DNA from: an uncultured Gammaproteobacteria bacterium
GTDB taxonomy: Bacteria; Pseudomonadota; Gammaproteobacteria; Pseudomonadales; Halieaceae
Assembly (NCBI GenBank): GCA_902519405.1
Contig: CABYJX010000002.1
Coordinates: 1 to 64,000 of the forward strand
DNA: 64,000 nucleotides
Direction: 5' to 3'
This document shows, piece by piece, positions 1-64,000 of this stretch. How positions within the stretch are numbered: the first letter of the stretch is position 1; every line of letters starts with the position of its first letter. The notes beneath the pieces were generated by a model. That model was not told where the DNA came from. It worked only from the letters and a program-made list of their open reading frames with translations, and made no database searches. The position numbers and the translations under genes were made by a program.

Positions 1-19
1 GATTTAGCGAATATCTTCA

Positions 20-832
20 TTACAAAGCCTCCGGTGCCGAAACGGGCAAGTTCATCAAATCAATGACAGCGGTCTTATCAGCAATTCTTATACCTTGTCT
101 TATTGCATTTTGATAAGCACGTCCATCAAGCTCCACCCATTCCCTTGCGTCCTGATCCCAGGCTCCAGCTGTCTCACCATCGATACTTTGATACAATAGG
201 GCAATTCTACCTATACGCAAAAAGCTTACATCCCGTTCTGAGCCATCTATCTCTACACTTCCTTCATATGTATCGATTTTACGACCATATTCATTTTCTA
301 TCTTATACGCTTCCAGAGCCTGACGAAATTTCTCCGCTACGGTTACGTCTGAACGGTCAAGGTTATTACGAAGGAATCCTATTCTTCTTTGGCGCTCTTC
401 CAAATGAAAGGGAACATCCAAGGAAACAAATTTCTCCAAGCCGTCTACCATCCGAATCACAAGCGGAGTCATCTGCCTTTGAATCACGGTTACTTGATCA
501 ATGGAGGCTTCTATCTGAGCGATCCGTCGAATCTGGTTGTCTATCTGCCTTTGCAAGCGCGCGTTATACACCTTGAGTCCATCTACTTGCTTCATAACTG
601 TCTTATATTGGGTGTAAAGATCTCTGGTCTGCTCTGACAATTTATCGATTTTTACTTGGGATACTCTAGCCGCTTTATTTTTGTCGGAACCAACAGCCAA
701 AATAGAGTCAAGCGTTTCGTTCTGCGCTAAAGCAACTGAACCGGCAAGGGCTCCAACAAAAGCTATAAGCACAATGGAAAGACTTTTTAGTCGATAGGTT
801 TTCATGGAATAAGGCTTCCTATTTTTCAACAA
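20..832 (-). CDS. DUF3450 family periplasmic protein, probably associated with a TonB/ExbB-type system
   Basis: 270 aa ORF with N-terminal signal peptide, long coiled-coil region and conserved C-terminal half typical of DUF3450. Confidence 0.8.
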   Translation of the reverse strand: MLKNRKPYSMKTYRLKSLSIVLIAFVGALAGSVALAQNETLDSILAVGSDKNKAARVSQVKIDKLSEQTRDLYTQYKTVMKQVDGLKVYNARLQRQIDNQIRRIAQIEASIDQVTVIQRQMTPLVIRMVDGLEKFVSLDVPFHLEERQRRIGFLRNNLDRSDVTVAEKFRQALEAYKIENEYGRKIDTYEGSVEIDGSERDVSFLRIGRIALLYQSIDGETAGAWDQDAREWVELDGRAYQNAIRQGIRIADKTAVIDLMNLPVSAPEAL

Positions 833-1017
833 GTTTTTAGGGCACTAACACAGGCTTCTTAAATCATAATCTAATTCTTATATTAGGCGCTTAGCTACTT
901 TACTAAATGCGGGTCGGGCATTAAAACCCAGAAATTGATTGTTTTCAACGGTTGAAATAGCGCAACTTATGGAGAAATTCAATTCTTTAGGGGGGTTTGG
1001 TGATTATCGAGGGAGTT

Positions 1018-1530
1018 TTATATGGAAGATTTTTCCTCATAAACCACAAAACTATAGGCAGGTTGGCTATTTTCGGGCCCATGATATTGCCGAGAAGTCT
1101 CTTTCCAAAGAGTCCAATCTACTTCTGGAAATAAAATATTTCCCTGCGGTGAATCATGGACTTCAGTAATATAGATCCGGGAACAAAACTTTAGCGCGTC
1201 TTCATAAATCTGTGCTCCGCCAACTACAAAGAGATCCTTAACACCTAGCAGCTGAGATTCCTGACGCCCAACTTTTATCGCATCCTCTATAGAGCGCACC
1301 ACGATTGTATTTTCAATATCTAAATTAGACCTTCTTGATACTACGATATTCTTGCGGCCAGGAAGCGGGCTCCCTACGGAGTCATAAGTTAATCTTCCCA
1401 TGATGATCGGCTTACCCATTGTTAGATCACGAAAGTATTTTAGATCACTAGGTATTTTCCAAGGCAAGACCTGTCCGTTACCAATTACTCGATTTTCTGC
1501 TACGGCGGCTATCAAGCAAATATCTATCAC
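1018..1530 (-). CDS. folA: dihydrofolate reductase
   Basis: AVAENRVIGNGQVLPWKIPSDLKYFRDLTMGKPIIMGRLTYDS DHFR signature; adjacent to thyA. Confidence 0.96.
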   Translation of the reverse strand: MIDICLIAAVAENRVIGNGQVLPWKIPSDLKYFRDLTMGKPIIMGRLTYDSVGSPLPGRKNIVVSRRSNLDIENTIVVRSIEDAIKVGRQESQLLGVKDLFVVGGAQIYEDALKFCSRIYITEVHDSPQGNILFPEVDWTLWKETSRQYHGPENSQPAYSFVVYEEKSSI

Positions 1531-1534
1531 TTAA

Positions 1535-2368
1535 TTAGACCGCCACTGGTGCAGGGATGTGAGGATGGGGATCGTAATCTATTAGCTTGAAATCTTCGAA
1601 ACGATAGTCATATATACTCAATGGTCGCCGCAATATCTCCAGCTTGGGCAATTTTTTAGGCTCTCGTTTAAGCTGAGTTCTTACCTGATCAAGGTGATTG
1701 CTGTAAATATGAGAATCGCCAGTACAAATAATAATCTCGCCTAGACCAAGATCAGTCTGTTGTGCAAGCATCATAGTCAAAACTGCCAAACTGGCTGTGT
1801 TATAGGGCAGCCCAAGAAATGAGTCACTTGATCGAATCATAAGCTGTGAGGAAAGCTTTCCGTTTGCTACATAAAATTGATAAAGCAGATGACAAGGAGG
1901 CAATGCCATCCTGCCTGCTTTGACATTTTCATGGGGACTTAAAGCCTCATCAGGCAAGTAGTCTACATTCCATGCATGGAACAAGATACGCCTACTGTCA
2001 GGTCTATTTTTTAAGCAATCGATGACATCATCTATCTGGTTAATGACTTTGCCGTCCCGACCCGGCCAGGCAGTCCACTGAGCTCCATAAATTGGCCCTA
2101 AATCACCCTCCTTTGTTGCCCATTCGTCCCAAATGCGTACTCCATTCTCATTAAGCCATGCGATATTAGTATCTCCATTTAGGAACCAAATTAATTCGTT
2201 AATAATGCTCTTCAGATGAAGTTTCTTTGTCGTAAGTAGCGGGAATCCATCTGCCAGCTTGTGTCTATACTGTCTTCCAAAAACCGATAATGTTCCGGTC
2301 CCAGTTCTATCATGCTTGCGCACACCATTATCCAAAATATCTTGCAGCAAGAGCAGATAAGATTTCAT
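1535..2368 (-). CDS. thyA: thymidylate synthase
   Basis: [31 protein letters not shown] catalytic Cys motif, [13 protein letters not shown]-terminus. Confidence 0.98.
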
Positions 2369-3177
2369 TTCTGTCCTCCACTAAAGAATTCCAAATTCTG
2401 CTTCCTGTACGCCAAGCCAATAAAAATAAATCCGACAAAAACCAGAGGGATGCACAAAAACTGTCCCCGAGTTAACCATCCAAATGCCTGAAAACCTATA
2501 TGTGGGTCTGGTTCTCGGAAAAATTCCACGAAAATACGCAATAGTCCGTAGCCAATGGCAAATACTCCCGAAACCGCATACGTAGGTCTGGGTCGAGAGG
2601 AGAACCATAACAAGACAAAAAATAACAATAAGCCCTCCAGAGCGAACTGATAGAGTTGAGAAGGGTGACGCTGAAGCTGCAATGGATCTCTCGGAAAAAC
2701 CATTCCCCAAGGAAGAGATGTTGATCTACCCCATAATTCCTGTCCAATAAAATTACCCAATCGCCCTAGTGCTAGACCCATCGGTACCAAAGGTGCAACA
2801 AAATCTAAAAGCCTCATAAAAGGTATTCGTTCTCGTCTGGCAAGAAGACAAGTTGCTAAGATTACCCCCAGAAGTCCTCCGTGAAACGACATACCTCCCT
2901 CCCAAACTCTAAAAAGCCACAAAGGATCGCGAAGAACTAATTCCCAGCTGTAAAATATGGCATACCCAATGCGTCCTCCCAGAAAAACGCCCATAGTTCC
3001 GTAAAAAATAAGGTCCTCAACTTTGTCAGAGCTTATTGGTGACCAGTCGTTTTTGCTGCGATGAAGCGCCAACCTCCAAGCAAAACCCAACGCTAAAAGA
3101 TAAGTCATTCCATACCAGTGTACCTTGAGTGGGCCCAAGTAAAATGCGACTGGATCTATTTCAGGATATGGCAACAT
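2365..3177 (-). CDS. lgt: prolipoprotein diacylglyceryl transferase
   Basis: GRIGYAIFY and [10 protein letters not shown] motifs, multi-TM; 4-bp overlap with thyA. Confidence 0.97.
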
Positions 3178-3271
3178 GTTAGCTAATTGATAAATCCACG
3201 TTGGATAGATATTGTTTATCAGTGTATTATCATCTAGCGAACATCAGGAAACAATTACCGCGGCGGACTTT

Positions 3272-4078
3272 ATGTGCTTAGTAATTTTTGCCTATAAAAG
3301 CCACAAAGAGTTTCCGCTACTTGTTGCTGCTAATAGAGATGAGTTCTACGAAAGAGACTCGGAAGCATCTCACTTTTGGCCAGACCAACCAGATATTCTG
3401 GCTGGAAGAGATTGCGTAGCTAAAGGCACTTGGATGGGCATATCGAAGCGTGGTCGCTTCGCCGCCATCACAAATGGAACAAAAAAAAATACCGACTATT
3501 TGCAAACACTCTCAAGAGGATCACTTACCACTGATTTTCTGATTGGCGAAATTTCGGCGAGACAATATGCGCATGAAGTTAAGTTGAGGAGCAGGACATT
3601 TAATAGCTTTCATTTAATTATCAATGACATGGAATCTATGTGGCATGTAGACTCACATCCGGATAGCGTAACTCAAGACGTTCGCGAACTAGCCCCTGGA
3701 ATCTATGGGTTGAGTAACGCAGGTATACACTCTGAATGGCCAAAGTGCAAAATTGGCAAAGATAAAATGTCAGCTCTCATTAGTAGCGACAAGTTGGATT
3801 TCAAAGATCTAAAGCAAGTTGTTTCTAGTAGAAAGTTAGCCGAAAAGGCGCAATTAGCAAAGCTTGGTTTACAAGAAGAAAGAGATCTGTTTCTATCCGC
3901 ACAATTTGTAGCAACAGAAACTTACGGCACAAGATGCAGCACAGTAATGAGCATAGACTCTCAAAAGATCGTCAGGTGGCTTGAAGAAAGTTTTGATCCA
4001 TCACACACGCTCTTTCGCTCTACAAAAAAGCAGTTTGATTTGAAATGTAATTCTAATAAGGAGGTTACCGATGAATAA
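3272..4078 (+). CDS. NRDE (TANGO2-like) family protein
   Basis: MCLVIFAYKSH...LLVAANRDEFYERDSEASHFWPDQPDILAGRD; start placed at internal ATG 3272 so that Cys2 follows Met. Confidence 0.85.
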   Translation: MCLVIFAYKSHKEFPLLVAANRDEFYERDSEASHFWPDQPDILAGRDCVAKGTWMGISKRGRFAAITNGTKKNTDYLQTLSRGSLTTDFLIGEISARQYAHEVKLRSRTFNSFHLIINDMESMWHVDSHPDSVTQDVRELAPGIYGLSNAGIHSEWPKCKIGKDKMSALISSDKLDFKDLKQVVSSRKLAEKAQLAKLGLQEERDLFLSAQFVATETYGTRCSTVMSIDSQKIVRWLEESFDPSHTLFRSTKKQFDLKCNSNKEVTDE

Positions 4079-6323
4079 ATCCCTCTAAACCGTTTTCAAA
4101 TAGGACTTGATTTAGCCGCGACGAAATCTTTATCGAATCATCTAACTGCAAGACTTCGTCCAACAAATTTACTGAATCTTTTAAAGTTAAACTTCTTATG
4201 GTTTTTTTGACCGGCAATATACTATTCGCACTCATTGATAAGATGTCATAGCCCATGGCCATTAAAATAGCTGAGGCTTGCGGGTTGCCAGCCAGCTCCC
4301 CACATATACTTACTGGTTTATATTCTTCGCGGGCAGCGGCCGCCACACTTACTAATGCTTGGAGAACTGCGGGATTAAAATGATCATAAAGCTGAGAAAC
4401 TCTCGGGTTGTTTCGGTCAACTGCTAAAAGATACTGAGTTAAGTCATTACTGCCAACTGAGAGAAAATCAACTCGTCTAGCTAATGCTCTAGCCTGATAA
4501 ACCGCAGCCGGCACTTCAATCATGACACCGATAGGAGGCAAATTTGACTCCCATCCCTCAAGCCTTATTTCTTTATGACTCCTAGATATTAGCTCCAAAG
4601 CATCGTTTAATTCTGTTACCGTCGTTATCATTGGCAGCATTATTCTAAGGTTCCCAAGTCCTTCATTAGCTTTTAACATTGCTCTCAACTGTCCAATGAA
4701 TATTTCCGGGTGATCCAAGGTTACTCGAATTCCTCTCCAGCCTAGAAAAGGATTGTCTTCCTCAATGGGGAAGTAAGATAGCGACTTGTCACCACCAATA
4801 TCTAATGTCCTCATAGTCACTGGCCTTGGGGCGAAAGCCTCCAGTTGACTTCGATAAATCCTCCTCTGCTCCTCCTCGCTAGGAAAACTTTCTCTTAGTA
4901 AAAAAGGAATCTCTGTACGATACAGACCTACACCATCAGCACCTAGATCAATTGAATAATCGATATCAGACATTAGACCGGTGTTTACCCAAAGAGTAAG
5001 TCTATGGTCATCACGAGTTTTACAAGTTTCAGTTTTTAATGGTTCTAATTCTTTTGTGACCGCGAGGTCTCGGTCCGCCAAAGCCTGAAATCTTGAACAA
5101 GTATCCTTGTCGGCATTTGGATAAATTACGCCATTGTAACCATCCACTATCAGGGACCAACCTTCCAGCGAGGAAAGCGGCAAATCTACTACTCCCATAA
5201 CAGTAGGAATGCCCATGGCACGCGCTAAAATAGCAACATGCGAATTACCAGATCCCCGAACTGAAACTAGCCCAACAAGATTTTCACGAGGAATTTCCCC
5301 TAGCATTGATGCCGTCAGCTCCTCACTAACTAATATTGCCTTTTCTGGAAAAATGCGCTCCTCTTGATCTTCCTCTTGAAGATAAGCCAGAACTCGCGAG
5401 CCTAGATCTCTTACGTCCACTGCCCGTTCACGTAGATAACTATGCTCCATGCGCTCAAAATGCTTGATATGTCGCATCATTACTTGACTTAAAGCGCCTT
5501 GAGCCCACTGACCAGATTTAATAAGTCTCGCTACCTCACCACCAAGCGAGGAGTCGTCCAGAATTCCTAAATAAACATCGAATAGTGCATGATCTTCAGC
5601 GCTCAATTCGCTACTGAGTGAACGAGACACTTCTTCAATATCTATGCGAACCTTTGACAATGCATCTCTAAAATTTCTGAGCTCAGCACGTCGATTTGAA
5701 GTTGTCTTACTTGCCACTAGAGATATGTCTGCAGCATGCGACACCACAACCGCAGTGCCGATTGCAATACCAGGAGCACCAACGATTCCGTTCACCTTAG
5801 TAAAACTTTCAGCTACCGAGCCGGCTTGCCGCTCGACTGCCCGGGACACCTGCGCATGCGCAATCGCACCGGCCAGTTGAGCTGATAGAGTTATTAGGAA
5901 AGCTTCTTCGCTCTCATCAAAGCGTCTCGCGGCTGACTGTTGCACCACTAATACTCCCAAAATCTTACGTTGGTGCATTATTGGAGCGCCAAGGAAAGCA
6001 TTGAATGGCTCTTCACCAATACCTGGAACAAGTTGAAAACTCGGATGACTTTGAGCAGATTCCAGGTTGATGGTCTCTTCTCTGCTAGCCACCAATCCAA
6101 CGAGACCCCTTCCTTCATCCAGCGAAACAACACCTACCTGCTCAGTATTTAAGCCTGCGGTGGCACTGAAAACGAGACTACCGCTTGGATAGTCACGTAA
6201 ATAGACACTGCAAACCTCAGTATTCATAGCTTGCTGAACCCTGCGAACAATTATATCTAGGGTTATTTCCAGATTATCAGCTGTATTTACCTCTTGTACG
6301 ATTCGTCGAAGCGTTTCAATCAT
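4065..6323 (-). CDS. ptsP: phosphoenolpyruvate-protein phosphotransferase PtsP (GAF domain, nitrogen PTS EI)
   Basis: N-terminal GAF domain, then PTS EI domains ([30 protein letters not shown]). Confidence 0.95.
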
Positions 6324-6843
6324 TGTCTTTATCTATAACCGAGCATAGTGATGCTTCTAACCTTTCAAGTACCTGTCGATAGACCTCTCTTTTAAATTCG
6401 ACCACTTGGTAAAGTGGATACCAGTATTCAACCCAGCGCCAGCTAGAAAACTCTGGCTTATCACTTAAATTTAAAATGACAGCACTGTCATCGCTCACAA
6501 GACGCAGCAAAAACCAACGTTGCTTTTGACCAATACAGATAGGATTGGAGTCCTCCCTAATTAAATTTCGAGGAAATTTATAACTTAGCCAATCTCGCGT
6601 ACTTGCTATTATTACTACATCACACGGTCTAAGACCCAACTCTTCATTTAGCTCTCTAAACATGGCATCGCGGACAGACTCACTAGGTCGAATACCCCCT
6701 TGTGGAAATTGCCACGCGCAGTCACCGGTTCGGCAAGCCCATAACAATTGTCCGCTGGAATTAGCAACTATAATCCCGACATTCAAGCGATAACCTTCTG
6801 AATCTACCAATCTGATCACCCAAAACAAAGTATTATTTTTCAT
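6316..6843 (-). CDS. rppH: RNA pyrophosphohydrolase (Nudix)
   Basis: [28 protein letters not shown] Nudix box; next to ptsP as in other gammaproteobacteria; start chosen at internal Met, ORF extends to 6924. Confidence 0.9.
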
Positions 6844-6912
6844 TGTTCCACATTTTAGGGGTACTAGAAAATTGTCTATACAGGAATTGGAAGTTATGCT
6901 GAGCCGATTTCC

Positions 6913-7584
6913 TTGATGACGCAAAAAATGAGTTTAGCAATTTTTGATCTTGATAATACTCTGATAGACGGCGATAGCGATCATCTGTGGGGAATATTTT
7001 TGTGCGAGGAGGGTATTGTTGACGCTGTCGAGTATTCAAAGTTAAACGATCAATTTTATTCCAATTATCTAGCTGGCTCTCTCGATATCTTAGCTTATCA
7101 AAAGTTTGCCCTCCGCCCATTAGCGAGCACCCCGCTAGAAAAACTAGAAGAACTTCGACTTAAGTTCCTTACAAAAATAATTCATCAGATCATCCTTGGA
7201 AAGGCCAAAAAGCTGATTCAACAACATGTGCGCAAAGGAGATCATCCAATGATAATAACTGCTACAAATGATTTTGTAGCTCGCCCAATTGCCGCACTAT
7301 TAGGAATTAGTGATTTATTAGCTTGCACAGCTGAATTTAAGGATGGCTCATATACAGGAGAAACTTTAGGAATACCGACGTTTAGAGAGGGTAAAGTCTC
7401 ACGACTCAAAGAGTGGGTCGAGGCAAACAGTGAAGATCTCGAGGGTGCTTGGTTTTATAGTGATTCACATAATGATCTGCCACTGCTGGAATTTATCGAC
7501 AATCCTGTGGCTGTAGATCCCGATAAAACCTTGAGAGATATCGCAAATCGACGCTGTTGGGATATTATTTCTTTAAGAAATTAG
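6913..7584 (+). CDS. HAD-IB family hydrolase (phosphoserine phosphatase-like)
   Basis: [20 protein letters not shown] motif I; motif [15 protein letters not shown]. Confidence 0.9.
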
Positions 7585-7630
7585 AAAGCTATCAAAAGGC
7601 AAGAGAAACTTTGGGAGGATATAGCACATT

Positions 7631-8851
7631 TCAATCTAAGCCCATTGCGTAACTGATAATCCGCTTTTTTACCCATTCTAGTTGATTAACCTTCCTAAGA
7701 CCTTCGTTACGCAACCAACGAACGGGAATTTTTCGACTACCAAAAAGATGTTTAAATCCATCCATAGCCAACATCATTTGCAAATTTTCACCCCGTCGTC
7801 GACGTTGATACCGAGCCAAAACCCCCGAACTCCCAATCTCAATATTGGAGTTATGTGCAAGCAGAAGCTCTTCGGCTAAGACATCAATATCAAGCAATCC
7901 GATGTTTAGACCTTGACCAGCTAAAGGATGAATCCTGTGAGCCGAATCACCGACAAGAGCAACTGATGGTTTAAAATAACTGATCGCGTGCGATTGCTTA
8001 AGGGGAAAAGTGGCACGATCTGACACCCCGAGGATATGTCCGAGTCTGTACTCAAATTCGGCAGCCAGCCTCTTGCAAAATTGTTCATCAGCGAGAGAGT
8101 TTAATTCCTCTGCCAACCAATCATCGCAGGACCAAACTATAGAACAATAATGTGTGTTCTCTCCCCCGGGTAAAGGCAAAAAAGCTAGGGGGCCTGTAGA
8201 TGAAAATCTTTGCCATGCCGTCGCTTCATGATGTTTTTCGATCTGCACCGTAGCTACAATTGCTTGCTGGTAGTAATCCCATTCTTTAGTCTCAAACCCC
8301 ATAAGCCCGCGAACCCTTGAGTTAGCGCCATCTGCGGCCACAAGTAGCCTGCTGGTTATTTTTTCCCCACTCAAGAGAGTGATCTTTAAAAGATTTTCAT
8401 AGCCTGAGGACACGGCGTATTCCAGCTGGTCAGGCGAGATTACCGCAATGTCAACTCGTCTGATAACTTCATTCATTAACTCTGAGATTAAGGCACGATT
8501 CTCAACTATATTGCCAAGTTCTGGTGCTCCAACTGCAGCACTATCAAACTCGATCGACCCGGTACCATCTGCATCCCAGACCTTCATGTGAGTGTAAGGA
8601 AAATACCTATAGCTTTTAATAGATTGCCATACGCCCAAGCGCTCTAGTATTTTCACTGAACGAGGTGTCAAAGCGCTCACTCGCAAATCAAAACTATGTA
8701 AATCTCTAGCTGTTGGAAGCAAATAACCACTGCGATCAGTTGCTTCGATCAGCTGAATGGATAGACCGTGGCCACTCAAAGCTAATGCTAAACTCGCTCC
8801 GGCTACACCAGCCCCAATAATAACTACATCAGATGTTTTTGCTTTACTCAT
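7631..8851 (-). CDS. UbiH/UbiF/VisC/COQ6 family FAD-dependent ubiquinone hydroxylase (UbiI/VisC-like)
   Basis: VVIIGAGVAGASLALAL; GDSAHRIHPLAGQGLNIGLLD. Confidence 0.9.
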   Translation of the reverse strand: MSKAKTSDVVIIGAGVAGASLALALSGHGLSIQLIEATDRSGYLLPTARDLHSFDLRVSALTPRSVKILERLGVWQSIKSYRYFPYTHMKVWDADGTGSIEFDSAAVGAPELGNIVENRALISELMNEVIRRVDIAVISPDQLEYAVSSGYENLLKITLLSGEKITSRLLVAADGANSRVRGLMGFETKEWDYYQQAIVATVQIEKHHEATAWQRFSSTGPLAFLPLPGGENTHYCSIVWSCDDWLAEELNSLADEQFCKRLAAEFEYRLGHILGVSDRATFPLKQSHAISYFKPSVALVGDSAHRIHPLAGQGLNIGLLDIDVLAEELLLAHNSNIEIGSSGVLARYQRRRRGENLQMMLAMDGFKHLFGSRKIPVRWLRNEGLRKVNQLEWVKKRIISYAMGLD

Positions 8852-8860
8852 CTTTTCGTT

Positions 8861-10090
8861 TTAAAAAGGCATCCCAGCAGCACGTCGAACTAATTTAGTT
8901 TTTAGTGGCGGCAGTATATCTAACGCGGTCAGTGCAATACTTCGAGCCAAGCCAAGAAATCTATTTCTATTGGTAAAAAGCCTAGGTAACACATCACTGG
9001 CAGTAACGATTATTTCTTGATCCCGTTGGCGCGCGAGACGATAACTCTCCAAAACTCCTAAATCACCGAGACGTTTACCTTTTATTTCAGCACAAGACAA
9101 AATTTTTGCCAGTTCATTCGCATCGCGCAGCGCTAGGTTAAAACCTTGCCCTGCAACCGGATGTAATGCATGTGCGGCGTTACCCATTATTACGATGCCG
9201 TTCCTAACTTGTTCACGAGCCTTTAACTGGGATAAGGGGAATCGCGAGCGCCTCCCAATATGGGAAATGCGTCCTAAACGATAACCAAACTCTTTCTGAA
9301 GCAATTCTTTAAATCCATCTAAGCTGGTGGTTTCTAATTCTTTCCCTCGCTCTGGATTAACGGACCAAACAACACCACACCTGTTGGGCTGTGATGAAGC
9401 CTCCACTAAAGGAAGCACGGCCAGTGGGCCGCTGTCTGTAAATCGCTCAAAAGCGCAGTTCATATGTGGTTGTTCAAACCCGACATTTACTACTATGGCA
9501 TCTTGTCCATAATTTTTAATAGTCGAATCTATAAAAAAGGATTCTCGGAGTTTAGATTTTGCACCATCAGCAACAATTAAAAGTTTTGCTTTAAAATGCC
9601 TATGTACCCCATTTTGATTAATTTTAATGGAAGTGCCATATGCATCACTTGCTTTAACGCTAAGAACTATTGCTGAACCGAATAACTCTATGCCTGCTTG
9701 ATCGCTTGTTGAACTCAGTAATGCAGTCCCCAAGGCCAGATTTTCGGCGACGTAACCAAGTGCTGGCCATCCATAATCACTCGAGGTCAGAAGCGTACTT
9801 CCAAATTTATCTTTACTTGAGACATGTATAGAGCTGATTGGCGAAGTTTTTTTTTCAAAAACCTCCCATAAACCAATATCTTCAAAAATCCGCCTTGAGC
9901 TAAAGCTTAATGCTGTTGCGCGAGAATCGAAAGCCGGATAAGTATCTTGCAGGTCACCCGAAACCGGCAAATCATTGCCTTCAAGTAAAGTCACTCCAGT
10001 AGTTTCCGAAAGTTGGGTACGCAAGAGGATAGCGACACTCATGCCCACCATACCTCCGCCAACAATGATAATATCCCGCTCTTCAATCAC
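8861..10090 (-). CDS. ubiH: 2-octaprenyl-6-methoxyphenol hydroxylase-like FAD monooxygenase
   Basis: IIIVGGGMVGMSVAILL; GNAAHALHPVAGQGFNLALRD; next to pepP as expected for ubiH. Confidence 0.88.
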   Translation of the reverse strand: MIEERDIIIVGGGMVGMSVAILLRTQLSETTGVTLLEGNDLPVSGDLQDTYPAFDSRATALSFSSRRIFEDIGLWEVFEKKTSPISSIHVSSKDKFGSTLLTSSDYGWPALGYVAENLALGTALLSSTSDQAGIELFGSAIVLSVKASDAYGTSIKINQNGVHRHFKAKLLIVADGAKSKLRESFFIDSTIKNYGQDAIVVNVGFEQPHMNCAFERFTDSGPLAVLPLVEASSQPNRCGVVWSVNPERGKELETTSLDGFKELLQKEFGYRLGRISHIGRRSRFPLSQLKAREQVRNGIVIMGNAAHALHPVAGQGFNLALRDANELAKILSCAEIKGKRLGDLGVLESYRLARQRDQEIIVTASDVLPRLFTNRNRFLGLARSIALTALDILPPLKTKLVRRAAGMPF

Positions 10091-11416
10091 CTATGATCTA
10101 CCCATAATCTTTTCTATTTCATCCAGTTCTTTTGGGACACTTTCGGTTAAAACCTCATGACCACGGTCGGTGACCAAAACATCGTCCTCGATGCGAATAC
10201 CTATTCCTCTCCAACGTGCTGCAATGTTGGATTTATGATGTGCTATGTAAATCCCTGGCTCAACCGTGAGTATCATCCCCGGTTCGAATTTTCTCCAGCG
10301 ACCATTCACTTTATAGTCTCCCGAATCATGAACATCTAAGCCTAGCCAGTGTCCGGTGCGATGCATATAAAATTCCATATAGGCTTTTGCTTTAATTAAG
10401 CGATTTAAATCGCCCCTGAGCAAGCCGAGATCTAGTAAACCCCTCGTAATTACTCTGACTGCAGCAGTATGAGGCCTATTCCAACTATTCCCCGGCCGAA
10501 TCTGCTTTATGGCGGCTTTTTGAGCATTTAGAACAATCTCGTATACGGATCTTTGTGCAGTATTAAAAACCCCGGATACTGGGAATGTCCGCGTCACGTC
10601 GGCAGCGTAGTGCTCAAATTCACATCCCGCATCTATTAAAACAAGATCTTCCTCAGTTAAAATATCGGAATTCTCTATATAGTGAAGAATACATCCATTT
10701 TTTCCGCCACCCACTATGCTTGGGTAGGCAGGATATCTTGCTCCATTTAGCGCAAATTCGTGCTCGATTTCTGCTTGAAGCTGATACTCGAATTTACCCG
10801 GTTCACAAACCTTCATCGCTCTAATATGTGCTGCAGCGGTTATTCTTGCAGCTGTTCGCATCAATGACACTTCTGCTTCACTTTTCACAAGTCTCAGTTC
10901 ATCTATTATACTTTTAATATCGCCCAAATCTGGCTGTGCAGGGAGCTTATTTAAGGTCATTTGCCGAGAAATTTTGATCCAATCGATTATGTTTTTTGTC
11001 AGCTCAAAAGAACCTTGAAATGGATAGTATATTTTAGATCGACCAACCAATAGCTTTGGCAAAATTTCGTTTATAAGATCTATGGGAAATGCATCTCCGA
11101 CACCGAAATCTGCTATGGCACCCTCTGGTCCAGATCGGATACCGTCCCAAAGCTCGCGGTTTGGATCACGCTTACGGCAAAAAAGTATACTTTTATGTCG
11201 TTTTTCCCCTGGTAAGATGACCAGAACCGCATCCGGCTCATCAAACCCTGATAAATAATAGAAATCACTATTTTGTCGAAATGGGAAATTTGTGCCGCCG
11301 TTTCTTTCAAACTCTCGTCCTGAAGGTAAAATAGCTATTCCATTCGGAGAAAGTGCCTTTGACAGCAGTTGTCGGCGTCGTCGAAATTCGATTTTTGAAA
11401 TTTTAAACATATGCAA
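10091..11416 (-). CDS. pepP: Xaa-Pro aminopeptidase
   Basis: M24 metallopeptidase motifs DAGCEFEHYAADVTRTFP, HRTGHWLGLDVHD, EPGIYI; conserved pepP-ubiH-ubiI order. Confidence 0.95.
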   Translation of the reverse strand: MHMFKISKIEFRRRRQLLSKALSPNGIAILPSGREFERNGGTNFPFRQNSDFYYLSGFDEPDAVLVILPGEKRHKSILFCRKRDPNRELWDGIRSGPEGAIADFGVGDAFPIDLINEILPKLLVGRSKIYYPFQGSFELTKNIIDWIKISRQMTLNKLPAQPDLGDIKSIIDELRLVKSEAEVSLMRTAARITAAAHIRAMKVCEPGKFEYQLQAEIEHEFALNGARYPAYPSIVGGGKNGCILHYIENSDILTEEDLVLIDAGCEFEHYAADVTRTFPVSGVFNTAQRSVYEIVLNAQKAAIKQIRPGNSWNRPHTAAVRVITRGLLDLGLLRGDLNRLIKAKAYMEFYMHRTGHWLGLDVHDSGDYKVNGRWRKFEPGMILTVEPGIYIAHHKSNIAARWRGIGIRIEDDVLVTDRGHEVLTESVPKELDEIEKIMGRS

Positions 11417-11660
11417 AATCTTTTGAATGCTTGCAGTCGCTATGAGCGATATCTAAAACCTAGTCTGCTAGAGAGTAAATCAACTAAGCTTGCTCATAAA
11501 CAGTCGTCCAAGGAGTTTTCTAAAGCAGGCACTCACTTAACCTTCGAAACTCGACGTATTAAAAATAATAGCCAGTGTTTTCGATAAATCGCTCTATAGA
11601 CTATCAATTAGCTTCCATTCTATAGTACGCGTATTAACTTTTTACTAGGGCCTCTGAGCA

Positions 11661-11870
11661 ATGCCAAATGATGCACTTAAAGCATTAGAATTAAAGATAG
11701 ACGAGTTGATACTACTCTGCAATCAGTTAGATGCAGAAAACCAAACTCTGAAACGAAAATCGTTAGACTGGCAAGTGGAACGAACTATTTTGATCGAAAA
11801 AAATTCTAATGCTAGCGAACGAATGAAGGCACTACTGGAACAGCTTCATAATGCGGAGTCTTCACTTTGA
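11661..11870 (+). CDS. TIGR02449 family small coiled-coil protein (ZapB-like)
   Basis: 69 aa coiled coil (LELKIDELILLCNQLDAENQTLK) directly upstream of zapA. Confidence 0.75.
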   Translation: MPNDALKALELKIDELILLCNQLDAENQTLKRKSLDWQVERTILIEKNSNASERMKALLEQLHNAESSL

Positions 11871-12196
11871 CTGGTGAGGTTACCGTTACATTGAGTCTTT
11901 TAGATAAGCAATATCAGATTGCTTGTAAAGCGGAAGAGCAGGCTGATCTCATCAGCGCTGCACAATATCTTGATAAGCAAATGCGTTCAATACGTTCTAA
12001 TGGGAAAACCGTCGGGCTTGAGAGGATTGCAGTTATGGCCGCAATTAACGTGAGCTATGAGCTCCAACGCCATATCAAATCTGAAATTGAAGGACCAGAT
12101 TTCTCCGCGAACGAGAGTACAGAGGAAACGTTTCTCAAACTTAAGCGAAAAGTAGATGAGGCTCTTTATCATTTGCGCCAATTAGAAATAGGTTAA
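11867..12196 (+). CDS. zapA: cell division protein ZapA
   Basis: 109 aa; VTLSLLDKQYQIACKAEEQADLISAAQYLDKQMRSIR; TTG start overlapping upstream stop; upstream of 6S RNA. Confidence 0.9.
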   Translation: MTGEVTVTLSLLDKQYQIACKAEEQADLISAAQYLDKQMRSIRSNGKTVGLERIAVMAAINVSYELQRHIKSEIEGPDFSANESTEETFLKLKRKVDEALYHLRQLEIG

Positions 12197-12239
12197 ATAC
12201 TACACAATTTGAGGTTAAGCGAAACTTTTTCCGCTCAGT

Positions 12240-12245
12240 TATACT
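12240..12245 (+). promoter_or_regulatory. candidate -10 box (TATACT) of the 6S RNA gene
   Basis: TATACT just upstream of the predicted 6S RNA 5' end. Confidence 0.45.
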
Positions 12246-12249
12246 GAAG

Positions 12250-12435
12250 GCTCGGGTACCTGGTATATGCGCCAGACAATCAGTCCTCGAGCCGATAAAG
12301 TGTTAAATAGGGGCTTCTGAACTCGGTTGTTGTGCAAGCCCGACATTGATCGGGACGCCTAATGCCTAGCAGTAGCATCCGCCTTGAACCATTGGGTTCA
12401 AGGGCAGCTTTGTCAGCGGTATACCGGGACCTTTT
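12250..12435 (+). ncRNA. ssrS: 6S RNA
   Basis: Located between zapA and the 5-FCL gene; CCTCGAGCCGATA and CCTTGAACCATTGGGTTCAAGGG match E. coli 6S segments as I recall them; terminal closing stem GGTACCTGGTATA / TATACCGGGACC; exact ends approximate. Confidence 0.88.
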
Positions 12436-12447
12436 TAAGAGGCAACT

Positions 12448-13026
12448 ATGCCCACAAAAGAAATATTGCGAGAAACTCTTCGTGCGCAGCGCCGAGCGCT
12501 TGGCAAAGTAGAGCGTGAGGAAAAAGCTTCGCAGTTAGCCTTCCAGATAAGTCAGCTTGCCCTATGGCCAAGATGTGGCCAAATAGCCCTATATTTTGCG
12601 TCTGACGGCGAGATTGATCCGAAATATATAGCTTCCTCGGCAAAAAATAGTGGTAAAGAAGTGTTTCTTCCAATCGTAAAGAAAAATAGATTTCTAGAGT
12701 TCGCACTTTGGCAAGATGGGGCAGCGCTGTGTGTTAACAGGTTTGGAATTCCCGAGCCAGATCAGTGCGCACCAAAAATCACGGCACCCGATCTTGGAAT
12801 GATTTGCTTACCAATAGTAGGTTGGGATAGGCAGGGGAATAGGTTAGGTATGGGGGGAGGTTTCTATGATAAGACATTAACGATGTCGTCAGGTCGCGGC
12901 TGCCTTGTTGGATTAGCTTTTTCCATGCAAGAGTGCGCGGAACTGCCCTCGGAGCCTTATGATGTGCCGTTAGACTTCGTGGTAACGGAAAACGAAATAG
13001 TATCTACGGCTAGAAGAACCATGTAA
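12448..13026 (+). CDS. ygfA: 5-formyltetrahydrofolate cyclo-ligase
   Basis: LPIVGWDRQGNRLGMGGGFYDKTL motif; downstream of 6S RNA. Confidence 0.93.
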   Translation: MPTKEILRETLRAQRRALGKVEREEKASQLAFQISQLALWPRCGQIALYFASDGEIDPKYIASSAKNSGKEVFLPIVKKNRFLEFALWQDGAALCVNRFGIPEPDQCAPKITAPDLGMICLPIVGWDRQGNRLGMGGGFYDKTLTMSSGRGCLVGLAFSMQECAELPSEPYDVPLDFVVTENEIVSTARRTM

Positions 13027-13027
13027 G

Positions 13028-14551
13028 TCAGCCGTCTCCACCAAGATAGAGATTGTATGCCGGATTATTAGTCTCGTCACTAAAAGGGTAACCGATTTCA
13101 TTAAGTAAAGCTTCAAACTGCTGTTTCTGATTATCGAAGACATGTACACCCAACAGAATTCTGCCGTAGGCTGCTCCGTGATTACGATAGTGAAACATTG
13201 AAATATTCCATTGATTTCCTAACCCCTTGAGGAATTTAAGAAGCGCCCCTGGTCTTTCAGGAAATTCAACTCGATAAGCCCTTTCCTCCAAGTGAGTGGG
13301 GTTTGTCTGGCCACCGACCATGTAACGAATGTGTAGCTTAGCCATCTCATTATCCGTTAAATCTAAAGCTTCGTACCCGTCGCTCTCGAGCCTATCAATC
13401 AAACCTTTAATTTCATCACTCTGCGGATCTATCGACAGGCCAACAAAAACTCGTGCGATGCGAGTGGCATTAAATCTGTAGTTGAACTCGGTAATATTGC
13501 GCTTTCCTAGCGTCGTACAAAATCTCAAAAAACTGCCTCGTTCCTCAGGAATAGAAACGCTTAAAATAGCCTCCCTTCTTTCACCAATTTCAGTCCTCTC
13601 GGAGATATATCTTAATCGATCAAAGTTGGTATTAGCTCCGCTTAGAATTGTCAATAAATTAGTGGACGTGAGGTTTTCTTGATATGTAAATTTCTTCAAG
13701 CCTGCTAATGCCAGCGCACCAGCGGGTTCAGCAATGACCCGTGTATCTTCAAAAATATCTTTAATCGCCGCACATATCTCATCGGTACTAACTGTTATTA
13801 CCGTATCAACCACTTTTCGTATCAGTCTAAAGTTTTCTGATCCTACTTGAGAAACGGCGCATCCATCTACGAACAAACCAACCTGATCCAGTTTCTGCGG
13901 TACTCCAGTTTCAAAAGCTAACTTTAAACTCGCCGCATCCTCGGGCTCCACTCCGTAAATCTTAGTTTCTGGCCAATAATGGCTGACATAAGTTGCAATC
14001 CCTGCCAATAATCCTCCGCCACCCACTGGAACAAAAATAGCGTCTAATGGGTCCCCAATCTGATCTATAATTTCAAGGCCAATGGTACCTTGACCGACAA
14101 TGACGTCTACATCGTCAAACGGATGAACGAAGATTAATCCTTTTTCTACTTCAAGTTTCTTAGCAAAAGAAAAGGCCTCATCAAAGGTGTCGCCGTGAAG
14201 CACTATATTAACGCCCCAAAAACGTACCGCATCCAATTTAATCTGTGGTGTAGTTTCCGGCATAACAATAGTCGCCTCTATATTTAGGCGGCTAGCTGCC
14301 ATTGCAACTCCTTGCGCATGATTTCCAGCCGATGCTGCGACAACTCCAATATTACGCTGACTTTCTGATAGCTGACAAAACTTGTTATAAGCACCCCGTA
14401 ATTTAAAAGAAAATACTGTCTGGGCGTCTTCCCTCTTTAATAGGATATTGTTCCCCATCCGACGAGATAACAGGGTCATTTGATCTATTGGGGTTTCTCT
14501 CACGACTTCATAAATTCGCGTAGAACGAATCTTTTCTATGTAATCTTGCAA
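13028..14551 (-). CDS. ilvA: threonine ammonia-lyase, biosynthetic (two C-terminal ACT-like domains)
   Basis: 507 aa; SFKLRGAYNK PLP lysine motif; two C-terminal regulatory repeats. Confidence 0.96.
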   Translation of the reverse strand: MQDYIEKIRSTRIYEVVRETPIDQMTLLSRRMGNNILLKREDAQTVFSFKLRGAYNKFCQLSESQRNIGVVAASAGNHAQGVAMAASRLNIEATIVMPETTPQIKLDAVRFWGVNIVLHGDTFDEAFSFAKKLEVEKGLIFVHPFDDVDVIVGQGTIGLEIIDQIGDPLDAIFVPVGGGGLLAGIATYVSHYWPETKIYGVEPEDAASLKLAFETGVPQKLDQVGLFVDGCAVSQVGSENFRLIRKVVDTVITVSTDEICAAIKDIFEDTRVIAEPAGALALAGLKKFTYQENLTSTNLLTILSGANTNFDRLRYISERTEIGERREAILSVSIPEERGSFLRFCTTLGKRNITEFNYRFNATRIARVFVGLSIDPQSDEIKGLIDRLESDGYEALDLTDNEMAKLHIRYMVGGQTNPTHLEERAYRVEFPERPGALLKFLKGLGNQWNISMFHYRNHGAAYGRILLGVHVFDNQKQQFEALLNEIGYPFSDETNNPAYNLYLGGDG

Positions 14552-14696
14552 AATTTCAAACCAAAATCTAAAGGATTAAATAGATGTTAACGGAGACGAA
14601 AGAACTTTGCAGTATCAGAACAAAAACTTATCAGTTATTTTTATCCAAGGCCAGCACTAAAGTATACTACGCAAAAGGAATTTGGTAGATCCCGCA

Positions 14697-15380
14697 ATGA
14701 ATCAGCAAATGATGAAACAAGCGGTGGCGAATGCGGCCACTGAATTCTTGGTACCACATCTAGGCGAAAACGTAACTATCGGGATTGGCACTGGGTCTAC
14801 AGCTAATTTTTTTATAGATGCGCTAGCGGAACATAAGAACAAGATAGCAGCTACTGTAGCAAGTTCTATTGCTACGGAAGAGCGATTGAGGGCCCATGAA
14901 ATAACGGTCATTGACCTGAACGAGGCTACTCATATAGATTTTTATATCGATGGGGCTGACGAGGCAAATCATCAACTGCAGCTGATCAAGGGCGGCGGCG
15001 GGGCGCTTACTCGAGAAAAAATTGTCGCATCTGCCGCGAAGGAATTTGTGTGCATAGCGGATGAAAGTAAATTAGTCGATCAATTAGGTGCTTTTCCCCT
15101 GCCTATAGAAGTTATTCCTATGGCAGCTAGATATGTTTCTCGTGAAATAGTTGAACTTGGTGGAAAACCAATTTTACGAGCAAATGTGATGACTGATAAC
15201 GGAAATATTATTTTAGATATAAACGATTTTACGATAAGTAATCCTAATGAAACTGAAACGATGTTAAATATGATCCCAGGGGTCGTTACAAACGGATTAT
15301 TTTCGCTTCGCCCTGCCGATAAGCTATTCTTGGGCTCAGCGTCAGGCCGAGTAAAAGAGTTACGGATAAAAAGCGAGTAG
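14697..15380 (+). CDS. rpiA: ribose-5-phosphate isomerase A
   Basis: [41 protein letters not shown]; start refined to ATG 14697. Confidence 0.96.
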
Positions 15381-15532
15381 TAACCTATCAGAAACACTAT
15401 CAAGTATGGCGCCGCATTCGTGGCATCGAAAAATGATATCACTGTCGTCACACAAGCTCTTTGAGGATGATTATCTAACGATTGTCGCGAATATTTTACT
15501 TTAAAATACCCGCAAGTCTCTCTAATATAAAA

Positions 15533-16597
15533 TCAGTATGTATACCCAGCGACATATAGCTTCTCATCGGAAGAAGCTTGTGATCCTGGGACATACTCTC
15601 CCTTGGAAGCCTCAGAGTTAGCTTGCGCTCTGGCTAGAACAAACTTTTGTCCTTCATCAATGTTGCTACCCGCCCAACCTCTGAGAGCAGAGTGCTGTAA
15701 AGCGCGACCATATGAAAATGACAGATTCCAGGGCGTATCACCCAGAACATTCATTTCATTAAGGTAAACAGATGCTGCCTCCTCGCTAAGACCGCCTGAC
15801 AAGAATACGATGCCAGGCACTGAAGCTGGAACTGAACGCAGCATGGTTTGTATAGTGTATTTTGCGACGGTTGCGGGAGTCACTTCAACTTTACACTCGG
15901 CACCAGGTACCGTCATAGAGGGCTTAAGTAAGGTTCCCTCCAAAAGCACGTGATTAACCTCACAAGCTCGATAAACCGCTTTAACTACTCTCTCTTGAAC
16001 CTCTGAGGTTTTGTCGATGTCATGATCACCATCCATTAAGATTTCTGGTTCGATAATAGGTACTAATCCGGCTTCTTGGACGGAGCGGGCATATCGAGCG
16101 AGTCCCCACGCGTTCTCTTTGACAGCAAGTTCTGAGGGGCCGTTTTTGTTGGTTATCTGAAGGACTGCTCTCCATTTCGCAAACCGAGCTCCCTCGTCAT
16201 AATATTGAGCGGCTCTCACCTTCAGTCCATCTAGACCTGAGCAATATGTTTCATGCGCCAAAGCTCCCGCTAACGGCTTCAAACCTTGATCAACTTTGAT
16301 ACCAGGAATTATTCCTTGCTGAGAGAGTTTATCTACCATTTTTTCTCCATCAGCATGGCTTTGAGAGAGTGTTTCCTCAAAGAGGATCGCTCCGCTAATG
16401 TATTCCCCAAGTCCAGGACTCGTGAAAAGCATACCTCGATATGCTTGGCGATTTTCTTCAGTGTTCTCCACATCTATGCTTGCCAGCCGTTTTCCGCAAG
16501 TAGGTGTAGATTCATCAACCGCCAGGATGCCTTTTCCGCGGGTAGCTAACTTCTGAGCCGTCTCTATAAGCTCTTCTTGGTAGTCGGCTATAGTCAT
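15533..16597 (-). CDS. fructose-bisphosphate aldolase class I (eukaryotic-type fold family)
   Basis: GKGILAVDESTPTCGKRLASIDVENTEENRQAYR; HVLLEGTLLKPSMTVPG Schiff-base lysine region; C-terminal YVAGYTY; start refined to ATG preceded by TAGGAG. Confidence 0.95.
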   Translation of the reverse strand: MTIADYQEELIETAQKLATRGKGILAVDESTPTCGKRLASIDVENTEENRQAYRGMLFTSPGLGEYISGAILFEETLSQSHADGEKMVDKLSQQGIIPGIKVDQGLKPLAGALAHETYCSGLDGLKVRAAQYYDEGARFAKWRAVLQITNKNGPSELAVKENAWGLARYARSVQEAGLVPIIEPEILMDGDHDIDKTSEVQERVVKAVYRACEVNHVLLEGTLLKPSMTVPGAECKVEVTPATVAKYTIQTMLRSVPASVPGIVFLSGGLSEEAASVYLNEMNVLGDTPWNLSFSYGRALQHSALRGWAGSNIDEGQKFVLARAQANSEASKGEYVPGSQASSDEKLYVAGYTY

Positions 16598-16621
16598 TTT
16601 ACGTCTCCTATACAATTTAGA

Positions 16622-17794
16622 TTAGGGTTTTGTCGCCCTATTTTCAAGTATTGAAACAGCCGGAAGTATCCGTCCCTCTACATACTCCAGAAAAGCGCCA
16701 CCCCCGGTTGATATGTAGGAAACGCAATCTTTTATTCCAAATTTATCAATTGCGGCCAAAGTGTCACCACCGCCAGCAACTGAAAACGCCGTACTTTTTG
16801 CAATCGCACAAGACAAAGTTTCAGTTCCCTTTGCAAATTGATCAAACTCAAAAACACCAATGGGTCCATTCCACAATATAGTCCCTGCTTGCAAAATAAT
16901 GCTGGTACTCTCAACTGCTGCGGAGGGACCAATATCAAAAATCATATCGTCTTCCTCCACATGCTCTACTGTCTTTACTTCCGCTTTGGTAGATAGATCA
17001 AAGGCCTTCCCCGTGACCACGTCTTTAGGGAGTGGAATATTTGTCTTTGACAACAATTCTCTTGCCACTTCTACGAGATCTTCCTCATATAAAGACTTAC
17101 CAACAGGAAAACCTGCTGCTGCCAAAAATGTGTTCGCGATGCCGCCTCCCACTATGAGCTGATCAACTCTTCCTGCGAGGTTTTCCAAAACCTGCAACTT
17201 TGTAGAGACCTTGGAGCCTCCTACGATAGCAACCATTGGCTTTACTGGATTGGTAAGAGCAGAATTCAAAGCATTCAACTCTGCTGATAAAAGCGGTCCA
17301 GCGGCAACCACGTCCGCATATTTTGCGACCCCATGGGTTGAAGCCTGAGCTCGATGAGCCGTGCCGAACGCATCCATAATAAAAACATCACAAATGGAGC
17401 TGTAGCGTTTAGATAGCTTCTCTTCGTCTTTTGATTCCCCAATGTTAAATCGGACGTTCTCCAATAGGACAACTTGGCCAGGAGACACATTACATTGATT
17501 TTCCCATTCTCTGACAAGAGTCACCTTAGAACCGAGAAATTCAGATAACTTATTAGCAACTGGCCGCAAGCTAAATTCAGCATTAAACTCTCCTTCTTTA
17601 GGGCGCCCTAAATGAGACATAAGGATAATAGCTGCACCCGATTCCTTTAATGAATTTATGGTAGGTAGGCAAGCGCGAATTCTAGTATCACTTGTAATAA
17701 CGCCGTCTTTCATCGGAACATTGAGATCTAGTCTAACCAGTACTCGTTTACCCAGGAGGTCGAGGTCACTCATCAAAGTCATAGAATGATTCAT
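16622..17794 (-). CDS. pgk: phosphoglycerate kinase
   Basis: [42 protein letters not shown]. Confidence 0.98.
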
Positions 17795-18822
17795 GTCTGT
17801 TCAGTTTCTAAATAGGTAGAGGACCAATAGTCAGCTACGTCTAGCATTCTGTTTGCAAACCCCCATTCATTGTCAAACCAAGTTAACACCTTTACCAAGT
17901 CACCCCCTGCAACTCTTGTCTGCAGTCCATCAATTACCCCGGATCGAGGCTCGTGATTAAAATCGCATGAAACCAAAGGCGCACTGTTATAACCCAGCAC
18001 GTCACGCAAAGAAAGCTGCGCCGCGTCACTAAGCGCTTTGTTTACAGCCTCAACGTCAACCTTGCGAGTAGTTTTGATCGTCAGATCCATTGCCGATACA
18101 TTAAGCGTCGGCACTCTAAGTGCCTGCGCGGTAAATCTATCTGCCATACCCGGGAGGATCCGCCCGATCCCTGCTGCCAAAGCTGTATCGACGGGAATGA
18201 TGGATGCTGTCGCGGCTCTAGATTTCCTTAGGTCAAGCGAATTATGAGTATCTAAAAGAGGTTGGTCATTCATGGCAGAGTGGATAGTAGTGATTGTTCC
18301 GCTATCAATGCCAAACGAATCTTCTAACACTTTTATAACTGGCAGAATACAGTTCGTTGTGCAGGAGGCTGCAGATACCACCCTGTGTTGAGCCTCTAAA
18401 ACTCGATGGTTAACTCCATAGACTACTGTCGCGTCTACATTGGAGTGCGCTGGCTGGGAAAAAAGAAGTTTGCCTGCACCTTGATTAAGATGTATTTCAG
18501 CTGTCTCGCGATCCGAGTAACTACCGGAACACTCGAATAATATATCTACATTATGATCATGCCATGGAATATCCTTAGGATGAGAAAAGTTCGATAGTGC
18601 TATCTGATGACCATCTATTTCCAAGAAATCCTGACATCCGGTCACGGGAAAATCTAGGGTTCCATGGGTTGAATCGTATTTAGTTAAATGCCGAACCGTT
18701 TTTGGATCCGCAATCTCGTTGATCGCTACTACCTTAATATCTTTTTGATGGCGGCTCTCAAACAACGCCCTAAGGACACTACGCCCGATCCTCCCATAAC
18801 CATTTATAGCTATACGCAACAA
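17791..18822 (-). CDS. glyceraldehyde-3-phosphate / erythrose-4-phosphate dehydrogenase
   Basis: [28 protein letters not shown] active-site Cys; cluster with tkt and pgk suggests Epd, GAPDH not excluded. Confidence 0.93.
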
Positions 18823-18836
18823 AATTCTATCAGTCG

Positions 18837-20837
18837 CTACTGTCGAAAGAGTTCCTGAGCAACGGATATCACATTTTCCACAGTAAATCCGAACTCTCGC
18901 AAAAGGTCACCTGAGGGCGCTGACTCACCAAAAGTATCCATCCCAACAATACGACCACGCAAACCAACATATTTATACCAGTAATCTCGATGAGCAGCCT
19001 CTACTGCAAGTCTGCGACTTACCTTCTTAGGAAACACAGCCTCACGATATTCTTCTGGCTGCTGCTCAAAAATCTCCGAGCACGGCATAGATACTACGCG
19101 CACATGTTTGCCTTGGTCAGCCAATTTTTGAGCGGCGTCAATTGCCAGTCCAACCTCAGACCCGGTGGCAACTATAATCAACTCGGGGTCCAAGTGCGGC
19201 TCTAGCAAAATATAGGCCCCTCTAGATATATCGCTAAGTTGCTGAGCATTACGCTCTTGGTGCTTAAGCGACTGTCGAGAAAAAATCAGTGCGCTGGGAC
19301 CATCTTGCCGCTGAATTGCTGAAGTCCATGCAACGGCAGATTCCACAGTATCACATGGGCGCCATGTGTTAAGATCAGGGGTGCTTCGGAGCGAGGTTAG
19401 TTGCTCCACAGGCTGATGTGTAGGTCCATCCTCCCCCAAACCAATTGAGTCATGGGTGTACACAAATATACATCGCTGCTTCATCAAAGCAGACATTCGG
19501 ACCGCATTCCGTGCGTATTCCATAAATATTAAAAACGTTGCACCATAGGGAATGAAGCCTCCATGCAAAGCAATTCCATTCATTATTGCAGACATTCCAA
19601 ACTCTCGGACACCATAGTAAATATAGTTTCCAGACGGATCTTCATTTGATACTCCCTTAGCACCATCCCAAAGGGTAAGATTTGATCCAGCAAGATCTGC
19701 TGACCCTCCAAGCAGTTCAGGTAAAAGTGGGCCAAATTTGCTCAAACAATTTTGAGATGCCTTTCGTGAAGCAAAATTATTACCCTCTGCCTGACAGGCT
19801 TCAGCATATTCTTTCGCTGTTTCGGAAAAGTCAGGGGGCAACTCGCCGCTCAACCGCCGCGTCAACTCTTCGGCAAGCTGCGGGTGCGCCGAAGAGTAAT
19901 CCGCAAACCTTTTGTTCCATACATTTTCTAGCTCCATCCCTTTCTCTTTGGAGTCCCAGCTCTCATATATCTCCTCCGGGATCTCAAATGGACCGTATGG
20001 CCAATTCAAAAATTCTCTTGCGTGAACGATTTCCGCCTCACCCAAAGCCGCACCGTGAACTAATTCGCTTCCTTGTTTATTGGGCGCTCCTTTTCCAATA
20101 ATCGTTTGACAGCAGATCAGCGTAGGTTGGAGCTTATTTTCTCGACCTGCCTCAATGGCTTGTTTAATCGCACTGGTATCATGACCGTCTACTTGCGGGA
20201 TTACTTGCCATCCATAGGCCTCAAATCTGGCCGGTGTATTATCTGTGAACCATCCCTCTACATGACCATCGATGGAAATGCCATTATCGTCGTAAAACGC
20301 AATAAGTTTACTTAATCCAAGAGTTCCTGCTAAGGAGCATGCCTCATGAGAAATACCTTCCATCAAACATCCGTCTCCAAGAAAAACATATGTGTAATGG
20401 TCAATAAGGTTGAAACTTGTTCTATTAAACTGCGCGGCTAAAGTTTTCTCTGCGAGCGCCATGCCAACACCATTTGAAATACCCTGACCTAAAGGTCCAG
20501 TGGTAGTGTCAACTCCTGGAGCATATCCATACTCTGGGTGTCCCGGAGTGCGACTGTGAAGCTGACGGAAGTTTTTGAGGTCATCTATGGAAAGGTCATA
20601 GCCTGTCAGGTGAGAAAGCGCATAAATCAGCATTGAACCATGCCCATTCGACAAGATAAAGCGATCACGGTCGGGCCAACTTGGATTTGCGGGATTATGC
20701 CGCATATAGTCATTCCATAATACTTCCGCTATATCTGCCATGCCCATAGGAGCGCCGGGATGCCCGCTATTTGCCTTTTGCACTGCATCCATAGTTAATG
20801 CACGAATGGCGTTCGCCCTTTGGGTTCGAAGGGTCAT
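18837..20837 (-). CDS. tkt: transketolase
   Basis: [35 protein letters not shown] motif. Confidence 0.98.
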
Positions 20838-20920
20838 TATTACGCTCCTATTGACTCGGGTCGGTAGTCTGTATTAAGTCGAGACAAACGGCAATGTAAA
20901 CTAGACAGAAAATCATAAAT

Positions 20921-20944
20921 CTATATCAAAATATTTTGATATAG
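20921..20944. promoter_or_regulatory. perfect 24-bp palindrome; candidate operator for the divergent ArsR-type regulator (SahR-like)
   Basis: CTATATCAAAATATTTTGATATAG is its own reverse complement; lies in the intergenic region between tkt (-) and the ArsR-methyltransferase gene (+). Confidence 0.7.
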
Positions 20945-20971
20945 CTAATTTAGCTGATAGACTCCGCGCCC

Positions 20972-21970
20972 ATGTTAACAGCCCTACAAAAAACGGAGTC
21001 GCTTGATCGCGCAGATACTAGGCTCGCTATGCAGGATTTTTCTGTTTTTTTTAAGGCCTGTGGGGAAGAACTCCGTTTAGAGGTCTTGCGAGTCTTGCGA
21101 GCCGATTCCTTCGGCGTATCTGAGCTATGTTTTTTATTTGATCTGCGTCAGTCCGTTATAAGCCATCATCTCAAGGTTTTATCTGAGGCTAATTTAATAG
21201 CTGCTCGAAGGGAGGGGAATTTTATATTTTATCGCCGCAATATGCTTTCAGGTAGGTGCCAGCTTTCTACTTTAATTCAGAACTTTTTTTCTGCGATAGA
21301 CTCCTTACCGATATCTCAATCACTTGCTCGGAAGATGAAAAAACTTCAACAGCAGCGTGTAAATAACTCTCGGCTTTTCTTTCAGAACAATTCTCATCGT
21401 TTTGCGGAGCAGCAGGATCTTATAGCCAGCTATTCCCATTATGGGAAGATAGTCGCAAGCGTCCTCGAAAACGCCATAAAGAACTCAAATTCCCTAGCTC
21501 TTGAGATAGGTCCGGGTGATGGGGCTTTTCTATTGGAGCTGTCACCGAAATATAATCGCGTAATTGCTCTGGATAATTCAGAAGCCATGCTGCAAAGAGC
21601 AAGTCAGCTGGCCAACGAAAATAATATTAGCAACGTTAGTTTTGTTTTAGGCGATACCACCTCACAAGCATTAAAGAACGTCAAAGCTGATGTTATCGTA
21701 ATTAATATGGTGCTTCATCACACCGCAGATCCAAAACAGATGATAGGCGATGCTGCGGCGCTACTTAGGCCAGGAGGTATATTAGTTATTACCGAGCTCT
21801 GTTCTCATGACCAGGCTTGGACTAGAGAGTTTTGTGGCGACTTGTGGCTAGGTTTTGAGTCAGCCCAAATTACCCGTTGGTGCGTCACCGCCAGTTTAAA
21901 AGAAATTGCTAGTAGCCACGTAGCACAAAGAAATGGTTTTCAAATACAAGTGCGCCTTTTCACGCGCTAA
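20972..21970 (+). CDS. ArsR-family transcriptional regulator fused to a class I SAM-dependent methyltransferase domain
   Basis: N-terminal winged helix (LFDLRQSVISHHLKVLSEANLIAARREGNFIFYR); C-terminal LALEIGPGDGAFLLELSPKY Rossmann methyltransferase motif; directly upstream of metK. Confidence 0.9.
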   Translation: MLTALQKTESLDRADTRLAMQDFSVFFKACGEELRLEVLRVLRADSFGVSELCFLFDLRQSVISHHLKVLSEANLIAARREGNFIFYRRNMLSGRCQLSTLIQNFFSAIDSLPISQSLARKMKKLQQQRVNNSRLFFQNNSHRFAEQQDLIASYSHYGKIVASVLENAIKNSNSLALEIGPGDGAFLLELSPKYNRVIALDNSEAMLQRASQLANENNISNVSFVLGDTTSQALKNVKADVIVINMVLHHTADPKQMIGDAAALLRPGGILVITELCSHDQAWTREFCGDLWLGFESAQITRWCVTASLKEIASSHVAQRNGFQIQVRLFTR

Positions 21971-21998
21971 ATATAATCTAACTTAAAGGAATTTAAGT

Positions 21999-23153
21999 AT
22001 GAGCGAATATCAGCTTTTCACCTCAGAATCCGTGTCAGAGGGTCATCCAGACAAAATGGCCGATCAGATTTCTGATGGTATTTTAGATGCAATCATCAGC
22101 CAAGACCCGGATGGCCGAGTCGCTGTAGAAACTATGGTTAAGACGGGTATGGTCGTAGTGGCCGGTGAGGTATCAACATCTGCATCAGTAGACCTCGAGC
22201 AAATTGTTAGGGAAATTGTTACGAATATCGGTTATGACAACTCTTCGATTGGTTTTGATGGGGCAACTTGCGCAGTGTTGAATGCAATTGGCGAACAAGC
22301 TTCGGATATTGCAATGGGTGTTGATGAGACTGAGAATAAGGAGCAGGGCGCTGGAGATCAAGGATTGATGTTTGGGTATGCCACCAATGAGACCGAGGTA
22401 CTTATGCCTGCGCCAATATATTACGCTCATCGCCTTGTAGAACGTCAAGCTGAGTTGCGAAAAAATAACATTCTTCCTTGGCTCAGACCTGATGCCAAGA
22501 GCCAAGTCTCTCTTCGATACGAAAATGGTCTGCCAGTTGCTATCGATGCCGTTGTAATCTCAACGCAGCATGACGAAGATATTTCTCAAGTCGATATTCA
22601 TGAATCAGTAATGGACTTGATAATTCATGAAATACTCCCAAAAAAGTGGCTTCACGACGAAACTGTTTATCACATTAATCCTACTGGGCGATTTGTAATT
22701 GGCGGTCCTGTTGGGGATTGCGGTTTGACTGGCAGAAAAATTATCGTGGACACTTATGGAGGGATGGCACGCCACGGTGGGGGGGCTTTTTCCGGCAAGG
22801 ATCCCTCAAAAGTAGATCGCTCCGCTGCTTACGCAGGTAGATATGTCGCAAAAAATATTGTTGCTGCTGGACTTGCTTCTCGGTGCGAGATTCAGATTTC
22901 TTATGCGATTGGAGTAGCCGAACCGACTTCTATCGCGATCAATACTTTTGACACGGGTAAACTTGGCGACGATAAAATAGTCGCTTTAGTCAAAGAGCAT
23001 TTTGATCTTCGGCCAAAAGGGCTCATTGAAATGCTTGATCTAAGGAAGCCTATTTATCGTAACACTGCTGCATATGGACATTTTGGTAGAGAAAATGAAG
23101 GTTTTAGTTGGGAAAAAACAGATAAGGCGGAAATCCTGCGGTCAGCACTCTAA
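21999..23153 (+). CDS. metK: S-adenosylmethionine synthetase
   Basis: [51 protein letters not shown]. Confidence 0.98.
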
Positions 23154-23181
23154 TACAGATTAAAATGGAGAAGGAACTTTT

Positions 23182-24573
<1,392 letters not shown>

Positions 24574-24604
24574 CAGCCATTTATACCCGCTCTAGTCTCT
24601 TATC

Positions 24605-25333
24605 TTGCGTAAAAGAAGAATCTTCACCAACCAATCCTTAGAATGTGGCCAAACCTTAGTGTTGGAAAAAGATGCACGAGTACATATCTTGAATGCCCTG
24701 CGCCTCAAACTCGGTTCAGAAATCGTTCTATTCAACGGTGAGGGTGGAGAATTCACCGCTGTTATAAGCAAATGCTCGAGACAAAATGTGACGGTTACGA
24801 TATCAAAATACTCAGATATAGCGCTGGAATCCCATTTAAAAACTTTTGTTGCTGTTGGTCTATCTCGTGGTGAGCGGATGGACTGGATTGTTCAAAAGAC
24901 GACTGAACTCGGTGCAAACTATATAATCCCGATTATCTCAGAAAGAGTGACGGTAAATTTGAGCTCGCATAGGGCAGAAAATCGCATAGCACACTGGAGG
25001 AGAATATCTATTAGCAGTTGCGAGCAGTGTGGTCGAAACTCACTTCCTACAATCAGGAAACCAATTAAATTAGATAGTTGGCTGAAAACTGTAAACTCAC
25101 CTCTAAAATTTATTCTCGATCAAAGCGGAGGTCATTTTGACCTTAAACAACTTGAACCTAGCAGTATTACTATACTAAGCGGCCCAGAAGGGGGATTCAG
25201 CGAAAACGAGATAAAACTGGCCCAATCTTCAGGTTTCCTTCCTATTTCCCTTGGAAAAAGAACTATGCGAGCAGAAACAGCACCTGTAGCAGCATTAGCT
25301 ATCACACAAAACAGGTGGGGAGACCTTTGCTGA
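24605..25333 (+). CDS. rsmE: 16S rRNA (uracil-1498-N3)-methyltransferase
   Basis: SGPEGGFSENEIKLA and LGKRTMRAETAPVAALA motifs; TTG start. Confidence 0.93.
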   Translation: MRKRRIFTNQSLECGQTLVLEKDARVHILNALRLKLGSEIVLFNGEGGEFTAVISKCSRQNVTVTISKYSDIALESHLKTFVAVGLSRGERMDWIVQKTTELGANYIIPIISERVTVNLSSHRAENRIAHWRRISISSCEQCGRNSLPTIRKPIKLDSWLKTVNSPLKFILDQSGGHFDLKQLEPSSITILSGPEGGFSENEIKLAQSSGFLPISLGKRTMRAETAPVAALAITQNRWGDLC

Positions 25334-25419
25334 AGTTTTTGAAAGGCTTTCTATCACTCAAACTTGCTTAAGACTTTAACATTACATAACCTAATTTTTT
25401 TATAGCGGGAACATTTAAA

Positions 25420-26376
25420 ATGAGTATTAAGCTTGGCGTCTTGATGGACCCCATCCAGAATATTAGTTACAAAAAAGATTCTACTTTAGCGATGCTCTGG
25501 GCAGCTCAAGACAGAGGATGGGATATAATTTATCTGGAGCAGCAAGATCTATATTTACTTAATGGTCAAACGCGAGCGCAAGTTAAACCACTGACAGTAT
25601 TTAGAAGCGATCAAAGATGGTATGAATTTGGGATCCAAACTGATTTGGCTCTCGAGGATCTTGACGTGATCCTTATGCGGAAAGACCCTCCATTTAATAG
25701 AGAATTTATTTATACTACTTACCTTCTAGAAAACGCGGAAAAGCATGGTGTGCTGGTTGTAAACCGTTGTCAATCTCTGCGCGATTGCAATGAAAAAGTC
25801 TTCGCCACGGAGTTCTCCGACTGTTGTCCGGCTACTTTGGTATCAAAGAGCTATGACCACTTATTATTTTTTCTTGAGACACACAGAGATATTATTGTGA
25901 AACCGCTCGATGGCATGGGGGGTAGTTCAGTTTTTCGTGTTGCATACGACGACCCTAACGTACAAGTTATACTGGAAATGATGACCAATCACGGTGAAGA
26001 AACTATCATGGCTCAAAGATTTTTACCTGAGATTAGTGCCGGAGATAAACGTATTATTATGATTTGTGGCAAACCGGCTCCCTATTGCCTAGCCAGAGTT
26101 CCTCTCCCTGGGGAAACTAGAGCTAACTTAGCGGCAGGCGGAAAAGGTCTTGCGCAGAAACTGAGCGATCGCGATCACTGGATAGCACAACAGATAGGTG
26201 ATACTTTAATCGAGAAGGGGTTAATGTTTGTTGGCCTGGATGTTATTGGAGATTACCTGACTGAAATAAATGTCACTAGCCCCACCGGCATTAGAGAACT
26301 CGAGGACCAAGTCGGTCTAAATTTAGGTAAAGAATTGATAGATGCGGTTGCCAAAGAGTTAGAAAAAAATTCTTGA
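25420..26376 (+). CDS. gshB: glutathione synthetase
   Basis: KLGVLMDPIQNISYKKDSTLAMLWAAQ; VKPLDGMGGSSVFRV; INVTSPTGIRELE. Confidence 0.97.
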   Translation: MSIKLGVLMDPIQNISYKKDSTLAMLWAAQDRGWDIIYLEQQDLYLLNGQTRAQVKPLTVFRSDQRWYEFGIQTDLALEDLDVILMRKDPPFNREFIYTTYLLENAEKHGVLVVNRCQSLRDCNEKVFATEFSDCCPATLVSKSYDHLLFFLETHRDIIVKPLDGMGGSSVFRVAYDDPNVQVILEMMTNHGEETIMAQRFLPEISAGDKRIIMICGKPAPYCLARVPLPGETRANLAAGGKGLAQKLSDRDHWIAQQIGDTLIEKGLMFVGLDVIGDYLTEINVTSPTGIRELEDQVGLNLGKELIDAVAKELEKNS

Positions 26377-26489
26377 TGAAGTCGCAATTGTCCAATTTTT
26401 TCAGTTTGCTTGTCCAATGAACCAACGTTTTAGCTCGGATCAAGTAGTAATACATCTTGGTGGCTCGCATATGTATTTGAAAGCTAAAA

Positions 26490-27077
26490 ATGTGCTTAAA
26501 AGCTAGCAACACAAAAAATTTAAGCACGTCCTTTAGAGGTCATTTTTTATTAGCAATGCCTCATCTAAATACAGGCTTATTTGCAAAAAGTCTCACTTAC
26601 CTCACCGAACACGGAAAAGATGGAGCAATGGGTTTGATAATTAATCGGCCCTTAGACATAACTGTTTCAGAAATATTTGATCAACTAGAGATAGAAACTG
26701 CCTCAGGCTTCGATCGTACCCCTGTAATGGCTGGTGGTCCGGTGCAGACGGATCGTGGCTTTGTCCTTCATCGAGATAAAAACTCAAATTGGGATACTAG
26801 CATAGAGGTTGGCGATGAAATCTTGTTAACAACCTCCAAAGACATTCTGTGTTCTATCGCTAAAAACGAGGGGCCCAGCGAAAATCTCATAGCATTAGGT
26901 TACGCAGGATGGTCCGCTGGCCAATTGGAAGATGAATTGGCCCAAAATACGTGGCTTACAATGCCCGCAGAAAGTAATATCATTTTTTCTACCCCATTCG
27001 ATCAACGTCTTTCGCGAGCCGCTGCTCAATTGGGTATTGATATGAATCTTATAATCTCAAAGGCCGGACATGCCTAA
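26490..27077 (+). CDS. YqgE/AlgH family protein
   Basis: GHFLLAMPHLNTGLFAKSLTYLTEHGKDGAMGLIINRPL; upstream of ruvX. Confidence 0.92.
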   Translation: MCLKASNTKNLSTSFRGHFLLAMPHLNTGLFAKSLTYLTEHGKDGAMGLIINRPLDITVSEIFDQLEIETASGFDRTPVMAGGPVQTDRGFVLHRDKNSNWDTSIEVGDEILLTTSKDILCSIAKNEGPSENLIALGYAGWSAGQLEDELAQNTWLTMPAESNIIFSTPFDQRLSRAAAQLGIDMNLIISKAGHA

Positions 27078-27510
27078 AGATAGCAAAATTGTCAATGACA
27101 AAACTATCATAGCGTTTGATTTCGGTCTCCAAAAAATTGGCGTTGCAGTTGGCAATATATTAACTAAAACCACCACGCCCCTCGATATTATATACTTTCG
27201 AACTGGAACAAATTTGTGGAAGGATATTGAACTTCTGCTAGACGAATGGAAACCTTCGTCGATTATAGTTGGCGACCCTATAAATATGGACGGCACCGTG
27301 AGCGAGATGAGTTGCAGAGCTAGGAAATTCGCTCAACGCGTGCACGGCAGATTTGCCATTAAAGTATTAATGGTAGATGAGAGATTAACGAGCTTTGAGG
27401 CCAAATCATTATCCCTCCGCACTAAAGTCTCCAAAGGATATGCCAACGGCAATATCGATAGTTTGGCAGCGGAAATAATATTGACTAGCTGGATGAAAAT
27501 AAGTGCGTAA
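27070..27510 (+). CDS. ruvX: Holliday junction resolvase RuvX/YqgF
   Basis: IIAFDFGLQKIGVAVG; VDERLTSFEA. Confidence 0.94.
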   Translation: MPKDSKIVNDKTIIAFDFGLQKIGVAVGNILTKTTTPLDIIYFRTGTNLWKDIELLLDEWKPSSIIVGDPINMDGTVSEMSCRARKFAQRVHGRFAIKVLMVDERLTSFEAKSLSLRTKVSKGYANGNIDSLAAEIILTSWMKISA

Positions 27511-27521
27511 AGTTCGAATAA

Positions 27522-28562
27522 TTATTGAATAAAATCCTCCTTTTGGCGTGCTTTTTCTTTAGCAATCTCCACTGTAATTTGCCCTGTCATAACAAGTTTT
27601 TGTAACGCTTGATCCATTGTTTGCATTCCAAGAGTTTTGCCTGTTTGAAGTACTGAATACATTTGAGCAACTTTATCTTCGCGTATCAAGTTTCTAATGG
27701 CTGGGATACCCAACATTATTTCGTGTGCAGCGACCCTGCCGCCAGATATTTTTTTTAGTAACGTCTGCGAGATCACGGCTTTCAATGATTCAGACAGCAT
27801 CGATCTCACCATCGCTTTTTCAGCTGAAGGAAAAACATCTATTATCCTATCAATCGTTTTCGCCGCAGAGGTGGTATGCAAAGTGCCAAAAACTAAATGA
27901 CCTGTCTCCGCTGCAGTCAGGGCGAGCCGAATAGTTTCTAAATCACGCATTTCTCCAACTAGGATTATATCTGGATCTTCTCGAAGTGCTGACCTAAGTG
28001 CCTGCGAAAATCCCAGAGTATCTCTATGAACTTGCCGCTGCGTTACTAAACTACTTTTGCTTTCATGTACAAATTCTATAGGGTCTTCAATAGTTAGGAT
28101 ATGTTCAAATCTGCGCTCATTAATGTAATCGATCATAGCTGCTAAGGTAGTCGATTTGCCTGAACCAGTAGGTCCGGTGACTAACACCAAACCTCTAGGT
28201 GTCTCGCATATATCTTGGAAAGTCTGACCCATCGCTAGCGACTCCATCGATAATACGGCAGAGGGAATGGTTCTAAAGACGGCTGCAGCACCACGGTTCT
28301 GATTAAATACATTTACTCTAAATCTTGCGAAATTTGGAATCTCGTAGGAAAAATCCACCTCAAATTCTTTCTCATACAGCTGTTTCTGATCTTCATCCAT
28401 AATTTCATTTAGCAAGACTCTGACTATTTTATCCTCAAGATTTCCTTCATCTGTGATACGTATATCACCATCTACACGAATAGTAGGAGGACGCCCCGCA
28501 GAGACATGTAAATCAGATGCCCCTTGTTCCACCGCCATAATAAGCAAATCGTTTATATTCAT
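27522..28562 (-). CDS. pilT: type IV pilus twitching motility ATPase PilT
   Basis: GASDLHVSAGRPPTIRVDGDI; GPTGSGKSTTLAAMIDYIN; Asp/His boxes. Confidence 0.95.
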   Translation of the reverse strand: MNINDLLIMAVEQGASDLHVSAGRPPTIRVDGDIRITDEGNLEDKIVRVLLNEIMDEDQKQLYEKEFEVDFSYEIPNFARFRVNVFNQNRGAAAVFRTIPSAVLSMESLAMGQTFQDICETPRGLVLVTGPTGSGKSTTLAAMIDYINERRFEHILTIEDPIEFVHESKSSLVTQRQVHRDTLGFSQALRSALREDPDIILVGEMRDLETIRLALTAAETGHLVFGTLHTTSAAKTIDRIIDVFPSAEKAMVRSMLSESLKAVISQTLLKKISGGRVAAHEIMLGIPAIRNLIREDKVAQMYSVLQTGKTLGMQTMDQALQKLVMTGQITVEIAKEKARQKEDFIQ

Positions 28563-28666
28563 AGCTATCTCTCAAATAAAATATTGCTGGGTGCAACTTT
28601 AACTTTAAAAATCTTAGGCCAATAGTTCATTAACCCAAGAGCTCGAAAATCGGCTAATATCCTTGA

Positions 28667-29359
28667 ATGGACCCCCAAACCCTTTCAAGCAATATTTCAC
28701 AGATACGGGATCGAGTAAGGCTAAAATTGGCGAAAACTCCAATTACAGCTAATCCTGTGACGATCGTAGCTGCCAGTAAAGCGCAATCAGCTGAAATAGT
28801 AAGAAATGCGGCAAGATTTGGAATAAGTGATTTTGGTGAAAATTATCTACAAGAGGCCTCAGCTAAAATGGACTTGTTACGCGACTTAAATTTGACATGG
28901 CACTTTATCGGCCAACTCCAGAGTAATAAAACAAAAATGGTGGCCGAGAAGTTTGATTGGGTTCATAGCCTAGATCGCTTATCTATTGCCAAGCATCTGA
29001 GTAGAAAACGCCCAGCCGAACTTGAACCATTAAATGTGTGTATTCAGGTAAATATTTCTAGAGAGTCCAACAAGTCGGGATGTATGCCAGAAGCATTACT
29101 CAATCTGGTTTCAGATGTCAATTCTCTCTCTCGCCTGCGATTGAGAGGACTAATGATTATTCCAGAAGCTGTCAAGACCAGAAAAAATCTAGCTGCTCCA
29201 TTTGAAAATATTCGAAGATTATTTGATTTGTGTAGAAACTTTGAAACTGAACTAGATACACTATCTATGGGAATGTCTGATGATTTTGAGCTTGCGATTG
29301 AGCACGGCTCCACAATGGTTCGTTTAGGTACTGTACTTTTTGGATCCAGAAACAGATGA
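28667..29359 (+). CDS. yggS: YggS family pyridoxal-phosphate homeostasis protein
   Basis: VAASKAQSAEIVRNAARFGISDFGENYLQEA; LSMGMSDDFELAIEHGSTMVRLGTVLFG. Confidence 0.95.
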   Translation: MDPQTLSSNISQIRDRVRLKLAKTPITANPVTIVAASKAQSAEIVRNAARFGISDFGENYLQEASAKMDLLRDLNLTWHFIGQLQSNKTKMVAEKFDWVHSLDRLSIAKHLSRKRPAELEPLNVCIQVNISRESNKSGCMPEALLNLVSDVNSLSRLRLRGLMIIPEAVKTRKNLAAPFENIRRLFDLCRNFETELDTLSMGMSDDFELAIEHGSTMVRLGTVLFGSRNR

Positions 29360-29422
29360 TCTATCTTGCGAGCGAAGTGTATACTCTAAGATTATATAGA
29401 ACTTATTAGCTGCGGAACTTCA

Positions 29423-30253
29423 TTGGAAAAAGCAACAATTACCTTTATCGGTGCCGGCAATATGGCGAGGAGCTTGATTGGGGGCCTACTTAGTAGCGGT
29501 ATCCGTGGAAAAAACATTCGTGCTTTTGATCCTGATCCAGAAGCACTCAAGTCCGCGCTCTCTCTTGGCCCCATTTCGATATATGACGATAGTCAGAGTG
29601 CAGCTGATGGCGCAGACGTTATAGTTCTCGCAGTAAAACCACAAGTCGTCCGCGAGGCCTGCGAGAGTATTCGTACATGTGCAATAAACCAAGATACTGT
29701 AGTAGTTACAATAGCTGCTGGCATTACAACCGCTTTTATCAAAGAACAATTGCAAGAGAATTGTAAGATCATTCGCTGTATGCCAAATACACCAGCTTTG
29801 GTTGGGTGGGGTGCGAGCGGTTTATTTACCAATAGCAAAATGGATGACGAGGAAAAAAATATAGTGGATTCAATTTTTGCGGCAGTAGGCGCTACATTCT
29901 GGATGGATACCGAAGAAGATATCGATATCGTTACCGCGCTTTCGGGGAGTGGTCCTGCTTATTTTTTCTTTTTTATGGAATGCTTGGTCGATACAGCTTG
30001 TCAGCTGGGGCTTAGTAAAGAGACGGCAATGGCACTTACCAAGCAAACAGCAGCTGGAGCGGGACATATGGTGCTGGAAGAAAATATCGATATAGGGGAT
30101 TTACGGAGCGCTGTGACCAGCCCAGGTGGCACGACAGAGAAAGCTATTGAGGTATTATTAGAGAGCGGGTTTCGCGAATCGATCACTCTTGCATTAAAAG
30201 CAGCCCATAGCCGTGCTCTACAACTCTCTAATAATAGTCATTCAGCTCAATAA
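29423..30253 (+). CDS. proC: pyrroline-5-carboxylate reductase
   Basis: ITFIGAGNMARSLIGGLL; ALSGSGPAYFF; SPGGTTEKAIEVL; TTG start. Confidence 0.96.
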   Translation: MEKATITFIGAGNMARSLIGGLLSSGIRGKNIRAFDPDPEALKSALSLGPISIYDDSQSAADGADVIVLAVKPQVVREACESIRTCAINQDTVVVTIAAGITTAFIKEQLQENCKIIRCMPNTPALVGWGASGLFTNSKMDDEEKNIVDSIFAAVGATFWMDTEEDIDIVTALSGSGPAYFFFFMECLVDTACQLGLSKETAMALTKQTAAGAGHMVLEENIDIGDLRSAVTSPGGTTEKAIEVLLESGFRESITLALKAAHSRALQLSNNSHSAQ

Positions 30254-30264
30254 GTTATTTTTCT

Positions 30265-30852
30265 GTGACCGCCCTGACTGAAATATCGAGCTATCTTGTG
30301 CAAACATTATTGGGTTTGTTGCTTTTAGGGACAGTTATGCGTCTCTTGCTACAAATAAGCAAAGCAGATTTTTATAATCCCATCAGTCAACTACTAGTTA
30401 AACTAACTAATCCGATGGTGTTGCCTCTCAGAAAATTATTGCCTGCCTTTCGAATTTTTGATCTATCCTCCCTAGTTTTATCCATATTATTGCAGATGTT
30501 ACTCATTGTTATTTTGTTAAAGGTTAATGGCTCTTACATCCCAAATATGTCTTTGCTAGCGATTTGGAGCTTTATAGGTGTAATTGCCATTGTTATGAAA
30601 ATTTATTTTTTTGCTTTACTGGCGATGATTATCTTAAGCTGGATAGCCCCAAATAGTTACCATCCCGCAATTCAGCTTGTTTCTCAAATAGTGGAGCCTA
30701 TGATGGCACCTGTTAGAAAGATCCTTCCTCCAATCGGGGGATTAGATTTTTCTCCAATATTAGTATTCATATTGATAAATATTTTCGAAATTTTATTGCG
30801 TCACTTAGCTAACAACTTTGGCCTTCATCAGGCTTTGATTATGGGGATTTAA
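30265..30852 (+). CDS. YggT family membrane protein
   Basis: Two YGGT repeats with paired TMs ([56 protein letters not shown]); GTG start. Confidence 0.92.
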
Positions 30853-30859
30853 TAGTCAG

Positions 30860-32014
30860 ATGGCAGAAATTTTTGAGGCCTCTAGTGTAGGAATAGTCGA
30901 GCCACAACTGGCAAAATTCGAGGAATCTTTAGCTCTCGAGTGTGGCCATATACTGGATTCTTTCGAGTTGGTGTACGAGACTTATGGTAGTCTTAATAAA
31001 AATAGAGATAATGCGGTATTAATTTGTCATGCCTTGAGCGGTAATCATCATGCGGCTGGTTTTCACTCTCATGATGAGGAAAGACCAGGATGGTGGGACG
31101 AATATATTGGTCCAGGGAAACCTATCAATACAAAAAAATTTTTTGTGGTTAGCCTCAATAATCTTGGAGGTTGTCATGGATCCACAGGGCCGTGCAGCGA
31201 AAATCCAGTCACATCCAAGCCATGGGGTAATAATTTCCCTTCGATTAGAGTCAAAGATTGGGTCCAGTCTCAGGCTCGTCTAGCCGACAGACTGAATATA
31301 AATTCCTGGGCTGCAGTAATTGGGGGAAGCCTTGGGGGGATGCAGGTTATGCAATGGGCGATAGACTATCCTTCTCGCATCAGAAATGCTCTAGTAATTG
31401 CCTCTGCTTTAAAATTAAGTGCCCAAAATATCGCGTTTAATGAAATTGCAAGACAGGCGATACTGACCGATCCCGGGTTTGCTGGTGGTGATTATTTGAA
31501 TATGAAGTCCGCTCCTGAAACGGGCCTAGCACTAGCTCGAATGATCGGGCATGTGACCTACCTCTCAGATGACGCGATGGCTTCGAAATTTGGGCGAGAA
31601 CTTAGGTCCGGGAGTTTTGACGACAACCTTTCGGATACCATAGAGTTTCAAGTGGAAAGTTATCTAAGATATCAAGGTCGAAGATTCTCTGGGCAGTTCG
31701 ATGCGAATTCATATATTCTTATGACACGTGCGCTAGATTTATTTGATCTAGCCAGAGACTATAATGATAACGCTGTTGAAGCATTTTCTGCTGCGAAGTG
31801 TAAATTCCTGATAGTTTCATTTACCACGGATTGGCGCTTCTCCCCCTCGCGCTCACGAGAAATTGTGGAGGCATTGATAGCAGCCAAGCAAAATGTCACC
31901 TATCTAGAAATTCAAGCAGATGAGGGCCATGACGCTTTTCTTTTACCAATACCAAAATATTTTCAAACTATGTCAGCCTATATGGATGGGATAGAGATCA
32001 GCTTAAACTCATGA
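30860..32014 (+). CDS. metX: homoserine O-acyltransferase (MetX)
   Basis: [37 protein letters not shown]; adjacent to metW. Confidence 0.95.
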
Positions 32015-32601
32015 GACAAGATCTTACACAAATTTTAAGCTGGATTAAGTCTGGGACTAGAGTGCTAGATCTAGGCTGCGGTGATGGAGAATTTCTAAAT
32101 GAATTGAAAAAAAAGTCAGCGATTGAAGGAGTGGGTATCGAGATAAATCAGGATGACATATTGCGCGCTATTGGCAAGGGTATAAGCGTAATCCAGCAAG
32201 ATGTAGATGAAGGGTTATCAAATTTTTCGAACCTGAGTTTTGATACTGTGGTAATGGCTCATGCTATTCAAGTGGTTCACTTCCCGGACAAGGTATTGAT
32301 GGAAATGTTGCGCATAGGTAAAGAGGGTATCGTGACCTTTCCTAATTTTGGACATTGGCGATGTCGACTTTATCTTGCTTTTCAAGGTCGAATGCCAGTG
32401 TCTCGATTTTTACCCTACGACTGGTACAATACACCTAACATTCACTTCTGCACGGTGAAGGATTTCGAAAAGCTTTGCGCTTCGAGAGACATCACTATTA
32501 AATCCAAATCGATGATTGCGGGAAGTAAGTTTTCTTCGTTTTTAGCTAGCTTATGGCCAAATCTATTTGCTCTCACAGCGATCTATCGACTTGCGGCTTG
32601 A
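32011..32601 (+). CDS. metW: methionine biosynthesis protein MetW
   Basis: [58 protein letters not shown]. Confidence 0.95.
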
Positions 32602-33031
32602 AATTATCAAACCGCTTAGCCTTATCGGCCTTCTCTTAGTAGTTCAACTTACAGTCGCAGAGAGAAGTGAACGGTTTGATAATTTCGAACTTCACTATAG
32701 TGTGGTTAATACTACTTTTTTGTCTGCTTCCGTTGCAGAGAAATATGGAATTACACGAGGGGAAAGGCATGCAATTCTAAATCTTTCACTAAGAGAGCTC
32801 TTTGCAGAAAATTCGGCATCGGTCGGAATGGAGCTATCAGGTCGAACATGGGATTTGATTCAAAATCAGGATTTAAATTTCACTATGATAAAAGAATCTG
32901 GCACTGTATATTACATCGCTCGGTTTAAATTTATCAACGAAGAATGGCGTTTTTTCGAGCTCGATTTTTCACCAGAAGGCTCCAAACAGAAATATCAATT
33001 TAAATTTAAGCAACAACTTTATATTAATTAA
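32591..33031 (+). CDS. DUF4426 domain-containing exported protein
   Basis: Signal peptide ([23 protein letters not shown]) from TTG 32591; ORF also open from 32567; VVNTTFLSASVAEKYGI family motif; located between metW and rdgB. Confidence 0.8.
   Translation: MRLEIIKPLSLIGLLLVVQLTVAERSERFDNFELHYSVVNTTFLSASVAEKYGITRGERHAILNLSLRELFAENSASVGMELSGRTWDLIQNQDLNFTMIKESGTVYYIARFKFINEEWRFFELDFSPEGSKQKYQFKFKQQLYIN
32600..32686. repeat. 15-bp perfect inverted repeat (arms 32600-32614 and 32672-32686), long stem-loop
   Basis: GAAATTATCAAACCG ... CGGTTTGATAATTTC; nested 7-bp stem CTTCTCT (32630-32636) / AGAGAAG (32661-32667). Confidence 0.75.
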
Positions 33032-33045
33032 ATCGGCAAATTACC

Positions 33046-33636
33046 ATGCAGGCTGTTATTGCAAGTGGGAATCAGGGAAAAATCTTTGAACTACGGCGGA
33101 CTTTAGCGCCACTCTCTTGGATTTTATTACCCTTGTCTGATTTTGAGCCTCTTATGATAAAAGAGACAGGATCGACATTTGACGAAAACGCAGTTATCAA
33201 GGCTCGCGCTGCGTCTAAGCATACGGGGCTTCCGGCTATAGCCGACGATTCAGGGCTAGAAGTAGATTACCTTGGTGGTCGCCCTGGAATACGATCCGCT
33301 CGCTTTTCAAATAGCGGGAAAGATATCGATAATAATACAAAATTGCTCAGAGCATTGTCAGGAGTCCCCGACGAATTTCGCACTGCTAGATTTTGCTGTT
33401 CTATCGCTTTTCTAACTTACCATAATGAATCTGACCCTCTGGTATGTAACGCTCAATGGGAGGGACGGATACTAAAAAAGGCGTCTGGGAAAAACGGATT
33501 TGGTTACGATCCTTTATTTTTTGTGAGTTCTCATAACTGCAGCGCCGCTGATCTGGAGCCGGAACAAAAAAATGTTATTAGCCATCGAGCTAAAGCTAGT
33601 TTTTTACTCCTGACTGAACTTAGAAAAAAAATCTAG
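33046..33636 (+). CDS. rdgB: non-canonical purine NTP pyrophosphatase (RdgB/HAM1)
   Basis: IASGNQGKIFELRRTL; IADDSGLEVDYLGGRPGIRSARFS. Confidence 0.96.
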   Translation: MQAVIASGNQGKIFELRRTLAPLSWILLPLSDFEPLMIKETGSTFDENAVIKARAASKHTGLPAIADDSGLEVDYLGGRPGIRSARFSNSGKDIDNNTKLLRALSGVPDEFRTARFCCSIAFLTYHNESDPLVCNAQWEGRILKKASGKNGFGYDPLFFVSSHNCSAADLEPEQKNVISHRAKASFLLLTELRKKI

Positions 33637-34775
33637 TGCCACATCCACCTATTGCTTTGTATATCCATATACCTTGGTGTGAGAGGAAATGTCCTTACTG
33701 CGACTTCAACTCACATGCTTCGTCAAAAATTCCTGAGAACGATTATTTAGAATGCCTGATATTAGACCTTGAAATGGAAGCTAAAAACCTCCCATCTCGA
33801 CAGTTAGGGAGTATATTCATTGGAGGAGGAACCCCTAGCCTATTTAGCGCCAAAGCGCTGCAATGGCTGCTTAAAGAGATCGAGAAAAATTTATTTGTAA
33901 AACCGGATATCGAGGTTACTCTGGAAGTCAATCCAGCTAGTGCTGACGCAAAAAAGTTCCTCGGATTTATTCGCGCAGGAATTAACCGTGTTTCTATCGG
34001 CGTACAAAGCTTCAGTGACAAGAGTTTACTTCGTCTCGGTCGGATCCATAGCGGTAAAGACAGCATTTTAGCCGTAAAATTGGCACAATCTGCCGGCTTT
34101 TCGAACATAAATATAGATCTTATGTATGGACTTCCCAATCAGAGTGAGGAGCAAGCAATGGAGGATCTAATTGCAGCAGTATCATTGAAGCCACAGCATA
34201 TTTCATGGTACGAGCTCACAATTGAGCCAAATACTAAATTCTACTCAGACCCTCCAAACTTACCGGATGAGAATGTTCTCGAAAACATACATGAAAATGG
34301 CCTAGCCTTCCTGCTAGAAAATGGGTTTTCTCGATACGAGATTTCTGCATTTTCTAGTCTAGGACGTCAGTGCAAACATAATCTCAACTATTGGCGATTC
34401 GGTGACTATCTAGGAATCGGTGCGGGTGCACATAGCAAAATAACCCGTCAGGATGGATCGATCACTAGGTACTCAAAAACCAGAAAGCCTGAAGACTATC
34501 TTTCCGCTAGACCATATGCACCTCGCATAAACGAAGTTAAGCTCTCCAGAAAGGAGACTGTATTGGATTTTGTTTTAAATGCTTTTCGGCTTACAGAAGG
34601 TTTTACTTTCGCGGAGTTTTCAGATTCAACATCTTTTAATCCTAACGCGCTGGAACCTGAAATCACGGCACTATGCAATCAAGGATTGATTTTAAAAAGT
34701 AGTAGCGGCTATAAGACCACACTTTTGGGACAGCGTTACCTTAACGAAGTAATACAGAAATTTATGACTGATTAG
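33636..34775 (+). CDS. hemW: radical SAM HemW-type protein
   Basis: LYIHIPWCERKCPYCDFNSH radical SAM motif; GGGTPSLF; GTG start overlapping the rdgB stop. Confidence 0.95.
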   Translation: MPHPPIALYIHIPWCERKCPYCDFNSHASSKIPENDYLECLILDLEMEAKNLPSRQLGSIFIGGGTPSLFSAKALQWLLKEIEKNLFVKPDIEVTLEVNPASADAKKFLGFIRAGINRVSIGVQSFSDKSLLRLGRIHSGKDSILAVKLAQSAGFSNINIDLMYGLPNQSEEQAMEDLIAAVSLKPQHISWYELTIEPNTKFYSDPPNLPDENVLENIHENGLAFLLENGFSRYEISAFSSLGRQCKHNLNYWRFGDYLGIGAGAHSKITRQDGSITRYSKTRKPEDYLSARPYAPRINEVKLSRKETVLDFVLNAFRLTEGFTFAEFSDSTSFNPNALEPEITALCNQGLILKSSSGYKTTLLGQRYLNEVIQKFMTD

Positions 34776-34783
34776 TTGTTTTA

Positions 34784-35524
34784 TTATACTCGGATGAACA
34801 CAAGATCCCAGATTTTATGTCCCAACCGTACACCACGTAGTTCGAACTTTGTCTCCGGTCGACCATGGCTTGGGTTAGCAAAATTATTTGCTCCGTAAAC
34901 GTTCTCCCAGTTTTGAGATGTGGACATGACCTCCATCATTTGCTCCGCGTAATGCCAGCAATCTGTTGCAAGATGAAGCCTACCTCCCTTATAAAGTATT
35001 TTATTAATGCTACCGATGAACTGAGGTTTAATCAGACGCCGCTTATTATGTTTCTTTTTATGCCAAGGGTCTGGGAAAAAAATATTTGCCGCACTGATAG
35101 ACGCGAAAGGTATGCATTTTTCTATCACCTCTACCGCATCATGCCAGAATATTCTTATGTTTTTTAGATCTCGACTAACAATTTCTCTTAAAAGCCGACC
35201 AACACCAGCCGAGTGCACCTCCACTCCGATGAAATTTATATCGGGCTCCTGACTTGCTAATTGAATTAGCGATTCACCCATGCCAAAACCAATCTCTAAA
35301 ACCGTCTCTGATGCTCTTTCAAACACCTTCTCCGGACTTAAAGTCCCATTTGAAGGATCTAGACCCCATTTGGGCCAGTGCTCGTCAATTGCTCTCTGTT
35401 GGGCATTAGTTATACGACCAGAACGAAGGACATAACTTCTTATAGGCTTGTCTTCTAGGGGAGGGGCCACAATTACTAATCTGGCTCTTGCTGCAATAGG
35501 CTGGCGAGAAAAAGACCTGCCCAT
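34784..35524 (-). CDS. trmB: tRNA (guanine-N7-)-methyltransferase
   Basis: LEIGFGMGESLIQLA; FFPDPWHKKKHNKRRLIKPQF. Confidence 0.95.
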   Translation of the reverse strand: MGRSFSRQPIAARARLVIVAPPLEDKPIRSYVLRSGRITNAQQRAIDEHWPKWGLDPSNGTLSPEKVFERASETVLEIGFGMGESLIQLASQEPDINFIGVEVHSAGVGRLLREIVSRDLKNIRIFWHDAVEVIEKCIPFASISAANIFFPDPWHKKKHNKRRLIKPQFIGSINKILYKGGRLHLATDCWHYAEQMMEVMSTSQNWENVYGANNFANPSHGRPETKFELRGVRLGHKIWDLVFIRV

Positions 35525-35868
35525 CCAAGGATTAGCAGTAACCCGCCAAAGGGAGTTAAAATATTTGGTACAGCTATATCAGTGAGTATTTGCAGATATA
35601 AAGATCCGCAAAAAAAAATCATGCCAAAAGAGAGAGAGAAACCTGCTAGTTCGAGCATTTTGTTAGAGTCTTTAATTTGCCTACATATAAATCCTATTAC
35701 CATAAGTGCAACACTGTTATAGAAATGATAGTCAAGCGCAATCCTAGACAAATCCAGTGTCCGCTGATCAGTATCTTCCGGAAGACCGTGAGCCATAAAG
35801 GCTCCTGCTGCTACTGCCACCATTCCACTCAGGGAGGCAAAAGATAAAAATACTTTGCTAGAATTCAA
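35476..35868 (-). CDS. DUF423 family membrane protein
   Basis: Four TM segments; GMVAVAAGAFMAHGLPE; NILTPFGGLLLILGWAGL. Confidence 0.85.
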   Translation of the reverse strand: MNSSKVFLSFASLSGMVAVAAGAFMAHGLPEDTDQRTLDLSRIALDYHFYNSVALMVIGFICRQIKDSNKMLELAGFSLSFGMIFFCGSLYLQILTDIAVPNILTPFGGLLLILGWAGLFLASLLQQEPD

Positions 35869-35887
35869 CGAAATCGTGGGTTTCTAG

Positions 35888-36739
35888 CTAATTTAAAGCC
35901 AAGATTTTTTGCCGAACTTTTTCTATCGCCAGTTTTTCAAGTTGGCGTATACGTTCTGCTGAGACCCCATACTCTGACGCTAGCTTATGAAGGGTCGCCT
36001 TAGGTTCGTTTAGCCACCTTTTAACGAGTATGTCCCTGCTTCTCTCGTCCAGTTCGTTGAGAGCAAGGTGAAGAGCCTTTTTCTTTGAGTTGCTCAGATC
36101 AGACGATTCTAACAATTTCGCTGGATCTCCCCTGTGGTCCTCTAAGTAGAGCTGTGGGGCAATAGCCGCATCGCTGTCGTCAGAATGTGATGGAGCATCG
36201 AACGCGATATCAGTACCACTTAGACGAGATTCCATTTTAAACACTTCATCTACCTCTACTCCCAAGTCTTTCGCCACCATCGTAGCTTCTTCGACAGAGA
36301 GCCAAGATAAAGTCTGTTTCATTCGCCTTAGATTAAAAAATAGCTTCCTTTGAGGCTTAGTCGTAGCCACCTTGACAATGCGCCAGTTGCGTAAAATGAA
36401 TTCATGCATTTCTGCCTTAATCCAGTGCACGGCGAAAGAAACTAATCTCACTCCCTTTTCTGGATTAAATCTCTTTACTGCTTTCATTAAACCCACGTTG
36501 CCCTCTTGAATTAAGTCGCTTTCAGAAAGCCCGTAGCCTGAATAACTCTTAGCGATGTGAACTACAAATCTGAGGTGAGACATAACTAGTTCTCGAGCAG
36601 CAGCCACATCTCCTTCATAAAATAGCCGCTTAGTTAAATCTCGTTCCTCTTCTAAACTTAAAATTGGTATCCCGCTTACTGCCTGAACGTACGCGCCTAA
36701 ATTCGCTCCCGGGACCATCAGATGTTGATGCCAATTCAT
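35888..36739 (-). CDS. rpoH: RNA polymerase sigma-32 factor RpoH
   Basis: LVMSHLRFVVHIAKSYSGYGLSESDLIQEGNVGLMKAVKRFNPEKGVRLVSFAVHWIKAEMHEFILRNWRIVKVATTKPQRKLFFNLR RpoH box; adjacent to ftsX. Confidence 0.98.
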   Translation of the reverse strand: MNWHQHLMVPGANLGAYVQAVSGIPILSLEEERDLTKRLFYEGDVAAARELVMSHLRFVVHIAKSYSGYGLSESDLIQEGNVGLMKAVKRFNPEKGVRLVSFAVHWIKAEMHEFILRNWRIVKVATTKPQRKLFFNLRRMKQTLSWLSVEEATMVAKDLGVEVDEVFKMESRLSGTDIAFDAPSHSDDSDAAIAPQLYLEDHRGDPAKLLESSDLSNSKKKALHLALNELDERSRDILVKRWLNEPKATLHKLASEYGVSAERIRQLEKLAIEKVRQKILALN

Positions 36740-36775
36740 TCTATGTACCTAATTTTCTTAGAGTTTGCCGTAATA

Positions 36776-36802
36776 TTAGCACTCTTTCTTTGAGAGTGCT
36801 AA
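36776..36802. promoter_or_regulatory. CIRCE element (HrcA operator) upstream of rpoH
   Basis: TTAGCACTC-tttctttga-GAGTGCTAA: perfect 9-bp arms with 9-bp spacer, identical to the CIRCE consensus; 37 nt upstream of the rpoH start codon on the minus strand. Confidence 0.93.
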
Positions 36803-36822
36803 TTCATAATCGTAACCGGAAT

Positions 36823-36828
36823 ATTATA
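36823..36828 (-). promoter_or_regulatory. candidate rpoH -10 box (TATAAT on the minus strand)
   Basis: TATAAT about 20 bp upstream of CIRCE; TTGAGC at 36848-36853 is a possible -35 with a 19-bp spacer. Confidence 0.5.
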
Positions 36829-36842
36829 CGCTTGGTTGACTG

Positions 36843-37766
36843 TTATGGCTCAATCTGCGGAACATGTCTAATAACTGCGCCCCAAGCCCCTAAAATCCCT
36901 AAAACACCCCCCAAGACAGCGATATTTACCGCTTCCACCACTCTCAAACTTATAAACTTGTATTCACTTTGATAAGACAACAGAAGGGCATCCACCTGAG
37001 ATATTACAAGGGCCTCGGCGAAAATCACCAGATTCGAAGCTAAAACCCCACCACCAAAACCATACCACAGACCCATATATAGAAAGGGTCGGCGTAAAAA
37101 TGCATCGCTCCCACCCACCAGTTTAATTACAACAATCTCTTCACGACGATTCTCGATCGCCAATTTGACCATACTTGAGATCACAATAGCTGCGGCCAAA
37201 CCCAGAGAAATAGTTAAAAGAAAGATAATTCTGTACCCAAGAGCTAGGAAATTCTTGAGCCGTTCCAACCACGCATGATCAATAATTACATTGGATATCT
37301 CGGGGATCGCCAGCAATTGAGAACCAAGTGCCTCAGAATCTTCATAGGATAGATATGAATCAAGCGTTAAAAGTAGTGTTGCAGGAATAGGGTTTGTGTC
37401 TAACCTTAGTAGTAAATCCCCGAATCCACTATCCTCGCCTAGCTTTAGTAATGCGGCTTCCGCAGTTAAAAATTCAAGATCCTTTATTTGCTCCCAATTC
37501 TTGATTGATTCGGCTATTTGTCGCCCTTTTGATTCCGGTATTTGATCATCTAAAAATACTGAAAGACTAGGCTCGTAAATTACTTTACTAATCAACGATT
37601 CTAAGTTTTTAACAAGGAGGCTGCCGCTAATTGGAAAAGCTAAGGTCATAGCAATCAAACAACAGATGATAAAGCTACCAAAAGGCCTTGATAGTACCCT
37701 GGACAAGCTCTCCGCCGATGAAATTCTATGGTGAAAAATCCAGTTGTTAAATTTTAGGCGGAGCAT
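36843..37766 (-). CDS. ftsX: cell division ABC transporter permease FtsX
   Basis: FtsX topology; between ftsE and rpoH; C-terminal IAVLGGVLGILGAWGAV. Confidence 0.93.
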   Translation of the reverse strand: MLRLKFNNWIFHHRISSAESLSRVLSRPFGSFIICCLIAMTLAFPISGSLLVKNLESLISKVIYEPSLSVFLDDQIPESKGRQIAESIKNWEQIKDLEFLTAEAALLKLGEDSGFGDLLLRLDTNPIPATLLLTLDSYLSYEDSEALGSQLLAIPEISNVIIDHAWLERLKNFLALGYRIIFLLTISLGLAAAIVISSMVKLAIENRREEIVVIKLVGGSDAFLRRPFLYMGLWYGFGGGVLASNLVIFAEALVISQVDALLLSYQSEYKFISLRVVEAVNIAVLGGVLGILGAWGAVIRHVPQIEP

Positions 37767-37817
37767 TTTTAGAAAATCTTCAAATTACTTCTGAATTACT
37801 GTTAGAAACCAACCACA

Positions 37818-38468
37818 CTAAATCAAACCGCCTTCTTCGAGACGAATTTGTCTATGCCCTAGCTGAGAAATCAAACTCAGATCGTGACTAACGACCACGA
37901 CGGTGACTCCTACGCGATTAAATTCATCAAATAATAACATTACCTCTCTCGAAAGATTAGGATCTAGATTTCCAGTGGGCTCGTCCGCTAGCAAAATGCT
38001 TGGCCGGGTAACGACGGCTCTCGCAATCCCAACACGCTGCTGCTCTCCGGCAGAAAGTTCTTTTGGCATCGCTCGCTCTCTTGTTAAAAGACGAACCTTA
38101 TCCAAAGCTGCCCTCGCTCGACGAAAGGCTTCCTTTCGCTCTGTTCCTAAAATAGTCAGGGGAAGAAGTACATTTTCAATTACTGACCGATCAAAGAGTA
38201 AGCGATGATCCTGAAAGACCATACCAATTTTACGTCTGTATTGCGCTATTCCTGCACTACTAATAGATTGTAAATCGATATCATTTACTGTTATTCGACC
38301 TCTGGTTGGTCGCTCTAAAAGCATGATTAATCTGAGTAAAGTACTTTTCCCAGCACCAGAATGGCCTGCCACAAAAACCATCTCGGATTTATTAATAACT
38401 AGAGATACTCTACTTAAGGCATCTCGTTGGCCGTGGTAGCGCTTGACCACATGTTCTAATTTTATCAC
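37818..38468 (-). CDS. ftsE: cell division ATP-binding protein FtsE
   Basis: GHSGAGKSTLLRLI Walker A; LSAGEQQRVGIARAVVTRPSILLADEPTGNLDP. Confidence 0.97.
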   Translation of the reverse strand: MIKLEHVVKRYHGQRDALSRVSLVINKSEMVFVAGHSGAGKSTLLRLIMLLERPTRGRITVNDIDLQSISSAGIAQYRRKIGMVFQDHRLLFDRSVIENVLLPLTILGTERKEAFRRARAALDKVRLLTRERAMPKELSAGEQQRVGIARAVVTRPSILLADEPTGNLDPNLSREVMLLFDEFNRVGVTVVVVSHDLSLISQLGHRQIRLEEGGLI

Positions 38469-38470
38469 GC

Positions 38471-39433
38471 CTAAGTCGATTCGGTTTCAAGAAGCGCATC
38501 TACGAACTCTGTTGCGAGAAAAGGCTGCAGATCATCTGACGATTCGCCAATACCTATATATCGAATAGGCAAGCCTAACTTTTTTGCCAAAGCGAATATC
38601 AAGCCTCCCTTTGCCGTCCCGTCTAGTTTCGTCAATGTTAAACCAGTCACTCCCACTGCATCCTTAAACTCTTCCGCTTGGAGTAAACCGTTTTGGCCGA
38701 TTCCAGCATCTAAGACAAGCATTATCTCATGAGGAGCATGCTCATCAAGTTTCCTAATAACCCGGATGATTTTTTTTAATTCCTCCATTAAATGCTCTTG
38801 ATTGTGCAGTCGGCCAGCCGTATCCGCCAGAAGAATATCGATTCCGCGTGCTCGCGCGGATACCAATGCGTCATAAATGACGGAAGCACTATCTGCTCCT
38901 TGATGTTGAGAAATTACCGGTACAGAGTTTCTTTTTCCCCAGTCATGTAACTGCTCTATAGCTGCGGCGCGGAAGGTATCTCCGGCTGCAAGCATAACTT
39001 TTAAATTCTGTGATAGAAAATACTTTGCTAACTTGCCCACAGTAGTGGTTTTTCCAGCTCCATTTGTACCCACCATTAAAATCACAAAGGTTTTGTCTGG
39101 ACTTAACTCCATTGGTAACTGCACCGGAGTGAGAATTTTAATTAAATCCTCCCTGAGGGCAATTCTTAACTGTTCTGGCGAGCTAATCCTCGTTTTCGAC
39201 TGTCGGGAAATTAAATTTCCTAGAATTTCATTGGTTGCCGCCAATCCTACATCACAAGATAGTAGTTGCGCCTCTATTTCCTGGAGTATCTCTGGTGCAA
39301 TATCGTTATCCGTTATCCTCAGGCTAGGGGATAATTTAAATTTGTTTCCTGACTTTTTTAAGCCTTCTCGAAGTTTTCTAAACATAGAGCTTCTTGAGTT
39401 AGTGTTAATAGGTGTTTTTTCCACAGTTTTCAT
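38471..39433 (-). CDS. ftsY: signal recognition particle receptor FtsY
   Basis: VGTNGAGKTTTVGKLA; AGDTFRAAAIEQL; LADTAGRLHN; TKLDGTAKGG. Confidence 0.98.
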   Translation of the reverse strand: MKTVEKTPINTNSRSSMFRKLREGLKKSGNKFKLSPSLRITDNDIAPEILQEIEAQLLSCDVGLAATNEILGNLISRQSKTRISSPEQLRIALREDLIKILTPVQLPMELSPDKTFVILMVGTNGAGKTTTVGKLAKYFLSQNLKVMLAAGDTFRAAAIEQLHDWGKRNSVPVISQHQGADSASVIYDALVSARARGIDILLADTAGRLHNQEHLMEELKKIIRVIRKLDEHAPHEIMLVLDAGIGQNGLLQAEEFKDAVGVTGLTLTKLDGTAKGGLIFALAKKLGLPIRYIGIGESSDDLQPFLATEFVDALLETEST

Positions 39434-39534
39434 TCCTCAATCCGAGATGATTTGAAGGATTCTTAGACTGGCATGGTAAACTTAGATGTTCGACCGAGAA
39501 ATCACATCCTAACATCTCAATCAGTGCTAAATAA

Positions 39535-40122
39535 ATGAGAAATAACAATCGCCTAAAAAATTTGAAAAGAAAATTACGCATAATTGGTGGCAAATGGCGC
39601 GGCCGAAAAATTCCATTTGAATTAAGAAATGGGTTACGACCCACCAAAGAAATTGTCAGAGAAACCCTTTTTAACTGGTTAGATTCCCATGTTCCCCAGT
39701 CGAGGTGTCTTGATTTATTTTGTGGCACGGGCTCGCTCGGTCTAGAAGCACTTTCCAGGGGAGCGAGCCACTGCGATTTTGTAGACAAATCTAGCTCATG
39801 TACTGGAGCATTAGAGCTATACCTAGAAGAGCTGTGTGTAACTAACTTTTCCAAAGTTCATTTAAAAGATGTCGCTGATTTTTTATCTTTAAGTCATAGA
39901 CGCTATGATATCGTATTCGTTGATCCGCCTTTTAACGCTGGATTACTTAATCAAGCTTGCAGAGATCTCGCACGTAAAAATCTAGTTGCGCCCGGAGGAA
40001 TGATATATTTAGAATTTCCCTCATCTGATACGCCAAATTACATTCCACCATGTTGGGAAATATATCGAGAAAAACAAACAGGCGCAGTTAAATACTACCT
40101 GTATCTAAATTCCCAAGATTAA
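39535..40122 (+). CDS. rsmD: 16S rRNA (guanine-966-N2)-methyltransferase
   Basis: IIGGKWRGRKIPF; RPTKEIVRETLFNWL; DLFCGTGSLGLEALSRGA; FVDPPF. Confidence 0.96.
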   Translation: MRNNNRLKNLKRKLRIIGGKWRGRKIPFELRNGLRPTKEIVRETLFNWLDSHVPQSRCLDLFCGTGSLGLEALSRGASHCDFVDKSSSCTGALELYLEELCVTNFSKVHLKDVADFLSLSHRRYDIVFVDPPFNAGLLNQACRDLARKNLVAPGGMIYLEFPSSDTPNYIPPCWEIYREKQTGAVKYYLYLNSQD

Positions 40123-40176
40123 GAGGTATACTGTCCCTTGCGTAGCGACGCGGCTAAGCAAAAACTCGCGAAATAG

Positions 40177-40671
<495 letters not shown>

Positions 40672-40685
40672 CGAAATGGGAACTT

Positions 40686-41498
40686 TCACCCCTGACAAGT
40701 AGGGCAATAAAAGCTTGTCCTCTGAGCCAATACTTTGGAACGAATGATAGCGGCGCACTGATTACATTTTTCCCCCTCCCGTCCGTAAACGTTAAGTTTC
40801 ACAGAAAAATAACCCGGCAAACCTGACGCCCCAACGTAGTCTCTTAATGTAGTTCCACCTTGCTCAATAGCCCGCTCAAGCACAAATTTTATGGCGTCAA
40901 CTAACTTCCAGTAACGGGCACGTGAAATTCTTTTACTCGCATTTCCAGGCCTGATGCCGCTTAAAAAAAGTGCTTCGCTTGCATAGATATTGCCTACTCC
41001 GACAACAATTTTCCCATCCATGATTAATTGCTTCACTGATATATAACGCCCCCGTGATTTTTCGAAAAGATAGTCACCATCAAATTGTTTTGAGAGAGGT
41101 TCTGGACCCAAAGAAGCTAAAAGAGGGTGTTCCTCGCCGCGCTTAATCCAATGAAAGCTGCCAAACCTTCTTGGATCATGATAACGCAGCAAATAACTGG
41201 AATTAAAAATCAAATCAATATGATCATGCTTCATTGGTGCTTCACGCAATGGGGCCAGCCTCAGCGAACCAGACATGCCTAAGTGGATCATTAAAGTTCC
41301 GGCGGTGCAGCGAAGCAGCAGGTATTTACCGCGGCGCTCTATCGTCTTAACTGTTTGACCTTTTAATCGACTTTTTAAAGAGAGGGGAACAGGCCATCGA
41401 AGCGACGCATTCCTGATAATAACCTTTTCAAATGCGCATCCCGATATCTGACTAGTGATACCTCGTCTGGTGGTTTCAACCTCAGGCAACTCAGGCAT
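40686..41498 (-). CDS. mutM: formamidopyrimidine-DNA glycosylase
   Basis: MPELPEVETTRRGI N-terminus; C-terminal zinc finger CNQCAAII...TSFYCPTCQ. Confidence 0.98.
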   Translation of the reverse strand: MPELPEVETTRRGITSQISGCAFEKVIIRNASLRWPVPLSLKSRLKGQTVKTIERRGKYLLLRCTAGTLMIHLGMSGSLRLAPLREAPMKHDHIDLIFNSSYLLRYHDPRRFGSFHWIKRGEEHPLLASLGPEPLSKQFDGDYLFEKSRGRYISVKQLIMDGKIVVGVGNIYASEALFLSGIRPGNASKRISRARYWKLVDAIKFVLERAIEQGGTTLRDYVGASGLPGYFSVKLNVYGREGEKCNQCAAIIRSKVLAQRTSFYCPTCQG

Positions 41499-41583
41499 CT
41501 TTTAGAGTCTTGTGGAATCTGCGAGGGATCTATTTTAATACGCTAGAACATTTTTATAAAATGAAAAGTTCAATCACGAGTAA

Positions 41584-41739
41584 TTATTTTATTTTCCCTT
41601 CTTTATAAAGGACATGCTTTCTGACAACAGGATCAAATTTTTTCATTTCTAGCTTATCAGGTGTAGAACGTTTATTTTTATCCGTAGTATAAAAATGCCC
41701 CGTCCCTGCTGTCGAGTTCATTCTAATTTTCTCTCTCAT
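41584..41739 (-). CDS. rpmG: 50S ribosomal protein L33
   Basis: Translated by hand: [51 protein letters not shown]; absent from the ORF track, probably a size cutoff; next to rpmB. Confidence 0.97.
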
Positions 41740-41768
41740 TATCTATATTCTCACTAAAATAAAGTTGC

Positions 41769-42005
41769 TTAAATTATATCGCCGTCACGCCGAATATCTG
41801 ACAATACCTGATCAATGCCTTTTTTATCAATAATCCTCATACCTTTGCTGGAAACTCTTAACTTGACATATCGCTTTTCGGAATCTACCCAAAATCGATG
41901 AGTATGCAAATTGGGCAAAAATCTCCTGCGAGTACGGTTTTTAGCATGGGAGACATTGTTACCTGCAAGCGGCCGTTTCCCTGTTACCTGACAAACTCTA
42001 GACAT
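41769..42005 (-). CDS. rpmB: 50S ribosomal protein L28
   Basis: [34 protein letters not shown]; start refined to the internal ATG. Confidence 0.97.
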
Positions 42006-42198
42006 AATGCTCCTCCAATTGGCAGAAAAGTTTTCGCTTGCGTAACACACCACGCAAATTAATAAGCTTAATTCCTAAACGAGTGGCGCGTCGTTATATC
42101 AAAAGAGCTTAGTTATGGCAACAAGCGAAGCATTTTTAAACCCATAAAATGGTATTATGGTGTCTTCACAAGACGAGTAAGTTTTCTGTTGAGAAGCC

Positions 42199-43404
42199 AT
42201 GTCAAATTTATCGAATAAAAATATAGTGTTAGGAGTTAGTGGCAGTATTGCTGCGTATAAATCTGCGGAACTAATTAGACGACTTCAAGATTCCGGAGCC
42301 TCCGTGAAAGTGGTCATGACTAAAAGCTCTGTAGAGTTCATTACTCCACTGACAATGCAGGCACTCTCTGGAAATCCTGTACATACTGAACTGTTAGATG
42401 AGGCTTCTGAAAGAGCCATGAGCCATATTGAACTGGCGCGCTGGGCCGATATTCTAATAATAGCTCCAGCGAGCGCAAACCTAATTGCTAAACTATCTCA
42501 TGGTCGCGCTGATGACTTGCTGACTGCCGTCTGCTTGGCTACGTCTGCGGATATCTTAATAGCCCCTGCAATGAATAATCAAATGTGGCTTAACCGTGCT
42601 ACCCAAAAAAACATCTCCGAATTAAAGTTAATGGGGCATCATGTTTTAGCCCCCGAAGATGGCAAACAAGCTTGTGGAGAGACTGGACCCGGTCGGATGG
42701 TAGAAACTAACCAAATAATTTCCATTGCAAATACCTTGTTCTCATCTGGCTCACTTTCAGGAACCAAAGTTTTACTCACTGCCGGACCTACTCGTGAACC
42801 ACTTGATCCAATAAGGTATCTGTCAAATTACAGTTCAGGGAAAATGGGTTTTGCACTTGCCGAGGCAGCTCGCTCTGCAGGAGCAGAGGTCACTTTAGTA
42901 ACAGGCCCAGTAAGTCTTCTCACTCCAAAATACGTTGTTCGACATGATATAGAAACAGCACAAGATATGCTCAAAGCTTGCGTTGAACACGCGTCTTCGT
43001 GTGATATCTTCATTTGCTGCGCAGCGGTCGCGGACTACAGACCCAGACGTCGAGAGCCTCAAAAAATAAAGAAGAATGATGCCACCTTAAATATGGAAAT
43101 GATGCGAAATCCGGACATCTTATCGAATATTACTGCTCAGTTTGAACAAATATTCTCCGTTGGCTTTGCCGCTGAGACGACTAATTTAATAGAAAATGCT
43201 CAACAAAAGCTGTTAAAAAAGAAGCTCGATTTGATCGTTGCTAATGACGTCTCCGATCCGGAAATAGGTTTTGACAGTGATCATAACGAGGTGTTGTTAC
43301 TTTGGGCTAATGGAAACGAAAAACTCGAACAGGCCAGTAAAGCTATTATATCAAAGCAGATAATTAATCGCCTTGCCCTGATCTATCACGAAAATAGGAG
43401 TTAG
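42199..43404 (+). CDS. coaBC: phosphopantothenoylcysteine decarboxylase / phosphopantothenate-cysteine ligase
   Basis: VLGVSGSIAAYKSAELIRRL; PAMNNQMW; TAGPTREPLDPIRYLSNYSSGKMG. Confidence 0.97.
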   Translation: MSNLSNKNIVLGVSGSIAAYKSAELIRRLQDSGASVKVVMTKSSVEFITPLTMQALSGNPVHTELLDEASERAMSHIELARWADILIIAPASANLIAKLSHGRADDLLTAVCLATSADILIAPAMNNQMWLNRATQKNISELKLMGHHVLAPEDGKQACGETGPGRMVETNQIISIANTLFSSGSLSGTKVLLTAGPTREPLDPIRYLSNYSSGKMGFALAEAARSAGAEVTLVTGPVSLLTPKYVVRHDIETAQDMLKACVEHASSCDIFICCAAVADYRPRRREPQKIKKNDATLNMEMMRNPDILSNITAQFEQIFSVGFAAETTNLIENAQQKLLKKKLDLIVANDVSDPEIGFDSDHNEVLLLWANGNEKLEQASKAIISKQIINRLALIYHENRS

Positions 43405-43474
43405 GAAAATTAACAGTTCAGATTTAAGTTCTTTGGAGTACTACATATTATAATCTTTACTTGGAAAATTATAG

Positions 43475-44392
<918 letters not shown>

Positions 44393-44487
44393 TTTTGAAA
44401 CAGAATAGTAGCTTACCAACATAAAAGTGTTTGCCGCAGCCATGTTAAGCGGCTACGATCAGATTGTGTTTTGGAGCGCCCATCCTA

Positions 44488-45093
44488 ATGCCAAGAAGAA
44501 AAAGTCAGAGAAGGCAAGAGATTCTACAATCTCTTGCACAAATGCTGGAGTCCGACAGAGGCCAGAAGATTACTACTGCATCTTTGGCCTATAAAGTGGG
44601 CGTCTCTGAAGCGGCTCTCTACAGACATTTCCCCAGTAAAGCAAAAATGTTCGAGGAGCTAATAGTCTTCGCCGAAGAGACTATTTTCGGCCTAATAGCA
44701 CAAATCTGCCATAGTGATACTAACTGTGAAACTAAATGCAAAAATATTTTAACTAGCATTTTAGTTTTTTCCGAGAAAAATCCCGGTATTTCAAGGGTAT
44801 TATCTAGAGACGCCTTGGCTGGGGAAGATATGCGACTTCATCGGCGCGCTAGCCAGTTTTTCGACAGAATCGATACACAGCTGCGACAGATTTTTCGTGA
44901 GGCTGAACCAAAGGAAGGTAAGAGGACAAGAATTCCTCTAATTGCCGCCACAAACCTTCTTTTGGCGATTGTCGAAGGAAGGATTAGCCAATTTGTTAGA
45001 TCTGATTTTGCGAACCTGCCTTCCAAGGACTGGGACCTTCAGTGGGAATTGATCATTGGAAACTTTTTTTGCAAGACGGCTGAACACAAATAG
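44488..45093 (+). CDS. slmA: nucleoid occlusion factor SlmA (TetR family)
   Basis: RRQEILQSLAQMLESDRGQKITTASLAYKVGVSEAALYRHFPSKAKMFEELI. Confidence 0.94.
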   Translation: MPRRKSQRRQEILQSLAQMLESDRGQKITTASLAYKVGVSEAALYRHFPSKAKMFEELIVFAEETIFGLIAQICHSDTNCETKCKNILTSILVFSEKNPGISRVLSRDALAGEDMRLHRRASQFFDRIDTQLRQIFREAEPKEGKRTRIPLIAATNLLLAIVEGRISQFVRSDFANLPSKDWDLQWELIIGNFFCKTAEHK

Positions 45094-45121
45094 AAAGATG
45101 AAGCTAGACTAGCATTAACGG

Positions 45122-45790
45122 TCAAGTAGGTTTGGCAATCCCATAACGAGCTCTGTAGCCTTGCATTTGTGATAGATATTGTTTATCTGCGGTCTTAGTC
45201 TTCTCTAAATAGTCCACTAAATCTCCCAAACCTACCATCTTTAGTACTTCAGTTTTAAAATCTTTTTCTATTTCCTGTACCGCAGATTTATCACCAATTC
45301 CGCGTTCCTCGCGGTCTATTCCCAGCGCCACGCCGGCTAAATCTGCTTTTGCATCAGAGATTAAGCGCAGAGTTTCTCTCACCGCAGTACCAGCCGTAAT
45401 GACATCGTCGATTACGAGCACCTTGCCAATAAGGGGGGAGCCCACTAACGCACCACCTTCTCCGTGAGTTTTATGCTCTTTCCTATTGTAAGCGATTGGG
45501 ACGTTAATCTTGTGTTCCTCAAATAGAGCTATTGAAGTTGCCGTTACCAAAGGTATTCCTTTGTATGCTGGGCCAAGCAACATATCGAATTTCAAGCCCG
45601 AATCGACTATGCACTGTGCATAGCATCGGCCCACTTCGGCTAACGATTCTCCAGACGAAAACTTACCTGCATTAAAAAAATATGGGCTGTTCCTGCCTGA
45701 TTTTAAGGTAAAACTGCCAAAGCTTAACGCCTCACAATTTCGCGATAATTCAATGAAGCGTTGCTTATATGTTTTCAATTCAGATCTCAA
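45122..45790 (-). CDS. pyrE: orotate phosphoribosyltransferase
   Basis: FTLKSGRNSPYFFNAGKF; VLVIDDVITAGTAVRE. Confidence 0.97.
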   Translation of the reverse strand: MRSELKTYKQRFIELSRNCEALSFGSFTLKSGRNSPYFFNAGKFSSGESLAEVGRCYAQCIVDSGLKFDMLLGPAYKGIPLVTATSIALFEEHKINVPIAYNRKEHKTHGEGGALVGSPLIGKVLVIDDVITAGTAVRETLRLISDAKADLAGVALGIDREERGIGDKSAVQEIEKDFKTEVLKMVGLGDLVDYLEKTKTADKQYLSQMQGYRARYGIAKPT

Positions 45791-45982
45791 ACCTTATAAG
45801 AGTTGAACACATCAGGGCTCCAATATCCAAAGAAGAAGCACGTTTGTAATTCAAATATAGCACAGCTTTCAGTCAAGCATGGCAGTAAAAATCAGCTCCA
45901 AAAATGTTCTTATTAAAAGGCAAGAAGAACCAAATGACTTTGATTTAGAGGGATAAATCCTCTTGCTTCTAAATATAACTTA

Positions 45983-46714
45983 TTATTTAACGAGCGCCTC
46001 TCGTTGGACGCTGATTAGGCTTGCTATACCCTTAGAGGCCAAATCTAACATCTCATCGAGCTGTGTTCGATCAAAAATACGGGCCTCTGCGGTGCCTTGA
46101 ATTTCTACGAATCCACCGCCTTCTGTCATTACTATATTCAAATCTGAATCGGCGGCAGAATCCTCGGAATAATCCAAATCAAGTACAACAACATTTTTAT
46201 AAAGTCCCACTGATACCGCCGCCACAAGCTCTTTTAGAGGGTTTTCATCCAATATGCCGTTAATTTTTAGATCATTTAAAGCATCAGCCATAGCCACGCA
46301 AGCGCCAGTTATTGCGGCTGTTCTAGTCCCACCATCTGCCTGAATCACATCACAATCTAATCGAATGGTGCGCTCCCCAAGTTTTTCCAGATCAACAGCT
46401 GCGCGGAGCGAACGCCCTATGAGCCTCTGAATCTCTACCGTTCTGCCGCTCTGCTTACCTGTGTAAGCCTCTCGGCTCATTCGTTCACTAGTAGATCTCG
46501 GTAACATTCCATACTCAGCTGTTACCCAACCCCTGCCATTTCCTTTTAAAAATCTTGGAACCGAGTTCTCTATCGAAGCCGTGCAGATAATTCTTGTGCG
46601 GCCAAAAGATACCAAAACCGAACCTTCTGCTGAGGGTATAAAATGTCGTTCTATTTCAACTTTGCGAAGTTGATTTTCCCTTCGATCACCAGCACGAACC
46701 ATAAAAGATCTCAT
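45983..46714 (-). CDS. rph: ribonuclease PH
   Basis: [64 protein letters not shown]; start uncertain among several Mets (ORF to 46762). Confidence 0.95.
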
Positions 46715-46822
46715 CATGAAGAATTTCCATTTATTAAAGCACGCTGGGACGCTTTTCTCCAAGCTGCTAAACTTATCGTAAAGACGAGCTTAACGGAGGT
46801 TTCATTGCATTTACCTAAAAGT

Positions 46823-47677
46823 ATGACAGGCTTCGCGAACGTTACACACAACTCTGACCTAGCAGAAATCACCATTGAAGTTCGATCCGTCAATTCGCGC
46901 TACCTAGATATCAACCTGAAGCTACCCTCGTGCTTGCGCGATCTAGAGCCGAAGCTCAGAGAAATCAGTGGCGAGAGATTGAGTCGAGGTAAAATTGACT
47001 ATGTCGTACGTCTAAATATGGAGGGACATTTAGAAAATAAGCTTTCGGTAAACGAAAAACGACTGGACCAAATCCTAGACGCTTGCAATTTAATATCTAA
47101 TAAAGTTTCCTGCGAAAACTACGAGGCAACGAGACTTCTTCAGTTCCCAGGTGTTTTACAAGAAATCCCGTTAAAGATTCCCAGCGAACTCAAAATGCGC
47201 GTAATTGAAACTTATAAAGCATGTAATGAAAAACTGATTGAAAATAGGCAGATCGAGGGAGAAAAACTAAGTGTTTTAATTTGTGACAGATTGGAAAATG
47301 TCAAGGCAATCTGCGAAAAACTAAATTACCACTTAAATACTGCCCAGAAGAATCAAAAATCAAGACTGCGATCAAAAATCGATGTCCTTGACATTCAGTC
47401 AAACCCTGATCGGTTGGAACAAGAGTTGGTTTTGCTGCTGCTAAAATCGGATATTGATGAAGAAATCGATCGTTTAGTAGTTCATTCTAAAGAAATAAGG
47501 CGAATACTTTATCTTAATGAGCCTTGTGGACGAAAATTGGACTTTTTAATGCAGGAGCTTAATAGAGAAGCAAATACCATAGCCTCGAAAACTATAAGTA
47601 AAGATATTTCTCTTCAAACAGTGGAATTAAAGGTTTTAATCGAGCAAATGCGAGAACAAGTGCAAAATATCGAGTAG
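46823..47677 (+). CDS. yicC: YicC family endoribonuclease
   Basis: MTGFANVTHNSDLAEITIEVRSVNSRYLDINLKLP; C-terminal GRKLDFLMQELNREANTIASK; start refined to ATG 46823. Confidence 0.93.
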   Translation: MTGFANVTHNSDLAEITIEVRSVNSRYLDINLKLPSCLRDLEPKLREISGERLSRGKIDYVVRLNMEGHLENKLSVNEKRLDQILDACNLISNKVSCENYEATRLLQFPGVLQEIPLKIPSELKMRVIETYKACNEKLIENRQIEGEKLSVLICDRLENVKAICEKLNYHLNTAQKNQKSRLRSKIDVLDIQSNPDRLEQELVLLLLKSDIDEEIDRLVVHSKEIRRILYLNEPCGRKLDFLMQELNREANTIASKTISKDISLQTVELKVLIEQMREQVQNIE

Positions 47678-47689
47678 TATCAGCTTATC

Positions 47690-48310
47690 ATGGTAAACGC
47701 CAACGGATCACTTTTCATAGTCTCAGCCCCTAGCGGAGCAGGTAAAACGTCTCTGGTTAAAGCATTAGTGGAAAAAGACGATAAACTTAGATTGTCGATT
47801 TCGCACACCACAAGACCACCGAGACCAGGAGAAACTGAGGGTGACAACTATCATTTTGTAGGTAATTCGGTTTTTGAGGAAATGGTTACCGGAGGGGAAT
47901 TCCTTGAATCGGCGAGAGTTTTCGATCACTTTTATGGGACATCAAAACTCTGGGTGCAAAGTCAGCTAGAAATTGGTAACGACGTAATACTGGAAATCGA
48001 CTGGCAAGGTGCGAAACAAATTAAGGAACACATGCCCTTGGCGTGCGCAATTTTTATCCTGCCTCCTTCAAAAATTGCGTTACAGGAGAGACTGACATAC
48101 CGGGGCCAAGATAATATTGAGGTAATAAAACAACGGATGGATGAGGCCGTAAGCGAAATATCCCACTTTGAATCTTCAGATTATTTGGTTTTAAACGAGG
48201 ATTTCGAAGAAGCTCTTGAGGAGCTCACGATCATAGTGCATTCGCAGCGACTCCTCACTGTAAATCGATCAAGAAAATTAAGAGGTATACTGGAAGATAT
48301 GCTTAACTAG
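47690..48310 (+). CDS. gmk: guanylate kinase
   Basis: LFIVSAPSGAGKTSLVKAL; SHTTRPPRPGETEGDNYHFV. Confidence 0.98.
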   Translation: MVNANGSLFIVSAPSGAGKTSLVKALVEKDDKLRLSISHTTRPPRPGETEGDNYHFVGNSVFEEMVTGGEFLESARVFDHFYGTSKLWVQSQLEIGNDVILEIDWQGAKQIKEHMPLACAIFILPPSKIALQERLTYRGQDNIEVIKQRMDEAVSEISHFESSDYLVLNEDFEEALEELTIIVHSQRLLTVNRSRKLRGILEDMLN

Positions 48311-48463
48311 AGAATTAAAAATGGGTCTTGGGTCATCCGTAAGTAATGAGTTACAATTTCGCCCCTTTTTAAAAAGTCTTTATTAAATTGTTAAAATTGC
48401 CCAACAACGATTTGATTGAAGTAAAAATTTACGCAGATGAGATAACACCATCGAGAGGAGAGT

Positions 48464-48739
48464 ATGGCTAGAGTAACTGTAGAAGACTGCTTGGAAAATG
48501 TTTTAAATAGATTCGAGTTGGTAATGGTAGCCAGTAAGAGAGCTCGGCAAATTGCAACTGGCGGGAAAGAATCTCTTGTTGAGGCAGAATCGGATAAGCC
48601 AACTGTGATAGCGCTTCGCGAAATATCAGAGGGTCTGATCACGGCAGACATACTCGCTCGCGAGAGTCAGCGTGAAGCTGAAGAGGAACTTGCTGAGGTG
48701 CTGGAAACGGAAGAATCCAACACAGACATGCCAGAGTAG
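48464..48739 (+). CDS. rpoZ: RNA polymerase omega subunit
   Basis: [34 protein letters not shown]; between gmk and spoT. Confidence 0.97.
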
Positions 48740-48763
48740 TTCAAAAAAAATTTAGGGTCCATT

Positions 48764-50881
48764 ATGCAGACTATTGATACCCTAGACACAAAACTAAGAA
48801 ATTACCTCTCCCCTGAGCAATCAAACTTGGTCAGGAGAGCGTTTTACTACGCTGAGCAAGCTCATTACGGTCAATATCGTCGGAGTGGTGAACCCTACGT
48901 AAGCCATCCTTTGGCAGTAACAAATATATTGGCAGAAATGCGTATGGACTATCAAAGTCTTATTGCAGCTATGCTCCATGACGTAATAGAAGACACCCGA
49001 ATAGATAAAAAAACTATAGAAAATCAATTCGGTGAGATCGTCGCAGAATTAGTCGATGGGGTCAGCAAACTAACGCAAATAGAGTTTTCTTCCTTCGAAG
49101 AGAAGCAAGCTGAAAATTTTCGCAAGATGGCCTTAGCGATGGCAAGAGATATTAGAGTCATATTAGTGAAGTTAGCTGATCGACTGCACAATATGCGAAC
49201 TTTAAGCGTCTTACCTCTTGAAAAAGCAAAACATATAGCAAAAGAAACCTTGGAAATTTATGCTCCAATAGCAATGCGGCTAGGAATGAATTCCGTGCGT
49301 GTTGAGTATGAAGATCTTGGATTTTCAGCCCTCTATCCAATGCGCGCAAGACGAATCGAGGCCGCCCTGAGAACTGCCCGTGGTAATAGAAAAGCCTTAG
49401 TTGAAGAAGTTAGAGATCAATTGGAAAAAGTTTTAGCTCAGGAAGGTCATGAAGTAGAAATCACAGGTCGAGAAAAGCATCTATATAGTATTTATCAAAA
49501 AATGCGGTTAAAAAGAAAAGCCTTTTCTGAAATCATGGATATATACGCGTTTAGAATCGTAGTTGATTCAGTGGACACATGTTATCGAGTGCTCGGCTGC
49601 GTACATGGTCTATACAAACCACTTCCCGGAAGTTTTAAAGATTACATCGCTGTCCCTAAAATTAATGGATATCAATCCCTGCATACAGTCTTAAATGGCG
49701 TGCATGGCGTGCCTATTGAAATCCAGATTCGAACTAGAGAAATGGAATCAATGGCAAATAACGGGATAGCAGGGCATTGGTTGTACAAGGGCAACTCGAG
49801 TCCTCCAAGCAACAGTGAAGCTCGTGCAAGAGAGTGGATTCAAGGACTCTTAGATATGCAGCAGCGGACTGGAGATTCTCTGGAATTTATTGAAAATGTG
49901 AAAATCGATCTATTCCCGGACGAAATCTACGTTTTCACTCCAAAAGGTAGAATTCTTGAACTTCCGAGAAACGCTACAGCTGTTGACTTCGCATACGCGG
50001 TACATACAGATATCGGAAACAAATGTGTAGCATGTCGAATTAATCGTAGACTAGCGCCACTATCTGAACCACTCGAAAGTGGAGAGACCGTAGAAATTCT
50101 CCTTGGATCCAGCGCACACCCTAATCCTGCGTGGCTAAACTACGTAGTCACTGCAAAGGCAAGAACTAATATCCATCATTTCCTTAAGAACCAGACTAGG
50201 GAGGATTCGATAGACCTTGGAAAAAGGTTGCTAGAGAAATCTTTACTCGGTGTTTCTAGTAGTCTTGAAAAAATAAAAGGAGACCTGCTCGACGCGTATC
50301 TAGCAAGGCACGAATATGCGTCTCTTGACGATTTACTTGCTGATATAGGCCGAGCAAATAGACTCCCTAGTCTCACTTCTCAACAGCTGACGGGAAAGAT
50401 CGCTGATTCACCAGCGGCAGAAGAGGGTCCTCAAGCGCCTCCTTTGGCAATACGCGGTACGGAAGGCTTCGTGGTAAATTTCGCGAAGTGCTGCTATCCA
50501 ATCCCTGGCGATCCAATCTCCGGCTATCTTAGCGCCGAAAAAGGTGTGGTCGTTCATAGGGAATCTTGTAAAAATCTTATGGATCTTAGAAATCATATGG
50601 ATAGGCTAGTGATGCTTCGTTGGCACGAAGAGGTCGAGGGGGAATATGCGATAGAGTTGCGTGTCGAGTTAGAAAACAAGCGCGGGCAGATTGCCGTTAT
50701 GGCCACCCAGCTTAATAGTATCGGCATAAATATAGAGAAAATCTCCAGCTCCAGCAAGGATTATCAATTTGTTCATGTAGATCTGGAATTGCACGTAAGA
50801 AATAGGATACATTTAGCTCAAATTATGCGTAGGCTTCGAGCTGTAAATTCGGTACGTAAAGTTCTAAGAGTTAACAAATAG
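48764..50881 (+). CDS. spoT: bifunctional (p)ppGpp synthetase/hydrolase
   Basis: HD motif AAMLHDVIEDT; synthetase, TGS and ACT domains recognisable over 705 aa; gmk-rpoZ-spoT order. Confidence 0.97.
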   Translation: MQTIDTLDTKLRNYLSPEQSNLVRRAFYYAEQAHYGQYRRSGEPYVSHPLAVTNILAEMRMDYQSLIAAMLHDVIEDTRIDKKTIENQFGEIVAELVDGVSKLTQIEFSSFEEKQAENFRKMALAMARDIRVILVKLADRLHNMRTLSVLPLEKAKHIAKETLEIYAPIAMRLGMNSVRVEYEDLGFSALYPMRARRIEAALRTARGNRKALVEEVRDQLEKVLAQEGHEVEITGREKHLYSIYQKMRLKRKAFSEIMDIYAFRIVVDSVDTCYRVLGCVHGLYKPLPGSFKDYIAVPKINGYQSLHTVLNGVHGVPIEIQIRTREMESMANNGIAGHWLYKGNSSPPSNSEARAREWIQGLLDMQQRTGDSLEFIENVKIDLFPDEIYVFTPKGRILELPRNATAVDFAYAVHTDIGNKCVACRINRRLAPLSEPLESGETVEILLGSSAHPNPAWLNYVVTAKARTNIHHFLKNQTREDSIDLGKRLLEKSLLGVSSSLEKIKGDLLDAYLARHEYASLDDLLADIGRANRLPSLTSQQLTGKIADSPAAEEGPQAPPLAIRGTEGFVVNFAKCCYPIPGDPISGYLSAEKGVVVHRESCKNLMDLRNHMDRLVMLRWHEEVEGEYAIELRVELENKRGQIAVMATQLNSIGINIEKISSSSKDYQFVHVDLELHVRNRIHLAQIMRRLRAVNSVRKVLRVNK

Positions 50882-50905
50882 GTTTGGCAAACCGGATGAA
50901 GTAAA

Positions 50906-51289
50906 ATGAGTAATAGAGCAGTGATCAGTACCGAACATGCACCAAGCGCTATTGGCCCATATTCTCAGGCCATTAAGGTGGGGAATACAATTTGGATATC
51001 CGGTCAGATTGCTTTAAATCCGCAGTCAAATGAGATACTTCGAGCAGATATTAAGTCTGAAGCTCGTCAGGTCTTCAAAAACATTTCTGAGATCTCAATA
51101 GCAGCAGGTGGAACCATAGATAAAGCGGTTAAAATAAATATATCACTTGTGAGGATGGAAGACTTTGAGGAAGTTAATAAAGTGATGGAGGAGTTTCTTA
51201 GACCACCCTACCCAGCCAGAGCGTGCGTGCAGGTTGCCGCGCTGCCGAAAGGAGCCTCCATTGAAATAGAGGCCATTTTAGTGATCTGA
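50906..51289 (+). CDS. ridA: RidA family reactive intermediate deaminase
   Basis: APSAIGPYSQAIKVGNTIWISGQIALNP; RPPYPARACVQVAALPKGASIEIEAI. Confidence 0.96.
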   Translation: MSNRAVISTEHAPSAIGPYSQAIKVGNTIWISGQIALNPQSNEILRADIKSEARQVFKNISEISIAAGGTIDKAVKINISLVRMEDFEEVNKVMEEFLRPPYPARACVQVAALPKGASIEIEAILVI

Positions 51290-52141
51290 TGTCTCTAGAA
51301 TGGATTCATAGCCAGACTTGTAATCGGGGTAAAGTAATTTATAGCCACTGGTTACCAGCAGGTGGTTGTCACAGCGCTTGCTGCCTGCTCTATTAGAAAA
51401 ATCACTGACAATTTCTCCTGCAGTCTTAGGTATGCCAAGACGATCAGCTAACCAAAGCTCTATCTCCATTCTGGATGCTGGGTAGCTATCTGATACGATA
51501 TAAGAATCGTGAAGCGGCTGTTTCTTCAAATTTGACTCTAGTAACCAAGCGAAAACTCCAGCAACATCTTGTCTATGAATTCGATTAGTATAGTTTTTCT
51601 CTATTTGAGGGCTGAAAACCCCTTCTTTTACACGTTTAATAAGATAATCTTTTGAAGAACCATACATGCCAGAGCAGTAAAGCACTACCAAAGGTAACTC
51701 TGCTTCGCTAAGAATCTCTTCTGTTTCAACTATTAATTTACCAAAGGGATCCGATTTAGTTCTTGGGCTTTTCTCATCTACCCACCTTCCTTCATTTTCG
51801 GCAAAAACACGCGTACTAGAAACAAAAATTACCAGACTAGGTATATGTCCTCCTAGCCCATCTAAGAGATTTTTTGCAGCAGTGACAAAGCCGAGTTTAT
51901 AGCCGGCGAGATCTGGCTTAAGCGGTTTAAAAGTAACAATTAAAAACTTAGGCTTCAGTGCATTTAAAAACTTTAAGGCTCCTGAACGAGTATAATCCGC
52001 CTCAATACCCCTAAATAATGCCGGTAACATGTTAGGATTTCGAGATACTGCTACTAAATCTAAGTCCAACGCACTTACCAGGCTCGCACTGCGAATAGCA
52101 AGATCGCCACTGCCGATAAAGGCACAGATATTTGACTTCAT
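51278..52141 (-). CDS. NAD-dependent epimerase/dehydratase-like SDR protein (YeeZ-like)
   Basis: CAFIGSGDLAIRSASLV nucleotide-binding motif; VSSTRVFAENEGRWVDEKSP; HRQDVAGVFAWLL. Confidence 0.8.
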   Translation of the reverse strand: MKSNICAFIGSGDLAIRSASLVSALDLDLVAVSRNPNMLPALFRGIEADYTRSGALKFLNALKPKFLIVTFKPLKPDLAGYKLGFVTAAKNLLDGLGGHIPSLVIFVSSTRVFAENEGRWVDEKSPRTKSDPFGKLIVETEEILSEAELPLVVLYCSGMYGSSKDYLIKRVKEGVFSPQIEKNYTNRIHRQDVAGVFAWLLESNLKKQPLHDSYIVSDSYPASRMEIELWLADRLGIPKTAGEIVSDFSNRAGSKRCDNHLLVTSGYKLLYPDYKSGYESILETSDH

Positions 52142-52219
52142 TTCAATAAACTCCTTTGGTTACACTATAACCGCAATAGAAATAAATTTAACGCCACAGA
52201 ATAGAGAGAATCTCTTAAA

Positions 52220-54295
52220 GTGAACTTCAATCAAGATCGATTACTACAAAGTTCTGTGGAGGTTCTCACCGGTGTTGGGCCAAAGGTTAAAGAGAACCTT
52301 TTCAAAATCGGGATAATCTCCATTGAAGATCTACTCTTTCATTTGCCGGTTAGATATCAAGATAAAACAAGAATTACTCCCATAATATCACTACAACACG
52401 GCGATGAAGCATTGATTGAAGGCACTATTAAGCTAGCTAATATTGTCTACAGAGGAAGGCGCAGCTTTATTTTAAAACTAGAAGACAAGACTGGAATAAT
52501 TACAATTCGGTTTTTTAATTTTAATAGTTCTCAGAGCAGGAACTTAACTAAGGGAAAAATACTCCGTTGCTTCGGTCAGGTTAAAGTTGTTGGTGGAAGT
52601 CCCGAGCTTTATCATCCAGAGTATAGGATCTTGAGTGTGCCTGGAGAACCAACGGAATCGAGGTTAACTCCAATTTATCCTTCCACCGAGGGAATGGGCC
52701 AAACAAAATGGCGAAACTTGATGCAGCAAGCTCTGAGTTTCTTAGGCAAGCAGCCGCCAAAAGATCTCTTAGAGGATATCTCTAGAGAACTCAATTTTGA
52801 TGTTGCGAGTGCGCTTCATTTCTTGCACGCTCCACCAGTCACCACGCCCCTAAAAGAGCTAATCGAAGGCATTCATCCTGCCCAAAAGAGACTAGCTCTG
52901 GAGGAACTGATCGCACACAACCTTTCACTTCGGAAAGTTCGGGATAACTTTCAAGCTCTCCAAGCACCAACAATAAAGAATGATTCAGATAAGGTGGTTT
53001 CTTTTTTACAATCTCTTCCATTTAAACTTACTGAAGCGCAAAAAAAATCCATAGATGATATTACATCTGACCTGGCCGGTAATCGGCCTATGCTGCGACT
53101 GATTCAAGGAGACGTCGGGTCGGGTAAGACGTTAGTAGCAGCAGTCTCTGCTTTGCTTGCCATAACTAATAAATTTCAGGTTGCGGTAATGGCTCCAACG
53201 GAGATTCTAGTGGAGCAACACGCTCGAAACTTCTCTAATTGGTTAAATCCTCTTGGAATTAAAGTGGGTCAATTATCTGGAGAGGTAAAAGGTATAGATC
53301 GAAAAAATATACTAGAAGCGTTAAAAAATAGTCAGTTGGATATTATCATAGGAACTCATGCTTTATTCCAAAAGAGTGTTATATTCGCTAAGCTTGGTCT
53401 CGTGATCGTCGATGAGCAACATCGATTCGGTGTGCATCAAAGGTTAGCATTAACCAAAAAAGCGAGCCCGTATCAAGCTCATCAGTTAGTCATGACAGCA
53501 ACGCCAATACCAAGGACATTAACGATGCTTGCATATGCAGACCTAGACTGCTCTGTTATCGATGAACTGCCTCCTGGTCGTCAGCAAATCCATACAGTGC
53601 TGATCGAGAATGGGCGGCGTAATAAAATAATAACCAGGGTCGAAGCCGCCTGCAAAACTGGACGTCAGGCTTATTGGGTTTGTACTTTGATCGAAGAAAG
53701 CGAGGTGCTCGAAGCCGAGGCAGCGGCACAAACCGCGTCTTCACTTCAGCTTAAACTTCCCGAGGTTAATATAGGATTAATACATGGACAACTAAGGCAG
53801 ACTGAAAAAAAAGAGATTATGTCTTCATTCGTTAGCGGCGAGATAGATCTATTGGTATCCACTACGGTTATCGAAGTAGGGGTAGATGTTCCAAATGCCA
53901 GTCTCATGATAATTGAAAATCCGGAGCGTCTTGGGCTAGCGCAGCTACACCAGCTTCGAGGTCGAATCGGAAGAGGCAACACTAAAAGCCATTGCGTCCT
54001 TATTTACAAAGAGCCATTAAGCACTATAAGCAAGCATCGTTTGGAGGTTATTCGAGATAGCACCGATGGATTTTATATCGCCGAGAAGGACCTAGAACTT
54101 CGCGGACCTGGCGAAGTGTTGGGGACAAAACAAACCGGATTAATGATGTTTAAAATTGCGCAGTTTCCTAAACATGATTCACTCCTGGAGAGAGTTTCTG
54201 AGATTGCACCCCAAATAAATATGAAGATGCCAAATGTTATCGCTCCTTTGATCGAAAGATGGATACCAAGTGGTGAGGAATTCGGAAAGGTTTAA
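52220..54295 (+). CDS. recG: ATP-dependent DNA helicase RecG
   Basis: GVGPKVKENL; QGDVGSGKTLVAA; DEQHRFGVHQR; TATPIPRTL; QLRGRIGRG. Confidence 0.97.
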   Translation: MNFNQDRLLQSSVEVLTGVGPKVKENLFKIGIISIEDLLFHLPVRYQDKTRITPIISLQHGDEALIEGTIKLANIVYRGRRSFILKLEDKTGIITIRFFNFNSSQSRNLTKGKILRCFGQVKVVGGSPELYHPEYRILSVPGEPTESRLTPIYPSTEGMGQTKWRNLMQQALSFLGKQPPKDLLEDISRELNFDVASALHFLHAPPVTTPLKELIEGIHPAQKRLALEELIAHNLSLRKVRDNFQALQAPTIKNDSDKVVSFLQSLPFKLTEAQKKSIDDITSDLAGNRPMLRLIQGDVGSGKTLVAAVSALLAITNKFQVAVMAPTEILVEQHARNFSNWLNPLGIKVGQLSGEVKGIDRKNILEALKNSQLDIIIGTHALFQKSVIFAKLGLVIVDEQHRFGVHQRLALTKKASPYQAHQLVMTATPIPRTLTMLAYADLDCSVIDELPPGRQQIHTVLIENGRRNKIITRVEAACKTGRQAYWVCTLIEESEVLEAEAAAQTASSLQLKLPEVNIGLIHGQLRQTEKKEIMSSFVSGEIDLLVSTTVIEVGVDVPNASLMIIENPERLGLAQLHQLRGRIGRGNTKSHCVLIYKEPLSTISKHRLEVIRDSTDGFYIAEKDLELRGPGEVLGTKQTGLMMFKIAQFPKHDSLLERVSEIAPQINMKMPNVIAPLIERWIPSGEEFGKV

Positions 54296-54301
54296 TCCTG
54301 C

Positions 54302-55669
54302 TCAAGGCAAGATAGGCGGTAATAATTTTTGTAGCTCCATTCTAGCTTTTGCAGCGTCACCAGTCAGAGCAAATCCTAATAGGTCTCCACTTGAATCTCG
54401 GTATTCCGCTCTGATATTTAAACCGTCTTCTTCGATAGACCAGGTCCCCTCTAACTCCTTTTGCGGAGGAGAGACAACTACCGGACATATCGGAGTTTTG
54501 ATTGTGACCGGCATAGCAGGATATTTTACTTCTGTGGGCTGGCCTGCAAGGGTCTTCGCTAATGCCTTCGCTGCCGCCATTAATGGAGCGACATAAACTA
54601 GAACATGACTGCAAACTTCTGCACAGTCACCTAAAGCAAATACGTTAGTATTGGAGGTTTCCAGTAGTTGGTTTGTCTTGATACCCCGGCCCACATCAAT
54701 CCCAGCGCTTTTGGCAAGTTCTATTCGTGGTCTCACCCCTACGGCTGATACTATCAGATCGACTTTCAAAACAGCGCCATCGCTTAGCTCCACGGACACT
54801 AGATCACCAGTATGATTTACCGATTTAACTTGGGGGCCAAAATAAAAGTTAGCGCCATGGGAGGCAAGAGCTGTTTCTAAAGCTCGTGCAGCAGACTCGG
54901 GTAACAAGGCAGGCAAGCAATGTGGCATAGGATCAACTATATCTACTTCAAATCCTCCATTTAAGAGATCATTGGCAAATTCACAGCCAATTAAGCCAGC
55001 GCCAATGATACAAACCCGCTTCACTTTGTAATCCGTTATCGCCCTGCGGTAAGCCGCATAATCTAAAAGATCATTCACCGAAAAAACCCGATCTAATGCA
55101 TCTCCTCCAATATTTGGTGTAATTGTCTCCGAACCTAATGCCAGAACTAGTTTCCCGTAACCAATTTCTTCCCGGCCTTCTACTTGAACTGTCATACAAT
55201 CTAGATTAATTCCTATGACATTTGCGTTTGTTAGAACCGTGGCTCCCAGCTGATCTGCCATGTCATTTCCATCAGCCTGTGCTAAGTTTTCTGCGGACAT
55301 ATTTTTTGTATGGCCTGTGGAAAGCATTGGTTTTGAGTAAGACGCCCCATCATCTGAGGTAATTAGTACTAATTCTGTATCCTGATCCAGCTTTCTAAAT
55401 TCCTTTGCAAGGCCGTAACCAGCTAGACCAGTACCAATAATAACTAACGATTTATTAATAGCCGTATCGGACACATCATCCGCCGAGAATGAGTCCTGCT
55501 CAGAACTTTCTTCAATAAGTTCGAAATCTTCCTTACCAACACCGCAATCGGGACATAACCAATCCTCTGGGACATCCTTCCAAAGAGTTCCCGGAGCAAT
55601 CCCGTCATCTGGCCAGCCCTCAGCTTCGTCATAAATTAACCCGCAAACTATACACTCCCACTTAGCCAT
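54302..55669 (-). CDS. fusion protein: N-terminal rubredoxin plus FAD-dependent NAD(P)H:rubredoxin reductase
   Basis: [46 protein letters not shown] rubredoxin (two CxxCG motifs) followed by [19 protein letters not shown] pyridine nucleotide-disulfide oxidoreductase. Confidence 0.93.
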
Positions 55670-55863
55670 ACCGCACAGCTCTCCTCAACTTTACTAAGAT
55701 ATTAGCCTACCCTATGTCCTGACCTCTAATTGTTAATAAGGACTATTTTGGTACGACTCATAAAAATGATTGGGGACACTAGCGATAACTCCGATAAAGT
55801 TCAAGCCCAATTTGCTTGCAACCTTTAGCGGTATCAATCATCCTGCTCAGACTTTTTAGCTAG

Positions 55864-56481
55864 GTGTCGGTGGTGAAACTAGATCAGGATAAACAAAATG
55901 TCGAGCCTTTATGGGCCTCTATTGACAATTTTTATGATAAAGAACTGCTCAAAAAAGTTGGGGGTTGGTTATTAGATGAAGCATCATTAACCAGTAGATT
56001 AATTAACTTTTATGACCAGGTCTTTTCGGTAAAACCACTGAGTCAATCTTGGGATTTCCCTTTGGAGAGCGAAGCTGTCTTACTAAATTATTCCAATAGC
56101 GAAAAAGCCCTCATCCGTAAGGTGGTTCTTTGTCTCGACCAAGAACCAGTCGTTTTCGCCCGTAGCGTAATACCAAAAATTGCTATTAAGGGCTCACTTT
56201 CACACTTGAAAGACCTGGGAGATAAATCTCTCGGGGCGGTACTTTTTGATACCCCAGGGATTTTGCGTAGTTCCTTTGAGATTGCGCTTATCCCTGGAGA
56301 GAGTGCTTATCTACCTCAAGAATTTTTTCAGACTAGGTCTATTTGGGGACGAAGATCCTGCTTTTCTCTTTTTTCAGAAAAAATTATTGTATCTGAAGTT
56401 TTTCTAAATAGTTTTGAGCCCTGGCCGGTAAGTGCTATCGAATATGCAGGCGAAAGATCAAGCTCACCAACTATAGCGTAA
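55864..56481 (+). CDS. ubiC: chorismate pyruvate-lyase
   Basis: LIRKVVLCLDQEPVVFARSVIP; LGDKSLGAVLF; upstream of ubiA; GTG start. Confidence 0.88.
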   Translation: MSVVKLDQDKQNVEPLWASIDNFYDKELLKKVGGWLLDEASLTSRLINFYDQVFSVKPLSQSWDFPLESEAVLLNYSNSEKALIRKVVLCLDQEPVVFARSVIPKIAIKGSLSHLKDLGDKSLGAVLFDTPGILRSSFEIALIPGESAYLPQEFFQTRSIWGRRSCFSLFSEKIIVSEVFLNSFEPWPVSAIEYAGERSSSPTIA

Positions 56482-56515
56482 ACAATTAATAAATATTCTT
56501 TAGTAAGATTTTACG

Positions 56516-57388
56516 ATGAGTAATAAGAAAAAGATCGTTGCTTTAATTGCTCTGATTAGGCTTGATAAGCCGGTTGGGACACTATTGCTACTTTGGCCAA
56601 CTCTATGGGCATTATGGATAGCTTCAGAGGGCTTGCCAGGAATAAAACTTTTGCTGATATTTACGTTAGGAACTTTTCTCATGCGATCTGCTGGCTGTAT
56701 AGTTAATGATTTTGCAGATAGAAACGTAGATGGTTTTGTCAGGCGCACCGCCTCTCGGCCGTTAGTAATAGGTACTGTATCGAAAAGAGAAGCATTTGGT
56801 CTCTTTTGCGCATTATTGTCCCTTTCTTTTTTGCTCGTACTTCAAACTAATCTACTAACGATAGGGCTGTCAGTGGTCGCGTTGGGTCTGGCAAGTACTT
56901 ATCCCTTCCTTAAAAGATATACTAATCTCCCACAACTAGGCCTTGGTATTGCTTTTTCCTGGGGAATACCCATGGCTTTTGCGGCTGAAACATCGAACGT
57001 CCCGTTGGCCGCTTGGGTCCTTTTATTCGCAAATTTATTCTGGGTAGTAATCTACGACACTCAATATGCTATGGTTGATAGGGAAGATGATCTGCAAATT
57101 GGTATTAAGTCAACTGCGATACTATTTGGTGAAGCAGATAGGCATGTAATTGGTTTACTGCAACTAGTTTGCGTCTTTCTTTTCTACTGGGTTGCTCATC
57201 TCTTTAACCTAGGTCTAGTTTACCTATTTTCAATCTTTCTGGTGATACTGCTATTTGTCTACCACCTTTACTTAATCCGGCATCGTGCGCGAGGAAATTG
57301 CTTCAAAGCATTTAAAAACAATAACTGGGTAGGGGGTTGCATCTTGCTGGGTATTATTTTCGATTATGGACATCGCTATTCTTATTAA
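56516..57388 (+). CDS. ubiA: 4-hydroxybenzoate octaprenyltransferase
   Basis: IRLDKPVGTLLLLWPTLWALWIAS; VNDFADRNVDGFVRRTASRPL; DREDDLQIGIKSTAILFG. Confidence 0.97.
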   Translation: MSNKKKIVALIALIRLDKPVGTLLLLWPTLWALWIASEGLPGIKLLLIFTLGTFLMRSAGCIVNDFADRNVDGFVRRTASRPLVIGTVSKREAFGLFCALLSLSFLLVLQTNLLTIGLSVVALGLASTYPFLKRYTNLPQLGLGIAFSWGIPMAFAAETSNVPLAAWVLLFANLFWVVIYDTQYAMVDREDDLQIGIKSTAILFGEADRHVIGLLQLVCVFLFYWVAHLFNLGLVYLFSIFLVILLFVYHLYLIRHRARGNCFKAFKNNNWVGGCILLGIIFDYGHRYSY

Positions 57389-57399
57389 GAAAATATTTT

Positions 57400-58539
57400 A
57401 TGCAAATTGAGGTCTTACAATCGTTATCGAATATTAGTGATCCAACATGGGATGCTTGGATTCCCAATAATTACCCTTTTTTATATAGCAAATTTTTAGT
57501 TGGCCTTGAAAGTACTGGTTGCACTACGGCTGATTCAGGATGGCAACCTTTTCATATTACAGTGCGGGACCAAGGTGTTCTGGTCGGATTTATGCCTTGT
57601 TATCTCAAAACTCACTCGTATGGCGAATACGTTTTCGATTGGTCTTGGGCCGATGCATGGCAGCGCTCAGGGTTATCCTATTATCCTAAATTACTATCTG
57701 GCATTCCATTCACACCAGCGACCGGTCCACGCTTGCTTATAGCTGGTGATACAGACAGCTGCAAAGTATGGGCCGCTGTTGTCGAATGGATGAAAGGCTT
57801 CTGCGCATCTAAGAAGATAAGCTCGTGGCATATTTTATTTCCAAACGCCGGAGATTCTGAGCTCCTGACTAAACTGGACTGTCATCAGCGTATAGCAGTC
57901 CAGTTTCATTGGTTTAACGAGGGTTACCGTGACTTCCAGGATTATCTTTCTCATTTTGTAAGCCGCAAACGAAAAAACATAAAAAAAGAAAGGGCTAGTG
58001 TACAGAAGCAAGGGATCCATTTGGAGATGCTATCAGGGTCTGACATATTGCCAGAAAACTGGGCATCCTTTCATGATTTCTATCAAATGACATACGCGAA
58101 AAGGAGTGGACACGGTGGTTATCTCTCTAGAGATTTCTTTTTATCTGTTCTGCCAAACATGAGCAACCAAGTTGTTATGTGTGTTGCTAAAAAAGATTCT
58201 CGAGCCGTTGCGGCTGCACTTTATTTCAAATCGTCTACTACTCTGTTCGGAAGATACTGGGGATGCATCGCGGAGTATGATTTCCTGCACTTTGAAGCTT
58301 GCTATTATCAAGGCATAGAATATTGCATTGAAAATGGTCTTTCAAAATTCGACCCTGGTGCTCAAGGCGAGCATAAAATACAGCGAGGCTTCAAGCCAAT
58401 ACAAACTTTCTCTAATCATTGGATCGATTCTTTGGAATTCTCCAATGCGGTAAGAGATTTCACTACTAAAGAGGCACTGCAAGTTGAGCAATATCGTCTC
58501 CAAGCTACTGACCTTCTACCATTTCGCAAAAAACCCTAA
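57400..58539 (+). CDS. GNAT/FemAB-like acyltransferase (peptidogalycan biosynthesis protein family, DUF482)
   Basis: HFVSRKRKNIKKERASVQKQGIHLEML; LFGRYWGC...LHFEACYYQGIEYCIENGLSKFDPGAQGEHKIQRGF; start refined to ATG 57400. Confidence 0.88.
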   Translation: MQIEVLQSLSNISDPTWDAWIPNNYPFLYSKFLVGLESTGCTTADSGWQPFHITVRDQGVLVGFMPCYLKTHSYGEYVFDWSWADAWQRSGLSYYPKLLSGIPFTPATGPRLLIAGDTDSCKVWAAVVEWMKGFCASKKISSWHILFPNAGDSELLTKLDCHQRIAVQFHWFNEGYRDFQDYLSHFVSRKRKNIKKERASVQKQGIHLEMLSGSDILPENWASFHDFYQMTYAKRSGHGGYLSRDFFLSVLPNMSNQVVMCVAKKDSRAVAAALYFKSSTTLFGRYWGCIAEYDFLHFEACYYQGIEYCIENGLSKFDPGAQGEHKIQRGFKPIQTFSNHWIDSLEFSNAVRDFTTKEALQVEQYRLQATDLLPFRKKP

Positions 58540-58563
58540 AACTCTAGCGTCCAATTAAATTAA

Positions 58564-59154
58564 TTAAAGACCCCACACTAACAATTGATTGTTAGCAGGC
58601 ATTTTGCAGTCTTCTATCAGATTGAGGCCAACATCTTGGGCCATTTTATCAACTGTTTCGAAATCACGAATCCCACGATTGGGGTTTTGAGTGCGCAACC
58701 AGTTATCAAAAGCAATGTTACTTTCAGAAGTATATTGGCCGTTGTATTTGAAGGGTCCATAAATGGCAACTCTAAATCCCGAAGCTGCATTTGGCGCTAT
58801 ATTTGAAAATAATGCTTTTATCCCCGATACCGGAATAATATGCAAAGTATTAGCTGTAAAAATCGCATCAAACTGTATCTGCGACCACGACTCAAAGATG
58901 TCAAGAGATGACGGGGAACGCAAATTATTACGCGCACTAAATTTACAATTATCTCGCAGCAGGCCTAGCCTCTCGCTTACTTCAGTGGGCTGCCAAACTA
59001 GCCAATCGAGCTGGTCGGCAAAATATGTAGCATGCTGCCCAGTTCCGGATCCCACTTCCAGTACGAGACTGACATTTAAAAAATGTTTCTTGAGTACACC
59101 AAGAATTGGATTTTTATTATTTTCACAAGCTTGCGAAAATTCTTTTATCTCCAT
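58564..59154 (-). CDS. DUF938 family SAM-dependent methyltransferase-like protein
   Basis: VLEVGSGTGQHATYFADQL; FTANTLHIIPVSGIKALF; YGPFKYNGQYTSESNIAFDNWLR. Confidence 0.9.
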   Translation of the reverse strand: MEIKEFSQACENNKNPILGVLKKHFLNVSLVLEVGSGTGQHATYFADQLDWLVWQPTEVSERLGLLRDNCKFSARNNLRSPSSLDIFESWSQIQFDAIFTANTLHIIPVSGIKALFSNIAPNAASGFRVAIYGPFKYNGQYTSESNIAFDNWLRTQNPNRGIRDFETVDKMAQDVGLNLIEDCKMPANNQLLVWGL

Positions 59155-59179
59155 ATCAACCTACAAAAACTTATTACTA

Positions 59180-59959
59180 TCACGCAGGTTGCTTATCTCT
59201 TAAAAAATATATCTCCGTGTCGCTGGATTCCGAAGCGCTATATCGATAGCCATCCTCGGAGAAGTTTGTAAGCTTTTTCGAGTCCCTAATTTTTTTATTT
59301 GCAATATATCGCGCCATCTGACCGCGAGCTTTTTTTGCGAAAAAGCTTATGATCTTGTAAGAGTCCCCTCGCAAATCTTTAAAGATCGGTGTTACTACGT
59401 CCGCTTCTAATAAAGATTGACTGACTGACTTAAAGTATTCATTAGAAGCCAAGTTCACCAAAGTCGCAGATCCGGAAGCTTTCAGTGAAGCGTTTAAGCT
59501 GTTAGTGATTCTATCTCCCCAAAATTCGTACAAGTCCTTGCCTTTTATATTAGATAACTTTAATCCCATTTCTAGTCGATAAGGCTGCATCAGGTCAAGT
59601 GGTCTAAGAACGCCATACAGTCCTGATAAAATTCTAAGGTGTTCTTGCGCAAATTCTATGCTGTCGGGAGTAAGTTGGTCAGCTGCCAGGCCGCTGTAGA
59701 CGTCTCCCTTAAATGCAAAAATTGCCTGTTTCGCTTTCGGAACAGTAAATGGGCGCTCCCATGTTTGGAATCTTTGAAAATTGAGCTCGGCGATTTTTTC
59801 ACTTACACCCATTATGGACGCTATATCAGGCTTCGAAAGGGCCCTGACACCCTCAATAAGATCGGCTGCAGCATCAAGAAGCTCAGGTTGAGTATAGCCG
59901 AAACCAACTACCTGGTTATCAAAATTCAGTGTCTTAGCAGGTGATATTACTGTCAACAT
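59180..59959 (-). CDS. yaaA: peroxide stress protein YaaA (DUF328)
   Basis: MLTVISPAKTLNF; AIFAFKGDVYSGL; LRILSGLYGVLRPLDLMQPYRLEMG; FFAKKARGQMARYI. Confidence 0.96.
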   Translation of the reverse strand: MLTVISPAKTLNFDNQVVGFGYTQPELLDAAADLIEGVRALSKPDIASIMGVSEKIAELNFQRFQTWERPFTVPKAKQAIFAFKGDVYSGLAADQLTPDSIEFAQEHLRILSGLYGVLRPLDLMQPYRLEMGLKLSNIKGKDLYEFWGDRITNSLNASLKASGSATLVNLASNEYFKSVSQSLLEADVVTPIFKDLRGDSYKIISFFAKKARGQMARYIANKKIRDSKKLTNFSEDGYRYSASESSDTEIYFLRDKQPA

Positions 59960-60053
59960 ATTTAGTATCCTAATTTTAGCAACGCGTAGCGCAAGTTCAG
60001 CAAAGGAAAGTTATAATACCCTCAAGCTTCGCTATCCAAAAGTATTAAAAGTT

Positions 60054-60572
60054 ATGTTTCTCATTTCAAAAGTAATTTCAACGATCGAAAATATGACAGA
60101 GTTTATTGGCAAGTGGGTATCATGGGCAGCCATTGGGATGGCCTTGCTAACAGGGATCGTTGTTTTTCTTCGTTATGGATTGAATTTAGGATCTATCTTT
60201 GCGCAGGAAGCGGTAACCTACTTGCATGGCAGCTTATTTATGTTTGGCGCGGCTTATACCTTGAAATCAGGTAAGCATGTACGTGTGGATGTTTTTTATC
60301 GGAGATGCGGCGTTCAGACTAGAGCGTGGATTGACGCAATTGGAAACATAGTCTTCCTTATCCCGTTTTGTGTTTTTATTTTTGTCGTCACATGGGATTA
60401 TGTCGCCCAATCCTGGTCGATGAAAGAGATATCAGCAGACCCCGGCGGGATTCCAGCTGTGTATTTATTAAAGTCACTTTTGCCAATTATGGCTATAACC
60501 CTACTTCTGCAGGGGCTTGCGGAAACGCTGCGCTCAGTTTGCGAAATATTGCTGGAGGATACTTATAAATAA
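60054..60572 (+). CDS. TRAP transporter small permease (DctQ-like)
   Basis: 172 aa, four TMs, QEAVTYLHGSLFMFGAAYTLKSGKHVRVDVFY; directly upstream of DctM-like gene. Confidence 0.93.
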   Translation: MFLISKVISTIENMTEFIGKWVSWAAIGMALLTGIVVFLRYGLNLGSIFAQEAVTYLHGSLFMFGAAYTLKSGKHVRVDVFYRRCGVQTRAWIDAIGNIVFLIPFCVFIFVVTWDYVAQSWSMKEISADPGGIPAVYLLKSLLPIMAITLLLQGLAETLRSVCEILLEDTYK

Positions 60573-61936
60573 TGGAGGGATTTGTCGCCATCTGGATGTT
60601 CTTCGCACTGTGCTTTTTAGTGCTTCTTGGTTATCCGGTAGCTTTAACCCTAGCTGGTACAGCGCTCGCATTTGCTGCCGGAGGAATTATTACAGAGACA
60701 TTTGATTCTTCCTACTTAGCTGCATTCCCTGGAAGACTATATGGAACTATCACTAACGTAACACTAGTAGCAGTACCTTTGTTTATTTTAATGGGAATAA
60801 CGCTAGAAAAATCACGAATTGCAGAAGAATTGCTAGAGAACATGGCGAGTGCCTTTGGCTCTGTAAGGGGAGGCCTCGGAATCTCTATAGTCTTAGTTGG
60901 AATGCTATTAGCAGCAAGTACAGGAATAGTTGGTGCTACAGTTGTTACTATGGGGCTGCTCTCTTTGCCAACTATGCTTAGAAACGGCTATTCCACGCCT
61001 ATCGCGGCGGGAACTATTTGTGCTACTGGGACATTGGGACAAATAATCCCTCCGTCTATCGCCCTTGTTTTATTGGGAGATATTATTTCGAGCGCATATC
61101 AGCAGGCTCAGCTTGTGACAGATTCTAAAAATATTCAAACGGTATCGGTCGGTGATTTGTTTATAGGTGCTTTGATGCCCGGGCTATTACTTGTCTTTCT
61201 TTATTTGATTTACATTTTGTTAACGGCCCAATTAAATCCAAATAGCATGCCTCCAGCACGTTCCCAAGAATTTAAATTTAAGACTTTATTATCTGGCTTA
61301 CTGCCGCCGATAAGCCTCATGTTGGTTGTATTGGGATCTATAATCGCTGGCGCGGCAACACCCACTGAGGCTGCAGGAGTAGGAGCGATCGGTGCGCTAC
61401 TTCTGGCATGGTCGAGAAACAAAATAGATCTATCTAAACTCCATGGTATTGCCAAAAACACAATGGAAACTACCAGCATGGTATTTATGATTTTGATTGG
61501 TGCTGCGCTTTTCTCACTTGTCTTCAGAGGATTTGGAGGCGAAGGCCTCATCCATAACTTCTTATCTAATCTAAGTGGAGGGGTAATGGAGGCGACCCTA
61601 ATTGTCATGGTAGTTATTTTTCTTTTAGGTTTTATTCTGGATTTTATAGAAATTACTTTTCTGGTTGTCCCAATAGTGGGGCCAATACTACTAACAATGG
61701 GTTTAGATCCGATTTGGTTAGGTATTATGATAGCTATTAATTTACAAACTTCATTTTTAACACCACCTTTCGGATTTGCACTTTTTTATCTTCGTGGGGT
61801 AGCTCCTGAAACAATAAGAACGATCGATATGTATAAAGGCGTCATTCCATTTATTATCATACAGGTGGGTGTGCTAGCCGCGCTGTGGATATGGCCATCA
61901 ATTGCCACCTGGCTACCTAATCGACTGAATCCTTAG
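60572..61936 (+). CDS. TRAP transporter large permease (DctM-like)
   Basis: 454 aa polytopic; LGYPVALTLAGTALAF; TPTEAAGVGAIGALLLA; LQTSFLTPPFGFALFYLRGVAP. Confidence 0.96.
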   Translation: MEGFVAIWMFFALCFLVLLGYPVALTLAGTALAFAAGGIITETFDSSYLAAFPGRLYGTITNVTLVAVPLFILMGITLEKSRIAEELLENMASAFGSVRGGLGISIVLVGMLLAASTGIVGATVVTMGLLSLPTMLRNGYSTPIAAGTICATGTLGQIIPPSIALVLLGDIISSAYQQAQLVTDSKNIQTVSVGDLFIGALMPGLLLVFLYLIYILLTAQLNPNSMPPARSQEFKFKTLLSGLLPPISLMLVVLGSIIAGAATPTEAAGVGAIGALLLAWSRNKIDLSKLHGIAKNTMETTSMVFMILIGAALFSLVFRGFGGEGLIHNFLSNLSGGVMEATLIVMVVIFLLGFILDFIEITFLVVPIVGPILLTMGLDPIWLGIMIAINLQTSFLTPPFGFALFYLRGVAPETIRTIDMYKGVIPFIIIQVGVLAALWIWPSIATWLPNRLNP

Positions 61937-63104
61937 CTTTGTTTTTTGAAGCCTCTATAACCTTGTCTCGGGAATTAATATAAGCTTGCTCGGAAATATG
62001 GTGGTACTGCCTAACGCCATCGTAGAAATCTGAGAAAGATCTGTAAACTCTAGCTGCCACAGGATCCTTCTCTATTAAGTCTTGCATTACTTGCTGGCTC
62101 GCCGTATACAGTGCTAAAAGAACATCATCTGGCAATTTGCGAACTTGAACACCATGATTTTCCACAAGGTTCACCAAAGCGTCGTTATTCCGAGCTGTAA
62201 ACTCGTCAAGCATATCCTGGTTGGCTGCCCTTGCGGCATATTTGACGATAGCCCTCAATTCAGGTGTTAACTTCTCTAGCGCTTCTTTATTGACGATAAA
62301 TTCCAACATCGCGCCAGGCTCATGCCATCCCGGATAATAATAATATTTCGCTATTTCATGCAGACCAAGCGCTAAATCGTTATAGGGGCCAACCCATTCG
62401 GTCGCATCTATAACCCCAGTTTGTAAGGAGGTATAAAGCTCCCCCCCAGCAATTTGTACGGTTGTTCCTCCAATGGCGGTAAATACCTCCCCTGCCATTC
62501 CTGGAATCCGCATTTTAAGCCCCTTGACGTCCTCCACAGAATTTATTTCGCGATTAAACCACCCCGCCATCTGCACACCAGTACTTCCGCCCGCTAGAGG
62601 GATCAAGTTGAAGGGAGCATAAATCTCCTCCCAAATCTCTAAGCCGCCACCATAATGAAACCACGCGTTCATCTCTTGCGCGGTCATGCCGAAAGGAATA
62701 GCTGTAAAAAAAACAGATGACGGGATTTTACCTTTCCAATAATAAGAAGCTCCATGACCCACTTCCGCTACACCCAATGAAACCGCCTCAAAAACATCTA
62801 AAGGTGGCACAATTTCCCCTGCGCCATAGACACGAGCCGAAAGCCTTCCACCACTCATTTCACCAAGGTAGCGAGCGAAGGTTTCTGGTCCTTGTCCCAA
62901 ACCGGGCAAGTTTTTCGGCCAAGTCGTTATAATCTTCCATTGAGGGCCAGCTTTGCGCTCACTATCACCTTGATAAGATATCTCGGAAGAAGTGATGGCT
63001 TTTTCACGAGCCCAAAAACCGACTACTAGGACTAAGATTAAGACTAGGAGCAAGATTACTAAAGACTGTTTCTGACTTTTTGAAAATGTCGACATCGTTA
63101 ACAC
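61917..63104 (-). CDS. TRAP transporter substrate-binding protein (DctP/TakP-like)
   Basis: N-terminal TM/signal; KMRIPGMAGEVFTAIGGTTVQIAGGELYTSLQTGVIDATEWVGPYND. Confidence 0.93.
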   Translation of the reverse strand: MLTMSTFSKSQKQSLVILLLVLILVLVVGFWAREKAITSSEISYQGDSERKAGPQWKIITTWPKNLPGLGQGPETFARYLGEMSGGRLSARVYGAGEIVPPLDVFEAVSLGVAEVGHGASYYWKGKIPSSVFFTAIPFGMTAQEMNAWFHYGGGLEIWEEIYAPFNLIPLAGGSTGVQMAGWFNREINSVEDVKGLKMRIPGMAGEVFTAIGGTTVQIAGGELYTSLQTGVIDATEWVGPYNDLALGLHEIAKYYYYPGWHEPGAMLEFIVNKEALEKLTPELRAIVKYAARAANQDMLDEFTARNNDALVNLVENHGVQVRKLPDDVLLALYTASQQVMQDLIEKDPVAARVYRSFSDFYDGVRQYHHISEQAYINSRDKVIEASKNKAKDSVD

Positions 63105-63116
63105 TCGCTAGCTTGA

Positions 63117-64000
63117 TTAAACAATTTGGAGATTCGCATACTGGAGTACAAGCCACTTACTGCCTTCTATGTCAAAATTGACTTCAACCCTTGCATTATC
63201 GCCACGGCCCTCAAAGTTCAATACCACGCCTTCTCCAAATATCTGGTGATACACTCTCTGACCCAAGTCGAAGTTAGTATCTGGAATACTTGCTTGGGGA
63301 AATTTATTATATTTAACTCCAGATTTAGTCACACGCACTTCACACAACAGTTCCGGAGGTATTTCTCGAATAAATCGCGATGGTGTATTAAATGATTCGC
63401 TACCGTGAAGGCGTCTCGTCTCAGCGTACGTAATTATTAAGTTTTTCATGGCCCGTGTAATCCCGACGTAACAAAGCCTTCGCTCTTCTTCAAGCCTCCC
63501 AGGCTCATCTAGCGACATACGGTGTGGAAAAAGATTTTCCTCCATACCTGCCAAAATGACTAACGGGAATTCTAATCCCTTAGCAGAATGAAGCGTCATT
63601 AGCTGAACGCTATCCTCATAATCATCTGCCTGACTATCGCCTGCCTCTAATGCTGCAGCGTCAACAAATTGCTGTAAAGGCGATATCCCTCCAACCTCTG
63701 GGGAGAATTCTCGCGCGGCGCTAACAAGTTCTTCAAGGTTTTCCACGCGAGCTTGCCCTTTCTCTCCAGCCTCCTTCTCATGATACGCGATTAGTCCAGA
63801 GAGTTTGATAGTGCGGTCTGCTAATTCCTCCAAAGCAAGCGAACTTACCTCGGAGTCAATTTCGTCAATCAAGTTTTTGAACCCAGCTATTGCAGTCAAT
63901 GATCTTGTTGCCAGAGCACTGTGGTCAGAGGCAAGTGTAATCGCTTCCCAAAGAGTTGTATTGTATTGACGCGCTAAGTCACGAAGCACTTCTATAGTTT
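63117..64000 (-). CDS. uvrD: DNA helicase II UvrD, C-terminal part (gene runs off the window edge)
   Basis: VQLMTLHSAKGLEFPLVILAGMEENLFPH; EEERRLCYVGITRAMKNLIITYAETR; 5' end lies beyond base 64000. Confidence 0.93.
   Translation of the reverse strand, partial: TIEVLRDLARQYNTTLWEAITLASDHSALATRSLTAIAGFKNLIDEIDSEVSSLALEELADRTIKLSGLIAYHEKEAGEKGQARVENLEELVSAAREFSPEVGGISPLQQFVDAAALEAGDSQADDYEDSVQLMTLHSAKGLEFPLVILAGMEENLFPHRMSLDEPGRLEEERRLCYVGITRAMKNLIITYAETRRLHGSESFNTPSRFIREIPPELLCEVRVTKSGVKYNKFPQASIPDTNFDLGQRVYHQIFGEGVVLNFEGRGDNARVEVNFDIEGSKWLVLQYANLQIV

Follow-up and report, generated by a model that had tools for sequence, protein, structure and literature searches.

A CIRCE element interlocked with putative rpoH promoter elements suggests HrcA control of the heat-shock sigma factor in Gammaproteobacteria

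Repression by HrcA and activation by sigma-32 are commonly presented as parallel arms of the heat-shock response, and in many bacteria HrcA controls groESL through its operator, the CIRCE palindrome. What, then, does a CIRCE element do when it lies directly in front of rpoH, the gene for sigma-32, as it does in the 64,000-nt stretch of uncultured Halieaceae DNA analysed here (the window)?

A motif search of the window returned a site at 36776-36802 with 0 mismatches to TTAGCACTC-N9-GAGTGCTAA, which was also the only match with three or fewer mismatches; dinucleotide shuffles of the window gave a mean of 0.01 CIRCE matches. The downstream ORF was identified as RpoH by TIGR02392 (Table 1), which bears out the perfect CIRCE that an initial annotation of this DNA had read in the rpoH leader. 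The distance from the element to the rpoH ATG, given there as 37 nt, is 36 nt by our measurement (A of the ATG at 36739), and a TATAAT said to lie about 20 bp upstream of the element is indeed found on the minus strand (36828-36823), 20 nt upstream. Upstream of rpoH, on the same strand, come ftsX, then ftsE, and then an FtsY-like ORF.

Table 1. Features at the rpoH locus of the window
Feature	Coordinates	Strand	Basis
CIRCE, HrcA operator (palindrome)	36776..36802	.	exact consensus; kept in relatives
rpoH, heat-shock sigma factor sigma-32	35888..36739	-	TIGR02392 equivalog, 392 bits vs cut-off 323
ftsX, upstream neighbour of rpoH	36843..37766	-	FtsX_Gneg, 245 bits vs cut-off 255
Place of relatives' sigmaE -35 (GGAACTT), here GTTACGATTATGAA, element lost	36803..36816	-	sequence comparison
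Upstream TATAAT, possible additional -10	36823..36828	-	sequence; not conserved beyond genus
Sigma70-like -10 hexamer TAATAT (CIRCE right edge TAA + flank TAT)	36773..36778	-	cross-set conservation, strand asymmetry; function inferred
-35-like TTAGCA (CIRCE left arm), 18 nt from -10-like hexamer	36797..36802	-	sequence; function inferred, weak alone

Searching the rest of the genome (G000, 60% complete) for the repressor gene and for further operators, as the initial annotation had proposed, revealed both: hrcA is encoded there (TIGR00331 equivalog, 315.7 bits; cut-off 197.2), and one other CIRCE with three or fewer mismatches lies 92 nt upstream of groES. The groES elements of congeners are less perfect (1-2 mismatches). 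Because most complete genomes of the window's family have two CIRCE places, the HrcA regulon of the family is probably groESL plus rpoH. That the family is Halieaceae is indicated by rpoH upstream sequences identical to those in records of Haliea, Chromatocurvus halotolerans, Sediminihaliea albiluteola and Halieaceae MAGs. A CIRCE before the hrcA-grpE-dnaK operon was considered and rejected: none was found there in the window's genome (L003, 1030-1180), and for about 31 hrcA genes, relatives included (L063-L092), the best CIRCE match within 1.5 kb was no better than in shuffled DNA, which suggests that HrcA does not control its own operon via CIRCE here. In many cases, the groES CIRCEs of the family (L034-L062) have CTTGAAA, a -35 form of sigma-32, no more than about 10 nt beyond them, and groESL may thus have an HrcA operator and a sigma-32 promoter in tandem.

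The rpoH site is no peculiarity of the window's organism. Among 113 genomes of the window's order with readable DNA upstream of rpoH, in which hrcA was scored in the same genomes and a CIRCE was called at three or fewer mismatches of 18, the element was present at rpoH in 81 of 81 hrcA-positive genomes versus 5 of 32 without detected hrcA (p ~2e-21, statistics that ignore phylogeny). When each family was represented by one genome, the counts were 16/16 and 2/29, respectively (p 2e-10). Four of the five hrcA-negative genomes of the order that have a CIRCE (G042, G052, G067 and G074) are 73-83% complete. In a sample of the whole class, which consists of the best-scoring rpoH genes rather than a random draw, CIRCE was found at rpoH in 68 of 74 hrcA-positive and 5 of 16 hrcA-negative genomes (p 9e-7), and the other six hrcA-positive genomes had no CIRCE at the rpoH copy that was read. 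CIRCE at rpoH is therefore the usual state in the sampled hrcA-positive Gammaproteobacteria, and neither of two outcomes that the initial annotation had named as evidence against HrcA control was what we found: hrcA is present in the genome, and relatives keep the palindrome. In three hrcA-negative genomes (G073, G107 and G111), a decayed CIRCE with 13 of 18 arm matches occupies the exact place after GAAC, which reads as decay following loss of the repressor. Given its conservation and its co-occurrence with hrcA, the rpoH CIRCE is best read as placing rpoH under HrcA control, and the suggestion that HrcA and sigma-32 are wired in series gains support from the presence of hrcA, the CIRCE at groES and a conserved rpoH site whose occurrence follows the repressor gene.

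Some genomes combine the site with an apparent lack of the repressor. Two members of one family (G191 and G318; L382 and L371) have a 15/18 CIRCE together with GAACTT at rpoH and no detected hrcA; either hrcA was missed in them or another factor uses the site. In a genome that is 99% complete (G210:C127, L380), the rpoH CIRCE is near-perfect and hrcA was not found, and its congener G330 has hrcA.

The DNA around the operator is conserved in a manner that points to a promoter. Upstream of rpoH, the family alignment has two islands of information content before the RBS, the first consisting of GGAACTTTT at -15 to -7 and the second of the CIRCE together with TAA, which opens its N9 spacer, and a T located three bases past the right arm; information content in the family is low upstream of position -16. 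In relatives, GGAACTT lies about 15 nt upstream of the CIRCE, and left arm and spacer together read TC-TNA, the TC of the sigmaE -10 being the end of the left arm, so that these sites (GAACTT, N15-16, TCTNA) are laid out like P3, the sigmaE promoter of E. coli rpoH. GAAC occurs 14 or 15 nt before the CIRCE in 42 of 44 genera, and GAACTT is matched at five or more of its six positions in 50 of 73 sites of the class sample. The T.A at the 5' end of the spacer is present in 37/44 genera versus 3/44 when read from the other strand, and since HrcA should see both spacer ends alike, this asymmetry separates promoter from operator.

A blind scan of genome contigs for GAACTT-N7-9-CIRCE led to the same gene: among the loci listed, at least 80, rpoH lay just downstream of 75, two had only ftsX in reach, two belonged to groES, and one had neither. 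These loci include Rhodocyclaceae, Methylophilus, Thiobacillus, Limnobacter, Aquabacterium, Chitinilyticum, Alcanivorax and Ketobacter, as well as Thioalkalivibrio, Methylomonas, Granulosicoccaceae, Arenimonas, Silanimonas, Catenovulum and one Legionellales MAG. The strict composite, with 0 mismatches in GAACTT, was detected in 49 of 274 genomes of the class, a count that underestimates the looser arrangement because no mismatch in GAACTT is allowed, and in none of the sampled genomes within the phylum but outside the class. On a Deferribacteraceae contig (L222, 2793-2832), GAACTT and CIRCE occur together, and neither rpoH nor groES was matched nearby.

In E. coli, GAACTT-N16-TCTGA lies between ftsX and rpoH and matches P3, a promoter transcribed by RpoE, i.e., sigmaE (PMC8103513). 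Most composite sites resemble P3 in lying between these two genes and in their GAACTT-N16-TCTNA geometry, but add a repressor site on the -10, whereas E. coli rpoH has no CIRCE (best site 7 mismatches) and the control genome of that species yielded no HrcA; the sigmaE spacing in Halieaceae is one base shorter than in P3. The rpoH gene of Shewanella oneidensis is also RpoE-dependent (GAACTT-N16-TCTAT) and shares the sigmaE input with the composite sites, but its promoter sequence, as printed, is without an HrcA site (PMC4336711).

A second set of promoter-like features occupies the right edge of the element. The TA(A/G) that ends the right arm of rpoH CIRCEs mostly has AAT, TAT or ACT after it, right arm and AAT forming TAxAAT in relatives, and TAxxxT is present at this edge in 73/77, 47/50 and 43/44 rpoH CIRCEs (three sets) versus 2/12 groES CIRCEs. 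The T three bases outside the right arm occurs in 43 of 44 genera, compared with 8 of 44 for the mirrored place. Among 50 sites of the class, A is replaced by G at arm position 3 in 15 left arms, yielding TTGGCA, and in two right arms, where the change would break the TA; even the decayed sites of G073, G107 and G111 keep TAGAAT or TAGACT. We propose that the right-edge hexamer is a sigma70-type -10 for which the left arm (TTAGCA or TTGGCA) would serve as -35; because TTAGCA is a weak match (4/6), in contrast to the strongly conserved -10-like hexamer, this sigma70 promoter remains a proposal. Neither the sigmaE elements nor the right-edge -10 were found in the flanks or spacers of groES CIRCEs. 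The rpoH site has the operator and the repressor family in common with HrcA control of groESL, but differs in its target, which is the heat-shock sigma factor, and in the promoter elements that reside in its flanks and spacer.

In the window's genus, for which readable rpoH upstream DNA was available from one congener only (G002), part of this layout is gone. The window has GTTACG where relatives have the sigmaE -35, and GAACTT is likewise missing from this place in G002; the arms are perfect in both genomes, with TAATAT at the right edge. A loss of sigmaE throughout the genus was rejected for G001 and G002, both of which have RpoE and a sigmaE-type promoter (GAACTT-N16-TCTAC) before rpoE, indicating that sigmaE itself has not been lost there. 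The RpoE proteins of G002 (L331) and G001 (L332) fall slightly short of the model cut-off (226-234 of 236 bits), and RpoE was not found in G000 at 60% completeness. In the simplest account, rpoH of this genus has dropped out of the sigmaE regulon and remained under HrcA control.

The genus has two candidate promoters at rpoH, the weak -35 with TAATAT and the upstream TATAAT. Were the latter the promoter, the CIRCE would extend from about +14 to +40 and HrcA would block downstream of the start, an arrangement that differs from the preferred one only in the place of the promoter. Although TATAAT is a perfect -10 hexamer and G002 has TATTAA at a similar place, it has no recognisable -35 and went unreported by a consensus promoter scan, and its surroundings are unconserved in the family, whereas both species of the genus retain the right-edge hexamer; we hold this geometry to be possible but rather unlikely. 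The initial annotation had located the operator between promoter and RBS; because the conserved promoter elements lie on or inside the CIRCE, and the upstream TATAAT outside the conserved pattern, the operator instead appears to overlap the promoter.

The placement of the start also bears on whether the inverted repeat works chiefly through a hairpin in the leader RNA of rpoH, affecting mRNA stability or thermosensing; a hairpin in the leader had been suggested as an additional role. A leader transcribed from the upstream TATAAT would fold an 11-bp hairpin (z = -2.6 relative to shuffles), but every CIRCE folds in this way, and in rpoH leaders the presence of the element follows hrcA and its sequence is fixed beyond pairing, being equal to the HrcA consensus. 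Moreover, the spacing of the conserved promoter elements predicts a start inside or just after the CIRCE, which would yield a leader without the hairpin, making this explanation improbable. More doubtful still is the idea that the left arm is retained as part of a sigmaE promoter and that HrcA is irrelevant at rpoH: the hrcA-negative genomes G078, G092 and G095 do keep GAACTT and a TCNNA-like -10 without a CIRCE, but the whole right arm is conserved only along with hrcA, and the window's genus, whose rpoE retains its GAACTT-N16-TCTAC in congeners, has a perfect CIRCE at rpoH without the sigmaE -35. Least credible of all is a chance or relic palindrome with no present function, in favour of which there is the draft state of the genome and nothing else, whereas the number of perfect copies expected from the window's base composition is about 1e-6 and G000 and G002 keep 18 of 18 arm bases despite differing spacers.

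We thus return to the reading that HrcA represses rpoH by way of an operator placed directly on the rpoH promoter, which we consider likely from the comparisons above; the arrangement would probably constitute a chaperone-sensing repressor on the master heat-shock switch. HrcA binding, repression, the start sites and the GroEL feedback at rpoH are what we infer. An HrcA dimer on the predicted operator would block RNA polymerase, its position covering the -35/-10 region of the proposed promoter and thereby imposing a steric block. HrcA is known from other bacteria to be kept active by free GroEL, and if the same feedback operates here, unfolded protein would occupy GroEL, HrcA would become inactive, and all CIRCE targets detected in the genome, namely groESL and rpoH, would be derepressed together, with sigma-32 then raising the remaining chaperones. 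A sigmaE promoter (GGAACTT-N15/16-TCTNA) would share these 27 bp in most relatives, their right end forming a sigma70-like -10 (TAxAAT), and rpoH would be transcribed by sigmaE, under envelope stress, or by the housekeeping polymerase only once HrcA is gone. In the window's genus, where the sigmaE -35 appears to have been lost, the repressor site and the right-edge -10-like hexamer would remain.

The initial annotation had allowed that such an arrangement might have been reported before, and this is correct for Geobacter sulfurreducens, in which a CIRCE at rpoH was predicted by Rodionov et al. (2004; PMC545781). That case is like the window in that the CIRCE at rpoH is perfect (there 51 nt ahead of the start codon), in the presence of hrcA and a groESL CIRCE, and in placing HrcA and sigma-32 in series, but it concerns a distant bacterium, is a single case in that paper, and has no described overlap with a sigmaE promoter. 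Another source, PMC3989490, concerns groESL. Within the open full-text literature (subscription papers and regulon databases being outside its scope), we found no description of the gammaproteobacterial generality of the rpoH CIRCE nor of an overlap of CIRCE with a sigmaE promoter. A 2003 study by Permina and Gelfand is said to treat heat-shock regulons in beta-, gamma- and epsilon-proteobacteria, and a 2007 study by Ueki and Lovley reportedly treats Geobacter RpoH; either may contain earlier reports. With this reserve, the gammaproteobacterial prevalence and the promoter interlock appear to be new, CIRCE at rpoH having already been predicted in Geobacter.

If most hrcA-positive Gammaproteobacteria have HrcA acting at the promoter of rpoH, the two arms of the heat-shock response would be arranged in series and would meet sigmaE at the same base pairs. 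This would suggest an origin for the E. coli arrangement, with the sigmaE promoter P3 but without HrcA, and would make the rpoH upstream region a compact promoter in which point mutations could separate cytoplasmic from envelope stress inputs in a laboratory strain. We give even chances to a broader proposal, namely that the rpoH promoter ancestral to the Gammaproteobacteria, Betaproteobacteria being counted among them, is a single module of about 45 bp comprising the sigmaE -35, the CIRCE with the sigmaE -10 inside and, where the right arm of the CIRCE ends, the sigma70-like -10. Through this module, sigma-32 synthesis would answer envelope stress and free GroEL at once, and E. coli P3 would be its remnant after the loss of HrcA.
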